Shown piece by piece: positions 1 to 64,000 of a stretch of 64,000 bases of DNA. Position 1 is the first letter of the stretch, and each line of letters starts with the position of its first letter. The position numbers and the translations under genes are program-made. The DNA comes from Panacibacter microcysteis. GTDB taxonomy: Bacteria; Bacteroidota; Bacteroidia; Chitinophagales; Chitinophagaceae. Below the pieces are notes generated by a model that worked only from the letters and a program-made list of their open reading frames with translations, was not told where the DNA came from and searched no databases. Location of the stretch: the NCBI RefSeq assembly GCF_015831355.1, contig NZ_JADWYR010000001.1:868001-932000 (forward strand). Reading direction: 5' to 3'.

Positions 1-488
1 ACCACTTTATATTTACGTGCTGCTTCTGTAAGCATACGTGCTTCGTAAATACTGTGTGTCAATGGTTTTTGTACATATACGTGTTTGCCCAGCTGCATAG
101 CTGCCATGGCAATGGGAGCATGCATATGATCCGGGGTGGAAACGGTAACAGCATCTATACTTTTACCCATTTCATCAAACATCTTCCGGTAATCATTGTA
201 CTTTTTAGCCTGCGGAAATTTATTGGCCGTATTCTTGGCATAGCCCCAATCCACATCGCAAAGTGCTACTACGTTCTCTGCACCATTGTTCCATGCATTG
301 GCAATATCTGATGAACCTTTACCACCAACACCAATACCTGCCAGGTTAAGCTTATCACTTGGCGCAATAAAGCCCCGGCCCATTACATGCCTGGGAACGA
401 TGTAAAAACCTGCAGCGGCCGCAGTTGCATTACGAATAAATTTTCTACGAGAGCTTTCACTGTTGTTGCCTGATTGATTGCTTTTCAT
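1..488 (-). CDS. Gfo/Idh/MocA-family oxidoreductase, N-terminal part (runs off the window)
   Basis: This is the first ~162 codons of a predicted NAD(P)-dependent sugar oxidoreductase; the 3' end lies outside the window. The start is the ATG at 488. Residues 13-18 read SRRKFI, a twin-arginine signal, followed by an alanine-rich stretch (TAAAAG), so the enzyme is probably folded in the cytoplasm and exported by Tat. A Rossmann nucleotide-binding segment with GIGVGGKG comes next, then VALCDVD. The later segment VYVQKPLTHS is the family's EKP signature with Gln in place of Glu, a variant I recognise from Bacteroidota members. The substrate cannot be told from this fragment. The 425-bp gap upstream (489-913) holds the putative promoter region and repeat locus 1. 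Confidence 0.9.
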   Translation of the reverse strand, partial: MKSNQSGNNSESSRRKFIRNATAAAAGFYIVPRHVMGRGFIAPSDKLNLAGIGVGGKGSSDIANAWNNGAENVVALCDVDWGYAKNTANKFPQAKKYNDYRKMFDEMGKSIDAVTVSTPDHMHAPIAMAAMQLGKHVYVQKPLTHSIYEARMLTEAARKYKV

Positions 489-629
489 GAAAAAATCGTT
501 AGGTTATAATTTAAATAGGTGATATGAAGCACTGAATTTATAGCAAACAGACTGGTTGAAAAAATTAATTAGTGTTTTTGGAAAAAAAATTGCACTTAAT
601 GGTATTATTAAACGTTGCATGGATTTTTG

Positions 630-904
630 TGCGAACTGTTGTACTACTATCATCACCGGTTGTGTCACTCACTTATACTTTTACCACTATACGCAGCACT
701 TAATTTAATAACAGTTTTATTGTAACAGTCGTGGGCTGCCTTCAGGCCTTTACATACACAGTTTAGCGATGCGGGTATCTGTACAGGGGCGCACAGGCCG
801 TGTGGCGGGAAAGGTTCGCGTAACCTTCGCGTTAGCTCAGCAATGCTGCGTTAGCTGAAGAGTGCGACGCAACAGGTGATGCCATAAAAAACTGCAGCCG
901 GGCT
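630..904. repeat. Dispersed repeat locus 1: head-to-head doublet, mixed core types
   Basis: The left arm has the variant core GTTGTGTCAC at 659-668. The right arm has the standard core GTGCGACGCAAC at 862-873, followed by a CAGCCGGGCTC end at 895-905. The right outer end lies a few bases from the stop codon of the GH3-family gene (914). Between the arms (about 790-860) are a small hairpin, AAGGTT/AACCTT at 811-827, and two direct copies of GCGTTAGCT at 829-837 and 848-856. The outer end of the left arm is degenerate, so 630 is approximate. Confidence 0.75.
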
Positions 905-913
905 CAAAAAAAA

Positions 914-2440
914 TTATACCAGTTCTCCTTTCAGGAATTTGTTCCAGTCTTCGAGCATACGGCCTTTCAGCACCCTGGGGAATTTATGCTGGCCACCAAT
1001 TTTGCCTTTTAACCGCATGAATTCCATAAAGCGTTCTTCGTGCAAAACATCAAGAAAAATTTCTTTAAGGGCGCTCTTTCTTTCAACGGCATAGTCGTCG
1101 TTTAGTTCTTTTAGTTTGGCGTCTACGCGGAGGCGAAGTTCTTCGGAATTAACATTATCGTCACTTGCAATATACCAGTGATGAGCAAAGAAACTGCCGT
1201 GCGGTTTTCCTACTACCGTATATTCCGGGATAGAGATATTCAATTCTTCACTAACGCTCTGTATGGCTTTGTTCATGTTATCTACACTCAGGTGCTCACC
1301 AACAAGGCTGAGGAAATGCTTTGTACGACCGGTTATAACGATCTCGCAACGTTTTTTATCGGTAAACTTTATGGTATCTCCAATAAGATAGCGCCAGGTG
1401 CCGGCGCTGGTGCTTATAAGCAATGCATAGTCTTTTCCTTCTTCTACTTCATGTATCATGAATGTTTCAGGATTTTCGACCAGGTCTCCGTTATCATCAA
1501 AATTTTTATAGTCGAAAGGCACAAACTCCATAAATATATGTTCGTTTGTAACCAGCCGCATGCCTTTGGAATGCTGGCGATCCTGGTATGCGATAAAGCC
1601 TTCGCTGGCAAGGTATGTTTCTATATAAGTAATCGGTTTACCCAATAGTTTTTCAAAACCTTTCTTATAGGGCTCGAAGCTTACACCACCGTGTACAAAA
1701 AAGCCGAGGTGCGGCCATATGTCGTGAATGGTATTAAGATCATAGCGTTCGATGATCTTTTCCATACACATTTGTATCCAGGCAGGTACACCTACAACAA
1801 AACCAATATCCCACTCCGGGGCCTTTTCTACTATTTCTTCGATCTTTTTGTTCCAGTCTTTTTCCCTGGCTATTTTTCTGCCGGGCTTATAGAACGGCTG
1901 AAACCAGAAAGGCACTTTTTTGGCGGTGATGCCGCTGAGGTCGCCGGCATAATAACCGGCATTTTTTTGCAATGCTGTGCTGCCGCCAATCATAAGCCAC
2001 CCTTTACCAATTGATCTTACAGGTATATCTGAATAATTTCTAAGCGAAAGCAATTGTTTGATCATTACAACGCGGTTACCGGAAAGCAGGTCGTTGGTAA
2101 TGGGAATATATTTACTGGAAGCTTCGCTGGTACCACTGCTGAGCGCATAGTATTTTATTTTACCAGGCCAGCAGACATCGGGCACACCTTCGAGCGTGCG
2201 ATGCCACCACTCATCGTAAATACTACTGTAATTGTAAATGGGAACAAGTTCCTGGAATTTTTTACCAAGATGCCGGCTCATGAGGATTTCATCGAAACGA
2301 TATTTCTGACCGAACTCAGTAAATTTTGCCTTGCGCAATAATCTCTTCAACACACGCAACTGCTGCCTTCGGGGGTCATTTTGTGGCAAGCGGAGCGCTC
2401 TTGCGATGCTTATTGGTAACTGAATATCAAATAACGCCAT
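914..2440 (-). CDS. GH3 (auxin-responsive-type) family acyl-adenylating enzyme
   Basis: This 508-residue protein belongs to the GH3 family of acyl-acid amido synthetases. These are adenylate-forming enzymes, best known in plants for joining amino acids to jasmonate or auxin. The ATP-binding motif SSGTSEASSKYIP is at residues 101-113. A second family motif, YIETYLASEGFIAYQ, is near residue 275, and LIGDTIKF comes further on. Length and motif order fit a complete member. There is no signal peptide, so it is cytoplasmic. Bacterial members occur in Bacteroidota, but their substrates are mostly unknown to me, so none is assigned. It is preceded by a glycosyltransferase gene on the same strand 113 bp upstream. 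It should not be confused with glycoside hydrolase family 3 (bglX, also in this window). Confidence 0.88.
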   Translation of the reverse strand: MALFDIQLPISIARALRLPQNDPRRQQLRVLKRLLRKAKFTEFGQKYRFDEILMSRHLGKKFQELVPIYNYSSIYDEWWHRTLEGVPDVCWPGKIKYYALSSGTSEASSKYIPITNDLLSGNRVVMIKQLLSLRNYSDIPVRSIGKGWLMIGGSTALQKNAGYYAGDLSGITAKKVPFWFQPFYKPGRKIAREKDWNKKIEEIVEKAPEWDIGFVVGVPAWIQMCMEKIIERYDLNTIHDIWPHLGFFVHGGVSFEPYKKGFEKLLGKPITYIETYLASEGFIAYQDRQHSKGMRLVTNEHIFMEFVPFDYKNFDDNGDLVENPETFMIHEVEEGKDYALLISTSAGTWRYLIGDTIKFTDKKRCEIVITGRTKHFLSLVGEHLSVDNMNKAIQSVSEELNISIPEYTVVGKPHGSFFAHHWYIASDDNVNSEELRLRVDAKLKELNDDYAVERKSALKEIFLDVLHEERFMEFMRLKGKIGGQHKFPRVLKGRMLEDWNKFLKGELV

Positions 2441-2553
2441 GCGTTTGGAAAAATTTAATTGGCGAAACTACGTTAAAGCACGTATTAAATTTAAGTGATT
2501 TATTTTATGCGGTAAAAGTTAATTACCCACGGCGATCATTGCAACCTTTGTTA

Positions 2554-3816
2554 TTACATTTTTTGCAGTGACTGATTGCCGGCATCGTAACTTATCTGTG
2601 ATGATAATGTAAGCTTCTGCTGTGCCACCGGACTGTACACTATACCAGTGGATTTTTTGCCGGGACTGCCAACAATACTGCCTGTATGTTTGCCGTGCCA
2701 CATATACCTGTTTTTTCCGGCAGCTTGTTTTATTGCTTCAACAGACAATGTATAAGAAAACGCTCCTATACAAAAGATAACTTCTGCGCCGGACACAGGA
2801 TGAAAATCTTCCAGTTTTTCGATCATCACTGACCCTTTGAATGATTTCTGCAGTTTGTGCTTTAGCATGATCTTTTCCGCTTCTGCAGTTGCAGCATGAT
2901 CGCCCACAAGGTAAATATTGCGTTTTACCTGCGGAGAACCCTTTGCCACTTCACCTGCAAGCGTTATAAACGGCGCTGCAACGGTACCAAGTATGGCTTT
3001 CAAAAAAATTCCTGAGCGCAGGAAAAGCTTTAGCGCCACGCTATTAATTCCTTTGTAATGCTTCCGCACAAAAACATGCATTGCATTATAAAAAACCTTA
3101 TTGTGTTTTTTCCTGTCTGTTGCACTTTCTCCTTTAAAATGTATCATCTTAAGCGTACCGAGGTAATAGTTTTTGAACCCCTCCTGCAATATGCGGTAAG
3201 ACAAATCAATATCTTCCCCATACATAAAAAAAGATTCATCAAAGCCACCCAGATGTTGCAAAAGGTTTCTGCGGCCCATTAAAAATGCACCGCTCAAAAT
3301 ATCTACCTGATGTATGGCTTCTTTGTCGAGACTGCCTAAAGCATATTTGTTAAAATGGCCGGAGCCCGCAAAGGCAGTGGCAAGGCCGCTGGTTTTATAG
3401 AAAGATACGAGGGGCGATGGAAAGGCTCTTTTACTTTCCGGCAAAAACCTGCCTGTGCCATCCAGCATCTGCACACCAACAGCACCGGCATCTTTTGTTG
3501 CATCGAGAAACGTTATACAACCGGTTAAAATATTTTCTGAAAGAATAGTATCCGGATTTAAAAACAATACATATTCTCCGCTGCATCTGGCAAGTGCTTT
3601 ATTGTTTGCTTTTGCAAAACCATCGTTAACCTGGTTCTCCATGAACATTACCCACGGAAATTTTTCTTTCAGGTAGTTTACAGTATCATCCCCGGAACAA
3701 TTGTCAACAACCCAGACCTCAGTGGCAATATGTTGCATTGCGGCTTCGATGGAAGAAAGACATTGCTCAAGAAAATACTTTACATTATAACTTACTATGA
3801 TGATGGAAAGCTTCAC
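2554..3816 (-). CDS. Family 2 glycosyltransferase with C-terminal extension
   Basis: The protein has 420 residues. Residues 1-210 form a GT-A glycosyltransferase domain of family 2: an N-terminal IIIVSYN strand, NPDT at 87-90 as the likely nucleotide-sugar/metal motif, and GEDIDLSYR at 200-208 as the acceptor-side acidic motif. It resembles rhamnosyl-type transferases of surface polysaccharide pathways. A hydrophobic stretch around residues 255-275 may associate with the membrane. The last ~130 residues begin with a Rossmann-like IYLVGDHAATAEAEKIM and are not part of the GT2 fold. The nucleotide-sugar and acceptor are unknown. It may be co-transcribed with the downstream GH3-family gene. Confidence 0.85.
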   Translation of the reverse strand: MKLSIIIVSYNVKYFLEQCLSSIEAAMQHIATEVWVVDNCSGDDTVNYLKEKFPWVMFMENQVNDGFAKANNKALARCSGEYVLFLNPDTILSENILTGCITFLDATKDAGAVGVQMLDGTGRFLPESKRAFPSPLVSFYKTSGLATAFAGSGHFNKYALGSLDKEAIHQVDILSGAFLMGRRNLLQHLGGFDESFFMYGEDIDLSYRILQEGFKNYYLGTLKMIHFKGESATDRKKHNKVFYNAMHVFVRKHYKGINSVALKLFLRSGIFLKAILGTVAAPFITLAGEVAKGSPQVKRNIYLVGDHAATAEAEKIMLKHKLQKSFKGSVMIEKLEDFHPVSGAEVIFCIGAFSYTLSVEAIKQAAGKNRYMWHGKHTGSIVGSPGKKSTGIVYSPVAQQKLTLSSQISYDAGNQSLQKM

Positions 3817-3923
3817 TTAAAACAGCTAATGATATGGCAAGGTAATCATTTACAGTTTCATTACGGCAGATTACAAACGGTCTGCCCATCGTTCAACAGG
3901 TAAAAGCATTTCCCTATCTCACT

Positions 3924-3931
3924 TATCTTTG
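3924..3931 (+). promoter_or_regulatory. Putative -7 box of the inositol-monophosphatase-family gene
   Basis: TATCTTTG matches the Bacteroidota -7 consensus TAnnTTTG exactly. It ends only three bases before the ATG at 3935, which would give a nearly leaderless mRNA. No clear -33 TTTG element is visible. Confidence 0.5.
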
Positions 3932-3934
3932 CGC

Positions 3935-4708
3935 ATGCTCAAACAAACATTACTCAAAGCCACTGAAGCAGGCGCAAAAGTTTTACAGGAATATTTCAAT
4001 GGTACATTTACCATTTCTCACAAGGACGGTATCAATAACCTTGTTACGGAAGCAGACCACGCTTCGGAAAAAGCCATTTTTGAGGTTATCAAAAGCAACT
4101 TCCCCCAACATTATATTCTTAGTGAAGAGACAGGCGAACTGGTGCAGGACTCTAATGTGAAATGGATCATTGACCCGATTGACGGAACCATCAACTTTGC
4201 GAACGGCATACCGATCTGCTGTGTATCTATTGGCATTGAGCAGGACGGCAAAATGATAATGGGAGCGGTCTATAACCCTTTTATGCATGAGTTTTTCTTT
4301 GCTGAGCGCGGTCTGGGCGCCACACTGAATGATAAAGCCATTCATGTAAGCGACAAAGACAATGTTGGTACCAGTTGCCTGGTTACCGGCTTTCCTTACA
4401 CTTACCTAGATCAGCCAAATGGCCCGTTGCAGGTATTTGACCGGCTGATACGCGCCGGCATTCCGGTACGCAGGTTAGGCAGCGCTGCAATAGATCTTTG
4501 CTGGGTTGCCGCAGGAAGATTTGATGGCTTTTATGAGCATAAATTACAGGCATGGGATAGTGCTGCAGGATTCCTGATCGTGGAAGAAGCAGGTGGCAAG
4601 GTTACCGACCTGAAAGGGAATTATTATAATCCTTACCAGCCCGGCATTGTTGCTACCAATGGCAACATTCATGAAGAACTGATCAGGTGGATCGAAGGAA
4701 GCATGTAA
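3935..4708 (+). CDS. Inositol monophosphatase family protein (SuhB-like)
   Basis: This 257-residue phosphatase of the Mg2+-dependent IMPase/FBPase fold hydrolyses small phosphomonoesters such as myo-inositol 1-phosphate. The metal-site motifs are all present: EETG at 64-67, DPIDGT at 80-85 (in WIIDPIDGTINFANG) and WDSA at 207-210 (in AWDSAAGFLIVEEAGG). I start at the ATG at 3935 rather than the TTG six bases earlier, because the TTG lies inside the -7 box. The length is normal and the protein is cytoplasmic. The family also contains histidinol-phosphatases and 3'(2'),5'-bisphosphate nucleotidases; the sequence alone does not decide between these. It lies 144 bp upstream of thiL. Confidence 0.88.
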   Translation: MLKQTLLKATEAGAKVLQEYFNGTFTISHKDGINNLVTEADHASEKAIFEVIKSNFPQHYILSEETGELVQDSNVKWIIDPIDGTINFANGIPICCVSIGIEQDGKMIMGAVYNPFMHEFFFAERGLGATLNDKAIHVSDKDNVGTSCLVTGFPYTYLDQPNGPLQVFDRLIRAGIPVRRLGSAAIDLCWVAAGRFDGFYEHKLQAWDSAAGFLIVEEAGGKVTDLKGNYYNPYQPGIVATNGNIHEELIRWIEGSM

Positions 4709-4852
4709 ACGATGCGGGGGCATGAAGCAGTAACGAAACATACTGCCAGGTATTTCAGCCTCTGATGAAATTGCACCGCATAACAATGCCAATACAGGTG
4801 CTTCCCGAAAACAAAAGATTGTACACCAGGTATATAAAATCTTTATTTCAAA

Positions 4853-5884
4853 ATGACTGAAAGAACAGAAATAGCGAGCCTTGGAGAGTTTGGGCTTATC
4901 GATCACCTCACAAAAAATTTTGAGACACAACAGGCATCTACGATTGTAAGTGTGGGTGATGATGCCGCCGTAATTGACCATTTTGGTAAACAAACTGTAA
5001 TAACTACAGACCTGCTACTGGAGGGCGTACATTTTGATCTGATGTACACACCACTAAAACACCTGGGCTACAAAAGCGTGGTTGTTAACCTGAGCGATGT
5101 ATATGCAATGAATGCAACGCCTACACATATTACCATGAGCATTGGTATAAGCAACCGTTTTAGCGTAGAAGCATTAAACGAGTTTTATGAGGGCGTGTAT
5201 GCTGCCTGTAATAAATACAATATTGATCTTATAGGTGGGGATACCTCTGCTTCGCAAAAAGGTTTTGTGATTTCCGTTACTGCTATTGGCGAAGTTACAC
5301 CCAACCGATTTGTAAAACGCAGTACCGCTGCTAAGGGCGACCTTATTTGTGTAAGCGGTGATCTTGGTGGTGCATTTCTCGGCTTAACGTTACTCGAACG
5401 CGAAAAGAAGATCTATCTTGAAAATCCACAGATTCAGCCAGATCTTGAAAATGAAGATTACATCGTGGGGCGTTTATTAAAACCGGAAGCAAGAAGGGAT
5501 ATCATTGACTTTTTCGAAAAAAATAATATTGTACCCACTGCTATGATGGATGTAAGCGACGGCATAAGCAGCGAAGTGTTGCACCTGTGCAAACAAAGCA
5601 ATCTCGGGTGCAACCTGTACGAAGAAAAGTTACCTGTTGCAGAAGCCTCAAAGAGTGCGGCTTTTAAGTTTGGCCTGGACCCCACCGTTTGCGCACTGAA
5701 CGGCGGTGAAGATTATGAACTGATCTTTACCCTGAAACAGGATGACTACGATAAGATAACCCTTAATGAAGAAATATCCGTTATTGGTTATATGACAGAC
5801 CTCGAAGAAGGCTGTAAATTTCATACCAAGGGTGGTAACACGTTTGATATTGCTGCACAAGGCTGGAATGCCTTCAACGCATAG
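4853..5884 (+). CDS. thiL: Thiamine-monophosphate kinase ThiL
   Basis: ThiL phosphorylates thiamine monophosphate to thiamine diphosphate with ATP, the last step of thiamine cofactor synthesis. This 343-residue protein shows the PurM/ThiL superfamily signatures: VGDDAAVI at 34-41 (Mg-ATP ligands), TTDLLLEGVHF at 51-61, NLSDVYAMNA at 79-88, GGDTSAS near 127, MDVSDGISSEVLHL near 231 and LNGGEDYELIF near 280. All expected acidic metal ligands are present. The ATG at 4853 follows an A/T-rich leader. No other thiamine genes and no TPP riboswitch are seen nearby. The gene ends 56 bp before the repeat that overlaps the next coding region. Confidence 0.93.
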   Translation: MTERTEIASLGEFGLIDHLTKNFETQQASTIVSVGDDAAVIDHFGKQTVITTDLLLEGVHFDLMYTPLKHLGYKSVVVNLSDVYAMNATPTHITMSIGISNRFSVEALNEFYEGVYAACNKYNIDLIGGDTSASQKGFVISVTAIGEVTPNRFVKRSTAAKGDLICVSGDLGGAFLGLTLLEREKKIYLENPQIQPDLENEDYIVGRLLKPEARRDIIDFFEKNNIVPTAMMDVSDGISSEVLHLCKQSNLGCNLYEEKLPVAEASKSAAFKFGLDPTVCALNGGEDYELIFTLKQDDYDKITLNEEISVIGYMTDLEEGCKFHTKGGNTFDIAAQGWNAFNA

Positions 5885-5946
5885 AACAAGATACAACAAA
5901 CCATAACCAGCCAGCGTTTTTGATGCCAAATGATCTGCAGATGAAC

Positions 5947-5990
5947 GGAATGCGACGCAACAGGCGATGCCATGAAAAGCTACAGCCCGT
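5947..5990. repeat. Dispersed repeat locus 2: single arm inside the 5' end of the S41 gene
   Basis: The core TGCGACGCAAC at 5951-5961 is followed by AGGCGATGCCATGAAAAGC and CTACAGCCCG, matching the right half of the consensus unit. It is the only copy in the window that overlaps a coding region: the lipoprotein frame reads through it. Confidence 0.8.
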
Positions 5991-7482
5991 AACCAATATC
6001 TTTTATTGTTGTTGCATTGCCTGCGTTGTATTACTCTTTACCGGCTGCGCTGCCTCTAAACGAGCCGCTTATAAACCTTCTGATAAAATTGCAGCAGCAA
6101 AACTGAAAGAAGATTTTTCGCTATTGAAAAAAATACTTGAAGCAAACCACCCGAGTCTTTACTGGTACACACCAAAAGACAGTGTAGACCACTATTTCAA
6201 TGAAGCTTACGAAAGCATCAGAGATTCAATGACGGAATTCCGGTTCCGTAACAAAGTGGCGTGGTTTATTTCGAAGCTTAAATGCGGGCATACGTCTGTT
6301 CGCCCATCACAGGCATACAGTGATTACTATACAGTACATAAGCCGGCAAGATTTCCATTACTCATCAAAACGTGGAATGACAGTCTTGTGTATATAGGCA
6401 GCCTTAACAGGCAGGATACACTGCTCGACCGTGGCACCGTAATTACATCTATCGAGAACCTGCCTGCAAAGTTGTTGCTTGATTCCATGTTTCATTACAT
6501 AAGTACCGATGGTGATGGCGATAATTTTAAAAGCCAGGCTATCAGTTTTAATTTTCCATTGTACTACAGTTTTGCATTTCCGCTGAAAGATTCTTTTGCC
6601 ATTACCTATGTTGATTCGGGCATACAGCAAAGCGCATACGTTAAACTCAATAAACCGGTGATTGATACTGCAGGCCAAAAGAAACCGGCCAAAGATGCAG
6701 CGCCACGGCCAAACCGCAGGCAAATAAAACAAATGATCCTGCTTTCGAAGCGAAGCATGATCTTCGATACGGTGAGCAACCTGGCATATATGCGGCTAAA
6801 CACCTTTAGCGGTGGCAGGCTGCGCAGTTTCTTCCGGCAAAGTTTCAAAGACCTTGCAGCCAACAATATTCAGAACCTTGTAATAGACCTGCGCGAAAAC
6901 AGCGGCGGTAACATAAACCTGAGCATGCTGCTTACAAGATATCTGAAGCAGCAACCTTTTCATACTGCAGATACTGCCATCGCAGTTAACAGGCCTTTCA
7001 GTTATACAAAATACATTCACCCGGCATTGCCTTATAATATTGCCATGCGTTTTGCAACGGCAAAAAAAACCGATGGCAGGTATCATTTTGGGCAGCTTGA
7101 AAAACATGCCTACAAGCCATTTACCAGGCACCATTACGATCATCCGGTTTATATTGTCCAGGGCGGCTATACATTTTCTGCGGCAGCCATGTTTGTATTA
7201 CAGTTAAAGGGCCAGCAAAACGTAACGGTGCTTGGTGAAGAAACCGGTGGGGGAAATTATGGCACGAGTGCTGTGCATTTGCCAGACATCGTTTTGCCCA
7301 ACAGCAAGGTTCGTGTTGTATTACCACTGTATCGCCTGGTATTCGATACCACACAAACAAAAAATGGCAAAGGCATACAGCCGGATGTATATGTTCCACC
7401 TTCCTCTGAAGATATAAAAAACGGTGTTGACCCCAAGCTGAAAAAAGTAAAAGAACTCATTGAAGAAAGAAGAAAACAATAA
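5950..7482 (+). CDS. S41-family (C-terminal-processing-type) peptidase lipoprotein
   Basis: From the ATG at 5950 the protein has 510 residues; in-frame starts at 5941, 5923 (ATG) and 5920 (TTG) are alternatives. A basic N-region (RRNRR), a hydrophobic stretch and the lipobox LFTGC predict an outer- or inner-membrane lipoprotein. The N-terminal half holds FRNKVAWFISKLKCGHTSVR, typical of Bacteroidota S41 proteins. The catalytic half has LVIDLRENSGGN and the serine motif GGYTFSAAAMF, with the probable nucleophile near residue 410, followed by VLGEETGGGNYG. The odd feature is that every possible start codon falls in or upstream of repeat copy 2, so the repeat encodes the N-region of the signal peptide. 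The stop codon overlaps the first base of repeat locus 3. Confidence 0.85.
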   Translation: MRRNRRCHEKLQPVTNIFYCCCIACVVLLFTGCAASKRAAYKPSDKIAAAKLKEDFSLLKKILEANHPSLYWYTPKDSVDHYFNEAYESIRDSMTEFRFRNKVAWFISKLKCGHTSVRPSQAYSDYYTVHKPARFPLLIKTWNDSLVYIGSLNRQDTLLDRGTVITSIENLPAKLLLDSMFHYISTDGDGDNFKSQAISFNFPLYYSFAFPLKDSFAITYVDSGIQQSAYVKLNKPVIDTAGQKKPAKDAAPRPNRRQIKQMILLSKRSMIFDTVSNLAYMRLNTFSGGRLRSFFRQSFKDLAANNIQNLVIDLRENSGGNINLSMLLTRYLKQQPFHTADTAIAVNRPFSYTKYIHPALPYNIAMRFATAKKTDGRYHFGQLEKHAYKPFTRHHYDHPVYIVQGGYTFSAAAMFVLQLKGQQNVTVLGEETGGGNYGTSAVHLPDIVLPNSKVRVVLPLYRLVFDTTQTKNGKGIQPDVYVPPSSEDIKNGVDPKLKKVKELIEERRKQ

Positions 7483-7567
7483 TGTACCCGGCGGCAGTAT
7501 AACCATGCAACTTTGGTTGCGTCGCACTCTTGTACTGCAGTGCATTATTCAGCTGTTCCGGGTGCAA
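7482..7567. repeat. Dispersed repeat locus 3: complete 86-bp unit
   Basis: This is one of the clearest single units. It opens with ATGTACCCGG at 7482, has the core GTTGCGTCGCAC at 7516-7527, and closes with CCGGGTGCAA. The ends are inverted repeats of each other. Its first base is the last base of the preceding TAA stop codon. Confidence 0.85.
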
Positions 7568-7649
7568 CCCGCTATGGGTACAATAACATTTCCATAGTTT
7601 TTCTTTACTGCAATTCATTATACCTTTATGCAAATACAACCCAAACATT

Positions 7650-8444
7650 ATGACGAGTGCAGCAATACAGGAGGATGCAGGAACCACTTACTTCGTTAAC
7701 GAACATTCCATTGTAAGAACTATATGGGGCAAGGCAGATACGGTGCTGTTTATTTTTGCAGGCTCAGCAGCAGAGTTTGCCCTTAATAAAGCGGTAGACT
7801 GGTTATACTTTACCGGCAAACTGCCCGCTGACCCACTGGGCAGATTATTTTCTACCGTTTCTTATGCCAGGGCCATTGTATTTGCAAAAAACAATGATGC
7901 ACTAAAAGCCATCGATAAAATAACCGGCATACACAGTGCTGTTGAAAACGCCAGGGGCGCACAAATTCCTGACTGGGCATACAGGGATGTATTGTTCATG
8001 CTCATCGATTACTCTATCCGCTCTTTCGAAATACTGGAAAGAAAACTTACACAACAGGAAAAAGAAGAAGTGTTTGCAGTATTTTATCGCATTGGAGACA
8101 GAATGGGTTTAAAAGGATTGCCGCCAACATTCAATGTATGGCTTACCATGCGTGTGCAGCATCTCGATCAAAACCTCGTAAATGGCCACTACACAAAAGA
8201 CCTGTTTAAGCAATACCGCAAACACCTCGGCGCTTTGCGTTATTTTATTCTTATTGAAGTACAAAAAATGATTGTTCCGGAACGTGTAAAAACATTATTG
8301 CGTTTTGGTAACCTGCAGATCATTTACCCTGTACTGGCTATGTATAAATTCAGCAGGCATCTTAAAATGGATTGGTTCCTCAAATCTATTTTATTGCCCG
8401 GGCAATATAAACAGCAGGTAAAAGAACTTGATTATACAAAATAG
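7650..8444 (+). CDS. MpaB/DUF2236-type oxygenase family protein
   Basis: The 264-residue protein matches the oxygenase MpaB family (DUF2236), which includes the b-type haem latex-clearing proteins. Recognisable segments are FAGSAAEFALNKAVDW, then LPADPLGRLFSTVSYARAI and a histidine in ITGIHSAVENARG, which is where family members keep a conserved haem-pocket histidine. No signal peptide is visible. TACCTTTA at 7621-7628 resembles a -7 box, 21 bp before the ATG. The gene ends 7 bp from the convergent nucleoside hydrolase. The physiological substrate of this bacterial subgroup is unknown to me. Confidence 0.75.
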   Translation: MTSAAIQEDAGTTYFVNEHSIVRTIWGKADTVLFIFAGSAAEFALNKAVDWLYFTGKLPADPLGRLFSTVSYARAIVFAKNNDALKAIDKITGIHSAVENARGAQIPDWAYRDVLFMLIDYSIRSFEILERKLTQQEKEEVFAVFYRIGDRMGLKGLPPTFNVWLTMRVQHLDQNLVNGHYTKDLFKQYRKHLGALRYFILIEVQKMIVPERVKTLLRFGNLQIIYPVLAMYKFSRHLKMDWFLKSILLPGQYKQQVKELDYTK

Positions 8445-8451
8445 CTACGCA

Positions 8452-9435
8452 TTACTTCTTTACCGGCTGGTGCATCATCAGCTCTTCTATAACTTTTGCT
8501 ATTACTTCAGGCTTTTCCCGGAAAGTGAGGTAGGTGATCCTTTCGCCAGGTACCAGTATATTTTTACCATCATCCTGTACGGCAAAGTTTAGTTGCTTAC
8601 TGCCAAAGTATGGCGCTATACCTCGCACAGCCACAAGTACTGCTGTTTCATCCCAACTGTTTCGGCCAAGTGTATTATTATCTTTCGTAAGCGCCACCCT
8701 GAAAGCATCTTTTACCGGGCTGTTCTGAATATTGTTGTTATTGATCAGTGTTATACCGGTAAGAATTTTCTCTCCTATCTCAAAGCCGCTCATAATCCAC
8801 GGCGTGGGCCATTCTGCAAATACAACCTGCGATGCTTTTGTATCCACTTCTACGTTAAACTCATACCCATTGTGTTTTGTATCATCCAATCTCGCTGCCA
8901 TAGAAACAAGCTGCTTTACTTTCTGTATAATAAGCTCTTTGCCATTCAGGGCTGAAAACTCATCCGGGCCGGACTTTAACAACGCGGCAAGATTTGTAAA
9001 AAATCCAACGGTAACAACCGTAACACTTTTATCGGGTTGTTTGGCCAGCAACCGGCGGTAAAGCTTAACCGCATCTTCTGCCGCTTCATTGCTTTTTACA
9101 TTATGCGGGTATTTTGCATTGATCGCTTCTGCCCACTGCTGTGAGCAATCCTTATCCGGGAAATTTCCTTTGGTAACGCCAATGGGAATGTCGGGCCTGT
9201 TGAAATAAGTATTCAGCACACTCAATGTTGGAACCGTTGTTTTGAATGTATTACACGAAACAGTGGCAAGTATAGTGGCTTCCCCTTTATCAGCAAATGC
9301 ATGCAGCATAGCCATTGCACCAACATCGTCGTAGTCCGGTGCAATATCCGAATCAAAAATTACTGCTACTGGTTTTTGCGCATTGGCAACAATGGTCATT
9401 AGCAGCAAACACAAACAGGTAAAAGTTTTTTTCAT
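8452..9435 (-). CDS. Secreted nucleoside hydrolase-family protein
   Basis: This 327-residue protein begins with a cleavable signal peptide (MKKTFTCLCLLLMTIVANAQ). The Asp-rich Ca2+/ribose-binding motif follows at residues 28-37: D-S-D-I-A-P-D-Y-D-D. The classical family motif is DxDxxxDD; here there are two extra residues before the final DD. The enzyme family cleaves the N-glycosidic bond of nucleosides to give ribose and base. Export suggests a periplasmic scavenging role. It sits at the downstream end of the hydrolase locus but is separated from bglX by a strong terminator, so it is probably a separate transcript or depends on read-through. Confidence 0.8.
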   Translation of the reverse strand: MKKTFTCLCLLLMTIVANAQKPVAVIFDSDIAPDYDDVGAMAMLHAFADKGEATILATVSCNTFKTTVPTLSVLNTYFNRPDIPIGVTKGNFPDKDCSQQWAEAINAKYPHNVKSNEAAEDAVKLYRRLLAKQPDKSVTVVTVGFFTNLAALLKSGPDEFSALNGKELIIQKVKQLVSMAARLDDTKHNGYEFNVEVDTKASQVVFAEWPTPWIMSGFEIGEKILTGITLINNNNIQNSPVKDAFRVALTKDNNTLGRNSWDETAVLVAVRGIAPYFGSKQLNFAVQDDGKNILVPGERITYLTFREKPEVIAKVIEELMMHQPVKK

Positions 9436-9545
9436 ACAGCAATATTTTTGGCAAACGTTGAATGCTTTTTTACCGCCAAGAAAGTTAAGTAATTAAACGC
9501 AAAAGACTGTACCGCCAGGAGCGGCCGTACAACCATCAATAAAAA

Positions 9546-9567
9546 GCAGGCAACAACTGTTGCCTGC
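9546..9567 (-). terminator. Rho-independent terminator after bglX
   Basis: A perfect 10-bp stem, GCAGGCAACA / TGTTGCCTGC, with a 2-nt loop, is followed on the minus strand by CTTTTTATTG. It lies about 40 bp downstream of the bglX stop. Confidence 0.85.
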
Positions 9568-9606
9568 CCTTACCAAACTAACTGCTGATTTATGAGAATA
9601 ATCCAG

Positions 9607-11877
9607 CTATTTAACCCAGTTGATCTTTGCACTTTTAAGATCACTGGAGTTTGTACCGATATGGATAACAAAATCGCCACTCTCCCAATCATACTTCAGG
9701 TTATTGTTGTAGAACTTTAACTGCTCCGGCGTTATGGTAAAGTCAACTTCCCTGCTTTCCCCTGGCTGCAATAATATTTTCTGAAAGCCTTTTAAATCTT
9801 TTACCGCCCGTGTTACAGATGCAACCACGTCTGTTATGTACAACTGTACTACTTCTTCACCTGCATATTTCCCGGTATTGGTAAGTGTTACCGAAGCTTT
9901 TAATGATTCACTGCCCTTCAGTTTTTCCTTGCTTACTTTTACCTCACTGTAAGCAAATGTTGTATAGCTTAGTCCATAACCAAAAGGAAATAAAGGATCA
10001 TTACTAATATCAAGATAATTGGATTTGAATTTAGCAAAGTCTTCGTTGTTGTAAGGCCTGCCCGTATGCTTGTGATTATAATACAAGGGTATTTGCCCTA
10101 CATGCTGCGGAAAAGTTGTGGTAAGCTTTCCCGAAGGATTATAATTTCCGAACAGTACATCTGCAATAGCATTACCACCCTCGGTGCCACCAAACCATAC
10201 ATCGAGTATAGCGTTTATATGTTGGGTTTCCCATGTAAGCGTCATTGGCCTGCCGTTGAAAAGTACCATTACAACCGGTTTGCCTGTTGTAGCCAAGGCT
10301 TTCAACAGGTTAAGCTGGCTTTCGGGCAAACCTATATCGCTGCGGCTGCTTGCTTCGCCGGTCATGTCGGCGGCTTCACCCACTACTGCTACCACTACAT
10401 CTGCATTGTTTGCAGCCTCAACCGCCTCTTTGATCATTACTTCAGGAGAACGCTTATCTGTTTCAATCTCGTCAGGCGGAAAAACGTTGGTACGTTTTAC
10501 CAGCATCGGGTCATCTGAAATATTTGCACCTTTTGCGTATATAATGGCTGCATCCGGCGCCACATTTTTTATTCCCTCTATAACGGTTACGGCTTTGGTA
10601 AAGTCGCCGGCCACACTCCAGGTGCCCAACATATTTCTCCGGCTGTCTGCCAGTGGCCCTACAACGGCAATAGTCCCGGATTTTTTTAGTGGTAAAACCT
10701 GGGCGTTGTTCTTCAGCAGTACAAATGAATGCGCGGCTATTTCCCGTGCAGCCTTTCTTGTTTCTGCAGTAAGAATTTCTTTTGCAGGTCTTGTATCGTC
10801 CATAAAACGGTAAGGATCATCAAACAGGCCCAGCTTATATTTTGCTTCGAGAATTCTTCTGCATGCATCATCAATTTGCTTTTGTGTAACCTTGCCCTCT
10901 TTCAACGATTGCTTCAGTGTTGTTAAAAAGCCTTCTGCAACCATGTCCATATCAAGCCCGGCATTAAGTGCCAGTGCAGATACTGTTTTCAGATCTCCCA
11001 GGCCATGGTTGCTCATTTCACTTACAGATGTGTAATCACTTACCACCAAGCCTTTAAAACCCCATTGTTTACGCAGTAAATCTGTAAGCAGCCATTTATT
11101 GCCTGTTGCCGGTACTGCATCAATATCATTAAAAGAACTCATTACACTGCCCACGCCGGCATCCACAGCGGCTTTGTATGGGGGCAGGTAATATTCATAC
11201 ATTTTTATCTTACTCATATCTACACTGTTGTAATCCCTGCCGGCTTCTGCAGCACCATAGAGTGCAAAATGTTTTACACAAGCCATCAGCCTGTCTGCAG
11301 AAGTGTAGTCTTTGCCCTGGTAACCCCGTACCATTGCTTTTGCTATTTCTCCGCCAAGGTATTGGTCCTCTCCTGAGCCTTCAGAAATCCTTCCCCAGCG
11401 TGGGTCCCGCGCTATATCTACCATTGGGCTAAATGCCCAGCAAAGGCCGTCTGCCGTAGCTTCTGTTGCTGCAATACGTGCACTGCGTTCTATCAATGCA
11501 ATATCCCAACTGCAGGATAAACCAAGCGGAATAGGGAACACTGTTTTATGGCCATGTATTACATCAAGGCCAAAGAAAAGCGGGATCTTAAGCCTTGAGT
11601 TTTTTACAGCAATCTCCTGCGCCTGTCTCACCTTCTCAGGCCCGGTAATACCAAACAATCCACCCACATATCCTTTGCGGATATTTTCATCTACGCCCTT
11701 GCTTACAACAGAACCGGTAACAGCACCGCCGGGTGTAACCAGGTTTAGCTGACCAATCTTTTCTTCAATGGTCATCCTGCTCATCAGGTTGTTGATGAAC
11801 GTGTTCATCTTTGCATCCTGCTGTGCATATGAGTAAAAAGTAACTAGTGTAAATAAAGCAGCGATCAACCTTTTCAT
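9607..11877 (-). CDS. bglX: Glycoside hydrolase family 3 beta-glucosidase (BglX-type)
   Basis: The 756-residue periplasmic enzyme releases glucose from the non-reducing ends of beta-glucosides. Signal peptide MKRLIAALFTLVTFYSYAQ; GH3 N-terminal barrel at about 30-350 with FSPMVDIARDPRWGRISEG at 149-167 and KHFALYGAAEAGRDYN at 202-217; catalytic nucleophile Asp281 in VVSDYTSVSEM; GH3 C-terminal domain about 385-610; fibronectin-III-like domain at the end with GEEVVQLYITD. Length and order match BglX closely. It is the last gene before the terminator in the minus-strand locus and would split the oligosaccharides made by the GH144-like endo-enzymes. Anomeric linkage preference cannot be read from sequence. 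Confidence 0.93.
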   Translation of the reverse strand: MKRLIAALFTLVTFYSYAQQDAKMNTFINNLMSRMTIEEKIGQLNLVTPGGAVTGSVVSKGVDENIRKGYVGGLFGITGPEKVRQAQEIAVKNSRLKIPLFFGLDVIHGHKTVFPIPLGLSCSWDIALIERSARIAATEATADGLCWAFSPMVDIARDPRWGRISEGSGEDQYLGGEIAKAMVRGYQGKDYTSADRLMACVKHFALYGAAEAGRDYNSVDMSKIKMYEYYLPPYKAAVDAGVGSVMSSFNDIDAVPATGNKWLLTDLLRKQWGFKGLVVSDYTSVSEMSNHGLGDLKTVSALALNAGLDMDMVAEGFLTTLKQSLKEGKVTQKQIDDACRRILEAKYKLGLFDDPYRFMDDTRPAKEILTAETRKAAREIAAHSFVLLKNNAQVLPLKKSGTIAVVGPLADSRRNMLGTWSVAGDFTKAVTVIEGIKNVAPDAAIIYAKGANISDDPMLVKRTNVFPPDEIETDKRSPEVMIKEAVEAANNADVVVAVVGEAADMTGEASSRSDIGLPESQLNLLKALATTGKPVVMVLFNGRPMTLTWETQHINAILDVWFGGTEGGNAIADVLFGNYNPSGKLTTTFPQHVGQIPLYYNHKHTGRPYNNEDFAKFKSNYLDISNDPLFPFGYGLSYTTFAYSEVKVSKEKLKGSESLKASVTLTNTGKYAGEEVVQLYITDVVASVTRAVKDLKGFQKILLQPGESREVDFTITPEQLKFYNNNLKYDWESGDFVIHIGTNSSDLKSAKINWVK

Positions 11878-11914
11878 TGTATTCGTTTTGGTTGTTATTG
11901 TTTAAGCAGTTGCA

Positions 11915-12139
11915 TTACTATTGGGCTGTTGTTGTGTCACTCACTGCATCGTTCTGTTCGCTGTGCAGCAGTTCCAAAACACAAGCAGCGTTTGTATTGT
12001 ACAGTCTATACGTTTGCACATAATACCATTACCAGTTGGCTTTTGCTGCGCTGATGCACCCGGAGCTGTTGCCTGCTGCTATACAGTACAAGTGAGTGAC
12101 ACAACAGGCGATGCCATGAAAAACCACTGCTGGTACCAT
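11915..12139. repeat. Dispersed repeat locus 4: doublet, both cores of the GTGACACAAC type
   Basis: The left core GTTGTGTCAC is at 11931-11940 and the right core GTGACACAAC at 12096-12105. The right half is a complete unit (12054-12139) starting ATGCACCCGGAGCTG and ending GCTGGTACCAT. The left arm continues inward as CATCGTTCTGTTC, a motif also seen at loci 6 and 17. The doublet fills most of the gap between the SGNH hydrolase and bglX. Confidence 0.8.
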
Positions 12140-12158
12140 CATCATTTTCAGTGTTCAC

Positions 12159-12818
12159 TTACTTCACAAGATATGGTTCAATTGCCTGCTGCCATATTGC
12201 ATAGCCCTTCGCGTTCATGTGCAGCCTGTCTTCTATAAAAATATCAGGCATCGGGTTTCCGTCTGCCGCAAGCATTTTTGAATACACGTCTATAAAAGCC
12301 GCAGCTTTTTTAGCGCCAAGAAAATTTTTGATGAGGTTGTTTGCGTCTACCACTACAGGCCTGAATTTATCGCGGCTTGGGCTTGGCTTGATGGATACAA
12401 ATGCAATGGGCACTGTGTCCCACACGCTTCTCACTATTTCAAACAAGGTTATAAAACGGTTGGCAACTGTTTGTGCAGAAACCGTGTCTACATATGCAAT
12501 ATCATTTTCCCCACAATAGATAACAATTTGTTTTGGGTGATATGGAAAGATGACATCATCGGCATACATGATAACATCCAATAACCGTGAACCACCAAAA
12601 CCCCTGTTAATGATCTTGTGTGCAGGAAAATATTGCTGTATATCGGTCCATTTTGTAAAGGATGAGCTACCCACAAAAAGTATTTCGTTTTGTGCCGGCG
12701 GCTGTATGCTGTCTGTATGCCTGAACTTGTTTATTTCATCAGCAAATGGCAAAGCCTGCGCGTACGAAAAACAGCCGGTAAAAAGTAAACAAATAAAGAG
12801 GATAAAACGTACTGGCAT
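12159..12818 (-). CDS. SGNH/GDSL-type hydrolase, secreted
   Basis: From the ATG at 12818 the protein has 219 residues and opens with a signal peptide (MPVRFILFICLLFTGCFSYAQA); the C in LFTGC could also act as a lipobox. An upstream in-frame start would overlap the GH31 gene and spoil the signal peptide, so it was not chosen. SGNH blocks are visible: block I ILFVGSSSFTKW with the catalytic Ser, the block II Gly in GFGGSRL, block III Asn in YCGENDIAY, and block V DRLHMNAKGY with the Asp/His pair. Such enzymes are usually esterases; in this locus it may remove acyl groups from the glycan (inference). Confidence 0.85.
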   Translation of the reverse strand: MPVRFILFICLLFTGCFSYAQALPFADEINKFRHTDSIQPPAQNEILFVGSSSFTKWTDIQQYFPAHKIINRGFGGSRLLDVIMYADDVIFPYHPKQIVIYCGENDIAYVDTVSAQTVANRFITLFEIVRSVWDTVPIAFVSIKPSPSRDKFRPVVVDANNLIKNFLGAKKAAAFIDVYSKMLAADGNPMPDIFIEDRLHMNAKGYAIWQQAIEPYLVK

Positions 12819-12886
12819 GGCAATCTTTTTATATGTGTCGGCAAGACGCAATAAAGTTAGCCGTTTTTTTTCCGTGTACCTGTTCA

Positions 12887-15373
12887 TTACCACAGAATAT
12901 TTATGTTGTTGCCGGTATGCTGTATCGTAACAGTCCTGATCGTTTTTTTATTCACTGCCTCCTGCAGGCTTTTGTAGTAACCTTTGTCGTATATGTCGCC
13001 AAGATTATCAAGCGGGTCCAGTAATGCATGGCCATTATTTAGCACGCTTTGCTGAGAACCATTGACAGTAAGGCTTTGCAGGTTGTCATCAAAACCATGC
13101 AGCAGTAACTGAATGTAATTAAAGTGACTTTTATACGCGCCGCGCTTTGCTGCAATGGTTATCTGCCGTGCAGCAGGATGAAAAGAGATATCTCTCTGGT
13201 AATACATTTCCTTTTTGTAATCAAGCGAAGTACCGTCATCTTCATAATAAGTATAGGTGTTATCGACCTGGCCATTATATACATGCAGAAATAGCGTATC
13301 GGTAGGTTTATCTTTTGTTGACTGCACAATGCCCTGTACAGGTATAATAGCTGAAGCCTTTATAAACAGCGGCAATTTATAGCCTGGGCAATCTGTATTT
13401 ACTACCTGTGCACCGGCAATTTTGTTATCTGTAAACAGATCATACCAATCGCCCTGTGGCAGGTACACCTGTTTGGATTTTTCGTTGCTTGTAAGCGGTG
13501 CCACCAACATATCCTGTCCAAATAAAAACTGGTATTGATAGCTGTTCTGGTAAATATTGGCATCGAAAGGATAATTGATGGCGAGGCTCCGGTGAAGCGG
13601 TATTCCATTCTTTGATGCAGTGTACATGGCACTGTATATGTACGGCATTAGCCGGTAGCGGAAATTAATATAGGTTTTAGAAATGGCTTCTGCTTCCTCC
13701 CCATAAGCCCATGGCTCATTGGCAGTGCCAAAAAACTCGCGGTGATTGCGGCAGTAAGGAGAAAAAACGCCCGCTTCTATCCAGCGTATGTAGAGGTTTT
13801 TTGAACCATCTCCAATATATCCGCCCACATCGTAACCTACAAAAGGCAGCCCAGATAAACCAAGCTGGTTATTGAGCAATATGCTGTTCAGCAGGCCTTC
13901 ATCTGTAGCAAGGTTATCACCGCTCCACAACGCGGAATAACGCTGCACACCTGCAAAACCGGAACGCGTTAATATGAAAGGACGTTGATTGCCGAGATTA
14001 TTTACTGCAGCTTCATAACTGCTCCTGGCCATCTGAAAACCGTATACATTTTTTGCTTCGGCTGTAGTTGCTTTATGACCATCGAAATCGAAAACGAGAT
14101 CCTCCGGCAAATAGCTGTTGGCGGTGGCCGGCTCATTCATATCGTTCCAGTAACCTTTAATACCATTGGTCTTCATCCATTGCATTTTGCTGATCCACCA
14201 TTGCCGCGCTTTTGGATCTGTATAATCCGGCAGGTGAACTTTTAAAGGCGCGATCTCTGTTTGAAAAGGCAGGCCATCCGTGGTTTTGATAAAGATGTTT
14301 TGCCGGATGCCATCTGTATAAGAATCGTAGGTGCTGTCTATATGCACCCCGGGATACACTGATGCAGTAAGTTCTATATGCATTTTGGCAAGCTGCGCCG
14401 CAAGGCCCGGCATATCAGGAAAGCGTTCTGTATTGGTACGAAAGGGTTCATAACCCAATTGGTAATCTGCATCCAGCACGATGCCATCGAGCGGTATTTG
14501 CCTGCGCCTGAATGTTTCTGCTATCCACATTACCTGGTCCTGGGGATAATATGTACAGCGGCTTTGCTGGTAACCCAGGCTCCACAAAGGCGGCATTTGC
14601 ATGCGGCCGGTAAGAGACGTGTAATGTTCTACTACCCTTGCCACAGACGTATCGTACAAAAAGAAATAATCCATTTCACCACCATCGAAAGTTACAGAGG
14701 TGTATGGCGTAGATGAGCCAAAATTAAAAAATGCCTTATGGCTGTTGTTGAAAAACAAGCCATACACTTCTTTTTGATGAATACCCATGTAAAAAGGAAT
14801 ACTGCTGTACATCGGCACACGCGGATCTGCATATTTGTAGTTGTCTGTATTGTTGAGTGTAACGCCTGTACCACGCCTGTCTATATTCCCCAATGCTTCG
14901 CCCAGGCCTATAAAACGTTCATCACTGATAAGTTTTTTGAATGCGGTTACTTTATTGCCACTGAAACTTACTGCACCATTTTGCGCTTCATCTTCATTGA
15001 TGATTTTACCGTTTTTGTTTCTGAATACAAAAGCCAGCCCGGGTGTTTTCTTTATCTCCAGTTCTATAACTGCAGTTGACAAAATGATACTGTTTCCTTT
15101 TTCAGTAACCACCACATTTGTGTAAACCGGTATTTCGTTTGTTACAAGCGCATAAGAGAAGTTGCGAAACGATTTTTCTTTTGACACCCGTACACGTACA
15201 ATGTTGTTGTTATATACATGTACATCGAATATTGCATTGGTTGTTTTACCGGATATACTTCCGGGAGATTTTTTAAAAGCAGTTATTGCGCCCGCCTGGA
15301 ATATTTGCGCACTTGTTTCAACTGCAAGAAAAAGTAAAACGATAGAAATGGCTTGTCGCAGGTAACTTTTCAT
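12887..15373 (-). CDS. Glycoside hydrolase family 31 alpha-glucosidase-type enzyme
   Basis: The 828-residue secreted enzyme has a signal peptide (MKSYLRQAISIVLLFLAVETSAQ), an N-terminal galactose-mutarotase-like domain to about 240, and the GH31 barrel. The catalytic nucleophile is Asp411 in GYWNDMNEP and the acid/base is Asp486 in ALWSGDNLATDE. A proximal beta-sandwich and a DUF5110-like distal domain follow. GH31 enzymes cleave alpha-glucosidic or alpha-xylosidic bonds at the non-reducing end. Its position among genes suggesting a beta-glucan substrate is notable: it may remove an alpha-linked unit of a mixed glucan. The gap to the PIG-L gene is 13 bp, which supports one operon. Confidence 0.92.
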   Translation of the reverse strand: MKSYLRQAISIVLLFLAVETSAQIFQAGAITAFKKSPGSISGKTTNAIFDVHVYNNNIVRVRVSKEKSFRNFSYALVTNEIPVYTNVVVTEKGNSIILSTAVIELEIKKTPGLAFVFRNKNGKIINEDEAQNGAVSFSGNKVTAFKKLISDERFIGLGEALGNIDRRGTGVTLNNTDNYKYADPRVPMYSSIPFYMGIHQKEVYGLFFNNSHKAFFNFGSSTPYTSVTFDGGEMDYFFLYDTSVARVVEHYTSLTGRMQMPPLWSLGYQQSRCTYYPQDQVMWIAETFRRRQIPLDGIVLDADYQLGYEPFRTNTERFPDMPGLAAQLAKMHIELTASVYPGVHIDSTYDSYTDGIRQNIFIKTTDGLPFQTEIAPLKVHLPDYTDPKARQWWISKMQWMKTNGIKGYWNDMNEPATANSYLPEDLVFDFDGHKATTAEAKNVYGFQMARSSYEAAVNNLGNQRPFILTRSGFAGVQRYSALWSGDNLATDEGLLNSILLNNQLGLSGLPFVGYDVGGYIGDGSKNLYIRWIEAGVFSPYCRNHREFFGTANEPWAYGEEAEAISKTYINFRYRLMPYIYSAMYTASKNGIPLHRSLAINYPFDANIYQNSYQYQFLFGQDMLVAPLTSNEKSKQVYLPQGDWYDLFTDNKIAGAQVVNTDCPGYKLPLFIKASAIIPVQGIVQSTKDKPTDTLFLHVYNGQVDNTYTYYEDDGTSLDYKKEMYYQRDISFHPAARQITIAAKRGAYKSHFNYIQLLLHGFDDNLQSLTVNGSQQSVLNNGHALLDPLDNLGDIYDKGYYKSLQEAVNKKTIRTVTIQHTGNNINILW

Positions 15374-15386
15374 TGAACACTGGTTA

Positions 15387-16121
15387 TTATTTCAAAACTT
15401 TATCAACTTTATTGCTTCGGCCACCCATGCCAGAAGCATTTTTTGCTTCTACATAGGCTTCTGCAAGGGGTGCATCTGCTTCATATCCTCTTACTGTTGC
15501 AAGTGTTTCATACATATGATACCACTGCTCCGGTTTTTGGGAAGCATGTTGCATAAGAGCCTGTTTTTTCAATGCCGCAACATTGGTTATATCTACATAA
15601 TCTGTTGGAACAAAACTGAAAGTTTTAGTATGCGGTTCATTGATGGTTTCAAAAAAATAAAGATTGAAAGAAAACGCTTTATGTTGAAATACCCGCCATG
15701 CCAGCAGGCCGGTGGCCTGGTGATCCGGATGCACATCCATTGGCCACGGAGCCAATACAACAGCGGGCTGCAGGGCCTTAATAAAGGCGGTAAGCTTTGC
15801 AGTTGTATTTGTATCTACCGCCAGCCATGCATCGTGGCCACCAAAAAATTCTACCCGTGTATGTAAGACAGCAGCAGCCTTTTTTGCTTCTTCCATCCGC
15901 AATGCTTTTGCCGCCGCTGTTGTTTTATCAGCCACACCAAATTCACCGCCGGTCATTGTAAGAATGATCACGCTGTCGCCCGCTGCTATTGCGTTTGCCA
16001 TTAGTCCACCACACGATGCTTCCGCATCATCAGGGTGAGGCGTTATAACCAATATTTTTCTCTGTGCATTTGCCGTGCAAAATGCAAATAGCAGCAATGC
16101 GTACAGCATAGATTTAATCAT
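15387..16121 (-). CDS. PIG-L family deacetylase, secreted
   Basis: Starting at the ATG at 16121 gives a 244-residue protein with signal peptide MIKSMLYALLLFAFCTANAQ. An in-frame ATG at 16151 would overlap the DoxX gene and place a charged stretch before the signal, so it is less likely. The zinc motif HPDDAE is at 29-34 and the second metal/catalytic motif HPDHQ is near residue 131. The family is Zn-dependent N-deacetylases acting on N-acetylglucosamine-type substrates. Within this locus the true target is unknown; it may deacetylate a decorated glycan. It starts 4 bp after the DoxX stop. Confidence 0.87.
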   Translation of the reverse strand: MIKSMLYALLLFAFCTANAQRKILVITPHPDDAEASCGGLMANAIAAGDSVIILTMTGGEFGVADKTTAAAKALRMEEAKKAAAVLHTRVEFFGGHDAWLAVDTNTTAKLTAFIKALQPAVVLAPWPMDVHPDHQATGLLAWRVFQHKAFSFNLYFFETINEPHTKTFSFVPTDYVDITNVAALKKQALMQHASQKPEQWYHMYETLATVRGYEADAPLAEAYVEAKNASGMGGRSNKVDKVLK

Positions 16122-16125
16122 GTGT

Positions 16126-16539
16126 TTACTTTTTAAAAATTCTTTTATCAATACTCCATTTTACCGGACCGGTAAAAAAGAAAACCAAAGCCAGCAGTGC
16201 AAACAAAAAGGGATGCTGGTCTTCATAATAAAATTTTCCGGCGCCAATTTTAAAGCAGATAAACAGCATTACCACTGCCATAAACAAAGCAGCAATGCGT
16301 GTAAATAAACCCAGGGCCAGGCATACACCTGTTACAAACTCCATTCCTTTGCCGATGTACATCATGGTTTCCGGGGCAGGCAAAGATTTTATAATATCCC
16401 ACTCCATATAAGGCAACATTTTAGCGCGGTCGAAAACCTCCAGGCCATGATATGCCATAAGCAGCCCGGTAATGATACGCAGGAATGCGAGTCCATTTTC
16501 CTGCCACAGTGGTTTTGGTGATAATAATATATTGGCCAT
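16126..16539 (-). CDS. DoxX family membrane protein
   Basis: The 137-residue protein has four predicted membrane helices and the DoxX-type segment FLRIITGLLMAYHGLEVF near its N-terminus, followed by GKGMEFVTGVCLALGLFTR. DoxX-like proteins are small integral membrane proteins linked to quinone or redox chemistry in some systems, but this member has no assigned function. It is tightly packed between the GH144-like gene (15 bp upstream) and the PIG-L deacetylase. Confidence 0.82.
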   Translation of the reverse strand: MANILLSPKPLWQENGLAFLRIITGLLMAYHGLEVFDRAKMLPYMEWDIIKSLPAPETMMYIGKGMEFVTGVCLALGLFTRIAALFMAVVMLFICFKIGAGKFYYEDQHPFLFALLALVFFFTGPVKWSIDKRIFKK

Positions 16540-16554
16540 AAAACGTGAATTGAA

Positions 16555-17928
16555 TTATTGTATATAAGGGCTTTCGAACCCCAGCTTTTTTAAGCCGGCC
16601 TGCACTTCGGGACAACTCATAAACAGCTTCCACAACAGGCCGCTGCGGTAATTTTCTATCATCACAACTTCCGGTCCTTTGTCTATTGACAAATACCAGG
16701 GCTTACACCATTTTTTGTCTTCGCTGAAAGCATCGTAATAACCGTACTTTCCAAGAATCACTTTGCGCAGGCTGTCGTTCGTATACCAATGCTTTAATGC
16801 AGCCATAGATTCTTTTGGTGTATAAGGAAACGACGATATTGCGGCAGTAGGTGAAATAACGCCCAGGTCGTTTTCCATATTTGGTGCGTGGGCTGCATAA
16901 AAATTTACAGAATAACTGGCGGTTAAACCCCAACTGCTATCGCTGTAACCTTTGAAGTGTTTTGGATTATCTACACACCACTGGTAGTTGATTCTTGCAA
17001 GACTGTTAAGTTCTTTACCATAGTCTGCGTAGCGGTCCTTTAAGCCATTCGGGTTGAGCCCAACAAAAGAATAATGCGCCCAAAACAACGGTCCTCCATG
17101 TGGCGGATTGCCCTGGTAGCGCAGGTGCAGTGTGTCGTTTTTATAAAATGTTGTTTTGTTGATAGCACCATGCTCTGCCCAGCCTTCGTGGTATACTGCT
17201 GCAGGTATTGTATGCGTGGGCGATGATGCAGCAAGTACATACATGATCATGCACTCATTAAATCCACGCACCGGGAAATTCATTTGCCATGCATAGTTGG
17301 GGCTCCAGTGCCAGAACAATACATTTTTATCGCCGTTGCGGTACCAGTCAAATTCAACCTCTTTCCACAGCTTATCTATTCTTGCAGCAATTTTCTGCTC
17401 TGCCTCAGTGCCATCTTTAAAATACTGGCGCACACAAAGCAAACCCTGGAAAAGGAAAGAAGTTTCCACCAGGTCACCACCATTGTCTTTTTGGCCAAAA
17501 GGTTTTACGTGCCCGTCCTCTCCGTTTATCCAATGCGGAAATGCGCCATGAAAGCGATCTGCCTTTTCGAGAAAGTTGAGTATTTGCTCAAATCTTTTTA
17601 CCCCAGCCTGCCGGGTTATATAACCACGTTCTATACCTGCAAGCAGGGCCATTACACCAAAGCCACTACCGCCTGTTGCCACAATACGCGGATCTTTATC
17701 AGGGTAATCTCCATCCATATGTATGCGCTCCGGTGCCAGGCCGCTGGCGGGTTCTGCCCCATCCCAAAAGAATTGAAATGAGCGTTGTTCTATGCTATCC
17801 AGCAAGGCACTGTCGCTGAGGTTTGCAGGCAACCCGGCAACGTAAGAGGCTGTTTGCCGGGATGTTTTTTGTGCACATGCAGTAAGCGGCGCAAGCACAA
17901 GAGCTACAAAGACGGGTGATATTTTCAT
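16555..17928 (-). CDS. GH144-like Glycoamylase-domain lipoprotein (probable endo-beta-1,2-glucanase), copy 1
   Basis: I start at the ATG at 17928 (457 residues); the TTG seven codons upstream is less likely. The N-terminus is a lipoprotein signal with lipobox LTAC. The rest is a single (alpha/alpha)6-type Glycoamylase domain, with FQFFWDGAEPASGLAPER, ATGGSGFGVMALLAG and KDNGGDLVETSFLFQGLLC. Members of this Pfam family in Bacteroidota were annotated as glucoamylases, but characterised ones form GH144, endo-beta-1,2-glucanases; that is the basis of the call. Catalytic residues were not assigned. It shares its architecture with the longer paralogue just upstream, from which it is separated by repeat locus 5. 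Confidence 0.78.
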   Translation of the reverse strand: MKISPVFVALVLAPLTACAQKTSRQTASYVAGLPANLSDSALLDSIEQRSFQFFWDGAEPASGLAPERIHMDGDYPDKDPRIVATGGSGFGVMALLAGIERGYITRQAGVKRFEQILNFLEKADRFHGAFPHWINGEDGHVKPFGQKDNGGDLVETSFLFQGLLCVRQYFKDGTEAEQKIAARIDKLWKEVEFDWYRNGDKNVLFWHWSPNYAWQMNFPVRGFNECMIMYVLAASSPTHTIPAAVYHEGWAEHGAINKTTFYKNDTLHLRYQGNPPHGGPLFWAHYSFVGLNPNGLKDRYADYGKELNSLARINYQWCVDNPKHFKGYSDSSWGLTASYSVNFYAAHAPNMENDLGVISPTAAISSFPYTPKESMAALKHWYTNDSLRKVILGKYGYYDAFSEDKKWCKPWYLSIDKGPEVVMIENYRSGLLWKLFMSCPEVQAGLKKLGFESPYIQ

Positions 17929-17970
17929 TTCATTTATTTTAGTCAGCAATAGAATTGTATATTTTTTATT

Positions 17971-18133
17971 ATGAACCCGGCTACAGAACTGCTATTAAAC
18001 TTCTGTTGCGTCGCACTCTTGTACTGTAACAAATTGCTCGGCAATTACGCACTGCCACAGTTGCCATAAAAAACCGAACGTACAAGTGAGTGACACAACA
18101 GGCGATGCCATGAAAGACTGTTGCTGGAAAACA
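17971..18133. repeat. Dispersed repeat locus 5: short doublet with one core of each type
   Basis: The left end ATGAACCCGGC begins at 17971. The left core GTTGCGTCGCAC is at 18005-18016 and the right core GTGACACAAC at 18090-18099, followed by AGGCGATGCCATGAAAG. Only 73 bases separate the two cores, the tightest doublet in the window. It lies between the two GH144-like genes. Confidence 0.8.
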
Positions 18134-18188
18134 TCTATTACGGCATACTACAATTTTTAAAGCACGCGCTTATTATTGACCCTTAGAG

Positions 18189-19874
18189 TTATAGATAGGG
18201 ACTTTGAAAACCCAGTTTTTTCATACCTGTCTTTATCTCGGCACAACTCATCAATAAATTCCATAGCAAACCTGTTTTGTAATTTTCAATCATGATGATC
18301 ATTGGGCCCTGGTCTATAGCAAGGTATGAATCTGCAAACCAAGGCTCACTTAAATTAAACGCGTCTATAAAGCCATATTCACCCCAAAGTTTATCACCCA
18401 TTGTATAGTAAAAAAACCTCAACGCATTCATAGCTTCTGCTGGTGCGTAAGGCAGCGACGATACAGCTGCAGTTGGAGAAATTGTTCCATTATCATTACC
18501 TGGTGCATGGGCATTGTAGCCATTTTTTTCATCGCTTGCAGTAAGACCCCAACAAGCAGTTCCGTAACCGTTATGCCGCGCTGGATTGGTTACGCAATAG
18601 CTGTAGTTGATTTTTGTATGCGCCACCTGCTGAGCCCAGTAGCTGGCATAGGCATCTGATAAACTATTGGGATTGATACCTAAAAAAGAATAATGTGCAA
18701 AGAATAAGGGGCCACCCATAGCAGGACCCAAAGGGAGCTGGATGCCGTAATAATTATTACCGTTTTTTATTCCACCATTTGCAGCCCATCCGTTGTCATA
18801 TACTGCTTTTGAAATTGGTGAAGTATTTGAAGCGGCGGCGAGTGCATACACGATGAGTGCTTCATTCCAGCCGGTGATCTTCATGTTCATATCCCAGTTG
18901 TAGTCCGGGCTCCAATGCCAGTACAACACATCCTGGTTATTTTGCTGAAACCATTGCCATTCCACTGCATTCCACAGGATGTTTATATCTGCGCGCAACG
19001 ATGTTTCTTCACTACTGCCCAAAGCAAAATATTGCCTTGCACACAACAAACCCTGCATTAGATAAGCTGTCTCAACAAGGTCTGCGCCATTGTCTTTTGG
19101 ACTAAAGGGTACAGTTGCACCGGTTGATCCATTTACCCAATGTGCAAAAGCGCCATGATAAGCAATACAGTTATTTTTATAAAAACTTACAATTTTATGA
19201 ATACGCTGTAGTGCATCTGCACGTGATATAAAATTGTGTTCTACAGCTACCAGCATGCTCATTATTCCAAAGCCTGTACCACCTGTTGTACATACATCTC
19301 CGGAACTATTACGCTCTCTTGAAAGACCGCTTACCGGATGACCAAAATCCCAGAAATATTTGAAGGTTTGTTTTTGAACAGCTTCAAGCAATGCATCGTC
19401 TGTTATCCGTGTATACTTATCAGTGGAATCTATTGTGGTTATAAAACTAGCCACTCCGGCAGATTTTAATGTTCCTCCGTCTTTTGCTTTTAGTGTAACG
19501 CCTACAGTAGCCTGGTATCTGGTAATGAAATCAAGAGGCTGAGAAGGTGTTATTATTACAACGCTGTCACTGTTTTCATAAGCAGTATTATACGTAACTG
19601 TTGTGCCGGAAATTGAGTTAACCGCAATAGCGCCTGCGACAGAGTTTTTATCTACGGGTTTACCAAAAGTAAATCGGATGCGGGGATTTATTGGTATTGT
19701 ATATAGAGTGCCAGACGCAACGCCTGTTTCATTAATCATTGTACTCTTAAGCAAAAAAGCAGACGGTGGATCTGGTAACGGAGGTTCAGGATCTGGCGAT
19801 GTTGATTTACTGCAACTGATGGCGGTAATAAAAGTAATAACGAGAACGTATGCTAATTTGCCGGATGCTGTCAT
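18189..19874 (-). CDS. GH144-like Glycoamylase-domain lipoprotein with N-terminal Ig-like domain, copy 2
   Basis: The 561-residue lipoprotein has lipobox ITAISC and a Pro-rich linker (SPDPEPPLPDPPS). An Ig-like domain of the Big_5 type follows at about 38-145 (RIRFTFGKPVDKNSVAGAI). The Glycoamylase domain runs from about 155 to the end, with FKYFWDFGHPVSGLSRER, CTTGGTGFGIMSML and KDNGADLVETAYLMQGLLC. The catalytic domain clearly parallels copy 1, and the Ig-like spacer probably holds it away from the cell surface. The likely activity is endo-hydrolysis of beta-1,2-glucan (family inference). Two diverged paralogues may act on different chain lengths or at different sides of the outer membrane. 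Confidence 0.8.
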   Translation of the reverse strand: MTASGKLAYVLVITFITAISCSKSTSPDPEPPLPDPPSAFLLKSTMINETGVASGTLYTIPINPRIRFTFGKPVDKNSVAGAIAVNSISGTTVTYNTAYENSDSVVIITPSQPLDFITRYQATVGVTLKAKDGGTLKSAGVASFITTIDSTDKYTRITDDALLEAVQKQTFKYFWDFGHPVSGLSRERNSSGDVCTTGGTGFGIMSMLVAVEHNFISRADALQRIHKIVSFYKNNCIAYHGAFAHWVNGSTGATVPFSPKDNGADLVETAYLMQGLLCARQYFALGSSEETSLRADINILWNAVEWQWFQQNNQDVLYWHWSPDYNWDMNMKITGWNEALIVYALAAASNTSPISKAVYDNGWAANGGIKNGNNYYGIQLPLGPAMGGPLFFAHYSFLGINPNSLSDAYASYWAQQVAHTKINYSYCVTNPARHNGYGTACWGLTASDEKNGYNAHAPGNDNGTISPTAAVSSLPYAPAEAMNALRFFYYTMGDKLWGEYGFIDAFNLSEPWFADSYLAIDQGPMIIMIENYKTGLLWNLLMSCAEIKTGMKKLGFQSPYL

Positions 19875-19938
19875 TTATTGATTTATTATATGGAAGCAAT
19901 ATTGAAACAGTGTGCCTGGAACTTATTGCCGCTATGAT

Positions 19939-22900
19939 TTATTGATTGATTTTTATAAACTGCATGGGTTCATTGTTTCCCGCAATTATCAGCGTTTTTA
20001 CAGAATCTTTCACCCCCAGCCTGATCCATTTTAAATCTCGGGCTTCTATACGCAATTCAGAGATAGTTTCATCTATTTTAAAGTTTCCGCCCGGTTTATT
20101 ATAAGAAAAAAAGGTTGGAAACAATGCATCGTACCTGCCTTCATAAGGAATAGTTCCATAAAAATTGCCTGCAGCTATGAAGCCATTCTTCGTTTTATTA
20201 AATGCCATAACAGGTGCAAGTTGTAAGCCATCCGGCAGATCAGTTCTTTTAAAATTTCCGTTACCATCGTTTATAAAACAGGATGAACTTAATGTTTCTG
20301 CTGTAAGTTCTGTATAGTCCTTGAAAAGATCGAAAAACATATACTGCACATCTTTACCAGCTACTTCATCGTATTTGAGGTACGCTTTTTTAAGCACGGG
20401 CATCGCTCTTTCCAATTCATCTTTGGCAAGAAAGGTATATTGCTTTCCGTCAATCGTATAACATAATACCTGGTCTACAGATCCATTTTTATCAAAATCC
20501 TTAACGTATAATTTTACCGGGCCGTTTTTGCCTGACCATAATTTGGTATTGTGGCCCCAGTTACCGGCCAGTACATCTGTAAAACCGTCACCATTTACAT
20601 CAGTTGTAAAAACTGTTTGCCATAAGCCTGTTGAAGTTTCAATACTGGTTTCTTTGAATGTTCCGTGTGCATTGATAAACACTTTGAGAGGCATCCATTC
20701 GCCTGTAATGATTATGTCCGGCCACGTGTCGTTATTTACATCCGTGAAAGATGCTGCTGTAACCATACCGATATTAGAGAGGTTAATGCCAGACTTTGCC
20801 ACGGTAAATTTTCCTGTGCCATCATTCATGAACATGTATGATGTTTGCGGCATTCCGTATTGTGTAATATTTGACAGCACGCCAACAAAAACATCCTTAT
20901 CTCCATCTTTATCAATATCGGCTACGCTAATGCATGACTTATTGGTGTATACCGGAGATATCGCATTTCCAGATAAACTAAAATTTCCTTTACCATCATT
21001 TATAAACAACCTGTCAGCATACGCCATACTATTGGTAGACGGTTCATTGCCACCGCTTACCACCCACAGGTCTGTAAATCCATCACCATTTGCATCAAAG
21101 AAAGCTGCATCTACATCTTCGCACATTGCATACCTGCTGAATAATACTGTGTCATGATTATAAAACCGGCCATCACCTTTTTGAATTTGTAATGTACCAG
21201 TTTGATCCCTGGCTCCACAAACATAAAAATCCTGCAAACCGTCATTATTCACGTCTCCTACTGCTACTTTCGGCCCCCGGGTACTTTGAGCATGCGGAAT
21301 AAGATATTGCACATTGAAATCGAAAAAATCATTTTCCCTGTGTTGCCATTTAAGGTCAATTTTATTACTGATATTTTGAATAGTGATGTTCTGCTTTGGC
21401 GGGAAAGAAAAATTGAAATCAAAACTATCCCTTGCGTTTTTCTGAAGAATTTTTAGCCCGGTGTTCGTCTTAACATCTCTTATTATTTCGTATCGTTGAT
21501 CAGGCCAAACAATCAGCGCACTATCAATTTTGTCTGCATCATTTAATCCAAAATGCAATCTGGTATCGCAAGACGATTGAAAGCCTCTTGTAAGCATAAG
21601 TTGCTGGTATTGCAGTCCGTCAGCTGTAAAAAGATAAGCTTTTGCCCCAATACCAAATTTATTGGCGCTATCCCCTTCAAAAGAAATTGATAAGTAATTT
21701 TTTTTGACCGATGTATTTTTGAGTATTACAGCTGGCGCATTGATCGCATTGATCACCATATCCAGGTCTCCGTCATTATCAAGATCAGCATAAGCAGCAC
21801 CGTTATAATAGCCATGCATATCTCCTGTTCCCCAATTTTTGCTTACATCACTGAATGCAAGTTTGCCATCACCCTTAAAGAAAAATGGATGTGATGCTCC
21901 GTCTGGCATGGCATCAATAGCATCTTCATCAAACTTATCTGTTTGGTCCATGCCCTTATTCTTAAGATCGGATGCAAATTTTACATAGTCCAGATCAACC
22001 GGCCGTTTTACGATGCCGCTTGAAATAAAAAGATCTTTATTACCATCATTGTCAAAATCAGCAAACAACGGGCACCAGCTCCAGTCGGTTGCCGGAATAT
22101 TCGCAATAAGGGCAACATCACTAAAACTTATACCATTGCCATTATTCAGTTGAAGACAATTACGTGAATATTGCTGCTGGTATCCATTTGCGGTTAGTTT
22201 TGCTTTGTATATATCCGCGTTCTCGTCGCTACCGTATGTTTTAAGGTGTTTTTCCTGCGGGGGAAGCATATCAACTGTTACAACATCCAGTTGCCCGTCG
22301 TTATTGTAATCAGCAATGTCATTTCCCATACTAAACCTGCTGTAATGCGCAAAATGATCAGCCCCTTCTTCTCTAAAAGTTCCGTTTCGTTGATTTACGT
22401 AGTAGTAATCATTTTCATGAAAATCATTTCCGATGTAAATGTCTTCCCATCCATCGTTATTAATATCTGCAACCGATATACCAAGCCCATATCCCAGGTT
22501 ACTTTGAGATATGCCGGCAACAATGCTTACTTCTGTAAATCTTTTATCTGCTTTGTTCAGGTCATTCCTGTACAGTCTGTCGCCTGAAAGACTATCATAG
22601 GTGTTTCGCTTCGATGTATCTGTAATATTTGCATGAGGATGATGAGACTGGTTTAGGATATAGCAATCCAGGTCTCCATCATGATCGTAATCAAAAAAAA
22701 CAGATTGCGAAGTAAAGCAGGCTGTACTTAGTCCATACTCAGCAGAGCGTTCTGTAAACGTTGCATTACCATTGTTAATGTACAATTCATTATGCCCTCT
22801 TAAATTGTATTTACCACTTACCGTAGATACGTAAATATCAAGAAGACCATCCCCATTTACATCGGCCATCGTTGCCCCGGAACACCAATCGGAAACACCT

Positions 22901-23223
22901 TTCACGCCAGCTTTTTCCGTTATATCCTCAAACTGAAAATTTCCCTTATTGATATACAATTTATTGTTTCCCAAACTGTTTGCCGTAAAATAAATATCTG
23001 GTAAGTTATCATTATTGATATCGCCTATCGCTACACCGCCACCATTGTAATAATACAGGTAGTACAATATGCTGAAAAGATGTTTTTTTTCAAGCCTGTT
23101 TTCAAATGTAATGTTGGTCTGCGGGGAAGATAATGATTCGAAAAGCGTAGCTTCTTTATTGTTACACCCCGTAAAACAATAAACCAATAACAGCGCACAG
23201 ATATTCTTACAGGAAACAGGCAT
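19939..23223 (-). CDS. FG-GAP/VCBS repeat lipoprotein with ASPIC/UnbV domain
   Basis: The 1094-residue lipoprotein (lipobox CFTGC, followed by NNKEA) is built of many FG-GAP/VCBS repeats carrying Ca2+-binding-like loops of the pattern D-x-N-x-D-G (for example GDINNDNLPDIY, ADVNGDGLLDIY, FDYDHDGDLDCY). Such repeats form a beta-propeller. A UnbV/ASPIC domain sits near residues 540-600 (RGFQSSCDTRLHFGL, IVWPDQRYE), and a second propeller half follows. The family resembles CRTAC1 and is often near SusC/SusD genes; its role is not established. It starts 8 bp after the cytochrome stop, so the two are probably co-translated and may work together at the cell surface. Confidence 0.85.
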   Translation of the reverse strand: MPVSCKNICALLLVYCFTGCNNKEATLFESLSSPQTNITFENRLEKKHLFSILYYLYYYNGGGVAIGDINNDNLPDIYFTANSLGNNKLYINKGNFQFEDITEKAGVKGVSDWCSGATMADVNGDGLLDIYVSTVSGKYNLRGHNELYINNGNATFTERSAEYGLSTACFTSQSVFFDYDHDGDLDCYILNQSHHPHANITDTSKRNTYDSLSGDRLYRNDLNKADKRFTEVSIVAGISQSNLGYGLGISVADINNDGWEDIYIGNDFHENDYYYVNQRNGTFREEGADHFAHYSRFSMGNDIADYNNDGQLDVVTVDMLPPQEKHLKTYGSDENADIYKAKLTANGYQQQYSRNCLQLNNGNGISFSDVALIANIPATDWSWCPLFADFDNDGNKDLFISSGIVKRPVDLDYVKFASDLKNKGMDQTDKFDEDAIDAMPDGASHPFFFKGDGKLAFSDVSKNWGTGDMHGYYNGAAYADLDNDGDLDMVINAINAPAVILKNTSVKKNYLSISFEGDSANKFGIGAKAYLFTADGLQYQQLMLTRGFQSSCDTRLHFGLNDADKIDSALIVWPDQRYEIIRDVKTNTGLKILQKNARDSFDFNFSFPPKQNITIQNISNKIDLKWQHRENDFFDFNVQYLIPHAQSTRGPKVAVGDVNNDGLQDFYVCGARDQTGTLQIQKGDGRFYNHDTVLFSRYAMCEDVDAAFFDANGDGFTDLWVVSGGNEPSTNSMAYADRLFINDGKGNFSLSGNAISPVYTNKSCISVADIDKDGDKDVFVGVLSNITQYGMPQTSYMFMNDGTGKFTVAKSGINLSNIGMVTAASFTDVNNDTWPDIIITGEWMPLKVFINAHGTFKETSIETSTGLWQTVFTTDVNGDGFTDVLAGNWGHNTKLWSGKNGPVKLYVKDFDKNGSVDQVLCYTIDGKQYTFLAKDELERAMPVLKKAYLKYDEVAGKDVQYMFFDLFKDYTELTAETLSSSCFINDGNGNFKRTDLPDGLQLAPVMAFNKTKNGFIAAGNFYGTIPYEGRYDALFPTFFSYNKPGGNFKIDETISELRIEARDLKWIRLGVKDSVKTLIIAGNNEPMQFIKINQ

Positions 23224-23231
23224 GACTATAA

Positions 23232-24500
23232 TTATTTTTTATCCTTCTTTTTATTTGCATGTATAAGCTGCATTACCTTTTTCGTTTCAAAAGGATACAC
23301 CTTAATATAATGCGATCGCATAAAAGCAGTTGATGGCTCGTTACTGCCCGCCCGCAAAAACAAAATAGCCTTGGAGGCCTGTACCGGCATATGGCAATCT
23401 ATGCAATTTGCTTCTATTACAGCGCCATACGTTTTCATCAGCCCGCAAAAATTATTATGCCCTGTACTATGGCAAGCCATACACTTTTTCGAAAACATTT
23501 CAATTTTACCTGTTTCATTTTCATGGGTGTTATGACACGAACTACATGTCATCTCTGTCATCCTGAAACATTTGCTGGCAGACAACAAGCCCAACTGATT
23601 TCCGTGCACATCTATGTCTGCAACATTTTGCGCACTGGTATCTGCGGCAAAAAAGTCTTTTAATGAATCGCCAACCTGAAAACTAAAAGAAGGCTTTGTT
23701 TTGCTTAGCTTCCCGCCGTGACACAGTGCGCAAAGATCAAGCTGCTGTAGTCTTGATAACTTCGCGGGGTTTGTAATAAACCGGGCTTCTCCCTTATCCT
23801 TGTGCGTACGCTGAAACGATACATGGTCGGCCCCGGCGCCGTGGCACCTTTCACAATCAACGCCAAAAACTATTTTGCCCTTCTCAAAATCTTCGGGCTC
23901 CGCCTGTTCATCAGATATTTTTTTAGCAAACGTAGTATGACATTCAAGACAACGGGATGTTATCGGACGATTGTAAATTACCCGGCCAGGGTAACCAGGG
24001 CTGTTAGCCCATTCTGCATAGTCTGTATAATAAAACACCGGCAGTTGCAAAATCTTTGCAGCATTCCAATATAAAAATGTTTGCCCCTTTTTACCTGATC
24101 CCACCGTTATGTCAAATCGCTCTTTGCGCTTTACAAGCCCGTTCACATATTCAATCTGGAAATAATCATTGCCTTCATGTTGCATCACAACCTTAATCGA
24201 ATCTGAATATGGAAAAACGTTTTTCCCACTATCAAAGTTTCCATGTATGCTATTGCCCGTTGCAGGCTGAGACGTAAGGTAGTGAGCAGTCTGGAGATGT
24301 TTTTCATAAATGTCTTTATGGCATTCGCCACACACAACTGAGCCTGCAAAAGCTTTGCCTTTAAAATCTTCTGGTGGTTTCAACCTATCGCCGCCAATAC
24401 TTTTATCCTGTTGCTCTATACACTTTGCAAAAAACAAAGTACCGGCAAACACGAAAATGCTTACCCAGAAACTTTTTTGTATTTTTTTTAAAAGCTGCAC
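23232..24500 (-). CDS. Multihaem (seven CxxCH) cytochrome c
   Basis: The 422-residue exported protein starts at a GTG (24500); an in-frame stop lies just upstream, so no earlier start exists. A hydrophobic N-terminus ends in FFAKC, a possible lipobox. Seven haem-c attachment motifs are visible in order: CGECH, CLECH, CERCH, CALCH, CSSCH, CMACH and CIDCH. The first segment (HKDIYEKHLQTAHY) resembles the cytochrome c554 type. It probably transfers electrons in the periplasm or at the outer surface. Its immediate partner is the ASPIC/UnbV lipoprotein. Finding it inside a glycan-use locus is unusual. Substrate or redox partner unknown. Confidence 0.88.
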   Translation of the reverse strand: MQLLKKIQKSFWVSIFVFAGTLFFAKCIEQQDKSIGGDRLKPPEDFKGKAFAGSVVCGECHKDIYEKHLQTAHYLTSQPATGNSIHGNFDSGKNVFPYSDSIKVVMQHEGNDYFQIEYVNGLVKRKERFDITVGSGKKGQTFLYWNAAKILQLPVFYYTDYAEWANSPGYPGRVIYNRPITSRCLECHTTFAKKISDEQAEPEDFEKGKIVFGVDCERCHGAGADHVSFQRTHKDKGEARFITNPAKLSRLQQLDLCALCHGGKLSKTKPSFSFQVGDSLKDFFAADTSAQNVADIDVHGNQLGLLSASKCFRMTEMTCSSCHNTHENETGKIEMFSKKCMACHSTGHNNFCGLMKTYGAVIEANCIDCHMPVQASKAILFLRAGSNEPSTAFMRSHYIKVYPFETKKVMQLIHANKKKDKK

Positions 24501-24520
24501 TTGTTAAATAAAAAAAGTTA

Positions 24521-24598
24521 TTGTAGCCGGCTGTTGAATATGTGGCATCGCCTGTTGTGTCACTCACTTCATCGTTCGGTTTTTTTTTGAACCATTGA
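24521..24598. repeat. Dispersed repeat locus 6: single left arm
   Basis: GTAGCCGGCTG at the outer end is followed by GGCATCGCCT and the variant core GTTGTGTCAC at 24554-24563, then CATCGTTCGG and a T-run flanked by GGTT/GAACC. It lies just upstream of the cytochrome start codon, so it could affect the expression of that gene. Confidence 0.75.
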
Positions 24599-24675
24599 TC
24601 AACCATACTTTTCAGTCAACACGATGATAAATCACGACTAAAAAAACCTGGCGCAAAGCGTTCCATATAAATCTA

Positions 24676-24703
24676 AAAAGGATTGCATAACTGCAATCCT
24701 TTT
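24676..24703 (-). terminator. Terminator after the SusC-SusD-LamG genes
   Basis: A perfect 12-bp stem AAAAGGATTGCA / TGCAATCCTTTT with a 4-nt loop is found 20 bp downstream of the LamG stop. The T-run sits at the stem end on the minus strand. It would separate the binding/transport genes from the cytochrome and hydrolase genes. Confidence 0.8.
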
Positions 24704-24722
24704 CATTTATATCTAGGCCCAA

Positions 24723-25604
24723 TTACTCCTTTGTGGTAAAAAGGTTAGTGATTTCCGATGCGGCCAGAGCTTTGTTATAAAGCCTGAACTGGTCTAGCGC
24801 ACCATTAAACGATTTCGCCCAGCCTTCAGGTCCATGGTTAGTTAAACTCGGATTAGTCTGAAACTGGTGTGTTCCTAAAACCATTCCATTAAAGTTGTTG
24901 TATTTAATCTTTCCATAGTTTCCACCTCCCAAAACTTTACCGTTAATGCCTGTTGCAGCCCCGTCCGCATATACAGTAAGCTTAGATGTAGATGCATCAT
25001 AAACAACAGCTATATGCGTCCATTTATTAAGCGCATTGGGAATCTTGACTTCACTCCACTCTTCACCATTACCACTGGCAACACCTGCATTAAACATATG
25101 AATTTTTAAAAAAGCTTCAGAGCCGCCATCGTAGTTTTCAAGAAACAAGTCAAGGTTACCCCAAAATTCAGCACTGTTTGATATAGAAAATAATCCCTGG
25201 GCACCTCCCTGTACAGGGCCAACACCATTCATCCAAAACGATAAGGTAAAACTACCAAGCGCAGCAAGTGTATCGCCTGGTTTACCAATGTAACCGTTAT
25301 CATATACATTTTCATCTGTGCTCGCTTTCAGAAGTACATAACCTCCGTCTCCAATTTGCAATCCCTGCCCTTTTACTCCGGCAACATATGTAACGGCGTT
25401 AGATTCAGGTGTAAGTTTATTCTCACCCTGGTCTTCAAGATTATTCTCAAATGACCAAAAACTTTTAAGTTCATTATATGCAGGAGGATCAGGATCTAAA
25501 ATAAGTTCTTTCAGTTCTGGTCTTTCCATCTTCTGGCAGGCAGACAATACAAACACTCCCGCTGCCAGTAAGATGCCAGTGCTATTTTTTATATTGATTT
25601 TCAT
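24723..25604 (-). CDS. LamG (concanavalin A-like) domain lipoprotein
   Basis: The 293-residue lipoprotein has lipobox VLSAC followed by QKMERPELKEL. From about residue 48 a LamG/laminin-G-3 type jelly roll starts (FWSFENNLEDQG), with SFTLSFWMNG and the family-typical WTHIAVVYDASTSKLTVYADG, ending in GALDQFRLYNKALAASEI. There is no catalytic signature. Placed directly after SusD with a 24-bp gap, it is most likely a surface glycan-binding protein of the locus, in the position SusE/F-type proteins often take. Binding specificity is unknown. Confidence 0.85.
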   Translation of the reverse strand: MKINIKNSTGILLAAGVFVLSACQKMERPELKELILDPDPPAYNELKSFWSFENNLEDQGENKLTPESNAVTYVAGVKGQGLQIGDGGYVLLKASTDENVYDNGYIGKPGDTLAALGSFTLSFWMNGVGPVQGGAQGLFSISNSAEFWGNLDLFLENYDGGSEAFLKIHMFNAGVASGNGEEWSEVKIPNALNKWTHIAVVYDASTSKLTVYADGAATGINGKVLGGGNYGKIKYNNFNGMVLGTHQFQTNPSLTNHGPEGWAKSFNGALDQFRLYNKALAASEITNLFTTKE

Positions 25605-25628
25605 AAAAATAGTTTTTGTGATGATTAA

Positions 25629-27236
25629 CTATTCCCACTCGGGATTTTGTTTAAGAATCTCTACCCCATTTACCTTTGAAAGGTTAATTGCCTGCTGAGG
25701 TATCGGGTAATACCTGCATCGGTTAGTATAACCCAACGGTCCAAGCTCCTTAATGGCGTCCCCCCACCTTACCAAGTCGTAAAATCTATACCCTTCCATA
25801 GCAAATTCCCACCTGCGCTCATCTTTTATTGCCTGCCTCATTTGTGTTTGGCTGGCAAATGCAATGAAAGGAACCACAGTTCTGCCAGCTCCAAGATTTC
25901 CGCTGGCCCTATTCCTTATCATCTCAAGCATCTCCTCTGCCTTTGCGCCATCACCCAGTTCATTCGATGCCTCGGCAAGCATAAGAATTACATCGGCATA
26001 CCTCAATATGCGATGATTGATCCAACCCGCATTTCCGGCATTGATAAACCCTGTATATTGACGCATAGCAGGATCATTACCGGTATACAATTTTTTGTTC
26101 CAATATTTTTGTGCCAGGCCGCCAACACCGTCCGGATTCGTGTAAGCAGGAATAACCGCTCCAAAACCGCCCATAGTAGGCCCGCCATCTGACTGACCGG
26201 AGTAAAGAACTGTTTTCCCTTTCCTAGGGTCATTATTGTCCCAGGCATTTACCAATTTATCAGTGGGTGTATTCCATCCCCAACCAAGATTCCACTCCTG
26301 GCTTGCTCCATTCTGCCTTATTTGTTGACAGGTACCCCATCCGGAACCATTGTCAAGCGAACTATTACTGGCAGCATTTTCGCCAATCGCAGCATTCATT
26401 TCCCATATAGATTCTGCACTGTTTTTGCCATTGCCGTTTACTCCATCCCTCCACACGTCAGAAAATTCATCGAGCAGGCTGTATTGGCCCGAGCTTATTA
26501 CGAGATTACATTTTTCGGCCACTTTTGCCCAATTACTTCTAAAAAGGTAAGTCTGCGCCCAAAGCGTATTAGCTGCGCCCTTTGTGAGACGCCCTTTAAA
26601 TCCACTGCCCCACCCTTCTTCGTTTAGTGGCAGATAATCTGCAGCAACCTGTAAATTAGAATCGATAAATGCATACAAATTCTCTACAGTCTCTTTCGGT
26701 TTTATACCATCCAGTGGATCTTGAATTTTTGCTTTCAATAACGGCACTTCCCCATAAGTTTTCACCAACTCAAAATAAGAGTATGCCCGGAAGAAACATG
26801 CCTCCCCAATATTTCTTTTAGAAGCGTCATCCTCAACTTTCAATGAATCCGCGATATATAGCGCATCATTAGCAGCATTAATCATTGTGTAGTGATCGTT
26901 CCAATATGTGTTGGGAGCCCAGTCATCCTTACTATAGACAAATGTTTCAAATTCTGTGATGATTTCTTTGCCATCACTTGCATCACTTCCCTTTTGAGCA
27001 TCGTCATCCCTTATGCTATGAAAATCTATCCACGGCAGGGTAGAAAAACCTGCATACGAGCGCAGAACGTTATACATGCCTAGAGACTGAGCCTCAAGAG
27101 AGCCCTGGTTTAAATCATCTAATGTTGCTGTTAGTGGCTTTCTATCAAGGAATTTCTGGCAACCTGCACTAATAAGTAAAATGGGTACTACAAAGAGTAA
27201 AACCCTGTTGTAGATTAATATCTTATTCTTTTTCAT
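25629..27236 (-). CDS. susD: SusD/RagB-family glycan-binding lipoprotein
   Basis: The 535-residue outer-membrane lipoprotein has lipobox ISAGC followed by QKFLDRKPL, the usual SusD start. The N-terminal TPR-like region has ACFFRAYSYFELVKTYGEVPL near residue 148, and the C-terminal RagB/SusD motif is ADVILMLAEASNELGDG near 410 with DERRWEFAMEGYRFYDLVRWG near 470. It acts as the lid of the SusC barrel, capturing glycan oligomers at the cell surface. It lies 17 bp downstream of susC. The symbol is a family name, not a claim of starch specificity. Confidence 0.95.
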   Translation of the reverse strand: MKKNKILIYNRVLLFVVPILLISAGCQKFLDRKPLTATLDDLNQGSLEAQSLGMYNVLRSYAGFSTLPWIDFHSIRDDDAQKGSDASDGKEIITEFETFVYSKDDWAPNTYWNDHYTMINAANDALYIADSLKVEDDASKRNIGEACFFRAYSYFELVKTYGEVPLLKAKIQDPLDGIKPKETVENLYAFIDSNLQVAADYLPLNEEGWGSGFKGRLTKGAANTLWAQTYLFRSNWAKVAEKCNLVISSGQYSLLDEFSDVWRDGVNGNGKNSAESIWEMNAAIGENAASNSSLDNGSGWGTCQQIRQNGASQEWNLGWGWNTPTDKLVNAWDNNDPRKGKTVLYSGQSDGGPTMGGFGAVIPAYTNPDGVGGLAQKYWNKKLYTGNDPAMRQYTGFINAGNAGWINHRILRYADVILMLAEASNELGDGAKAEEMLEMIRNRASGNLGAGRTVVPFIAFASQTQMRQAIKDERRWEFAMEGYRFYDLVRWGDAIKELGPLGYTNRCRYYPIPQQAINLSKVNGVEILKQNPEWE

Positions 27237-27253
27237 TCTTTGAAAATTTTAAA

Positions 27254-30200
27254 TTAGAAAGTAACATTCAAACCAACTGTGCTTACAACCGGAATTGCTC
27301 CTCCAGCATTATCATATCCAAAAGCTGTAGCATCGCCTCCATATTCCGTTGTGTAACCAAGATTGTTTTTAAATGTTTTCAGGTTCTGCACGTTGGCGAA
27401 GATTCTCAGGTTCTTCACTTTTATTTTCGACAGCATTCTCTGATCAAAATTGTAACCCAATTGCAGGTTTCTGATGCGGAAGTAACTGCCGTCTTCAATA
27501 TTGTAAGTAGAACCATTGTAATTATTTCTATGGCTTTGCGCAATGATTGGAACCCAGTTTGATGTACCAGGACCGTTCCACCTGTCAAGTTTTTCGGCAG
27601 AATAGTTAACACGTTGAAATGGAGATTCCAAAGAGCCCCATGTTCTGAAAATTTCATTGCCGTAAACGCCAACAACGTCTATACCAAGATTAAACCCTTT
27701 GTAGGTGAGATTGATTGAAGCGCCATACGTGAAATCAGGTGTAGGATTACCTATAAAGGTTCTGTCTAACGCCGAAATAATTCCATCCCCGTTTACATCT
27801 TTAAATTTAAAATCACCCGGAACCGGGGAACCGTTAGGACCAAGACCTCCACCTACGCTTGAAGCATCAGGAGACTTTGAAATTTCCGTAACACTCTGGT
27901 AAATACCTTCTACTATATACCCATAGAATGAGCCAATGGGTTGACCAGGTACTGTTCTGCTCTCTGCGCTACCATTGTTTTGAAATGCCCTGGAAAGAAA
28001 ACCATTAGGTAAGTCATCGCTAAGTTTAAGAACTTTGTTCTTCAGGAATGTTATGTTTCCTGAAACATTTAATGTCAAATCTTTTGAGAACTGCTGATTC
28101 CAACTGGCGGTAAACTCTTCACCCCAGTTTCTCAAACTACCACCGTTTACAAGCTTGTTAGGTAAGCCAAGCGTTGAACGATCAACAAACGTCATAAGAT
28201 CATTGGTAGTTCTGTTAAAATAATTCGCTTCAAAATGCAGGCGGTTATCAAAAGCATTTAATTCAACACCCGCTTCCCATGCTGAAACAGTTTCCCATTT
28301 TAAGTCGGGATTTGGCAGATATTCCTGTCTTGCAGCAGAGTAAACATTTGTTCCAAACACGGCATTTGTACCGGTCAGCAGGTTCGGATAAAAAGGATAG
28401 TTTAAAGGTGTTCCGTCTAATCTTGAAGCAGTCTGATTTCCCAGTACGCCAACGGAGCCTTTCAGTTTGATGTAATCAAATATTTTTTGATTAGCCATGA
28501 ATGCTTCTTTAGATAATTCCCAGGCAGCACCCACAGCCCAAAATTGTTGATCGCGGTTATTGGCAGGAAGTCTTGAAGACGCGTCATTTCTGAACGAAGC
28601 ATTCAGATAATATTTGCCCTTGTAATTATACAATGCCCGACCCAGATAAGAAACGGTTGAATACTCACTTTGGGAAGACCTGGAAGATGTTCCGGCTGAA
28701 TTTTCGAAGCCGCTTGTGATATACCAGAACCTTGGATCGTTAGGAATAGGTGTTCCGTCAACACCATTTTGTCCTGAATTACCCTGTCTTCCAAAATAGC
28801 CAAAATAATAAGTTGTAAACCCTCCGGTAAGTGTAAGATTATGATCGCCAAAATTTGTTTTATAGTTCAGCACATGGTCCTGTTGCCATTTCCTGTAAGA
28901 GTCATTATTCTGCTGAATTTTGGTAAGCTGGCTATAAAGATAAGGCTGATCATTCCTTGGATTATACGCATAGTAAAGTGGTGTATATTGGCGTTTATCT
29001 ATATTACTGATATCTCCGTATAAGGTGGACCTGAAAGTAAATTTCCTCAAAAAAGTCACCTCTGCATATATACTTCCTACAGTTCTGTACTCAATATTTC
29101 TTACAGTATTCCACTCATTCTCTACGCGCAACAAAGGATTTACAACACCAGACGACTGCAGCCCTACATCCAGCCCTGAATAGATGTCTGTAAGTATACT
29201 GTCAGTTCCGTACGGATTTTTTACCAGGAACGGTTTGGTATCTGCAGAAACCAGCGGAATTACTTTTCTTGCATCATCTAATACTGAAGTTGCATCGTAT
29301 GGATTATTCTGCCTCGTGCCATTGAAAATTACGCCAACCTTTATATTCTTCGTAAGCTTTACTTCATCGCTCAATGAAATAACCCAACGCTGTAATTCTT
29401 CGTGTCTTACTATTCCTTCGTCTTTGATATACCCAACCCCTAAATTGAAGCGGTTTTTGTCAGAACTTACGGAAAGACTTAAATTATTGGTGTTGAAATT
29501 ACCTGTCTGGGAAACTGCATCGATCCAATCGGTATTTGCGTTGAGGCCTGTATAATCAAAAGGGTCTGTAACACCATCATTTGCACGTTCTTCTGCAAAC
29601 AATGTCTTGAAACCCTCCCCATCTACAAATTGTATTTTGTCTGTGAGTTTCTTTATGCCATATGTTGTATTGAAATTGATACTAACCTGCCCTGCCTTAC
29701 CTTTCTTTGTAGTAATTGCGATAACACCCGTTGCACCTTTTACACCAAATATTGCAAGAGATGAAGGGTCTTTCAATACCTCAATAGATTCAATATCATT
29801 AGGGTTCAGGTAATCGATGTTATCATTGAAAATTCCGTCCACAACATACAAAGGACTAACCTGGCCAATGCTTACTGTACCACGTATCCTGATATCGGGA
29901 GCTCTTCCGGGTGTGCCATTGTTTACAACAGACAAACCTGCTACGCGACCTTGCAGAGATGCTACAGGATTCGTGTTCGGTTTATCTGCCACAACCTTAC
30001 CATCAACTTTTACAATAGACCCCGTAAGATCTCTTTTGCTTGCCGTACCATAACCGATAACTACCACGTCTGTAAGTGTTTGGTTAAGCCCTTTCAGCAC
30101 CACATTGATCTCTACTTTGTCGGCCACCGCTATTTCCTGGCTTTCGTAACCAACATAACTGATGACCAACACATCTGTTGATTCTACCGTAATGGAAAAA

Positions 30201-30685
30201 TTACCCTGCGCATCTGTTGTGGTACCCCTGTTGGTGCCTTTTACCATAACAGATACACCGGAAAGTGGTGCATTATTTTCACCGGTGATCTTTCCTTTAA
30301 TCACTGCCTTTACTTCATTTGTACCATCAGCAGTTTCCTTAATAACAATCAGGTTATTTTGCATCAGCTCATAAGAAAGAGCCGTTTCTGCAAAAAGGCG
30401 ATCCAACACCTGCTTTAGTTCGGCATCCTGTACATTGAGCGATACCTTTTGTTTTAAATCGAGCAGATCATTGTTATACAGGAACCTGTAGTTGGTTTGT
30501 TTTTCAATACTAACAAGTACATCTGTAATCTGCGTTTTCTTTAGCTTCAAACTAATCTTCTGCTGGCCAAATCCATCGGCGGATGCCTGCAGACTGCATA
30601 TGAAAACCATTACAACCATTAGTTTCATAATCAGCAATAGTTTTTGGAACAACGGTTTTTTTTCAGCCGTCTTAAAAGATTTCAT
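27254..30685 (-). CDS. susC: SusC/RagA-family TonB-dependent transporter with STN domain
   Basis: The 1143-residue outer-membrane transporter imports oligosaccharides with SusD. Order: signal/anchor region to about 37; secretin/TonB short N-terminal domain (STN) at about 45-115 (ITDVLVSIEKQTNYRFLYN); carboxypeptidase-regulatory-like domain at about 128-200 (GKITGENNAPLSGVSV); plug from about 205 (VVVIGYGTASKRDLTGSI, then LYVVDGIFNDNIDYLNPND); then the 22-strand barrel ending in NVTF. The STN domain is what allows SusC to signal to a FecR anti-sigma factor, and such a pair is encoded just upstream on the same strand. That suggests substrate-induced expression of the locus. Confidence 0.95.
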   Translation of the reverse strand: MKSFKTAEKKPLFQKLLLIMKLMVVMVFICSLQASADGFGQQKISLKLKKTQITDVLVSIEKQTNYRFLYNNDLLDLKQKVSLNVQDAELKQVLDRLFAETALSYELMQNNLIVIKETADGTNEVKAVIKGKITGENNAPLSGVSVMVKGTNRGTTTDAQGNFSITVESTDVLVISYVGYESQEIAVADKVEINVVLKGLNQTLTDVVVIGYGTASKRDLTGSIVKVDGKVVADKPNTNPVASLQGRVAGLSVVNNGTPGRAPDIRIRGTVSIGQVSPLYVVDGIFNDNIDYLNPNDIESIEVLKDPSSLAIFGVKGATGVIAITTKKGKAGQVSINFNTTYGIKKLTDKIQFVDGEGFKTLFAEERANDGVTDPFDYTGLNANTDWIDAVSQTGNFNTNNLSLSVSSDKNRFNLGVGYIKDEGIVRHEELQRWVISLSDEVKLTKNIKVGVIFNGTRQNNPYDATSVLDDARKVIPLVSADTKPFLVKNPYGTDSILTDIYSGLDVGLQSSGVVNPLLRVENEWNTVRNIEYRTVGSIYAEVTFLRKFTFRSTLYGDISNIDKRQYTPLYYAYNPRNDQPYLYSQLTKIQQNNDSYRKWQQDHVLNYKTNFGDHNLTLTGGFTTYYFGYFGRQGNSGQNGVDGTPIPNDPRFWYITSGFENSAGTSSRSSQSEYSTVSYLGRALYNYKGKYYLNASFRNDASSRLPANNRDQQFWAVGAAWELSKEAFMANQKIFDYIKLKGSVGVLGNQTASRLDGTPLNYPFYPNLLTGTNAVFGTNVYSAARQEYLPNPDLKWETVSAWEAGVELNAFDNRLHFEANYFNRTTNDLMTFVDRSTLGLPNKLVNGGSLRNWGEEFTASWNQQFSKDLTLNVSGNITFLKNKVLKLSDDLPNGFLSRAFQNNGSAESRTVPGQPIGSFYGYIVEGIYQSVTEISKSPDASSVGGGLGPNGSPVPGDFKFKDVNGDGIISALDRTFIGNPTPDFTYGASINLTYKGFNLGIDVVGVYGNEIFRTWGSLESPFQRVNYSAEKLDRWNGPGTSNWVPIIAQSHRNNYNGSTYNIEDGSYFRIRNLQLGYNFDQRMLSKIKVKNLRIFANVQNLKTFKNNLGYTTEYGGDATAFGYDNAGGAIPVVSTVGLNVTF

Positions 30686-30753
30686 ACTTTAGAATTAAAG
30701 GTTAAACAATCCAGCCGCAAGGCTGGGTAATACACACACGTTAAACCTGGCTT

Positions 30754-30781
30754 AGCGGGGAATGCGCCAACATTCTCCGCT
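30754..30781. other. Hairpin in the susC leader region
   Basis: AGCGGGGAATG and CATTCTCCGCT form an 11-bp stem with one G-U type mismatch and a 6-nt loop, followed on the plus strand by TATTTTTTATTT. It lies 70 bp upstream of the susC start, in the transcribed direction of susC. It may be a leader structure or the end of an antisense transcript; there is no plus-strand gene to terminate. The rest of the 328-bp gap (30686-31013) holds repeat locus 7. Confidence 0.4.
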
Positions 30782-30919
30782 TATTTTTTATTTGGGGTGT
30801 AGTGCGTTCTCATAAAACATCAGTAGTCTCATTGGCATTTTACTTTTTTACTTTAAAAAGAATGGGTGATTTTACCGGCAGCGTAACCTATTTTCTGATC
30901 GCTCCCGCTGATATATGAC

Positions 30920-30975
30920 CTGGTGCTGAAGTGTGCGACGCAACGGAAGCCTCATTTTTGTTTTCAGCCTGGCCA
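30920..30975. repeat. Dispersed repeat locus 7: single right arm
   Basis: The core GTGCGACGCAAC at 30933-30944 is followed by GGAAGCCTCAT and, at the end, CAGCCTGGCC. It belongs to the subtype with AGCCTCAT instead of GGCGATGCCAT next to the core. It lies between fecR and susC. Confidence 0.75.
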
Positions 30976-31013
30976 ACAATCTTAGAAAGCTATAACCTGT
31001 AACGGGTTATGTT

Positions 31014-32135
31014 TTATTTTACTGACTGTACGTGAATTTCTTTTCCTGTTATGCCGAAATCGAAATCCTGTGCAGCTTTCAGCGCGTAAAACGCTTCTGC
31101 AACAGTCTCCGTTTCGAAAGAACCTGTAAAATTCAACTGTTTTACTGCATCATCATCAAACACAATTTTTACGTTATACCATCTTTCCATCTTACTGGCC
31201 AGTTCTGCAAAACTTTCTCCGCGAAACAACAGCCTGTTATAAACCCAGGCGGTCTCTATTCTTTCATCTTCATGTACTGGTGTGGTAAGTTGTGTTATGT
31301 GGTAGTCGTCAGCAATCTTTGTTTGTGGTGCTTCTCTATCATCAGGCAATATTGTTGTGCTTTCTGCTGCAAGCTTCCCCACAATTAGTTTTTGATTGGG
31401 ATGCAACAGTATAGGTTTTTGAACTTTTGCACCATGCCTTGTTACCTGTACAAGGCCGCGTATAAGGGTTGTTTCAACAGTTTTGTCTGTAACGTAAGAT
31501 TTTACGTTGAAAGCGGTGCCCAATACGCGTATATCATAGCCTGATACATGCACCACAAATGGGCGGTCTGGCAGTTTCACCACATCAAAATACGCCTCCC
31601 CATCGAGGGTTACCTCTCTTGTTTTGCCCGTAAAATCTTTATCGTATGTTACATGAGAGCCTGCATTGAGCCAAACAGTGGAGCCGTCAGGCAAAATAGT
31701 TCTTGTACGGCTGCCATTTTCTGCCACCAGGTTTTGTTTGGCTTCTTTTTCAGGCGGTGTACTGGTGCGTTGGGTACCTGTAAACATCCAGGCCATTATA
31801 AATATTACCAATACGGCTGCCACGCCGCTAAGAGCATAAAAATATTTTCTGCGGGATCTTATTTGTATAACGGGAATATCTTCACCGGGAATTGTTTCTG
31901 TTTTGGCAAGCTGAAGAATACGGGAAATATGGCGGGTATCTTCTTCTATGCTGTTAGGCTCCTCCTTTGTTTCGCCGGGGTGCCACATACGTTTCATAAG
32001 ATCATATTGCTGCTGCAATGCAAAATCCTGCGCCAGGATCTGCATGAGTTGTTCCTGCTCTTCTGCTGTGGCTTCGCCACTAAGGGAGCGGGCCATGAGA
32101 AACCATAAGCTGTTATGAGTTGGTTGGTCTTGCAT
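31014..32135 (-). CDS. FecR-family anti-sigma factor
   Basis: The 373-residue inner-membrane protein has an N-terminal cytoplasmic region of about 90 residues (with EEQEQLMQILAQDFALQQQY) and one membrane helix at about 97-116 (FYALSGVAAVLVIFIMAWMF). A periplasmic FecR domain follows (LPDGSTVWLNAGSHVTY, VTLDGEAYFDV, GTAFNVKSY), then a DUF4974 domain at the end (FAELASKMERWYNVKI, FTGSFETETVAEAFYAL). It should hold the adjacent ECF sigma factor inactive until the STN domain of SusC signals. The gap to the sigma gene is 48 bp. Confidence 0.93.
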   Translation of the reverse strand: MQDQPTHNSLWFLMARSLSGEATAEEQEQLMQILAQDFALQQQYDLMKRMWHPGETKEEPNSIEEDTRHISRILQLAKTETIPGEDIPVIQIRSRRKYFYALSGVAAVLVIFIMAWMFTGTQRTSTPPEKEAKQNLVAENGSRTRTILPDGSTVWLNAGSHVTYDKDFTGKTREVTLDGEAYFDVVKLPDRPFVVHVSGYDIRVLGTAFNVKSYVTDKTVETTLIRGLVQVTRHGAKVQKPILLHPNQKLIVGKLAAESTTILPDDREAPQTKIADDYHITQLTTPVHEDERIETAWVYNRLLFRGESFAELASKMERWYNVKIVFDDDAVKQLNFTGSFETETVAEAFYALKAAQDFDFGITGKEIHVQSVK

Positions 32136-32183
32136 TCAGTATCCATAAAGACATGGAAAAGCCAACGTTCTACTAAAGGAAGG

Positions 32184-32783
32184 TTAAAAATTTCCGGCTT
32201 TTTTTTCTGCGGCGGAAGAAGGGTAATTGCGCCTGGGTTTTTCAAGTTCAAGTGCAGTGCAAATTCTTTTTACCGCAATCGCCATTTGAACATCGATAGT
32301 ATTTACAGAAATATTGAGTATCTGGGAAACTTCTTTGTACTTTAAACCGTCCTCGCGTACCAGCTTAAAGATCATTTTACAACGTGGCGGAAGCTCATCG
32401 ACGGCTTTTTGCATCTGCTGCATCATTTCGCCGGTTATCATCAGCGCGGCAGGGTCTCCTACCGCTTCGCCCATATCTATATCCAGGTAATCAAAAGATT
32501 CAGCAACGAGCTGCTGTGCTTTACGCGATAAAGCGTTGAGCGACTGATTCTTTACCGCAATATAGAGATACACCGTTATGTTGTCAATATCTTTTACCTT
32601 CTCTCTGCGGCTCCACAGTTTTACAAATACGTCATCCACCACCTCTTCAGCAATCTCGTTGCTGCGGGTAAGCAGGCGTGAAAAATGTAAAAGTCTTTTG
32701 TGAAAGCATTTATACAACCCGGCCAGCATTTGCTCATTGCCTTGTGCAATGCCCTGTTGTATGTGCAATAGATCAGTAATCAT
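32184..32783 (-). CDS. ECF RNA polymerase sigma factor (FecI-like, Bacteroidota type)
   Basis: The 199-residue ECF sigma factor has region 2 at about 25-90 (EIAEEVVDDVFVKLW, ITVYLYIAVKNQSLNAL) and region 4 at about 125-180 (ELPPRCKMIFKLVREDGLKYKEVSQILNIS, given here in part as the helix-turn-helix KYKEVSQILNIS). It is the first gene of the minus-strand sigma/fecR/susC/susD series and probably activates the locus promoter(s). The C-terminal tail is basic and Pro/Ser rich. Confidence 0.92.
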   Translation of the reverse strand: MITDLLHIQQGIAQGNEQMLAGLYKCFHKRLLHFSRLLTRSNEIAEEVVDDVFVKLWSRREKVKDIDNITVYLYIAVKNQSLNALSRKAQQLVAESFDYLDIDMGEAVGDPAALMITGEMMQQMQKAVDELPPRCKMIFKLVREDGLKYKEVSQILNISVNTIDVQMAIAVKRICTALELEKPRRNYPSSAAEKKAGNF

Positions 32784-32807
32784 TTAAGCAAGCAGTAAAA
32801 GATGTAG

Positions 32808-32815
32808 CAAAGTTG
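32808..32815 (-). promoter_or_regulatory. Putative -7 box of the ECF sigma gene
   Basis: On the minus strand the sequence reads CAACTTTG, one mismatch from TAnnTTTG, 24 bp before the ATG at 32783. No clear -33 element could be assigned. Confidence 0.35.
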
Positions 32816-32931
32816 AATAAAACACTTTACATATTAGTAAAAATCTTATTCGCCTTATGTGTCTTACAACCAGATATTAGCGCAAACTTATATTTTTTTA
32901 GCAAAAAAATCTTTAAAGCCAAAAGAAAATT

Positions 32932-33016
32932 ATGTACCCGGCAGCAGTACGCTATGCAGCTCCTGTTGCGTCGCACTCTTGTACTGTAATGCTATATGCA
33001 GCTACGCCGGGTGCAA
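32932..33016. repeat. Dispersed repeat locus 8: complete 85-bp unit
   Basis: It opens ATGTACCCGGC, has the core GTTGCGTCGCAC at 32965-32976, and closes GCCGGGTGCAA. Inside the ends, CAGTAC (32945-32950) can pair with GTACTG (32981-32986), so the unit can fold as a two-step hairpin. It occupies the 311-bp gap between the sigma gene and the FkbM gene; the remainder holds only the sigma promoter region. Confidence 0.85.
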
Positions 33017-33094
33017 CAACGCACAAAAAGATTATCACCTTCCGGGTGTAAGAAGTAAGCAGAACTAGGGCTACAAGGGCTACAGCCTCTTCAA

Positions 33095-33883
33095 TCAGCT
33101 CAAAAATTGCTGCACACGTTTCATTCTTTCTGCAGGTACGAATAAAATATCAGAAGAAGCAATCTGCTCTGCAGGTAGTATATCGCAACTTACCAGCTTA
33201 TTATGCTGCAGGTTATAAGCCTTGTACCCCAGGTCCCTGAAATACGCAAGCATGATGGGTAATTGCTCTCCCCAGGTTTCCAGTTGTACCAGCGGCTTGT
33301 GCTTTTCCAGCACTGGTCTCAGTTCCGGGAAAACGACCGTTTCATACCCTTCTATATCGCATTTTATATAATCGATCTTTGACAGGCCACCAAACACCTC
33401 GCTTCCTTTGCGTATATCACTTTCAAAAATGAGCTGGTTTACACTAATGCTTTCGTCTTTTAAAATGGTAACCGTACCATGCCGCAGGTATTGCAATTTT
33501 TGCAGGAAAGGCGGCATACCAAGTTTTACCGGGCCGCCGTTCATATTGCCGAGCGCAAAAGGAAAAATGGTAACATTTGGTTTTTTAGGTAACAATTTCT
33601 GCAACAACTCCCTGTATGGTTTTACAGGCTCTACACTATACAAGTTGCCATTCGTGTTTATAATGCTGCTAAAAACATAACTGAAATAACCAAGGTTCGC
33701 GCCTATATCTATAACCGTATCAGTTGGTGCCACAATCTTTTTTACAAAATAGTGCCACTTATATGTCTCATTTAATTTGAGTGCACCACTTTTATAACCG
33801 GTAATAAAAACGGTTTGCAACATTTTTAAGTAACCCGCCAATCCTAATGTTTTATAAAGCCATGCTTTAAGCTTATCTGTCAT
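33095..33883 (-). CDS. FkbM-family methyltransferase
   Basis: The 262-residue S-adenosylmethionine-dependent methyltransferase has the class I SAM motif VIDIGANLGYFSYVF at about 57-71, the acidic motif II YSVEPVKPY near 88, and IDYIKCDIEGYETVV, typical of FkbM proteins, near 172. FkbM-type enzymes O-methylate sugars or polyketides. A position in cell-surface glycan modification is possible but no glycan cluster surrounds it. It lies downstream of the sigma gene on the same strand in reading direction but with its own likely promoter box, so it is probably independent of the locus. Confidence 0.85.
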   Translation of the reverse strand: MTDKLKAWLYKTLGLAGYLKMLQTVFITGYKSGALKLNETYKWHYFVKKIVAPTDTVIDIGANLGYFSYVFSSIINTNGNLYSVEPVKPYRELLQKLLPKKPNVTIFPFALGNMNGGPVKLGMPPFLQKLQYLRHGTVTILKDESISVNQLIFESDIRKGSEVFGGLSKIDYIKCDIEGYETVVFPELRPVLEKHKPLVQLETWGEQLPIMLAYFRDLGYKAYNLQHNKLVSCDILPAEQIASSDILFVPAERMKRVQQFLS

Positions 33884-33902
33884 TATACTATTTTGTTTTC
33901 GT

Positions 33903-33910
33903 CAAAGATG
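33903..33910 (-). promoter_or_regulatory. Putative -7 box of the FkbM gene
   Basis: The minus strand reads CATCTTTG, one mismatch from TAnnTTTG, 19 bp before the ATG at 33883. Confidence 0.35.
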
Positions 33911-34114
33911 GGGGTAAAGGGGAGGAACTGTTTTTCGAAAATAGCGGAGTTTATCGGCATTAGCAACGAAAATATAAAGTGGGTAATTTGTTGCGCAGTA
34001 TTACGCTGCCTGTAGAGGTGTCTTCAATCTATTAATCATGTCGTTTACCTCAGCACATATCATTACCATAACCTTATAGTCAGGTATGTTTGTCCCGGTC
34101 TTCGCATTGCCCCG

Positions 34115-34183
34115 TATAGTTGTTGCAGTTGAAGAGTGCGACGCAACAAAAGCCTCATGCTTAGGCTGGTGCCGGGCCCCAAA
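34115..34183. repeat. Dispersed repeat locus 9: single right arm next to a stop codon
   Basis: The core GTGCGACGCAAC at 34136-34147 is followed by AAAAGCCTCATGCTT and the end GGTGCCGGGCCCC. Its outer end is about 10 bp from the stop of the GHL10-type gene. The remaining part of the 309-bp gap (33911-34114) shows nothing I recognise. Confidence 0.75.
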
Positions 34184-34192
34184 CCTTACTTT

Positions 34193-35743
34193 TTATTTTG
34201 GAATTGCCCAGCCTTTGTTTGTTTTAATAAGCTGTACGGGGTTGCTGATTTTACTTTCGTTATTTTCTTTATCTACCGCGCTTACAGCTATATAACATTG
34301 GTTCCATTCTGCAGGTATTTGTGCAACGCTTAAGGCATAATCAAAAGTTGTTGATGTTGCAGTTACAATCGCCAGCGGAAGATTGCCAAGCAAACCAAAA
34401 TCGTCGGAAATATAGAGCACATATTGTTTGATCTTTTCTGACTCATTTGTTTCTTCTGCTTTTGCATAAACAGAAAAGGAGTTGTTCTTCCTGTTTTCTG
34501 TATAGTTGGTGATAAGTGGCGATTGCGGTGCAATATTATCTATCCATGGCATGGGTGGTACCAGCGCAGGGAAACGATAATAATTATTTCGCAGGCTGTC
34601 TGCCCACCCATGTGGGTTTGCCATGAGGTTTTTTGCACTGTAATAGATGCTGCCCTGCACGGTTTCGTAAGTGCGCAATTCTTTAATCTCCTGGGGAATT
34701 TCGTAGGTGCTGCGCCATGCGGCTGTTGGCTTTTCATAAACGCGGTACACGCCATGGCCAATATACACGTGCTTGCCAAAACTGTGTTTTGCCCACCAGT
34801 CGAGCAACACATCGTAATCGCATAAGGGGTGGCCAATCTCCCAGTATAATTGTGGCGCCACATAATCTATCCAGCCCTCTTTTAACCACAGCAGGATGTC
34901 TGCATACAGATCGTCGTAGTTTGTTTGCCCGGCTTTTGTATCGCTGCCTTCCGGGTCTTTGTCTTTATTGCGCCATACACCAAAGGGGCTGATACCAAAT
35001 TTCACCATTGGCTTTGTATCGATCATCGTTTCGTGGATCAGCCTGATGATGCTATCGCAATTGCTGCGGCGCCAGTCATCTTTCGATAATCCTTTTCCAT
35101 ATTTGCGAAAGGCTGCATCATCAGGAAAATCTTTACCAGGAATTCTATAAGGATAAAAATAGTCATCCATATGTATGGCGTCTACATCATACCGCGTTAG
35201 AATATCTTTTACCACATTGCTTACATAGGTCATTACCTCAGGCAAACCAGGGTTGAAATATTTTTTGTTGCCATAGGTTACAAACCACTCTTTGTGCACA
35301 CGCGTAACATGCGTGGCTGCTACAGAAGAATTATTGATATCAAAAACTGCACGATAAGGATTGAGCCATGCATGAAACTCCATATTGCGTTTATGCGCTT
35401 CTTCCACCATAAACTCCAACGGATCATAAAAGGGAAACGGTGCAAGCCCCTGCACACCACTAAGGAACTCGCTCCAGGGTTCGAAGCTGGATTGATAGAA
35501 AGCATCTGTTGCAGGCCGCACCTGCACAATTACGGCATTCAGACCGGCACGCTGCAGCCCATCCAGCAGCCTTATAAACTCCAGCTTCTGGATGACTACA
35601 GGCAATCCTTTTTTAGAAGGCCAGTCTATATTGTTTACGGTGGCTATCCATGCTGCCCTGAATTCGTATTTGGGTTGGGTGAATGATACATTGGCAATCA
35701 CACAAAACAGGCAACAAACAAACAAGCCTTTCAAATGCTTCAT
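34193..35743 (-). CDS. GHL10-type glycoside hydrolase (family 10-like, DUF187)
   Basis: The 516-residue secreted protein has signal peptide MKHLKGLFVCCLFCVIANVSFTQ. A barrel domain of the glycosyl-hydrolase-like 10 type follows (FRAAWIATVNNIDWPS at about 28-43, GLNAVIVQVRPATDAFY, NMEFHAWLNPYRA, HMDDYFYPY, DYVAPQLYWEIGHP). A short fibronectin-like domain ends the protein (about 405-510). Some members of this family act on peptidoglycan-like or other bacterial glycans; the substrate here is not known. The ATG at 35743 follows a -7-like box by only four bases. Confidence 0.85.
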   Translation of the reverse strand: MKHLKGLFVCCLFCVIANVSFTQPKYEFRAAWIATVNNIDWPSKKGLPVVIQKLEFIRLLDGLQRAGLNAVIVQVRPATDAFYQSSFEPWSEFLSGVQGLAPFPFYDPLEFMVEEAHKRNMEFHAWLNPYRAVFDINNSSVAATHVTRVHKEWFVTYGNKKYFNPGLPEVMTYVSNVVKDILTRYDVDAIHMDDYFYPYRIPGKDFPDDAAFRKYGKGLSKDDWRRSNCDSIIRLIHETMIDTKPMVKFGISPFGVWRNKDKDPEGSDTKAGQTNYDDLYADILLWLKEGWIDYVAPQLYWEIGHPLCDYDVLLDWWAKHSFGKHVYIGHGVYRVYEKPTAAWRSTYEIPQEIKELRTYETVQGSIYYSAKNLMANPHGWADSLRNNYYRFPALVPPMPWIDNIAPQSPLITNYTENRKNNSFSVYAKAEETNESEKIKQYVLYISDDFGLLGNLPLAIVTATSTTFDYALSVAQIPAEWNQCYIAVSAVDKENNESKISNPVQLIKTNKGWAIPK

Positions 35744-35747
35744 GCAG

Positions 35748-35755
35748 CGAAGATA
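35748..35755 (-). promoter_or_regulatory. Putative -7 box of the GHL10-type gene
   Basis: The minus strand reads TATCTTCG, one mismatch from TAnnTTTG, and ends four bases before the ATG. This is the same close spacing as at 3924 and 43763. Confidence 0.4.
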
Positions 35756-35772
35756 AAAGAATGTGTATTGTG

Positions 35773-36225
35773 TTAATCCCCACGCATTTTATCGAGCAGA
35801 TCATTTAACATTTTTGCTTCGTCGCAGGAAATATTGTTGCCTACAATATTATCCAGTTCAGTGTTTAGTTCGTCCAGTGCGGAAAGAATAGCCAGGCCTT
35901 TTTGAGTGATGGTAATATCGACAAGTCTTTTATCTGCATCGTTGAGTTTTTTTTCTACAATGCCTTTCGTAATCATACGGTCTATAATGCGGCTTGTATC
36001 GCTCATGCGGTCAAGCATGCGTTCCCTTATCTGCATGGTACTTAACGGGTGCTTTGCACCGCGCAAAATACGTAGTATGTTGTACTGCTGCATGGTTACA
36101 TCCTGCTTTTTCAAAAAGCATTTTATCTTCTCTTCCAGCCAACTGTGAGAGTAAAGCAGGTTAACCATCACCTTAAGGTGCTCATTACGGAAACGTCGTT
36201 GTTGAATTGCGTCCTCGAGTCTCAT
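35773..36225 (-). CDS. MarR-family transcriptional regulator
   Basis: The 150-residue protein has the winged-helix layout of MarR regulators: QQYNILRILRGAKHPLSTMQIRERML covers helices 3-4 in two parts (QQYNILRILRGA, STMQIRERM), followed by DTSRIIDRMITKGIV as recognition helix and DKRLVDITITQKG as the wing. MarR proteins usually repress adjacent genes in response to small ligands. Its target may be the GHL10-type gene 30 bp downstream or the M3 peptidase region, but no operator palindrome was assigned. Confidence 0.88.
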   Translation of the reverse strand: MRLEDAIQQRRFRNEHLKVMVNLLYSHSWLEEKIKCFLKKQDVTMQQYNILRILRGAKHPLSTMQIRERMLDRMSDTSRIIDRMITKGIVEKKLNDADKRLVDITITQKGLAILSALDELNTELDNIVGNNISCDEAKMLNDLLDKMRGD

Positions 36226-36337
36226 AAGCAGTTATAATTCGCTGATTCAGGTTAATAACATGGTCAAAAAAGTCTTTACAGAGTGGAGGTTGCAGACAGG
36301 TTTCGCGGGTGGCCGTTAATAAGAGAAAGGGGTTGAT

Positions 36338-36368
36338 AAATGTGTGGGTACTGTTTACCCACACATTT
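36338..36368. terminator. Strong hairpin downstream of the M3 peptidase gene
   Basis: AAATGTGTGGGTA and TACCCACACATTT form a perfect 13-bp stem with a 5-nt loop, 7 bp beyond the peptidase stop. On the minus strand it is followed by ATCAACCCC rather than a T-run, so termination is likely but not certain. Confidence 0.5.
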
Positions 36369-36374
36369 ACATTG

Positions 36375-38096
36375 CTAGCCTAATGCTTCAATTTCTTTGT
36401 TTACAAATTCCATCAAAGATTTGATGTGCTCCGGCGAGAGGTCAAATTTTAAACCCGCAGCTTCATACAATTGTGGCAACGTTTTGGTACCACCAAGGCT
36501 GAGCGCATTTATATAGTTTTGAAGTGCCAGTTCAGGACTTTGCTGATACTGCATCCAAAGGCCGATGGCGCCCAGTTGCGCTATACCATATTCTATATAA
36601 TAAAAAGGTACTTCAAAAAGATGTAACTGACGTTGCCAGCCAATTTTCCTGAATGCTTCCAGGCCTGTTGTGTCAAGCGATGCAGGTGTAAACTCACTCA
36701 TTATTTCAAACCATTTTGCCGTTCTTTCTTCCACAGTATGACGTGGGTTTTCGTACACCCAATGCTGAAATTTATCGATAGTGGCTATCCATGGAAATAC
36801 TGTTATCACTCTTTCGAGCTGGTGTTCTTTTGCACGCTGAAGGTCTTCCGCTTTATCAAAGAAAGTATTCCAGTGGTTCATACTAAACAGCTCCATGGCC
36901 ATACTGGCTACTTCAGCAATTTCCATAGGATATTCCTTAAAGGCACTAAGTTCCAGCGGGTGCGCAAGGAAGGAATGGATAGCATGACCACCTTCGTGTA
37001 CCATGGTCGTTACATCATCCATCTGTCCGGCGGCGTTCATAAAAATAAACGGGGCGCCACTTTCTGCAAGCGGGCAGTTGTAACCGCCCGGTGCTTTGCC
37101 TTTACGGCTTTCCAGGTCAAAGTGCTTCATGCTGTCCATCTTGCGCAGGCAGTCTGCAAAAAATGGATGCATTTGCGTAAAACAGGCCTCGGTTTTTGCA
37201 AGCAGTTCTTCACCTGTTTTAAAAGGATGCAGTGGCTCCACGCCTTCAGGCTGGGCTTCAATATCCCACGGGCGCAAACTATCAAGGCCAAGCTTTTGCT
37301 TTTTCTTTTCGTATATTTTTTCAACAATTGGTAATACATGCAGTTTTACCGCTTCATGAAAACGATAACAATCTTCTTTGGTATAATCAAACCTCCCAAG
37401 CTCTGCGAACTTATAATCGCGGTAATTTTCAAACCCGGCATTCACAGCTACTTTATCCCTGCGCTCTACTAGTTGAGAGAAAAGCTCATGTAATGCCTCT
37501 TTATCCTGTAACCGCCTGTTTTGGATTTTAAAATATACTGTTTCGCGCAGTGTGCGGTCATGGTTTTCCAAAAACTTAGCAGCCTGTTGCAGTGTATATT
37601 CCTGGCCATCTACCTCCACAGTCATTTTACCCGCAATAACGCCAAACTGCTGCTGCATTACACTTAATTCTGCCTGTAGCGGAATATTTTCTTCCCTGAA
37701 AAGATCAATGCTTTTCTTTACGTTGCGCAGGTACGTAAAATATTTGTCCCTGTCCAGCTCTTTTGTAAAAGTGTTGTTGACCAGTTTTTTATTAAGCTGG
37801 TCTGCATAAGGTTGCAGTTTAGGCTGAATCTCCATGCAGAAATAGGTAAATGCTTCTTCCAGGTTTTTATCTGTTGTATCGCAGGTCATTCGAATCTGGC
37901 GCCAGCATGCATCTTCGCTTACAGCGGCTTCTGCTTCACTCATATCTTTAAGCCATTGTTCCAGTTCCTGCGCATTGTTTAGCGGGCGGTCGAGCAACTG
38001 TTTAAAATAAGGCTCCAGCGCATCCCATGTGGTAACTTTAAAATCTGCAGGCAGAAAATGTCTTTCGGTTTTCTGTATATCGGCACTCAGTTGCAT
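36375..38096 (-). CDS. M3-family oligoendopeptidase (PepF-like)
   Basis: The 573-residue cytoplasmic zinc peptidase cleaves oligopeptides. The zinc site HEGGHAIH is near residue 364 (MVHEGGHAIHSF), and the third ligand region EYPMEIAEVASMAMELF lies about 26 residues later. The N-terminal helical region resembles the oligopeptidase F prodomain. Length fits PepF/M3B. No signal peptide is present. It is likely a single-gene unit: repeat locus 10 lies upstream and a hairpin lies downstream. Confidence 0.92.
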   Translation of the reverse strand: MQLSADIQKTERHFLPADFKVTTWDALEPYFKQLLDRPLNNAQELEQWLKDMSEAEAAVSEDACWRQIRMTCDTTDKNLEEAFTYFCMEIQPKLQPYADQLNKKLVNNTFTKELDRDKYFTYLRNVKKSIDLFREENIPLQAELSVMQQQFGVIAGKMTVEVDGQEYTLQQAAKFLENHDRTLRETVYFKIQNRRLQDKEALHELFSQLVERRDKVAVNAGFENYRDYKFAELGRFDYTKEDCYRFHEAVKLHVLPIVEKIYEKKKQKLGLDSLRPWDIEAQPEGVEPLHPFKTGEELLAKTEACFTQMHPFFADCLRKMDSMKHFDLESRKGKAPGGYNCPLAESGAPFIFMNAAGQMDDVTTMVHEGGHAIHSFLAHPLELSAFKEYPMEIAEVASMAMELFSMNHWNTFFDKAEDLQRAKEHQLERVITVFPWIATIDKFQHWVYENPRHTVEERTAKWFEIMSEFTPASLDTTGLEAFRKIGWQRQLHLFEVPFYYIEYGIAQLGAIGLWMQYQQSPELALQNYINALSLGGTKTLPQLYEAAGLKFDLSPEHIKSLMEFVNKEIEALG

Positions 38097-38139
38097 AATT
38101 AAATCCTCCTCTTCTTAATGGAAATAATATTGAATATTT

Positions 38140-38224
38140 ATGTACCTGGCTTTTGAATAACGATTGAGCTGCTGTTGCGTCGCACACTTGTGCTGCATAT
38201 GGTATGGCAGCGGCTCCGGGTGCA
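38140..38224. repeat. Dispersed repeat locus 10: complete 85-bp unit
   Basis: It opens ATGTACCTGGC, has the core GTTGCGTCGCAC at 38174-38185, and closes CTCCGGGTGCAT. The ends are imperfect inverted repeats. It sits between the M3 peptidase start and the DUF5606 terminator. Confidence 0.85.
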
Positions 38225-38347
38225 TCTTCGTTTGTTAGCGTTGTACATTAAAATGCTGCGTTGGTGGTGTATGAGCCATTGATTACTGGTGATGGTGTGT
38301 TTCCCCTGGAATGTCGTTTTTGCAGCAGCTATGTACAATAAAACAAT

Positions 38348-38377
38348 AAATGAGCAGAATAAAGGTTCTGCTCATTT
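38348..38377 (-). terminator. Terminator after the DUF5606 gene
   Basis: A perfect 12-bp stem AAATGAGCAGAA / TTCTGCTCATTT with a 6-nt loop lies 11 bp after the stop; the minus strand continues ATTGTTTTATTG. Confidence 0.75.
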
Positions 38378-38388
38378 ACATATAATGG

Positions 38389-38961
38389 TTATTCTTCTGT
38401 TTTCTTTTTCTTCGGTGTGGCTTTTTTCTTTGGTGCTTCTTCCGCTGCAGCGGCGTCTTCTGCCACAGCTTCTTTCTTTTTGGCAGCTTTTTTGGCTGGC
38501 TTTTCCTTTTCTGCTTCCGGTGCAGTTGCTTCTACCGGCGCAGTTTCCTCTTCGGTAGTTTCATCTTCAGCTTCAAACTCCCGCAGCTTTATTTCTACAT
38601 CGTTTTTCTTTAGAATGGCAAACCACTTTACCATTTTCTTCATATCGCTGGCATACACCCTGTCAAAATCAAGATCAGGGTAAACCTTGCCAAAATAAGC
38701 CTTTATGGCTGCCGCATCTTTTTCCGATGGCAAAGCCTCCGTACTTGCTTCCATGGCATTAAAAACATCTACCAGGTTTACATTTTCCCTGATGGTGTAC
38801 ACTTCTATACTTTCCAGGTGCGAAAAGCTATGCTGGCGGGAGGAAACAAATTTTGTGCTTTTATCATCTAGCGATCTTACGATAGCGCCATCTGCTTTAC
38901 TGGTCAGCAATTCGAACAAACCACCAAGGCCTGTTACACTAATTAATTTACTATATTCCAT
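38389..38961 (-). CDS. DUF5606-domain protein with Lys/Ala/Glu-rich tail
   Basis: I start at the ATG at 38961, giving 190 residues; the longer frame adds a hydrophobic stretch not expected for the family. Residues 1-120 match DUF5606 (MEYSKLISVTGLGGLFELL, ADGAIVRSLDDKSTKFVSSR, HLESIEVYT). The domain's function is unknown to me; it is widespread in Bacteroidota. The last ~70 residues are low-complexity, first acidic (EAEDETTEEETAPVEA) then basic with KKAAKKK and KKKATPKKKK repeats, resembling histone-H1-like tails that bind nucleic acid. That suggests DNA or RNA contact (inference). Confidence 0.85.
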   Translation of the reverse strand: MEYSKLISVTGLGGLFELLTSKADGAIVRSLDDKSTKFVSSRQHSFSHLESIEVYTIRENVNLVDVFNAMEASTEALPSEKDAAAIKAYFGKVYPDLDFDRVYASDMKKMVKWFAILKKNDVEIKLREFEAEDETTEEETAPVEATAPEAEKEKPAKKAAKKKEAVAEDAAAAEEAPKKKATPKKKKTEE

Positions 38962-39214
38962 TGATCTCTTTTTTAAAAACGAGGATGCAAAATAAAGGAA
39001 AAAAGGTTTGCCTGCGGCAAAGAGTATTTGAAACACCGGCCATCATATAAAAAAATGATGCATGTACCCTTTAAAAAAATCCCGGCTGCCTGTTGCCTTC
39101 CCGGTATAATGCATATAACTTATACAGTTGTTTTACCAAGTATATCATTTTATGCAAAGGGTAAAGTGATGATTATGAACTACTGCACCAAAAGCCTGTG
39201 TGTGCTGTAGCGGA

Positions 39215-39301
39215 GATGCGCCCGGAGCTGTTGAAAAAAGCTATGCTGTACAAGAGTGCGACGCAACAGGCGATGCCATAAAATACAACAGCCGGGCTCA
39301 T
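39215..39301. repeat. Dispersed repeat locus 11: complete 87-bp unit
   Basis: In right orientation it opens ATGCGCCCGGAGCTG, has the core GTGCGACGCAAC at 39256-39267 followed by AGGCGATGCCATAAAA, and closes CAGCCGGGCTCAT. It lies in the 478-bp gap between the divergent DUF5606 and ECF sigma genes. The rest of that gap (38962-39214 and 39302-39439) is A/T-rich and should contain both promoters; I could not assign boxes. Confidence 0.85.
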
Positions 39302-39439
39302 AAAACTAACTTGTGCCCGGCTACCTCTTAAGTTGCTAAAATACCTGCTCAACAAAAAACTTTTCCTGCTCAACTTCAAATTTTTCTAAATTTCCGGTTA
39401 CAAGTACACTTTCTGCCCATACATATAAATGTTCACCGC

Positions 39440-40054
39440 ATGGAGATTGCTCAAAGTTACACTGACCCGGAACTTATCAGTGCTTTAAAAAATGACAGGG
39501 AAATGAATGCGGCGATACGCTTTATTTACCGCAATTATTATGGTTTGCTGGAGAATTATATTGTTAATAACAATGGTTCCAAAGACGACGCAGCAGATAT
39601 AATACAGGAAACTATTGTTGCTTTTATTGAAATAGTGGAGGAGAACAGGTTCAGGGGAGAATCGAGTGTAAAATCTTTCCTCTATTCTATAACCCGAAAC
39701 CTCTGGCTTACCGAACTGAGGCGTAAAAACAGCGCTGACAACCGTAACAAAGTTTTTGAAAAAGCAAAAGATACCACGGAGCAGGAAGCCGTTCAACACC
39801 TGATCAAAAAGGAATATTACAATGCCATACAGGCGCTTTTTGAAAAACTGGGAGATAAATGTAAACAACTGCTGATGCTGGTGTATTATGAAGATCTCTC
39901 GATGAGAGATATTGTTGAAAAAATGCCGGATTACCAGAATGAACAGGTGCTTCGCAACAAAAAATACAAGTGCATGAAGCAACTGGAACAAATGATACAG
40001 GACAACGATCAGTTAAAAACACAATTTAAAAATGCTTTGAAAAATGCAGGATAA
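39440..40054 (+). CDS. ECF-type RNA polymerase sigma factor
   Basis: The 204-residue sigma-70-family factor has region 2 at about 20-90 (AADIIQETIVAFIEIV, SVKSFLYSITRNLWLTELRRK) and region 4 at about 125-185 (CKQLLMLVYYEDLSMRDIVEKM as helix-turn-helix, given in part: LSMRDIVEKM). It overlaps the next gene by 11 bp, so the two are translationally coupled. It differs from the FecI-like factor at 32184 and has no TonB receptor nearby. A TPR-CHAT protease gene converges on this pair, which suggests a stress- or damage-responsive regulon (inference). Confidence 0.9.
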   Translation: MEIAQSYTDPELISALKNDREMNAAIRFIYRNYYGLLENYIVNNNGSKDDAADIIQETIVAFIEIVEENRFRGESSVKSFLYSITRNLWLTELRRKNSADNRNKVFEKAKDTTEQEAVQHLIKKEYYNAIQALFEKLGDKCKQLLMLVYYEDLSMRDIVEKMPDYQNEQVLRNKKYKCMKQLEQMIQDNDQLKTQFKNALKNAG

Positions 40055-40817
40055 TTCTACATACGACATTATTGAAACGCTTACCCGGTACGTGGATGAT
40101 GAGATGGATGAGGCGGAAAAAGCTGCAACAACATCTATGATCAACAATGATGCTGAAGTAAAAGAACGTTACGAAAACCTGCTTGCCGCAAAAAGGGCCA
40201 TCAGGTCTAAAGGGCTGAAAGAAAGAGTACACGCAATACATCTTGCATATGCCAATGAAATTGCACAACCGGAAGTGGCCAAAATAGTAAAGCCTTCGTT
40301 TGGTATAAAAATGATGATGCGCATAGCCGCTGTGCTTATATTGGTTGTGGCAGGCATGGGCGTGTACACATACAGCACCACAAACAATGAAAATGTTTTT
40401 GAAGAAAATTTTACAGGTTACCAGTTGCCGGTAAACAGGGGTGCAGGCCAGTTTACAAACATAGACTCTTTATACGCCGGCGGTGCATACGAAGCAGTAA
40501 TTGATGCGGTGAACAAAACACAGATTAAAACACGGCAGGCATATTTTCTGGCGGCACAGGCTTACCTGCTTACCGGTAACCCTGCCGGGGCTATCACAGC
40601 TTTTAAAAATGTAGAGCAATTAAACAGTAGTGCCACAGACCAATATTTTGTACAGGAAACAGATTATTACCTGGCACTTGCTTATATAAAAATGAATGAC
40701 ATTACGAATGCCGAAAAGCAATTGGCAAAGATCTCTTCGAATCCGAAACATTTGTTTTACAGCAAAGCAAAGTCAATCAGCAATACAACCCTCACCATTC
40801 TGAAGTGGAAGCAATAA
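40044..40817 (+). CDS. Membrane anti-sigma-like protein with TPR-like periplasmic domain
   Basis: The 257-residue protein has a cytoplasmic N-terminus of ~88 residues (YDIIETLTRYVDDEMDEAEK, AEVKERYENLLAAKR) of the kind seen in Bacteroidota anti-sigma factors. One membrane helix lies at about 91-108 (MRIAAVLILVVAGMGVY). An extracytoplasmic region with tetratricopeptide-like helices follows (AYFLAAQAYLLTGNPAGAI, YYLALAYIKMNDITNAEKQL). There is no HxxxCxxC zinc motif. The coupled sigma gene supports an anti-sigma role. Its C-terminal half is a plausible target or partner of the convergent TPR-CHAT protease. The gene ends 29 bp before that gene's stop. Confidence 0.75.
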   Translation: MQDNSTYDIIETLTRYVDDEMDEAEKAATTSMINNDAEVKERYENLLAAKRAIRSKGLKERVHAIHLAYANEIAQPEVAKIVKPSFGIKMMMRIAAVLILVVAGMGVYTYSTTNNENVFEENFTGYQLPVNRGAGQFTNIDSLYAGGAYEAVIDAVNKTQIKTRQAYFLAAQAYLLTGNPAGAITAFKNVEQLNSSATDQYFVQETDYYLALAYIKMNDITNAEKQLAKISSNPKHLFYSKAKSISNTTLTILKWKQ

Positions 40818-40846
40818 ACAAAGTGCACAATGATTTTCATCAACGC

Positions 40847-43612
40847 TTATGCTGCAGCTTTTCTCCTTGATTTCTGAAAGGCAAGCAGGACAATAACAGC
40901 AACCAATACTACAACAACCCACAGCCAGTATGCCGGCGATTGTTGCTGCACATCGCCGATAAAAATAAGGTTGCTCCAATATTGCGGTGAATGATACTGG
41001 CTCATGGACTCATCCTGCAACAAATCTACTTTAGCCTGCCGCAATGCTGCTGCGTAAGTATAACCTTTTGCGGTGTAACCATAAAACCTGTTGCTGATGT
41101 ATGCGGTAGTTTTATCTTCTGCTTTCCATAATGAAGTGATGATATTGGGACACCCGGCAAATGCAAACGCCCTTGATAAACTGAGCGCGCCTTCACTCTG
41201 AGATATCTTACCACTGCCTGTTTCGCATGCACTAAGAAAAACAAGGTCTGTTTTTGTCAACTGCATGTTGTACAATTCATGCGCGAAGACTTTATACCCG
41301 GTATCTTTTGTATTGTTGTTAAAAAAAGCAATAAACGATTGCGAAGGTTCATTGTAATTAACGGCGGCATGCGTGGCAAGGTGGATAGCGTGTGCCCCTG
41401 GTGCCCTGGTAAGAAAATGCTCCTTCGTTGCTGCTGTATCTACAAAACGATTACCAGCCGGAAAATCATTAATTTCTTCTTTGGAAGAAGGAAGCACCTG
41501 CAGGCCGTGGCTGCCGGCACTTGCAAAAGGCGCAAAAGCAATGCTGTTATTTTTATCAAAGCTTTCCACGGAGTTGTGTAAAAACGGAAGCGCATATTGG
41601 TAAGTAATGCTAAAACGCTCAAGCAAATATTTGCCATCAACATCTTCAAAAGCTTCAAAAGGAATATTGATCAGTTCCTTATCCGGTATTATAATGATAT
41701 GGTCTATACCTGCAAGATGATCTGCCAGTGGTTTAATAAGCTGAGCATACAAATACCTGGCATTGGCATTGTTATACAGCTTACCAGGTGTTACTCCTGT
41801 CAGCTCATTGATGTAATTTTCAATAGCCGCAAATAACAGTGAATCTTTGGAAAGATCCTCTTCGATAATCGCGTCATGTTTTACCAGAAAAGCCTTCAGG
41901 GTGTTTGACCCGCTGTAATAACAAATTGCGGCAGAGTTGGCATTGAGTACGTTTTGTTGAATAAGATCGATGTTTACATTGTCTGCCGCAAACTTTTGCT
42001 GATAATAAGCCGGGAATTTTTTGTATTCATTTTGCAGGGATTGAAGTTGCAACGCACTCGTGTTGATTGCAGACAGCAACTCATTCTGGCTGCTGCTGTC
42101 AGTTGTTTGCTGTAGCTGCAACTGCATTCTCGATAACCCTATTTTTAAGTTCTTTTCTCTTTGCAACAACGAATCCGGCAATCCTGCATAACTTTTGATC
42201 CTGTTCTCTTTCAGGCCGATGGCCAGCGAGGTAGCCCTGCTTTCGCTGATCCACTCAAGGGCATGTTTTACCAGCCGCGAATCATTTTTTGTATTGGCTG
42301 CAATAATGAAATCTACGGCTGCCCGGTATGCGTCAACAACTTTATCTGCTATAAACAGGCGTGCTTCGTCGTTATCTATCGATTTTTTAATATAATCTGC
42401 CAGTGCAAACGCCGAATCAAAAGTACTCCTGGCCGCATCAAAGAACTGCCCGGTTTTGTTTTGTGTATATAAGCGTGTAAAACATATTGCTTTTGCTGTC
42501 AATGCATCGAACAGATCATAACTGGCAAAGTCTCCAATAAAATTTCCGGGATTGGCATACACATTAGTGTCGTTAAACTTAAAGCTATGCTGGATCAACG
42601 ATTGCTGGTAGTACTTTAAAGCTGCTGTATAATTTTGCTGCTGCACATACATGTCTCCAAAATATTTGCATGTGGCCCCGTAATAGTTGTTTTTCTGGCC
42701 AGCCGGCTTTTGCCTGTATGTTTCTGACGCTTTATTTAAATAAAACATCGCTGAGTCTGTACTTCGTTTTTGCAGGTATGCCCTCGCAAGAGAATTATAA
42801 AAGTTGATCGCGTAATTGCCATCTATATTCCTGGCTTTAGAGAGGTAGTACAAAGCACTGTCCGGCATATGCCTGGTGAGATAAATGCCGCCCAGATTGT
42901 TAAGTACCGGCAAGGAAGGCCCGGTGGGATCTATTAATGCTGTATACAAATGTATGGCAGAATCAAGGTTGCCTGAAAACCTTACAGCGGCTGCAATATT
43001 TGCTGACATGGCGAAGATTGCTTCTTTAAGATCGGGTCTTGTTTGTTCCGTTACCTCCAGCGCTTTTTTGAAATAATAGCCGCTTTGCATATAGTCTCCT
43101 GACTCACTATACAATGCCCCGAGCGAGTTGTATAAGTCGCCGGCAAGACCTGCGTCAGGGTACCGGGTGATAACATCCTCAGCGTTCCGGAGGTAATACA
43201 GTGAGGAATCGAATGAACCTTCAGTATAATACATATTGCCCGCTGAAAGGTAGAGCCTGAATGCAATGGAATCAGTCAGCTTAAACCGGTTGAGTACCTC
43301 CAACGCAGCGTAGTATTCCTGTAAAACATTTGTGGAGTTATAACCAAGACCCTGCATAAGTATGCCGGCTCTTTCATGCGCATCGTATAGTAACGGAGCA
43401 GTTTTTACCGAGGGTTGTAACTTTTGGGTAATTGTGCGATAGTACTGTAACGCAACTGAGTCTGTTTCAGCAGTAGCAACACCATTAAATAACGTTTCTG
43501 CCTTGTCAAAAAGGACGTAGAGAGATTGCTCATCTCTCTCATCCTGGCTTTGCAGAACGGAGAAGACAAGCAATAGGAGCGCAACCGGTAAAAAGAATAG
43601 TTTATGCCGCAT
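40847..43612 (-). CDS. Membrane-anchored TPR-CHAT caspase-like protease
   Basis: I start at the ATG at 43612 (921 residues); the TTG six codons upstream is less likely because it lies inside a -7-like box (minus strand TTACTTTG). A signal or anchor segment (FFLPVALLLLVFSVLQSQ) opens the protein. About 10 TPR-like helical repeats span roughly residues 30-390 (ALEVLNRF, GDLYNSLGALYSESGDY, ALKYYQQSL). A helical linker leads to the CHAT domain at about 610-890, a caspase-like cysteine protease fold. The catalytic dyad is His748 (HLATHA) and Cys796 (FLSACETG), both present. A C-terminal membrane helix (WLWVVVVLVAVIVLLAF) ends in a basic tail. The TPR-CHAT domain would then sit in the periplasm. 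The target is unknown. Confidence 0.87.
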   Translation of the reverse strand: MRHKLFFLPVALLLLVFSVLQSQDERDEQSLYVLFDKAETLFNGVATAETDSVALQYYRTITQKLQPSVKTAPLLYDAHERAGILMQGLGYNSTNVLQEYYAALEVLNRFKLTDSIAFRLYLSAGNMYYTEGSFDSSLYYLRNAEDVITRYPDAGLAGDLYNSLGALYSESGDYMQSGYYFKKALEVTEQTRPDLKEAIFAMSANIAAAVRFSGNLDSAIHLYTALIDPTGPSLPVLNNLGGIYLTRHMPDSALYYLSKARNIDGNYAINFYNSLARAYLQKRSTDSAMFYLNKASETYRQKPAGQKNNYYGATCKYFGDMYVQQQNYTAALKYYQQSLIQHSFKFNDTNVYANPGNFIGDFASYDLFDALTAKAICFTRLYTQNKTGQFFDAARSTFDSAFALADYIKKSIDNDEARLFIADKVVDAYRAAVDFIIAANTKNDSRLVKHALEWISESRATSLAIGLKENRIKSYAGLPDSLLQREKNLKIGLSRMQLQLQQTTDSSSQNELLSAINTSALQLQSLQNEYKKFPAYYQQKFAADNVNIDLIQQNVLNANSAAICYYSGSNTLKAFLVKHDAIIEEDLSKDSLLFAAIENYINELTGVTPGKLYNNANARYLYAQLIKPLADHLAGIDHIIIIPDKELINIPFEAFEDVDGKYLLERFSITYQYALPFLHNSVESFDKNNSIAFAPFASAGSHGLQVLPSSKEEINDFPAGNRFVDTAATKEHFLTRAPGAHAIHLATHAAVNYNEPSQSFIAFFNNNTKDTGYKVFAHELYNMQLTKTDLVFLSACETGSGKISQSEGALSLSRAFAFAGCPNIITSLWKAEDKTTAYISNRFYGYTAKGYTYAAALRQAKVDLLQDESMSQYHSPQYWSNLIFIGDVQQQSPAYWLWVVVVLVAVIVLLAFQKSRRKAAA

Positions 43613-43762
43613 AAATAACCGATGCTTCAAAGTAAGTAAATATTATGCTTTGCGCATTGGCTCTTTGATTGAACAGACATTATAAACCGTTGCACCATGC
43701 TTATTAATACCTGTACACAAGTGCGGCCGTTGCAGGCAGCTTGCATCGTAACATTTCTCACT

Positions 43763-43770
43763 TACATTTG
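43763..43770 (+). promoter_or_regulatory. Putative -7 box of the gamma-glutamyltransferase gene
   Basis: TACATTTG matches TAnnTTTG exactly and ends four bases before the ATG at 43775, which supports that ATG rather than the upstream one at 43697. Confidence 0.45.
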
Positions 43771-43774
43771 GCAT

Positions 43775-45499
43775 ATGAAAAACAAGTGGTTTTTATTGCC
43801 CTGTATCATGGTCCTTGCTGCATGCTCGGGCACCAAAAAAAACAGTCCTGTTATTGGCGCCGGCAAAACGGTAGACCCATACCATTATAGTTCAACAAAA
43901 GCCGTTACCTATTCTAAAGCAGCAGTAGCCAGCGCTCACCCGCTGGCAAGCCAGGTAGGCGTGGCAATTATGCAAAAAGGTGGCAACGCGTTCGACGCAA
44001 TGATTGCCACACAGCTTGCATTGGCGGTAGTATACCCCGGCGCCGGCAACATAGGCGGGGGCGGTTTCTTAATGGCCCGCCAAACAAATGGCCACCTTAT
44101 TGCTTTGGACTATCGTGAAATGGCGCCCGGCAAAGCTTCAAGGGATATGTACCTTGATAAAAACGGTAATCCTGTAAGTGGATTGTCTGAAAGCGGTCAT
44201 TTATCAGCAGGCGTACCCGGTACAGTAGCCGGTTTGTTTGCAACCCTTTCCTATGCAAAACTTTCCTTTAAAGAATTGATACAACCAGCTATTAATCTGG
44301 CTGAATTCGGATTTGTGATCACCGCACACGAAGCTTCCGGTTTAAACAATGCAAGGGCAGCCTTTATACAATATAGTGCCAATCCCGGGGCTTTTGTAAA
44401 AAACGCCCCATGGAAAGCGGGCGATACATTGATACAACCTGATCTTGCCGCTACACTCAAACGCATCAGGGATAACGGGGCCAAAGGTTTTTACGAAGGT
44501 CAAACCGCTACAATGATCGTGCAGGAAATGCAATACGGCAAGGGCATGATCAGCTATGACGATCTCAGGAACTACAAAGCTATCGAACGACCACCGGTTG
44601 AATTCAGCTACCGGGGTTATAACGTTATCAGTTTTCCACCACCCAGCAGTGGCGGTCTGTTGCTGGCGCAGATGTTGAAAATAATAGAAAAATTCCCGGT
44701 AACCAACTACGGTTTTCAAACGCCACGCAGTGTGCAGCTTATGGTAGAAGCAGAACGCAGGGCGTACGCAGACAGAGCCCAACACATGGGCGACCCTGAT
44801 TTCTGGAAAGTGCCGCAACAAACTTTATTAAGCGAAGCATACCTGGCAGAGCGAATGAAAGATTATGATTCTGCAAAAGCATCTTCCAGCAGCAATATAC
44901 AGGCTGGTCAAATTCATGAAAGCCCCCAGACAACACATATCAGCATTGTAGATGAAGCAGGCAACATGGTAGCCGTTACAACAACACTGAACGATAGCTA
45001 CGGCAGCAAAACAGTTGTAGGCGGCGCTGGCTTTATACTTAATGATGAAATGGATGATTTTAGTATAAAGCCGGGTGTGCCCAATATGTATGGCGCAGTA
45101 GGCGGCGAGGCCAATGCTATTGCAGCAGGTAAAAGAATGCTCAGTTCTATGACGCCCACCTTGGTCATCAAAGACAACAAACCTTTTATGGTTGTTGGCA
45201 CCCCCGGTGGTACCACCATTCCCACATCTGTATTCCAGAGTATTGTAAATGTTATAGACTTTAATATGAATGCCGCAGATGCAGTAAACAAACCCAAGTT
45301 CCATCATCAGTGGCTGCCCGATAATGTGATGGTTGAAAATAATTTTGCTGCTGCCACAAAAACGGCACTGGAAAAAATGGGTTACACAATTGTTCCTATT
45401 GGCGGCATTGGCAGAACTGAACTCATTAAAATTCTGCCCGATGGCTCGCGGGAAACTGCCGCAGACAGCCGGGGCGATGATAGTGTGGCCGGTTACTGA
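43775..45499 (+). CDS. ggt: Gamma-glutamyltransferase (lipoprotein)
   Basis: The 574-residue enzyme transfers or hydrolyses the gamma-glutamyl group of glutathione and similar peptides in the periplasm. It starts with a lipoprotein signal (lipobox LAAC). It is an Ntn hydrolase made as a precursor that cleaves itself before the nucleophilic Thr; the motif is QTTHISIVD near residue 387. Other family segments are GNAFDAMIATQLALAVVYPG, GGGGFLMAR, SAGVPGTVAGL, PPPSSGGLLLAQML and, near the C-terminus, VGTPGGTTIPTSVFQ. The start at 43775 was chosen from the lipobox and promoter box. The DinB-like gene follows 25 bp downstream on the same strand. Confidence 0.93.
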   Translation: MKNKWFLLPCIMVLAACSGTKKNSPVIGAGKTVDPYHYSSTKAVTYSKAAVASAHPLASQVGVAIMQKGGNAFDAMIATQLALAVVYPGAGNIGGGGFLMARQTNGHLIALDYREMAPGKASRDMYLDKNGNPVSGLSESGHLSAGVPGTVAGLFATLSYAKLSFKELIQPAINLAEFGFVITAHEASGLNNARAAFIQYSANPGAFVKNAPWKAGDTLIQPDLAATLKRIRDNGAKGFYEGQTATMIVQEMQYGKGMISYDDLRNYKAIERPPVEFSYRGYNVISFPPPSSGGLLLAQMLKIIEKFPVTNYGFQTPRSVQLMVEAERRAYADRAQHMGDPDFWKVPQQTLLSEAYLAERMKDYDSAKASSSSNIQAGQIHESPQTTHISIVDEAGNMVAVTTTLNDSYGSKTVVGGAGFILNDEMDDFSIKPGVPNMYGAVGGEANAIAAGKRMLSSMTPTLVIKDNKPFMVVGTPGGTTIPTSVFQSIVNVIDFNMNAADAVNKPKFHHQWLPDNVMVENNFAAATKTALEKMGYTIVPIGGIGRTELIKILPDGSRETAADSRGDDSVAGY

Positions 45500-45524
45500 T
45501 TTTAATCAAAAGAAATCAACAGCT

Positions 45525-46061
45525 ATGAGCCTGGAGAATGGCTTTATCAAAGATTGTATCAAACGGCTAAGCTATTACAAAGAGCTTGCAGACAAAACCT
45601 TTGACCAGCTTAGCGACGAGGATCTTTTTTACCATGCCAATGAAGAAAGCAACAGTATTGCAGTAATTGTACAGCATATGGCGGGCAACATGCTCAGCCG
45701 CTTTACCGGCTTTCTTACAGAAGACGGTGAAAAAGCCTGGCGCAACCGAGACCAGGAATTTGAAGTTGCACTTACCACAAAAGATGACATGCTTAATTTG
45801 TGGCAAAAAGGCTGGGCATGTGTTTTTCATGCGCTCGAACAATTACAGCCGGCAGATCTTACCAAAACCATTTACATACGCACAGAGCCGCTCCTGGTGT
45901 ACGACGCGGTACTCCGGCAACTGGCACATTACCCACACCATATTGGCCAGATTCTTTACATCGGCAAAATGCGCAAGGGCGCTTCCTGGCAAACACTAAG
46001 CATACCCCGCGGCGGCAGCAATACGTTCAACGATCAAATGGCTGGGCCTCGAAAACAATAA
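45525..46061 (+). CDS. DUF1572/DinB-like protein
   Basis: The 178-residue protein starts at the ATG at 45525, just after ggt; the longer frame running into ggt is not credible. It matches the DUF1572 branch of the DinB/YfiT four-helix fold. Three spaced histidines that can bind a metal are visible: IAVIVQHMAGNMLSRF, and two in AHYPHHIGQILYIGK. DinB-like enzymes include thiol (bacillithiol, mycothiol) transferases; this branch is uncharacterised. Adjacency to ggt could hint at thiol metabolism, but that is weak. Confidence 0.8.
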   Translation: MSLENGFIKDCIKRLSYYKELADKTFDQLSDEDLFYHANEESNSIAVIVQHMAGNMLSRFTGFLTEDGEKAWRNRDQEFEVALTTKDDMLNLWQKGWACVFHALEQLQPADLTKTIYIRTEPLLVYDAVLRQLAHYPHHIGQILYIGKMRKGASWQTLSIPRGGSNTFNDQMAGPRKQ

Positions 46062-46098
46062 TGCGCATAGCAGACTTCTTTAAGCTTTAATCTTTTTT

Positions 46099-46365
46099 GG
46101 TACCCGGCAACAGGTCAAATGGCATCGCCTGTTGCGTCGCACACTTGTACTTTCTGTTTTTATGGCGGCTGCAGCGTTCTGTTGCATCGAAAATCTTTAA
46201 ACGCCAATTCCGAATTGAATATGGTACATATTATGTATAACAGTAACCCGCAGCAGGTACAAAACAACCCTGGTGCCGAAAACCGCAACCCACAGTTCAG
46301 TATTGCTTTGCAGCACAAGAGTGCGACGCAACGGAAGCCTCATGCTTATTCAACTGCCTGGCTCA
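46099..46365. repeat. Dispersed repeat locus 12: doublet
   Basis: The left end GGTACCCGGC is at 46099, with GGCATCGCCT and core GTTGCGTCGCAC at 46131-46142. The right core GTGCGACGCAAC is at 46321-46332 with the AGCCTCATGCTTATTC subtype and end CTGCCTGGCTCAT. It fills most of the 404-bp gap between the DinB-like gene and tamB; the rest is A/T-rich leader of tamB, with TATCTTTA near 46432 as a possible promoter box. Confidence 0.85.
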
Positions 46366-46465
46366 TAAATATTCACGCAATTTTATGTAAAGGCTGTTCT
46401 AAATGGTTGTTGCTTTTCGCCTTCAGCCTTTATCTTTATTTTTACCGAATTAAAATCCGCATCAT

Positions 46466-49400
46466 TTGGGCAAGAAAATTCTGAAGGTCACAAATATTGT
46501 TTTATTGTCTTCGCTTGCGTTGAGCCTTCTTGCTTTTGTGCTGGATTATCTTCATACGCTGCTGCCTGCAGTAATCATTCTTTTTGTTTTCCTGGTTATA
46601 AATAAGATCGGCAGAAAAGTTGTACTGGGCATTTTTGGCTTTCTATTGCTGGTTGTGCTGCTGCTGCAGACAGATTACGTACAGAATATCATCATCGGCC
46701 AGGTTACCGGCCGCCTGTCTAAAGACCTTAATACGGAAGTAAGCATAAAGCACATCAGTTTTTCCTTTTTTGATAAGCTTGACCTGGACGGCACACTGAT
46801 ACGTGATGATAAAAAGGATACGCTGCTCTATGCCGGTACTATGAAAATAAGGGTTACCGACTGGTTTTTTCTGAAAGACAAGATAGACCTTAAATACATT
46901 GGCCTGGAGAATGCGCTGATAGACCTTAACAGGAAAGACTCTGTATGGAATTACCAGTTCATTGCTGATCACTTTGCATCTGCCGATACGGCAAAAAAAA
47001 CGCGTAGCGGCAAGAGCATTACAATCAATCTTCAAAAAATTGACCTGAAGAAAGTGCGCTTTGTACAGCACGATGAGTGGGTTGGCCAGACCATGACTTT
47101 TAAAGTTGGCAGCATGCTGGCTGATATTGGCAAAACAGACTTTAGCAAAAACGTAGTGGATGTAACCAGTGTAGACCTGGACAAACCCTACTTTTCCCTG
47201 GAAGATTTTGATGGTTACAGGCCTGATAGCCTGAAGCGTAAAAACACAGATACCGGGATGTACTTTAATGCAGGTGACCTGCTGTTGAAAGTTGCTTCGA
47301 TAAAGATGACCGATGGTGTATTCATTAGTATGAAACGGGGTGAGGTGTCTGACAAAGGTGTTTTTGACGGCACTAATATCAGGGCGAGTAAAATAAACGG
47401 CAATATTGAAAATATCTCTTTTATAAAAGACACGATACGGGCAAAGGTAAATTTAACTGCCGTGGAAAGAAGCGGTTTTAAACTCACCCGTCTTAGGGCA
47501 GACTTTAAACTTACCCCACAGGTAATGGAGTTTGCAAAACTTGACATTCGTACACCATCGAGCAGACTGGGTGATTATTATGCCATGCGTTACCGGGATT
47601 TTAATGAAGATATGTCTGACTACATAACGCGTGTAGTAATGGACGCCCGTTTTAGGAACTCCAATGTTAGCAGCGACGACATTGCTTTTTTTGCACCGGA
47701 ACTGACCAGTTGGAAACAGAAAGCGTCCATAAGCGGTAAGTTTCTTGGCACGGTAGAAGATTTTAAAGTTGACAACCTGTTTTTACGTACCGGGCCCAAT
47801 ACTTACGCAACCGGTGATCTTGCCATGAAAGGCTTGCCCGACATTGATAAAACATATATTACGTTTACCAACGGCACGGTACAGACCAATAACCGGGAGA
47901 TAGATTTTCTTTACCCCGGTATGGCCAAAATGGGCACGCCTGACATGGCTGCGCTGGGTAATGTGCTTTACCGTGGAGACTTCAGGGGCACGATCAGTAA
48001 GTTTAGTACCAAAGGCACACTAAGCAGTATGCTGGGCGGCATTTATGCAGACATTAGCATGAACCTTCCGCAAAAGGGTGAACCATCTTATAAAGGCAAC
48101 CTGCAAACAAAACAGTTCAACCTGGGAAAATTTGTAAAAGTAAGCTCGCTGGGGCGCATGAGTTTTAAAGGCAAGGTTGAAGGCACCAGTTTCGAACTTG
48201 ATAAAGCACGTACAACACTGGATGGTAATTTCGATTCGCTGCAGTTCAATGGCTATACCTACCGCAACCTTACATTCAGCGGTTCTATTGCCAAAGAAAA
48301 ACTAAACGGAGATTTTAAAGCGGATGACCCAAACTTTGACTTCCTGAGCAGTATTCAACTTGATCTTTCAGGCAGGCAACCATCCTTTAACATTCTTGGC
48401 GACCTTGCAGAAGCCAATTTTCAAAAACTGAATTTTACAAATAAGGATTTCAAATTAACCGGTCTCTTTGACTTAAACTTTACCGGCCGTAACATCGATG
48501 ACTTTTTGGGTACAGCGAAAATTCTGAACGCCACATTGCTGCACGACAGTACACGCCTTGACTTTGATTCACTTTCGGTAAATGCATTTATTGACTCCGC
48601 CAACAGGAAAGTACTGAGTGCAGAGAGTAACCAATTTGATGTAAAGGTTTCCGGGCAGTACAATATTCTTGATTTACCCAACAGTTTTCAGTCTTTTCTG
48701 CACCGCTATTACCCCTCGCTCATAAACCCGCCAAAGAATACACCGAAAGACCAGCGTTTTTTTGTTGAGATCAACACGAAGGATTTCGACAAATATGCTA
48801 CTGTAATAGACCCACGCTTATCTGGTTTGGACTATGCAAGGCTGGTTGGTGGTGTAAATACCACCCGGCAGGATTCCGGCTTTTACGTACGTGCCGAAAT
48901 ACCCTACGCAAAGTTTGACAAATACAAAATAGAGAACGCCAATATAAAAGGCATTGGCAACCTTGATACGCTTAACGTTAACGGAGATGTGGAGCGCATA
49001 TATATCGGCGACAGTTTATTTTTTCCAAATACTTACCTCAACATATCTTCTGCCAAAGACCGGTCATTGGTACACATTTCTACCAGTGCAAGTGAAACAT
49101 TGAACAATGCAGACCTGAATGCAGAAGTGCATACGCTGGAAGATGGTGTACGGGTAAACTTTATGCCTTCATCTTTTGTGGTAAACACCAAAAAATGGGA
49201 ACTGGAAAAAGAAGGAGAGATCGTTGTACGTAAAAACTTTGCCTCGGCAAGAAATGTAAAGTTTTCACAGGGTTTTCAGCAGATAACCATTGAAACGGAA
49301 GAAGAAGAGGGCACCAGTTCCAGTAACCTTGTTGTGCGACTAAAGAATGTGAACATGGGCGACTTTACTTCGCTTGTTACAACCAGCCCAAGGTTGGAAG

Positions 49401-51388
49401 GTCTTGCCAACGGTATTGTTTACCTGAGAGATTTCTATTCAAGATTCAATGCCAAAACAGACCTCGTGCTGGAGCAGTTTCGCCTGGATGACGATTCAGT
49501 GGGTATAGTAAAGCTAAATGCAGATTACAACAGTGCAACAGGTAAAATATCTTTCAAAGGCAATGCAGACAACGAGAATTATAAATTTGACCTGGACGGT
49601 TTTTACAACATCAAAGATTCAACCAATACGCCGCTCAATACCACCATTCACATGAATGGCACAAAAATCACTTTTGTAAATACTTTCCTGGAAGATATTT
49701 TTTCAGATATAGAAGGCCTTGCCACAGGCGATCTTACCATCAAAGGAAACCCCAATTCTCCCGATTTGCTGGGCCAGGTTTCGTTGCGTAACGGAGGGCT
49801 TACGGTTGATTATACCAAAGTGCATTATACAATCGACTCCGCTGTATTTACGTTCAACAAAGGTTCTATAGATTTCGGCCGGTTTTCCATCAAAGACAAA
49901 TACAATAACAAAGGTTCTGTAAGAGGTATTCTTTACGAAGATGGCTTTAAAAACATGCGGTACGATTTTGATATGGCCACAGATAAACTGTTGCTGCTGG
50001 ATACCAAAGGAAAAGATAACCAGCAATTCTACGGTAAAGCTATAGGCAAGGCTATGCTGAGCATAAAAGGGCCACAGGAAAATATGCGTATGACCATTAC
50101 CGGCGAACCTGTAGATACAACGCATATTTCCATTGTTACCGCTGCAGGCAAAGAAAGTGCTGATGCAGATTTTATTGTATTCAAAAAATATGGTACAGAA
50201 ATCGTTGAAGCTGTAACACAGTCAGATACCAAGCTAAATATTGCACTCGATCTTACTGCCAACAACAAAGCGCAGATCGATGTAATTCTTGATCAGCTAA
50301 CGGGTGATGTGATCAGCGCTACCGGCGAAGGCAGAATGCGCATCAATGTTCCCGCCAACGGTGAAATGACAATGAATGGCCGCTACAATATTGAAAGCGG
50401 GAAGTACAATTTCAATTTCCAGTCTTTCTTACGCAAACCATTTATTTTAAGACCCAACTCCGGCAACTATATAGAATGGACAGGCGACCCCTACAAAGCA
50501 CGCATGAAGGTAGATGCGCAATACACCGCTACCAATGTATCGATCAATGGCTTGCTTACCAATACCGGCGTGCGCCTTGGCGGCACCGTTAGCGGCTACC
50601 GCGGAGATGTGTACGTTATAGCACACTTAACCGGCGATCTCAGTAATCCTGATATTAAATTCTCTTTTGATTTTCCCGGTGGCTCAGCCATTGAAAATGA
50701 CAATAACCTGCGGCTTTTCCTGGCCAAAGTAGAGAATGATGATAATGAAATGATTAAGCAGGTTACATTTTTGATTGTATTCGGCTCCTTTGCGCCTTAT
50801 GGCCAGTTGGGCAATGGCGGCAGCATTGCACAAACCGCTGGAATCAATACAATATCACAGCAAATTACCAATGAGCTGAATAAACTTGTGTCTAACCTGC
50901 TTACCAAAATAACCGGCGATAAGAGTTTGCAGTTCGACATTAATACCTCTACGTACAGCAGCTCCAGCTTTTATGGCAATGCTGCCACCCAAAACAGGCT
51001 AGACAGGCAGGTGGTAAACCTAAAGATCAATCAAAGCATTTTAAACGATAAGGTAATCATCAGCCTTGGTACAGGGCTCGATTTTAACCTGGGCGGCTCT
51101 GCGGTACAAACCGGCAACTTCCAGTTTTTGCCTGATATTTCAATTGAGTTTGTGTTATCGAACGACCGTAAACTAAGAGCCATTGTGTTCAACAAAAGCA
51201 GTCTTGATGTTGGCAACAGCATTGGCATTATAGGCCGCCGTATACGCCAGGGTATTTCTATCTCTTACACTTTCGATTTTCCAAAAGACAAAACACCCAT
51301 CCCTGTAGATCTTCAGCCATCGGCAGACAGCAGTGCCGTAAAGCCCGAAGACAGTACCATTTTAAACGCAGAAAAGAAAGGAAAATAA
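46466..51388 (+). CDS. tamB: TamB-domain (DUF490) translocation/assembly protein
   Basis: This very large protein (about 1640 residues) is anchored at the inner membrane by N-terminal hydrophobic segments (about 8-27 and 32-70). It then spans the periplasm as a long beta-helical groove, ending in the conserved TamB domain (FILRPNSGNYIEWTGDPYKA near residue 1330, and FLIVFGSFAPYGQLGNGG). TamB-type proteins are implicated in outer-membrane assembly and lipid transport. It seems to start at a TTG; no ATG lies near the first hydrophobic segment. No tamA gene is adjacent. The stop is 2 bp before repeat locus 13. The tail (SADSSAVKPEDSTI) is low-complexity. Confidence 0.9.
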   Translation: MGKKILKVTNIVLLSSLALSLLAFVLDYLHTLLPAVIILFVFLVINKIGRKVVLGIFGFLLLVVLLLQTDYVQNIIIGQVTGRLSKDLNTEVSIKHISFSFFDKLDLDGTLIRDDKKDTLLYAGTMKIRVTDWFFLKDKIDLKYIGLENALIDLNRKDSVWNYQFIADHFASADTAKKTRSGKSITINLQKIDLKKVRFVQHDEWVGQTMTFKVGSMLADIGKTDFSKNVVDVTSVDLDKPYFSLEDFDGYRPDSLKRKNTDTGMYFNAGDLLLKVASIKMTDGVFISMKRGEVSDKGVFDGTNIRASKINGNIENISFIKDTIRAKVNLTAVERSGFKLTRLRADFKLTPQVMEFAKLDIRTPSSRLGDYYAMRYRDFNEDMSDYITRVVMDARFRNSNVSSDDIAFFAPELTSWKQKASISGKFLGTVEDFKVDNLFLRTGPNTYATGDLAMKGLPDIDKTYITFTNGTVQTNNREIDFLYPGMAKMGTPDMAALGNVLYRGDFRGTISKFSTKGTLSSMLGGIYADISMNLPQKGEPSYKGNLQTKQFNLGKFVKVSSLGRMSFKGKVEGTSFELDKARTTLDGNFDSLQFNGYTYRNLTFSGSIAKEKLNGDFKADDPNFDFLSSIQLDLSGRQPSFNILGDLAEANFQKLNFTNKDFKLTGLFDLNFTGRNIDDFLGTAKILNATLLHDSTRLDFDSLSVNAFIDSANRKVLSAESNQFDVKVSGQYNILDLPNSFQSFLHRYYPSLINPPKNTPKDQRFFVEINTKDFDKYATVIDPRLSGLDYARLVGGVNTTRQDSGFYVRAEIPYAKFDKYKIENANIKGIGNLDTLNVNGDVERIYIGDSLFFPNTYLNISSAKDRSLVHISTSASETLNNADLNAEVHTLEDGVRVNFMPSSFVVNTKKWELEKEGEIVVRKNFASARNVKFSQGFQQITIETEEEEGTSSSNLVVRLKNVNMGDFTSLVTTSPRLEGLANGIVYLRDFYSRFNAKTDLVLEQFRLDDDSVGIVKLNADYNSATGKISFKGNADNENYKFDLDGFYNIKDSTNTPLNTTIHMNGTKITFVNTFLEDIFSDIEGLATGDLTIKGNPNSPDLLGQVSLRNGGLTVDYTKVHYTIDSAVFTFNKGSIDFGRFSIKDKYNNKGSVRGILYEDGFKNMRYDFDMATDKLLLLDTKGKDNQQFYGKAIGKAMLSIKGPQENMRMTITGEPVDTTHISIVTAAGKESADADFIVFKKYGTEIVEAVTQSDTKLNIALDLTANNKAQIDVILDQLTGDVISATGEGRMRINVPANGEMTMNGRYNIESGKYNFNFQSFLRKPFILRPNSGNYIEWTGDPYKARMKVDAQYTATNVSINGLLTNTGVRLGGTVSGYRGDVYVIAHLTGDLSNPDIKFSFDFPGGSAIENDNNLRLFLAKVENDDNEMIKQVTFLIVFGSFAPYGQLGNGGSIAQTAGINTISQQITNELNKLVSNLLTKITGDKSLQFDINTSTYSSSSFYGNAATQNRLDRQVVNLKINQSILNDKVIISLGTGLDFNLGGSAVQTGNFQFLPDISIEFVLSNDRKLRAIVFNKSSLDVGNSIGIIGRRIRQGISISYTFDFPKDKTPIPVDLQPSADSSAVKPEDSTILNAEKKGK

Positions 51389-51390
51389 TC

Positions 51391-51638
51391 ATGTACCAGG
51401 CAGTATAACTGTTGGCATCGCCTGTTGCGTCGCACACTTGTACTTTCCATTTTTTATGGCAACTGTTCCAAATTACAGTCATTCGCCATTAACAAAAGCA
51501 GGAAAAAATTATGACAAAATAAACCAACAGTTTGTTGCAGAACTATGTGCTGATACACCCGGAGTTGCTGAGTACACTACCAAAGTACAAGAGTGCGACG
51601 CAACAAATACTTCATGCATATTCAATTGCCGGGCTCAT
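51391..51638. repeat. Dispersed repeat locus 13: doublet with a complete right unit
   Basis: The left end ATGTACCAGGC starts 2 bp after the tamB stop codon; the left core GTTGCGTCGCAC is at 51424-51435. The right half is a complete 86-bp unit (51553-51638): ATACACCCGGAG, core at 51593-51604, then TTCATGCATATTCAA and end TGCCGGGCTCAT. Together they fill most of the 308-bp gap before the toxin gene; 51639-51696 shows nothing else. Confidence 0.87.
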
Positions 51639-51696
51639 AATTATGAATTTTCTTGTGCGCTCAAAGCTTGCGACAAGAGATAGGAGAAGTTTTTGG

Positions 51697-52119
51697 TTAC
51701 GACTCAAATTCTTTTAGGAATTCTTCAGGACTGTATACGGGTAGTGCCGGTATTGATTCCTTTTGCAGCTCTTTATCTTGTGTTATAAAGTAATCAAGTT
51801 TATGGTCTATTGCTGTATAATATTGCAGGGCGTCTTCAATATCTTTTATCTTCGAATGCAGTGCGTTTAATGTAATAATGTGCGTAATATCTATTACGGT
51901 TACATCCGCAAGCAGCGCTAGTAATAATTCTTTCGCCTTTGCATTGCCATAAGCTTTCGTCAACCAATAACCCACAATATGAAGAATAGAAGGCGTTATA
52001 AAAGCTTTCAAGCGGCCTTTAATTGCAGCTTCGAGTATTTTTTTGGATGGCTCGTACCCCTCCCGTTTCAGTGTAAAATCGAGCAAAATATTTGCATCAA
52101 GAAAAACCCTAAAAGCCAT
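51697..52119 (-). CDS. PIN-domain toxin (VapC-like ribonuclease)
   Basis: This 140-residue PIN-domain protein is a predicted Mg2+-dependent ribonuclease toxin. Acidic residues of the fold are present: Asp8 in FLDANILLD, an Asp in KDIEDALQYY near residue 93, and the Asp in YFITQDKEL near 114. The pattern DA-LQ-YTA is typical of Bacteroidota PIN toxins. It overlaps the antitoxin by 11 bp, the usual coupling in type II systems. The RNA target cannot be told from sequence. Confidence 0.85.
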   Translation of the reverse strand: MAFRVFLDANILLDFTLKREGYEPSKKILEAAIKGRLKAFITPSILHIVGYWLTKAYGNAKAKELLLALLADVTVIDITHIITLNALHSKIKDIEDALQYYTAIDHKLDYFITQDKELQKESIPALPVYSPEEFLKEFES

Positions 52120-52351
52120 ATTTTTTCGATTGGTCCTGGTAATACAATTCTTTTAAATCTGATTGCTGGCTTATTGCAGGTTTATCCAGTTTTTCAACAA
52201 GATCAATGATGTTCTTCTTTTTGACAGGCCTGGTAATACTCTTAAAATAGGTTTCTACTAATTCTGAAACACTCGTATTCTTTTTGGATGCGTAAACTTT
52301 GATGTTTTCGAGCAGCGCTTCATCTATGGTAAGATTCAATCTTGTCTTCAT
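52109..52351 (-). CDS. DUF6364-family antitoxin (ribbon-helix-helix type)
   Basis: The 80-residue protein starts with TRLNLTIDEALLENIKVYA, a ribbon-helix-helix pattern (strand followed by helix) used for DNA binding and autoregulation. KKNTSVSELVETYF is the second helix. It fits DUF6364, commonly paired with PIN toxins in Bacteroidota. The C-terminal half (LVEKLDKPAISQQSDLKEL) probably wraps the toxin. It is the first gene of the two-gene operon. Confidence 0.85.
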   Translation of the reverse strand: MKTRLNLTIDEALLENIKVYASKKNTSVSELVETYFKSITRPVKKKNIIDLVEKLDKPAISQQSDLKELYYQDQSKKYGF

Positions 52352-52405
52352 TTTTCAAAAATACGCATATTTATATTTTATGCGCATAGCTAAAAAGAAT
52401 TTATA

Positions 52406-53377
52406 TTAATCAAAACTCTGGTTGGCCGCTTTTGAAAGTTTCAATACCTGGTCGTATTGTTCGGGTGTAAGATCGTTGTAGAAGAAATAAACAGGGTCTA
52501 CTGGCTGACCGCTTTTATGTACCTCGTAATGGCAGTGCGGGCCGGTACTTTTGCCCGTGCTGCCTACCCAGCCTATTACTTCGCCACGCTTTATTTTTTG
52601 CCCGCCACGTGCTTTTATACGCACCATGTGCCCATACAGTGTTTCGTAGCCATAGCCATGGTTTATTACAACATGGTTGCCATAACCGCCTGCATCGTAA
52701 GATGCTTCTTTTACAGTGCCATCTGCCGTTGCATAGATTGGGGTACCCTGCGTAGCAGCAAAATCGAGCCCCGCATGAAACTTTGTAATCTTATATACAG
52801 GATCTATACGGTAACCAAACCCTGATGCAATGTGGCGCAGGTCTTTGTCACTCACCGGCTGTATGGCAGGTATGGCAGCCAGCAGCTTCTCTTTGTTTTT
52901 GATCATTACATCAATATCATCAAAAGACTTTTGCTGGTAAGCGGCGCGTAACGTTAGCGTGTTTAACTGGCCCGTAATACTTTGTACCAGTTCATGCTCG
53001 CCCATACTTTGCACAAGCTGCACTTCTTTGGATTTGGCCATTGCCTTAAGCCTTGCACTATCCGGCACCGGTGTAGCTTCGAAGATTGCACGGTAAACAT
53101 CGTTATCACGGTTCTCCAGCTCGGCCATTTGCTGCTGCAACTGGTCTGTGCGGTTTTTTAGAAGGGAATAATTCTCGCGTAAGGTTTCATTTTCCTGCTG
53201 CAGTAAAATTTCTTTGGGAGAGTCTACATACTGAAAGGCAATGGCAACAATTATTGCGGCAAAAACCAGTGAGCCTGCTATAAAGCCGAATACCCGCAAC
53301 AGCCGCACACGCAAAGGCGTTTCCAGCTTCTCGTACCTGAGGGTATGCGTATTGTAATAGTACTTAACCTTCTTCAT
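52406..53377 (-). CDS. M23-family metallopeptidase, membrane anchored
   Basis: The 323-residue protein has a single membrane helix at about 28-49, a coiled coil at about 58-92 (QQENETLRENYSLLKNRTDQ), and a LytM/M23 domain at about 185-300. Zinc ligands are His and Asp in KFHAGLDFA and the HxH in GPHCHYEVH. It is predicted to cut peptide cross-bridges of peptidoglycan or to activate amidases. The N-terminal sequence MKKVKYYYNTHTLRYEKLE is typical of Bacteroidota M23 proteins that I recognise. It diverges from alaS with repeat locus 14 in between. Confidence 0.9.
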   Translation of the reverse strand: MKKVKYYYNTHTLRYEKLETPLRVRLLRVFGFIAGSLVFAAIIVAIAFQYVDSPKEILLQQENETLRENYSLLKNRTDQLQQQMAELENRDNDVYRAIFEATPVPDSARLKAMAKSKEVQLVQSMGEHELVQSITGQLNTLTLRAAYQQKSFDDIDVMIKNKEKLLAAIPAIQPVSDKDLRHIASGFGYRIDPVYKITKFHAGLDFAATQGTPIYATADGTVKEASYDAGGYGNHVVINHGYGYETLYGHMVRIKARGGQKIKRGEVIGWVGSTGKSTGPHCHYEVHKSGQPVDPVYFFYNDLTPEQYDQVLKLSKAANQSFD

Positions 53378-53392
53378 TAACTAAACAATATT

Positions 53393-53470
53393 ATTGGGCC
53401 CGGCTCCTTTACTGCTATTGAACTGTGGTTGCGTCGCACACTTGTGCGTTCCTATCGCTGCGCGGCAAAG
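53393..53470. repeat. Dispersed repeat locus 14: single left arm
   Basis: The outer end TTGGGCCCGGCTCC is followed by the core GTTGCGTCGCAC at 53428-53439 and then ACTTGTGCGTTCC and GCTGCGCGGC. The inner end is degenerate. It lies between the divergent M23 and alaS genes and directly upstream of the alaS promoter. Confidence 0.75.
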
Positions 53471-53508
53471 TGCACACCTGTTTCTTTTCTCTTGTCTCGT
53501 CTTAATCT

Positions 53509-53516
53509 TACCTTTG
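53509..53516 (+). promoter_or_regulatory. Putative -7 box of alaS
   Basis: TACCTTTG matches TAnnTTTG exactly. CTTGTC at about 53490 could be the -33 TTG element. The leader to the ATG at 53584 would be about 60 nt. Confidence 0.5.
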
Positions 53517-53583
53517 CACCCCGTAAGCAAACAAAGATAAACGCTTACGAACTTAATACTATTCTAAATTTTGATTGCCCGTT

Positions 53584-56202
53584 ATGCTTACAAGTGCCGA
53601 AATAAGACAACAGTTCCTCGATTTTTTCAGATCAAAAGGCCATGAGATCGTTCCTTCTGCACCCATCGTTGTAAAAAATGATCCTACACTGCTTTTTACC
53701 AATGCAGGTATGAACCAGTTTAAAGATTATTTCCTGGGCAATAAGAAACCACCCTATACAAGAGTTGCAGATACACAAAAATGTTTGCGTGTAAGCGGCA
53801 AACACAACGACCTCGAAGAAGTTGGTGTTGACACTTACCACCACACCATGTTTGAAATGCTGGGCAACTGGAGCTTTGGCGACTACTTTAAAGCAGAAGC
53901 CATTGCCTGGAGCTGGGAATTGCTTACAGAGGTATATAAACTCGATAAAAGCCGCCTGTATGTAACCGTTTTTGAAGGTGATGCAAAAGAAAACCTGCCG
54001 CCATCAAAAATTGCCCTTGATGCCTGGAAAAAAATTGTTGCCGAAGAACACATTCTTTTTGGCAATAAAAAAGATAACTTTTGGGAAATGGGCGATACCG
54101 GGCCCTGTGGCCCCTGCAGCGAGATACATGTAGACATGAGAAGCGATGAAGAAAGGGCACTAATACCCGGCAAAGAACTCGTAAACAAAGACCACCCGCA
54201 GGTAATTGAAATATGGAATAACGTATTCATTCAATACAACAGAAAAAAAGATGGTTCCCTGGAACCGCTGCCTTCCAGACATGTTGATACAGGCATGGGC
54301 TTCGAACGACTGGTTCGCGTTATTCAGAACAAAAAAAGTAATTACGATACAGATGTTTTTACCGGCACTATTGCAGCAACAGAAGCTATCACCGGTAAAA
54401 AATACGACTACAGCGATAGTAAAGAAGCCGTCGCATTTCGGGTAATTGCCGACCATATACGTGCCATTGCATTTACCATTGCAGACGGGCAACTGCCATC
54501 CAATACAGGTGCTGGCTACGTTATAAGAAGAATATTGCGCAGGGCTGTTCGTTATTATTTTTCTTACCTCGATTACAAGCAGCCATTATTATTCCGCTTA
54601 CTGCCTGTTATTGGCAAACAGTTCGAACACGTTTTTCCTGAGCTGGAAAAGCAACTCGACTTTGTAAGCAAAGTAGTAAAAGAAGAAGAAGACGCCTTCC
54701 TGAAAACATTGGATAAAGGCTTGAAAAGAATTGATGATATTATAGCACAATCTGTAAATAAAACGATAAACGGCAGAGCCGCATTTGAACTTTTTGATAC
54801 ATATGGTTTTCCTGCAGACCTTACAAGATTGATTGCCGCAGAGCAGCAAATGGATATAGATGAAGAAGGTTTTAAAGCTGAAATGCAACAACAGAAAGAC
54901 CGTTCCCGTGCAGCAACCGCAATAGACACAGAAGACTGGGTGGTACTTGATGAATTTGCATTAAATGAATTTGTCGGTTACGATTCCCTCGAAATACAAA
55001 CAAAGGTTACCAAGTACCGGAAAGTAAAAGCAAAAGGCAAAGAGGCCTTCCAACTGGTACTCGAAGCAACCCCGTTTTACGCAGAAAGCGGTGGACAGGT
55101 GGGCGATACCGGCACATTGGAAATAAATGACGAAACGATAGTTATTACAGATACCAAAAAGGAAAACAATCTTATTATACATTTTGCAGATACAATACCT
55201 GCTCATTTAAACGGGCCTGTTTTTGCAAAAGTAGATCTCGGGAAAAGAAAGGCAACCGAAGTACACCACAGTGCAACACACCTGCTGCACGCAGCACTAC
55301 GTAAAGTGCTGGGCACCCACGTGGCACAAAAAGGAAGCCTTGTAAACAGTGAGCATCTTCGTTTCGATTTTTCACATTTTGCAAAAGTTACAGATGAAGA
55401 GATTGCCCGTATAGAAACAATCGTTAACCGCAAGATCCGTGAAAATGCGCCGGTAATAATAAAAGAAATGTCTAAAGAAGATGCCGTGGCAATGGGTGCA
55501 ATGGCATTGTTTGGAGAAAAGTATGGAGACACCGTGCGTGTGGTCATCATAGACCCCACGTATTCAATCGAACTATGTGGCGGTACGCACGTTGGCAATA
55601 CCGGTGAGCTTGGTCTTTTTAAAATTAAACATGAAAGTGCTGTTGCTGCAGGTGTAAGAAGAATAGAAGCCGTAAGCGGCGCAGCTGCTGCGTCGTTTGT
55701 AGATGAACATATGGCCACATTGGCTGCAGTAAAAGAAATGCTCAAAAACCCAAAAGATATTTCAAAAGCAGTAGAGCATCTCGTTGCCGACAATACAGAG
55801 CTGAAAAAAAGAATTGAAAGCCTCGAAGCCAGGCAACTCAATATTCTGAAGGAGGAGTTATTGCAAAAAGTGCAGTTGATACACGGTATTAATTTTATCG
55901 GTGCACTGGTTGATGTAAGCAATGCAGACGCTTTGAAAAAATTATCATTTGATATAAAATCTTCGCTCAGTAACTATGTTGCCGTTCTGGTTTCAAATAT
56001 TGATGGTAAAGCTGCAGTAGCCGTATCACTGGATGAGACTGTGGTAAACGACAAAAAACTGGAAGCACCAAAGATCATTAAAGAACATGTGGCGCCATTA
56101 ATTAAAGGTGGTGGCGGTGGGCAAAAAACACTGGCAACAGCAGGCGGACAGGACGCAAGCAACCTCAGCAAAGTGATTGAGCAGGTAAAATCATTGCTAT
56201 AG
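53584..56202 (+). CDS. alaS: Alanine-tRNA ligase AlaS
   Basis: The 872-residue class II synthetase charges tRNA-Ala. From the ATG at 53584 it opens with MLTSAEIRQQFLDFF. Motifs in order: TNAGMNQFKDYFLG; HTMFEMLGNWSFGDYFK (class II motif 2 region); AGYVIRRILRRAVRY; editing domain with HHSATHLLHAALRKVLGTH and the zinc-binding CGGTHV; C-terminal DHHA1/C-Ala domain ending with KGGGGGQKTLATAGGQD. All sites look intact and length is normal. A promoter box lies upstream. The OmpA-family gene follows after 84 bp. Confidence 0.97.
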   Translation: MLTSAEIRQQFLDFFRSKGHEIVPSAPIVVKNDPTLLFTNAGMNQFKDYFLGNKKPPYTRVADTQKCLRVSGKHNDLEEVGVDTYHHTMFEMLGNWSFGDYFKAEAIAWSWELLTEVYKLDKSRLYVTVFEGDAKENLPPSKIALDAWKKIVAEEHILFGNKKDNFWEMGDTGPCGPCSEIHVDMRSDEERALIPGKELVNKDHPQVIEIWNNVFIQYNRKKDGSLEPLPSRHVDTGMGFERLVRVIQNKKSNYDTDVFTGTIAATEAITGKKYDYSDSKEAVAFRVIADHIRAIAFTIADGQLPSNTGAGYVIRRILRRAVRYYFSYLDYKQPLLFRLLPVIGKQFEHVFPELEKQLDFVSKVVKEEEDAFLKTLDKGLKRIDDIIAQSVNKTINGRAAFELFDTYGFPADLTRLIAAEQQMDIDEEGFKAEMQQQKDRSRAATAIDTEDWVVLDEFALNEFVGYDSLEIQTKVTKYRKVKAKGKEAFQLVLEATPFYAESGGQVGDTGTLEINDETIVITDTKKENNLIIHFADTIPAHLNGPVFAKVDLGKRKATEVHHSATHLLHAALRKVLGTHVAQKGSLVNSEHLRFDFSHFAKVTDEEIARIETIVNRKIRENAPVIIKEMSKEDAVAMGAMALFGEKYGDTVRVVIIDPTYSIELCGGTHVGNTGELGLFKIKHESAVAAGVRRIEAVSGAAAASFVDEHMATLAAVKEMLKNPKDISKAVEHLVADNTELKKRIESLEARQLNILKEELLQKVQLIHGINFIGALVDVSNADALKKLSFDIKSSLSNYVAVLVSNIDGKAAVAVSLDETVVNDKKLEAPKIIKEHVAPLIKGGGGGQKTLATAGGQDASNLSKVIEQVKSLL

Positions 56203-56286
56203 TTTTGTAAACCAACAAAAACAAAGTAAACTTGTTACGTCAAATCAAATACCCGTCATTGAACTGAAAACTCAACGTAACATTTT

Positions 56287-56994
56287 ATGTCCGCTGAAAA
56301 CAACTTTAACAACCAGCCTTCACGTGAACCATCAGAAAGTCTTACCTATCACGAAGTAAACTACAGCATGGGATGGCTGCTGCCATTGCTGCTTATAGTA
56401 TTAACAGGCGGCCTGGTATTGTTTTTCATGAGGGGTTGTAACGATGCTTCCATTCCCGGTCTTCAGGAAGAAATGATGGCCGATACGGTGAAAACAGCCG
56501 TTGTTCCCGCTAATGGCACGGCCAGAAAAACATTGTCTATAAGACTGGCAGACAGTACGCAAATTACCGCTTATAAAAACGGCATTGAAAACCAGCTTGT
56601 TTTATTCATTACCTCAAAAGAAGCAGCAGACAGCATCAGCAAAAACAGGTGGTTCGATTTTGACGACCTGAATTTTGAAACCGGCAGTGCTGCCATTACA
56701 GACTCCAGCATGCGCCAGATTAAGAATATAGCAGCCATTCTTAAAGCTTACCCGGCAGTTAAAATTAAGATCGGCGGCTATACAGATAAAACAGGCAATG
56801 AAGCTGCTAACATGCAACTTTCCCGGGAGCGTGCAGAAGCGGTTATAACAGCGTTAAAAGATGCAGGTGTAAATGCGGCACAATTAACCGGGGCAGAAGG
56901 TTACGGCTCACAATATGCAAAGGCTGCCGCAGGTGCCGCTGATGAAGAAAAGCAAAAAGACCGCCGTATATCCATAAACGTTAGGGCCAAATAA
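56287..56994 (+). CDS. OmpA-family C-terminal domain membrane protein
   Basis: The 235-residue protein has a cytoplasmic N-terminus, one membrane helix at about 29-47 (WLLPLLLIVLTGGLVLFF) and a periplasmic OmpA-like domain at about 120-235. The domain has FDDLNFETGSAAI, the peptidoglycan-binding signature GGYTDKTGNEAANMQLSRER with its conserved Asp and Arg, and AEGYGSQYAKA. It probably anchors to diaminopimelate in peptidoglycan from the inner membrane, as MotB/YiaD-type proteins do. No partner is encoded alongside. Confidence 0.87.
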   Translation: MSAENNFNNQPSREPSESLTYHEVNYSMGWLLPLLLIVLTGGLVLFFMRGCNDASIPGLQEEMMADTVKTAVVPANGTARKTLSIRLADSTQITAYKNGIENQLVLFITSKEAADSISKNRWFDFDDLNFETGSAAITDSSMRQIKNIAAILKAYPAVKIKIGGYTDKTGNEAANMQLSRERAEAVITALKDAGVNAAQLTGAEGYGSQYAKAAAGAADEEKQKDRRISINVRAK

Positions 56995-57006
56995 CCTGAA
57001 TGTTTT

Positions 57007-57085
57007 TATGGGCCCGGCTGCAGCTTTTCATGGCATCGCCTGTTGCGTCGCACACTTGTACTGTACATCTTTGCGCAGCACACTA
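57007..57085. repeat. Dispersed repeat locus 15: single left arm
   Basis: The outer end ATGGGCCCGGCTGCAG is followed by TTTTCATGGCATCGCCT and the core GTTGCGTCGCAC at 57042-57053, then ACTTGTACTGTAC. It begins 13 bp after the OmpA-family stop codon and ends before the bidirectional terminator. Confidence 0.8.
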
Positions 57086-57124
57086 TTTCCGGTCATCTTC
57101 ACTTTTTCATACATCAGGCTATAA

Positions 57125-57158
57125 AGCAAGGCTGCCGGCAAATGCCGGCAGCCTTGCT
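57125..57158. terminator. Bidirectional terminator between convergent OmpA-family and ABC genes
   Basis: A perfect 16-bp stem AGCAAGGCTGCCGGCA / TGCCGGCAGCCTTGCT with a 2-nt loop. It is followed by ACTTTTATTTTC on the plus strand and TTTATAG on the minus strand. Confidence 0.9.
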
Positions 57159-57170
57159 ACTTTTATTTTC

Positions 57171-58958
57171 TTACGCAACCGGTACAGGTGTTGCAGCATA
57201 TTTTCTTTCGCCAATCTGTTGCCGCCACATGGCATAATACAATCCCTTTTCATGCAACAGCTCACTGTGGCTGCCGGTTTCTACCACCTGCCCTTTTTCG
57301 AGTACATAAATCCTGTCTGCATGCATAATGGTACTCAGCCTGTGTGCAATCAATACGGTAATCTGTTCTTTCTCTTTCGAAATATTTTTAATGGTGCCGG
57401 TAATTTCTTCTTCGGTAATGGAATCCAGCGCAGAAGTAGCTTCATCAAATATCAGCAGGTGCGGATGGCGCAGCAATGAGCGGGCAATACTTAAACGTTG
57501 TTTTTCTCCACCGCTAAGCTTAAGACCACCTTCGCCAATAACGGTTTCAATGCCTTTCTCTGCCCGGGAAAGCAGGTTCTGGCAACTTGCTTTGTGCAAA
57601 GCATCTACAAGATCTTCATCAGTTGCAGACGGGTTTACAAACACCAGGTTTTCTTTAATGGTACCTGCAAACAATTGTGTATCCTGTGTTACAAAACCTA
57701 TTTGTGTACGCAGTTCATCAAAACTTATCTCATTACCATCTATGCCATTGTAAAGCACCTTGCCTTCTTTCGTTCTGTACAAACCTACCAGCAATTTTAC
57801 CAATGTACTCTTACCCGAGCCCGAAGGGCCCACAAAAGCAATTGTCTCACCCTTCTTTACCTCGAAACTTATATTATCGAGTGCTTTATATTGTGCAGTC
57901 TGGTGTTTAAAGGAAACATTTTTAAAGGTTAGTTGCTCTATGGTGCCAATATGCCTGGGCGTGTGAGGAAACGGCTCTACTGCACGCTTCATCAGGTTAT
58001 CGAAATTATTCAGCGATGCTTCTGCTTCGCGGTAAGATATAATGATGGTTCCTATTTCCTGCAGTGGACCAAATATAAAGAAGCTGTAAAACTGCAGCGT
58101 GATCATTTGGCCGGTTGTAATTACATCTTTAAAAATTAACCAGATGAAGGTAAAGGTGAGCACCTGGCGCAGGAAGTTTACCATGGTACCCTGTATAAAA
58201 CTCAATGCCCGTATGCTCTTTACTTTTCTCAGCTCCAGCCCGAGAATTTTATAGGTATTTACATTGAGCCTGTTTACTTCCTGCTCTGTAAGGCCAAGAC
58301 TTTTTACAAGCTCTATATTCCGCAAAGATTCTGTGGTAGAGCCAGCCAGTGCATTGGTTTCTTTCACAATGTTTTTCTGTATCAGCTTTATTCTTTTACT
58401 AAGCAGGTTGGTAACCACACCGATAATGATTGTACCGCCGAAATAAATTGGTATAATGCTCCAGTGCAGCCGTAATGAATAGATGCAAACAAAGATCACA
58501 GCTATGAGCACGCCAAAAAGAATGTTGATGAAGTTGCTGATGAATTTTTCCGTATCGCTTCTTACTTTGGTTAAAATGGATAATGTTTCTCCGCTGCGCT
58601 GGTCTTCGAAATCCTGGTAAGGCAGGCGCATAGAATGCTTTAACCCATCTGTAAAAATCTTTGCACCAAACTTCTGGATGATGACATTTACAAAATAATC
58701 CTGGAAGGCTTTGGCAATACGGCTTACCATGGCTGTGCCTATAAGCAGGCCGAGTAAGCTGAGCGCACCCCATATGTATTCGTTCTCATTGCGGGGGGTA
58801 CCGTCATCAAACGTTTTTGGATGGTTGGCAAACTTATCAATCAGCTTACCAAATATCAGTGGATCGAAAAGCGAGAAAGTCTGGTTGATGGCTGCCAGCA
58901 ATAACGCCAGCACTACTAACCATTTATATGGTTTTAAATACCGCAACAATATCTTCAT
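57171..58958 (-). CDS. ABC exporter, fused membrane and ATPase domains
   Basis: From the ATG at 58958 the protein has 595 residues. An ABC type-1 exporter membrane domain with six helices lies at about 1-310, then the nucleotide-binding domain. Walker A is GPSGSGKSTLVKLL near 375, the signature LSGGEKQRLSIARSLL near 480 and Walker B LLIFDEATSALD, followed by the switch His in LIAHRLSTI. It resembles MsbA/MDR-type half transporters that work as dimers. The exported substrate is unknown. It is convergent with the OmpA-family gene. Confidence 0.93.
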   Translation of the reverse strand: MKILLRYLKPYKWLVVLALLLAAINQTFSLFDPLIFGKLIDKFANHPKTFDDGTPRNENEYIWGALSLLGLLIGTAMVSRIAKAFQDYFVNVIIQKFGAKIFTDGLKHSMRLPYQDFEDQRSGETLSILTKVRSDTEKFISNFINILFGVLIAVIFVCIYSLRLHWSIIPIYFGGTIIIGVVTNLLSKRIKLIQKNIVKETNALAGSTTESLRNIELVKSLGLTEQEVNRLNVNTYKILGLELRKVKSIRALSFIQGTMVNFLRQVLTFTFIWLIFKDVITTGQMITLQFYSFFIFGPLQEIGTIIISYREAEASLNNFDNLMKRAVEPFPHTPRHIGTIEQLTFKNVSFKHQTAQYKALDNISFEVKKGETIAFVGPSGSGKSTLVKLLVGLYRTKEGKVLYNGIDGNEISFDELRTQIGFVTQDTQLFAGTIKENLVFVNPSATDEDLVDALHKASCQNLLSRAEKGIETVIGEGGLKLSGGEKQRLSIARSLLRHPHLLIFDEATSALDSITEEEITGTIKNISKEKEQITVLIAHRLSTIMHADRIYVLEKGQVVETGSHSELLHEKGLYYAMWRQQIGERKYAATPVPVA

Positions 58959-59149
58959 ACATTCATTATTATTTGCAAGTGGTGGTAAGGACAATGAAAT
59001 TAAATGGAATTTAGACTATTATCAAATAACGAACCACCGAAAAGAGCAGGACGTTCTGTCAGCAAACAACTGTAAGGTTACCCGCAGCAAACTTATGTAG
59101 CAGCGCTATGCCGGTTGTATACACTTGCTTACTCCTGTGCGGCTCTTCT

Positions 59150-59240
59150 CACCGGTCTTCGCGTTTGTTCAGCAAAGTGCGGAACGCACAAGTGAGTGAC
59201 ACAACAGGCGATGCCACCTGCACCACTGCCTGTGAACAAA
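59150..59240. repeat. Dispersed repeat locus 16: single right arm, GTGACACAAC core
   Basis: The core GTGACACAAC at 59196-59205 is preceded by GCGGAACGCACAAGTGA and followed by AGGCGATGCCACC. The unit's outer end is degenerate and the limits are approximate. The 330-bp gap between the ABC and GH13 genes holds this repeat; the rest (58959-59149) must contain the divergent promoters, which I could not assign. Confidence 0.75.
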
Positions 59241-59288
59241 AAAAACTGATTGGTACAGTAGTTGATTTTTTAACTGCTAAAAGACAAT

Positions 59289-60566
59289 ATGAGTACAGCT
59301 TTCCCTATTGTATCGTGGGGCAACGGCACCAATATTTACGAGGTAAACATCAGGCAATACACGCATGAAGGAACGCTGAAAGCCTTTATAGAACATATTC
59401 CGCGGCTGCACAGTATGGGCATAGACATTTTATGGCTGATGCCTGTAACGCCTATCAGCATGGAGAAGCGGCAGGGCACCTTTGGCAGCTATTATGCAGC
59501 CGCATCTTATACCATCATTGATCCTTCTTATGGCACGGCAGACGATTTCAGGGAGCTGATAAAAACAGCACATTATTATGAAATGAAAGTGATCATTGAC
59601 TGGGTGGCCAACCATACCGGTTACGACCATGTGTGGACCAAAGAATACCCGGAATGGTATCGTAAAGATGAAGCGGGGAATTTTACCGAACTATATGGCT
59701 GGATAGATGTGATCGACCTTAACTACGAGGTGCCCGAATTGCGCAGGGGCATGATCAGCGCCATGAAACATTGGGTTGAAATGTTTGACATAGACGGCTT
59801 TCGCTGCGACATGGCACGCACAGTGCCAATAGATTTCTGGATTGAAGCCCGTGCAGAATGTGATGAACTGAAACCTTTGTTCTGGCTGGCCGAATGCGAA
59901 ATAATAGAATACCACGAGGCCTTCGACCTAACCTATGGCTGGGAAGCAATGAGGGCGCTCGATAAATACATGAAAGGGGAACTGCCGCTTGATGATATTA
60001 AAAAAATTCTGGTACAATATGCCAACTATCCTATCGGTTCCAGGAAATTGCTCTTTACTTCTAACCATGATGAGAACACTTACCACGGCACCGAGTATGA
60101 AAAATACGGCGTGGCAGCCAGGGCAATGGCCGCATTTACCTGCACCTGGCCCGGCATTCCGCTGATATACTCGGGCCAGGAAAAACCGAACTATAAAAGG
60201 CTGGAGTTTTTCGAAAAAGATTTTATCGACTGGAGCGGAGATGTTGAGCTGCACGACTTTTATAAAACCTTACTTACGCTGCGTAAAAAGAATAAAGCAC
60301 TGCAGGAAAGCGCGTCGGTATTAATGTTTAAAACCACGCACACAGATGTGCTGGCATACTTATGCAGTAGGCAAAAAGATAAGGTACTGGCACTCCTGAA
60401 TCTTGGTAAAGAAAAAGCAACGTTTAGTATTGACCATCCTGCACTCGCCGGCAGCTATCATGATCTGTTTAAAGGAACACAGGTTGATTTTAAAAGGAGT
60501 AAACAATTCTCTTTTGATGCGGGTGAATTTTCCGTGTTACATATAACCGGTGAAGCAGCGGTGTAG
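59289..60566 (+). CDS. GH13 alpha-amylase-family enzyme, cytoplasmic
   Basis: The 425-residue single-barrel enzyme has no signal peptide. All four conserved GH13 regions are visible: I, VIIDWVANHTGYDH near 102-115; II, DGFRCDMARTVP near 160 with the nucleophile Asp; III, LAECEIIEYHEAF near 200 with the acid/base Glu; IV, FTSNHDENT near 258 with the stabilising Asp. A C-terminal beta domain ends the protein. It should hydrolyse or transglycosylate alpha-1,4-glucans inside the cell, for example maltodextrins or glycogen. Nothing in the flanking genes narrows the substrate. Confidence 0.92.
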   Translation: MSTAFPIVSWGNGTNIYEVNIRQYTHEGTLKAFIEHIPRLHSMGIDILWLMPVTPISMEKRQGTFGSYYAAASYTIIDPSYGTADDFRELIKTAHYYEMKVIIDWVANHTGYDHVWTKEYPEWYRKDEAGNFTELYGWIDVIDLNYEVPELRRGMISAMKHWVEMFDIDGFRCDMARTVPIDFWIEARAECDELKPLFWLAECEIIEYHEAFDLTYGWEAMRALDKYMKGELPLDDIKKILVQYANYPIGSRKLLFTSNHDENTYHGTEYEKYGVAARAMAAFTCTWPGIPLIYSGQEKPNYKRLEFFEKDFIDWSGDVELHDFYKTLLTLRKKNKALQESASVLMFKTTHTDVLAYLCSRQKDKVLALLNLGKEKATFSIDHPALAGSYHDLFKGTQVDFKRSKQFSFDAGEFSVLHITGEAAV

Positions 60567-60733
60567 TAAGCAATTAATGCCATGATTGGGTAGTTAATTC
60601 CTCAAAAAACTGCGCTGGCGGAAAAGGCTGTAACACAAACAGATAATAAATTTAAAAGGCATGTTGTTTGATAAAATTGATGGTGTGGATGGCGAGGTAA
60701 GCTTGCCTTTTTTAGCACAAAAAAATTTAACTT

Positions 60734-61198
60734 ATGAAATCATCTAATGAAATTATTGAAGTTTTAAATGATCTGATCCAGATTAACAACGATCGTATTG
60801 AAGGTTATGAAAAAGCAATTGAAGATGCAAAAACAGTAGATGTGGACCTGCAGACAATTTTCAGTAAAATGAAAAGCGAAAGTATTAAATACACTGCAGA
60901 ATTACACAACAGGATATTACAACTTGGTGGCGAGCCTGCTGATGGAACAACGGTTTCAGGAAAGGTATACCGTGTATGGATGGACATAAAAGCAACCTTT
61001 ACCGGCAAAGACCGGAAAGCATTGCTGGAAGCATGTGAATTTGGTGAAGATGCTGCACAAAAGGCATACCAGGAAGCACTGGATACTGATGGTTTACCGG
61101 TTGATATAAGAGATTTTATTGCCGAGCAAAAAAGAGCGTTGCGTAAATCTCACGATGAGATAAAAGCAATGCGTGATATGCAAAAAGCAATATCTTAA
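60734..61198 (+). CDS. PA2169-family (DUF2383) four-helix-bundle protein
   Basis: The 154-residue protein is all helical and matches the DUF2383/PA2169 family: IIEVLNDLIQINNDRIEGYEKA at the N-terminus (given as two helices: IIEVLNDLIQINNDR and IEGYEKAIEDA), LHNRILQLGGEP, and ALLEACEFGEDAAQKAY. It is ferritin-like in fold, and in several species such genes respond to stress. No canonical diiron ExxH pairs are convincing, so a catalytic role is not claimed. It ends at a shared terminator. Confidence 0.87.
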   Translation: MKSSNEIIEVLNDLIQINNDRIEGYEKAIEDAKTVDVDLQTIFSKMKSESIKYTAELHNRILQLGGEPADGTTVSGKVYRVWMDIKATFTGKDRKALLEACEFGEDAAQKAYQEALDTDGLPVDIRDFIAEQKRALRKSHDEIKAMRDMQKAIS

Positions 61199-61215
61199 GC
61201 TAATACAGGTTTTAT

Positions 61216-61246
61216 AAAAAAAGGTGCTGGTTTCAGCACCTTTTTT
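61216..61246. terminator. Bidirectional terminator between convergent genes
   Basis: The stem GGTGCTG / CAGCACC with a 4-nt loop is flanked by an A-run (61216-61222) and a T-run (61241-61246). It thus gives a U-tract in both directions, for the PA2169-type gene and the membrane protein gene. Confidence 0.87.
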
Positions 61247-61247
61247 A

Positions 61248-61712
61248 TTACATGGTTTCAGCCTGTCCTTTATGTTTGGGCTTGAAGTATAGATAATAGT
61301 AAGCGAGAATAAGTACGCCAATAGAAAACGGAATTACCGCCAGGTGCTTGTAGTCTACCGTTCCAAAAGCAGTCTCTTCATCAAAACCTAAAAACTCAGT
61401 AATCATCCAATAAGAGTTAGCGCTGATCCATACTGTTATGGCGAGGTTGTGACACAGTTCTGAAACGTATTGCCGCGTACGCCAGGATATAATGATCGAA
61501 ATAATAAGCGTTGGAAAGATCATCACAATACCGAGCGGCTTCCAGAGCAAACACCAGCTTATATCTTTAATAAGCCAGAAAACAATGTGCAGGTTCTCCA
61601 TTTTACGGTAACGCAGCGGAATGCTGTAAGACTGCTCATGCGGAGCGGTTTCGAGTAACACTGAAGGAGGTTCTTCTGTTTCCACAGAAACATTTGCAGG
61701 CGCATTGTTCAT
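61248..61712 (-). CDS. Small uncharacterised membrane protein
   Basis: Starting at the ATG at 61712 gives 154 residues; a TTG 14 codons upstream is possible but less likely. After a soluble N-terminus of ~45 residues come three to four hydrophobic segments (LGIVMIFPTLIISIIISW, LAITVWISANSYWMITEF, LAVIPFSIGVLILAYYYLYF). The end is basic (KPKHKGQAETM). I do not recognise the family. The stop lies at the edge of the shared terminator. It is probably a single-gene unit. Confidence 0.7.
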   Translation of the reverse strand: MNNAPANVSVETEEPPSVLLETAPHEQSYSIPLRYRKMENLHIVFWLIKDISWCLLWKPLGIVMIFPTLIISIIISWRTRQYVSELCHNLAITVWISANSYWMITEFLGFDEETAFGTVDYKHLAVIPFSIGVLILAYYYLYFKPKHKGQAETM

Positions 61713-61834
61713 TGTTGCAAAAGAATTATGTTTTGAGGAAAATAATTTTTGCAACGTTAACTTTTTACCATCATTTCCAAACTTAAATCTGCCAAAAAAT
61801 TTATGCTGCCATTGGCATTAGAAAAAGACAGCGG

Positions 61835-62083
61835 TGGCAGGGGCCTGGTTTTTCAATGTAGCTTCTGTTGCGTCGCACTACGTTCATCGTTCGGTTCTTT
61901 GGGCAACAGCGCCGGTTACAGTCTTCGCAGGCGCCATACATAGTACAACATCCGCAGGCCGCCGGTTGCTACAGGCAGTTTGAGGAAACATGCGCCAACA
62001 GAGCCTGCGCAGCCGCAAGATGCAATGCAGTACAAGTGTGCGACGCAACAGGAGCTTCATGCTTATGCTGTTGCCGGGTACAC
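61835..62083. repeat. Dispersed repeat locus 17: doublet
   Basis: The left core GTTGCGTCGCAC at 61867-61878 is followed inward by CATCGTTCGGTTC, as at loci 4 and 6. The right core GTGCGACGCAAC at 62038-62049 is preceded by GCAGTACAAGT and followed by AGGAGCTTCATGCTTATGC, with the end TTGCCGGGTACAC. It fills the 393-bp gap between the membrane protein and the TonB receptor; the remainder holds the membrane gene's upstream region and the receptor's terminator. Confidence 0.85.
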
Positions 62084-62093
62084 AATAAAAAAG

Positions 62094-62117
62094 GGCCCGG
62101 AAAAAAATTTCCGGGCC
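62094..62117 (-). terminator. Terminator after the TonB-dependent receptor
   Basis: A perfect 10-bp stem GGCCCGGAAA / TTTCCGGGCC with an A4 loop is followed on the minus strand by CTTTTTTATT. It lies 30 bp after the receptor stop. Confidence 0.87.
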
Positions 62118-62147
62118 GTATTCTTCACCAAAACCAACTAAAAAAAA

Positions 62148-64000
62148 TTAATTACCACCAATGCCGCCACCCTGGCTGCCCACACGCTTGTTTTCGTCTT
62201 CTGTTGCAGTCTTGCGCTGGCGTGCGGCTTTAACCTGTGCATTACCAAAACGGTAAGTAAAGTTCAGGCGAAACTGGCGGCTTTCCCACCCACCTGTTGT
62301 CTTTAAATACTGGCCTGCAAAATCGCTGGTGCCGCCCCACTGCATGGTGTGAAACACGTCTGTTACAGTTGCTTTTAATGTGCCCTTACTTTTCAGCACA
62401 GTTTGCTGTATGCCTACATCTACACCACCCATAGCCTTGCTTTTAAAAGTACCCTGCCATATGGAAGGCGAAGTATAAAAACCGGATAATTCAAGCGTTG
62501 TTTTCTTTGCTACTTTAAAAGTGTTTTGCATGTATAGGTTGGCTGCAAACACATCGAGGTTTACGCCACGGCCTTCACCAAAGTCTGCCTTGTATTTGGA
62601 GTAATAAGTGTTGATGTTTGTAAACATGCTGTAAAACTTATACTGGAATGGCAGGCTTATATTAAGGCTTACAATATCCTGCGTAGCAAGATTCTTTTTG
62701 GTTATAAAAGCTTTGGTAAGGTCTGCCGTATCAACAATCTGCGAAAACACATCGCTTACATGGCTGTAACTAAGTGTTGTTGTTAAACGATACCTGAATG
62801 TATTGGTAAGCGAAAAGCTGTTGGTGTACTGCGGCCTGAGCTGTGTATTACCCTGCTGGAAAGTGTATTTATCGAGCCTGAATTCAAAAGGATTGAGATC
62901 CTGGTAAGCAGGCCTGTCTATTCTTCTGCTATAGCTTACACTCCATTGGTTCATAGGGTTTTTGTTAAGCGTTACCGCGGCACTTGGAAAGAAGTTGGTA
63001 TAGTTTCTTTCGAAGGTAGAATCGAACTGTATGTTGCTGCCATCAATCAACGACACTCCCTTTGAAGCACCTGTGATATTGGTATTTTCCATACGCAACC
63101 CAGCCTGTATCATAAAGCCTTTGAACTGCCTGTTGTAATTAACGTACAGCGCATTGATGTTTTCTTTGTACAGGAAGTTATTATTGCGGTCTCTTGTTTT
63201 GTCTGCTTCGTCTATAATGAAACGATCAAAGTTGTTATCGCTTTTTACGTAAGATACTTTTCCACCAAAACCCAAACGTCCTTTTTTGAAGTTTTGTTCG
63301 TAATCAGCCTTACCGGAATAGATATCGATATTCGTTGGCGCAATCATGTTGTATGTTTCACTCTGCAACAGGTTACCTGTTGCGGCATCATACGTATTGT
63401 TGGGCTGGTACTGATCACTCGTCAGGCGGTAACGGCTGTAATCCGCATCCACATTCAGTTCATGGCCAGATGTGTCTGCAAAGCGATAGTTGACATTACC
63501 ATTTATATTGTCTCTGCCGCTGCTTGTTTTGTTATTTGCCAGCAGCAGGCGGTCTGCAAATTTTGTAGGTGCATAAGAAATATCTGTACGGCTGTCGTTG
63601 TATAATGTAAAGTCTGTAATATTTCCGTTTACCATAACACCAACCGTGTTTTTGCTATTGATGTAATAATCTGCGCCTGCTTTAAAATTGTGGCTGTTGT
63701 TACGGAAGGTCATCACAGCGCGCTGATCGAACAAAGTATCGAGCTGTACACGGTAAAGATTCATGTAACTTTCGTTACGGCTTTTATTGTAGTTGTAACT
63801 ACCAAAAAGATTCAGGCGTTTGTTACGATTGTTCAATGTTATGCCTGCGTTGTATTTTGGATAAGTGCCAATATTGTAGCCTGCATTCACCGTACCGTTA
63901 GTACCGTAAGATTTGTTTTTCTTTAACCGGATGTTGATGATGCCTGCATTACCAGCGGCTTCATATTTTGCAGAAGGATTGGTAATGATTTCTATTGCTT
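62148..64000 (-). CDS. TonB-dependent receptor / outer-membrane beta-barrel protein, C-terminal part
   Basis: The coding region runs off the window; 617 codons are visible. The first visible residues, AIEIITNPSAKYEAAGNAG, match the plug/barrel junction of the Bacteroidota TonB receptors with an OMP_b-brl_3 barrel (IRLKKNKSYGTNGTV follows). Many barrel strands with aromatic ends come next (SVSYSRRIDRPAYQDLNPFE, NTFRYRLTTTLSYSHVSDVF). The last strand ends FRLNFTYRFGNAQVK, and a disordered tail ends in VGSQGGGIGGN. It is distinct from SusC: no SusD follows. The ligand is unknown. Confidence 0.9.
   Translation of the reverse strand, partial: AIEIITNPSAKYEAAGNAGIINIRLKKNKSYGTNGTVNAGYNIGTYPKYNAGITLNNRNKRLNLFGSYNYNKSRNESYMNLYRVQLDTLFDQRAVMTFRNNSHNFKAGADYYINSKNTVGVMVNGNITDFTLYNDSRTDISYAPTKFADRLLLANNKTSSGRDNINGNVNYRFADTSGHELNVDADYSRYRLTSDQYQPNNTYDAATGNLLQSETYNMIAPTNIDIYSGKADYEQNFKKGRLGFGGKVSYVKSDNNFDRFIIDEADKTRDRNNNFLYKENINALYVNYNRQFKGFMIQAGLRMENTNITGASKGVSLIDGSNIQFDSTFERNYTNFFPSAAVTLNKNPMNQWSVSYSRRIDRPAYQDLNPFEFRLDKYTFQQGNTQLRPQYTNSFSLTNTFRYRLTTTLSYSHVSDVFSQIVDTADLTKAFITKKNLATQDIVSLNISLPFQYKFYSMFTNINTYYSKYKADFGEGRGVNLDVFAANLYMQNTFKVAKKTTLELSGFYTSPSIWQGTFKSKAMGGVDVGIQQTVLKSKGTLKATVTDVFHTMQWGGTSDFAGQYLKTTGGWESRQFRLNFTYRFGNAQVKAARQRKTATEDENKRVGSQGGGIGGN

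Follow-up and report, generated by a model that had tools for sequence, protein, structure and literature searches.

What does a TPR-CHAT protease do when it is encoded beside an ECF sigma factor and an anti-sigma-like membrane protein, in a locus that has no CRISPR component? We addressed this question for three adjacent genes of Panacibacter microcysteis that lie within the window, a stretch of 64,000 nucleotides (contig NZ_JADWYR010000001.1, positions 868,001 to 932,000). The initial annotation had described these three part types side by side; our ORF check returned the same coordinates and strands, and the domain matches agree with the assignments:

39440..40054, forward strand: ECF sigma factor, 204 aa (Sigma70_r2 2.9e-10, Pfam; ECF superfamily 9.5e-18, NCBIfam)
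40044..40817, forward strand: membrane anti-sigma protein with a predicted periplasmic TPR domain, 257 aa (TPR_6 3.6e-6)
40847..43612, reverse strand: TPR-CHAT protease, 921 aa, with signal peptide and C-terminal membrane anchor (CHAT PF12770 1.7e-54)

The first 11 nt of the anti-sigma ORF are shared with the sigma ORF, the two being translationally coupled, and the TPR-CHAT gene is convergent with this pair. The locus is neighbored by GGT, peptidase M3, GHL10 and DUF5606, and Rfam returned no matches over the whole window. Membership in the type III-E Craspase systems was considered and rejected: as the initial annotation had noted, no CRISPR component is present, with no CRISPR-like array at 30–52 kb of the window and no match of the anti-sigma protein to Csx30 (NCBIfam), and the protease scores 20.7 bits against the Csx29 equivalog profile, below its cut-off of 300.

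The three-gene arrangement is conserved. Both the CHAT and anti-sigma genes occur, usually adjacent, in 48 of the 53 family genomes that have either (Fisher p 6e-49), and a convergent anti-sigma gene lies within the fetched stretch at 44/53 orthologous CHAT loci, the rest being mostly at contig ends. Anti-sigma matches across the phylum often adjoin a CHAT gene, in convergent, co-directional or divergent-upstream layouts. Because the neighborhood persists at about 30% protein identity, the adjacency is more than chance, and the conservation on which the initial annotation had made its model depend is found both in the family and across Bacteroidota. Scanning genome contigs with the CHAT protein gave pattern matches alone and no relatives.

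Such conservation bears on whether the genes at 39440–40817 form an ordinary FecI/FecR-type cell-surface signaling pair, with the CHAT gene adjacent by accident. Pairs of this type, which likewise combine an ECF sigma factor with a one-TM anti-sigma protein, are common in Bacteroidota, and one lies elsewhere in the window at 31014–32783 (FecR 1.5e-16 at 31014–32135). Here, however, the product of 40044–40817 has no match to the FecR domain, no TonB receptor or transducer adjoins the locus, and a protease is encoded within it. Domain content and the conserved CHAT linkage exclude a FecI/FecR-type identity for the pair, and we regard accidental adjacency as extremely improbable.

Anti-sigma Pfam families gave no matches for 40044–40817, which matched TPR_6 instead. 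Its AF2 model (pLDDT 92) comprises N-terminal helices (residues 4–73), a TM helix (87–112), a coil (123–138) and a TPR domain (139–256) whose fold resembles those of YbgF and BamD (Z about 13). The fold search returned such TPR domains alone, and Csx30 was not among the matches listed. The N-terminal part on its own matches short anti-sigma-like proteins of 165–200 aa. A single TM segment is present in 105/116 homologues, oriented N-in by charge in 88/106, and the ORFs of 110 sigma/anti-sigma pairs mostly overlap or lie at most 15 nt apart. The coupled ORFs, N-terminal helices and single TM segment point to a membrane anti-sigma factor of the ECF sigma. Two of its features are central here:

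40311..40367, forward strand: anti-sigma transmembrane segment, aa 90–108 (hydropathy; N-in charge)
40437..40442, forward strand: putative Arg132-Gly133 cleavage site in the anti-sigma protein (conservation and covariation)

Arg132 sits in the modeled coil between the TM helix and the TPR domain. In 48 family anti-sigma proteins, with about 28% identity, it is invariant, and Ile230 is the only other internal residue of which this is true. More widely, the linker residue is Arg or Met, followed by Gly, Ser or Asp, in 110 of 113 anti-sigma proteins, and lies 23.4 ± 3.8 residues past the TM end. The linker Arg is also retained at some anti-sigma loci without a nearby CHAT gene (for example L222 and L228), which we count against the explanation preferred below.

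The following features were located in the TPR-CHAT protein:

43544..43600, reverse strand: N-terminal signal sequence core, aa 5–23 (hydrophobic segment)
40952..41764, reverse strand: CHAT domain, aa 617–887 (Pfam PF12770)
41474..41476, reverse strand: Glu713, predicted S1-pocket acid on L1/α1 (covariation with anti-sigma residue 132)
41369..41371, reverse strand: catalytic His748 codon (invariant)
41225..41227, reverse strand: catalytic Cys796 codon (invariant)
41114..41116, reverse strand: Asp833 (W829-x3-D), predicted S1-pocket residue past β5 (covariation with residue 132)
40877..40933, reverse strand: C-terminal transmembrane anchor, aa 894–912 (hydrophobic segment)

The protein also carries TPR_12 (6.1e-17, Pfam). 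The His748/Cys796 dyad, reported as intact in the initial annotation with a numbering that agrees with a count from M1 of the 921-aa protein, is invariant in 44/44 family orthologues. In the AF2 model (pLDDT 86), strands 742–750 and 790–793 precede His748 and Cys796, which thus mark the ends of β3 and β4. The closest folds are Csx29 (Z 28.6) and separase (Z 25.6). PDB searches with the whole protein were flooded by designed TPRs, and a profile of the CHAT domain only was therefore used. By domain and dyad, the product belongs to the clan CD TPR-CHAT proteases, and proteolytic activity is predicted. The N-terminal signal and C-terminal membrane helix described earlier were both recovered; the latter is kept in 83/88 CHAT proteins, with a C-in charge pattern in 77/83. 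Separate compartments would have spoken against the initial model, but the predicted topologies place the CHAT domain together with the TPR domain of the anti-sigma protein on the periplasmic side of the inner membrane.

We compared 88 CHAT/anti-sigma pairs. A linker Arg occurs with Glu713 and Asp833 (67/67 each), while a linker Met occurs where Glu713 is replaced: in Met-type pairs, position 713 is Leu, Ala, Gly, Phe or Ser (20/20) and position 833 is Glu (19/20). Columns 713 and 833 rank first and second of 321 CHAT columns for match with the linker residue, and in the reciprocal test only 2 of 229 anti-sigma columns separate the pairs perfectly, column 132 among them. P1 specificity in clan CD is determined by L1/α1, L4 and L5 (PMC4357240), and a P1 Arg is gripped by an acid on α1 or, in separase, by a Glu between β1 and α1 (PMC4626109). 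In our model, Glu713 lies between β1 (690–694) and a short helix (710–713), and Asp833 follows β5; judged by this secondary structure and the literature, both would line the S1 pocket. The predicted S1 pocket and the predicted cut residue thus change together.

The same pattern could arise if the linker residue and CHAT positions 713 and 833 were lineage markers that covary because the whole module falls into two clades. The fewest Arg-to-Met changes on the tree number 3, and the well-supported branches force 1, so that more than one switch is not strictly required; with perhaps only 1 to 3 independent events, clade hitchhiking is statistically possible, and further clade-specific columns exist, such as anti-sigma 168 and 165. 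We nevertheless consider this explanation unlikely. The best two of the 321 CHAT columns both fall at expected S1 positions, and the Met clades occupy two separately supported places in the best tree, plus locus L204. Gene orientation was rejected as an explanation for Arg versus Met, being contradicted by L204 (convergent, Met) and L219 (co-directional, Arg), which track the pocket rather than the layout. Locus L239, with Ser713 and Asp833, has Met. Csx29, which cuts Csx30 after Met427 or Leu407 (PMC10028731, PMC9729208), shows Ser at W+4 in the alignment, and K670 where separase has D2151.

Alternatively, the CHAT protein could serve the pathway as sensor or scaffold, docking onto the conserved linker motif, while another protease (HtrA/DegS-like or tail-specific) makes the cut. 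Binding alone would also produce the linkage and linker conservation, and the CHAT of the Myxococcus transmembrane anti-sigma factor DdvA (8rot) is a precedent for such a domain built into anti-sigma signaling. Against this, which we hold to be quite unlikely, the catalytic His/Cys is invariant in 87/87 paired CHAT proteins of both Arg and Met classes, and the covarying CHAT residue is an expected S1 specificity site and not a surface patch.

A predicted promoter precedes the sigma operon:

39396..39431, forward strand: predicted ECF promoter, GGTTACA-N15-CATACATATAAATG, 44 nt 5′ of the sigma start

The motif G[GA]TTAC[AG]-N17-[TG]AC is found 5′ of 28/45 orthologous sigma genes, with 0.1 expected from shuffles. 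It also occurs 5′ of 14/50 operons formed by CHAT and LIPX, a conserved lipoprotein gene upstream of CHAT that is displaced by 1 Mb in the P. microcysteis genome; the sigma motif further precedes 7/18 DUF4382 genes and, as GGTTACA-N15-NNTAC, neighboring lipoprotein genes in some genomes. In P. microcysteis itself, strict GGTTACA-N17-TAC matches are at chance level (27 versus 21 in reversed controls), the sigma site excepted. A tighter pattern gave 3 matches versus 0 in the control and is supporting only, because it was drawn up after two of its sites had been seen. LIPX, whose C-terminal tail has an invariant Arg-Pro-Pro-x-(Ile/Val)3, is likely a fourth part of the pathway. The window CHAT gene has neither the motif in front of it nor the LIPX operon partner, which we count against our best explanation.

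These motif counts would also fit CHAT and LIPX being merely targets of the sigma factor, close by as regulon members, with another envelope protein as the substrate. This is very unlikely in our view: it leaves the pairing of 132 with 713/833 unexplained, and linkage also holds where the CHAT-operon motif is not found (36/50, window included).

Taken as a whole, the locus is quite probably a protease-gated ECF sigma pathway, in which the CHAT protein is a predicted site-1 protease that would cut the anti-sigma protein after Arg132. This agrees with the cleavage model of the initial annotation and adds to it a specific candidate site, which that model had not foreseen. We favor this reading because of the gene linkage, the shared compartment and an invariant Arg132 in a coil at fixed distance from the TM segment; because of the 132 versus 713/833 pairing, with a dyad invariant in both classes; and because Csx29 and separase are the nearest folds, a promoter motif exists and an M50 (RseP) site-2 protease homologue is present in the genome (PF02163 2.6e-54, G000:C1:2170635). 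The CHAT protein would receive an envelope signal at its TPR part, possibly via LIPX, and its CHAT domain, once activated, would cleave the coil after Arg132, some 23 residues out from the membrane. Following loss of the TPR domain, the RseP/M50 protease and cytoplasmic proteases could degrade the remainder, and removal of this remnant would set the sigma factor free. It may then recognize GGTTACA-N15-NNTAC and raise expression of the sigma operon and of small envelope genes, as well as, in relatives, of the LIPX-CHAT operon.

Several known systems resemble this proposal. Type III-E Craspase comprises the TPR-CHAT protease Csx29, Csx30 and CASP-sigma (PMC10028731, PMC9729208). It shares with the present locus the protease fold, a sigma inhibitor and ECF sigma factor encoded alongside, inhibitor cleavage as the proposed trigger, and Met at P1 of Csx30 and, by prediction, of the Met-type anti-sigma proteins described here. 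In contrast, Cas7-11, crRNA, a CRISPR array and Csx30 homology are absent here, the anti-sigma and CHAT proteins are both membrane proteins with periplasmic domains, and the predicted P1 Arg is accompanied by Glu713/Asp833, whereas Csx29 lacks the W+4 acid. DegS/RseA/σE is likewise an envelope-signaling system in which a membrane-anchored periplasmic site-1 protease (here predicted) cuts a one-TM anti-sigma factor near the membrane on its periplasmic side (a cut here predicted), but the protease there is a PDZ serine protease and here a TPR-bearing cysteine protease of clan CD, the anti-sigma outer domain here is a TPR domain, and the sequences are unrelated. DdvA (PDB 8rot, 8rw5; structural Z 21.3, sequence-profile match 1.6e-13) carries CHAT and anti-sigma in one chain, whereas here CHAT is a separate protein. 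Eukaryotic separase (ctSPD, 5fby, 5fc3) shares the protease fold (2.9 Å over 301 residues) and, by prediction, specificity for Arg at P1 along with an acidic S1 residue located between β1 and α1; it differs in its cohesin substrate, its regulation and its sequence (12% identity). Our search of literature outside subscription journals found no published periplasmic CHAT/anti-sigma system, only the Craspase papers.

A broader reading, doubtful as a whole, is that a widespread family of CRISPR-independent periplasmic site-1 proteases of the caspase/separase type gates ECF sigma factors across Bacteroidota, with lineage-specific co-switches of P1 (Arg/Met) and S1, and LIPX acting as a brake whose tail serves as a pseudo-substrate resistant to cleavage; the sigma module of Craspase could derive from such a system. 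If true, caspase/separase-type proteolysis would extend beyond CRISPR and cell death into ordinary envelope signaling of a major phylum, many CHAT genes would gain a substrate, and the puzzling protease–sigma part of Craspase would gain a non-CRISPR context. The system would also offer a natural series of specificity switches involving one substrate residue and two protease residues. Both the promoter motif and LIPX had been overlooked in the initial annotation.

An ORF check bore out the three genes of the initial annotation at their original coordinates:

39440-40054 (+), sigma factor, 204 aa, matching ECF models
40044-40817 (+), anti-sigma protein, 257 aa, overlapping the sigma ORF by 11 nt; TPR families are its only matches, and it has a single transmembrane (TM) helix with N-in charge
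40847-43612 (-), CHAT protein, 921 aa, 29 nt from the anti-sigma gene, matching CHAT (1.7e-54) and TPR

The assignment of His748 and Cys796 as catalytic residues of CHAT proved correct, as did its N-terminal signal sequence and C-terminal TM helix, which is followed by positive residues. Given the signal sequence, TM helices and charges, the TPR/CHAT parts of both proteins are predicted to be periplasmic, which speaks against the refuting case of different compartments. No second copy of the anti-sigma gene was found in the genome. The one other CHAT gene there differs in architecture: its 1773-aa product (G000:C2:198546-203867; L161:6546-11867) contains DUF7379, LCAT-like hydrolase, CHAT and TPR-S domains, an architecture like that of a conflict or defence effector. 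A separate FecI/FecR-type sigma/anti-sigma pair at 31014-32783 of the window provides a contrast case.

The three-gene neighbourhood, for which conservation had been the suggested check, is kept across relatives. Among 294 family genomes, 51 contain strong anti-sigma matches, 50 contain CHAT orthologues and 48 contain both. The usual order is stable in almost all at about 30% identity: sigma, anti-sigma and an optional DUF4382 gene on one strand, then CHAT and the conserved lipoprotein LIPX on the other. A convergent anti-sigma gene lies within the fetched stretch at 44 of 53 orthologous CHAT loci, and LIPX adjoins CHAT at 51, the window and L112 being without an adjacent LIPX call. Anti-sigma matches picked regardless of CHAT, from the family and 395 phylum genomes, also lie mostly near a CHAT gene; CHAT is absent from the fetched region at some loci (e.g. 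L222, L228, L230, L235, L247). The linkage takes several layouts, which favours function over inherited gene order:

sigma-anti-sigma convergent with CHAT
co-directional sigma-anti-sigma-CHAT operon
CHAT upstream on the other strand, adjoining a PKD/outer-membrane-barrel protein of ~650 aa

The partner in the third layout (L240:7127-9079; relatives L200, L216, L220, L226, L231, L234, L244) carries PKD and outer-membrane-barrel-like domains (DUF7619, DUF7849) and is a possible outer-membrane sensor or partner.

Only M1, Arg132 and Ile230 are invariant in 48 family anti-sigmas (21-59% identity to that of the window). In the AF2 model (pLDDT 92), Arg132, the candidate cleavage site, falls within the coil (123-138) that joins the TM helix to the TPR domain. 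Across 113 anti-sigma sequences this linker position holds Arg or Met. The next residue is Gly, Ser or Asp in 110 of them, and the distance from the TM end to the linker position is 23.4 ± 3.8 residues for Arg and 23.6 ± 1.9 for Met.

Matching each anti-sigma to its nearest CHAT gave 88 pairs. All 67 linker-Arg pairs have CHAT Glu713 and Asp833, and the truncated anti-sigma at L157 also adjoins a CHAT with Glu and Asp. None of the 20 linker-Met pairs (16 by alignment, four with Met one residue off the aligned column) has Glu713 (10 Leu, 7 Ala, 1 Gly, 1 Phe, 1 Ser), and 19 have Glu833. Columns 713 and 833 are the best class separators among 321 usable CHAT columns; on the anti-sigma side, two of 229 columns separate the classes perfectly, column 132 among them. 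Within the Arg class only ten CHAT columns never vary (707, 713, 744, 748, 796, 801, 808, 829, 833, 879); the catalytic dyad is identical in both classes. Met-type co-directional operons (L048, L052, L053, L191-L205, L218, L249, L250), with a hydrophobic or small residue in place of Glu713, are a natural specificity series.

S1 specificity in clan CD resides in L1/alpha1, L4 and L5 (PMC4357240). P1 Arg is held by gingipain Asp163, by MALT1 Asp365 or, between beta1 and alpha1, by separase Glu917, with an additional residue after beta5 (PMC4626109). In the CHAT model, Glu713 sits in a short helix after beta1, and Asp833 comes after beta5; both would correspond to these S1 sites by fold position. 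In a CHAT-domain tree built without columns 713 and 833, Met-type sequences form two supported clades (15 and 4 rows), plus the long-branched L204. At fewest, three Arg/Met changes are needed, of which well-supported branches force only one; the content of the pairing is thus strong, but the events behind it are few. Exceptions track the pocket, not the layout: L204 is convergent yet Met-type, and L219 co-directional yet Arg-type.

The genes, topology signals, conservation, promoter motif and pairing statistics are direct observations; CHAT is quite probably the protease that cuts the anti-sigma at the Arg132 site. After such a cut, the anti-sigma would pass to an M50 protease, one being present in the genome, and the released sigma would activate its own gene. 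The system would work like DegS/RseA and Csx29/Csx30. Among solved structures, the CHAT model is closest to Csx29 (Z 28.6) and to separase (Z 25.6, 2.9 Å over 301 residues). DdvA, a myxobacterial transmembrane anti-sigma, also matches (Z 21.3) and shows that CHAT domains occur in anti-sigma signalling elsewhere too, there via fusion. Csx29 cleaves after Met or Leu (PMC10028731, PMC9729208); by alignment it has Ser at the W+4 position, and its Lys670 lies opposite separase Asp2151. Identity with Craspase was rejected, the defining tests having failed. A literature search, with many journals outside its coverage, found no published account of such a system.

In the window genome, LIPX lies 1.05 Mb from CHAT (G000:C1:1957491-1959443; L208:7490-9450), next to a pair of small secreted PepSY-like genes with variants of the sigma motif. 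Relatives keep the PepSY-LIPX block beside CHAT with the same sugar isomerase-like lipoprotein gene on its left flank, and this shared flank indicates that a rearrangement split the locus here. Neither Pfam nor NCBIfam gave a match for LIPX. A lipobox Cys is common to 45 sequences, as is an invariant Arg-Pro-Pro tail at the C-terminus, followed by Ile/Val. The tail Arg, preceding Pro, would suit the Arg-type S1 pocket uncut; a braking role for LIPX is no more than a guess.

The window carries a two-box motif, GGTTACA-N15-NNTAC, some 44 nt upstream of the sigma start. Of 45 orthologous sigma genes, 28 have it upstream (0.1 expected by shuffling), as do 14 of 50 LIPX-CHAT operons (0.15 expected) and 7 of 18 DUF4382 genes. 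It also precedes 13 of 374 other nearby genes, and nearly all of these 13 start with a lipoprotein-like signal. The window's CHAT gene has no obvious motif. Some family members have lipocalin-like and DUF4382 lipoprotein genes between anti-sigma and CHAT (L035:5411-6656, L114, L116, L118); several carry the motif, and they are probable regulon members. An interspersed repeat, TGTTGCGTCGCACnCTTGTAC, occurs on both strands of the window (30917, 32934, 34120, 38167, 39240, 46100, 46305, 51393, 51577) and has 802 matches genome-wide at <=2 mismatches (441 forward, 361 reverse; reversed-pattern control 0), with a like copy upstream of sigma in the same-genus locus L034.
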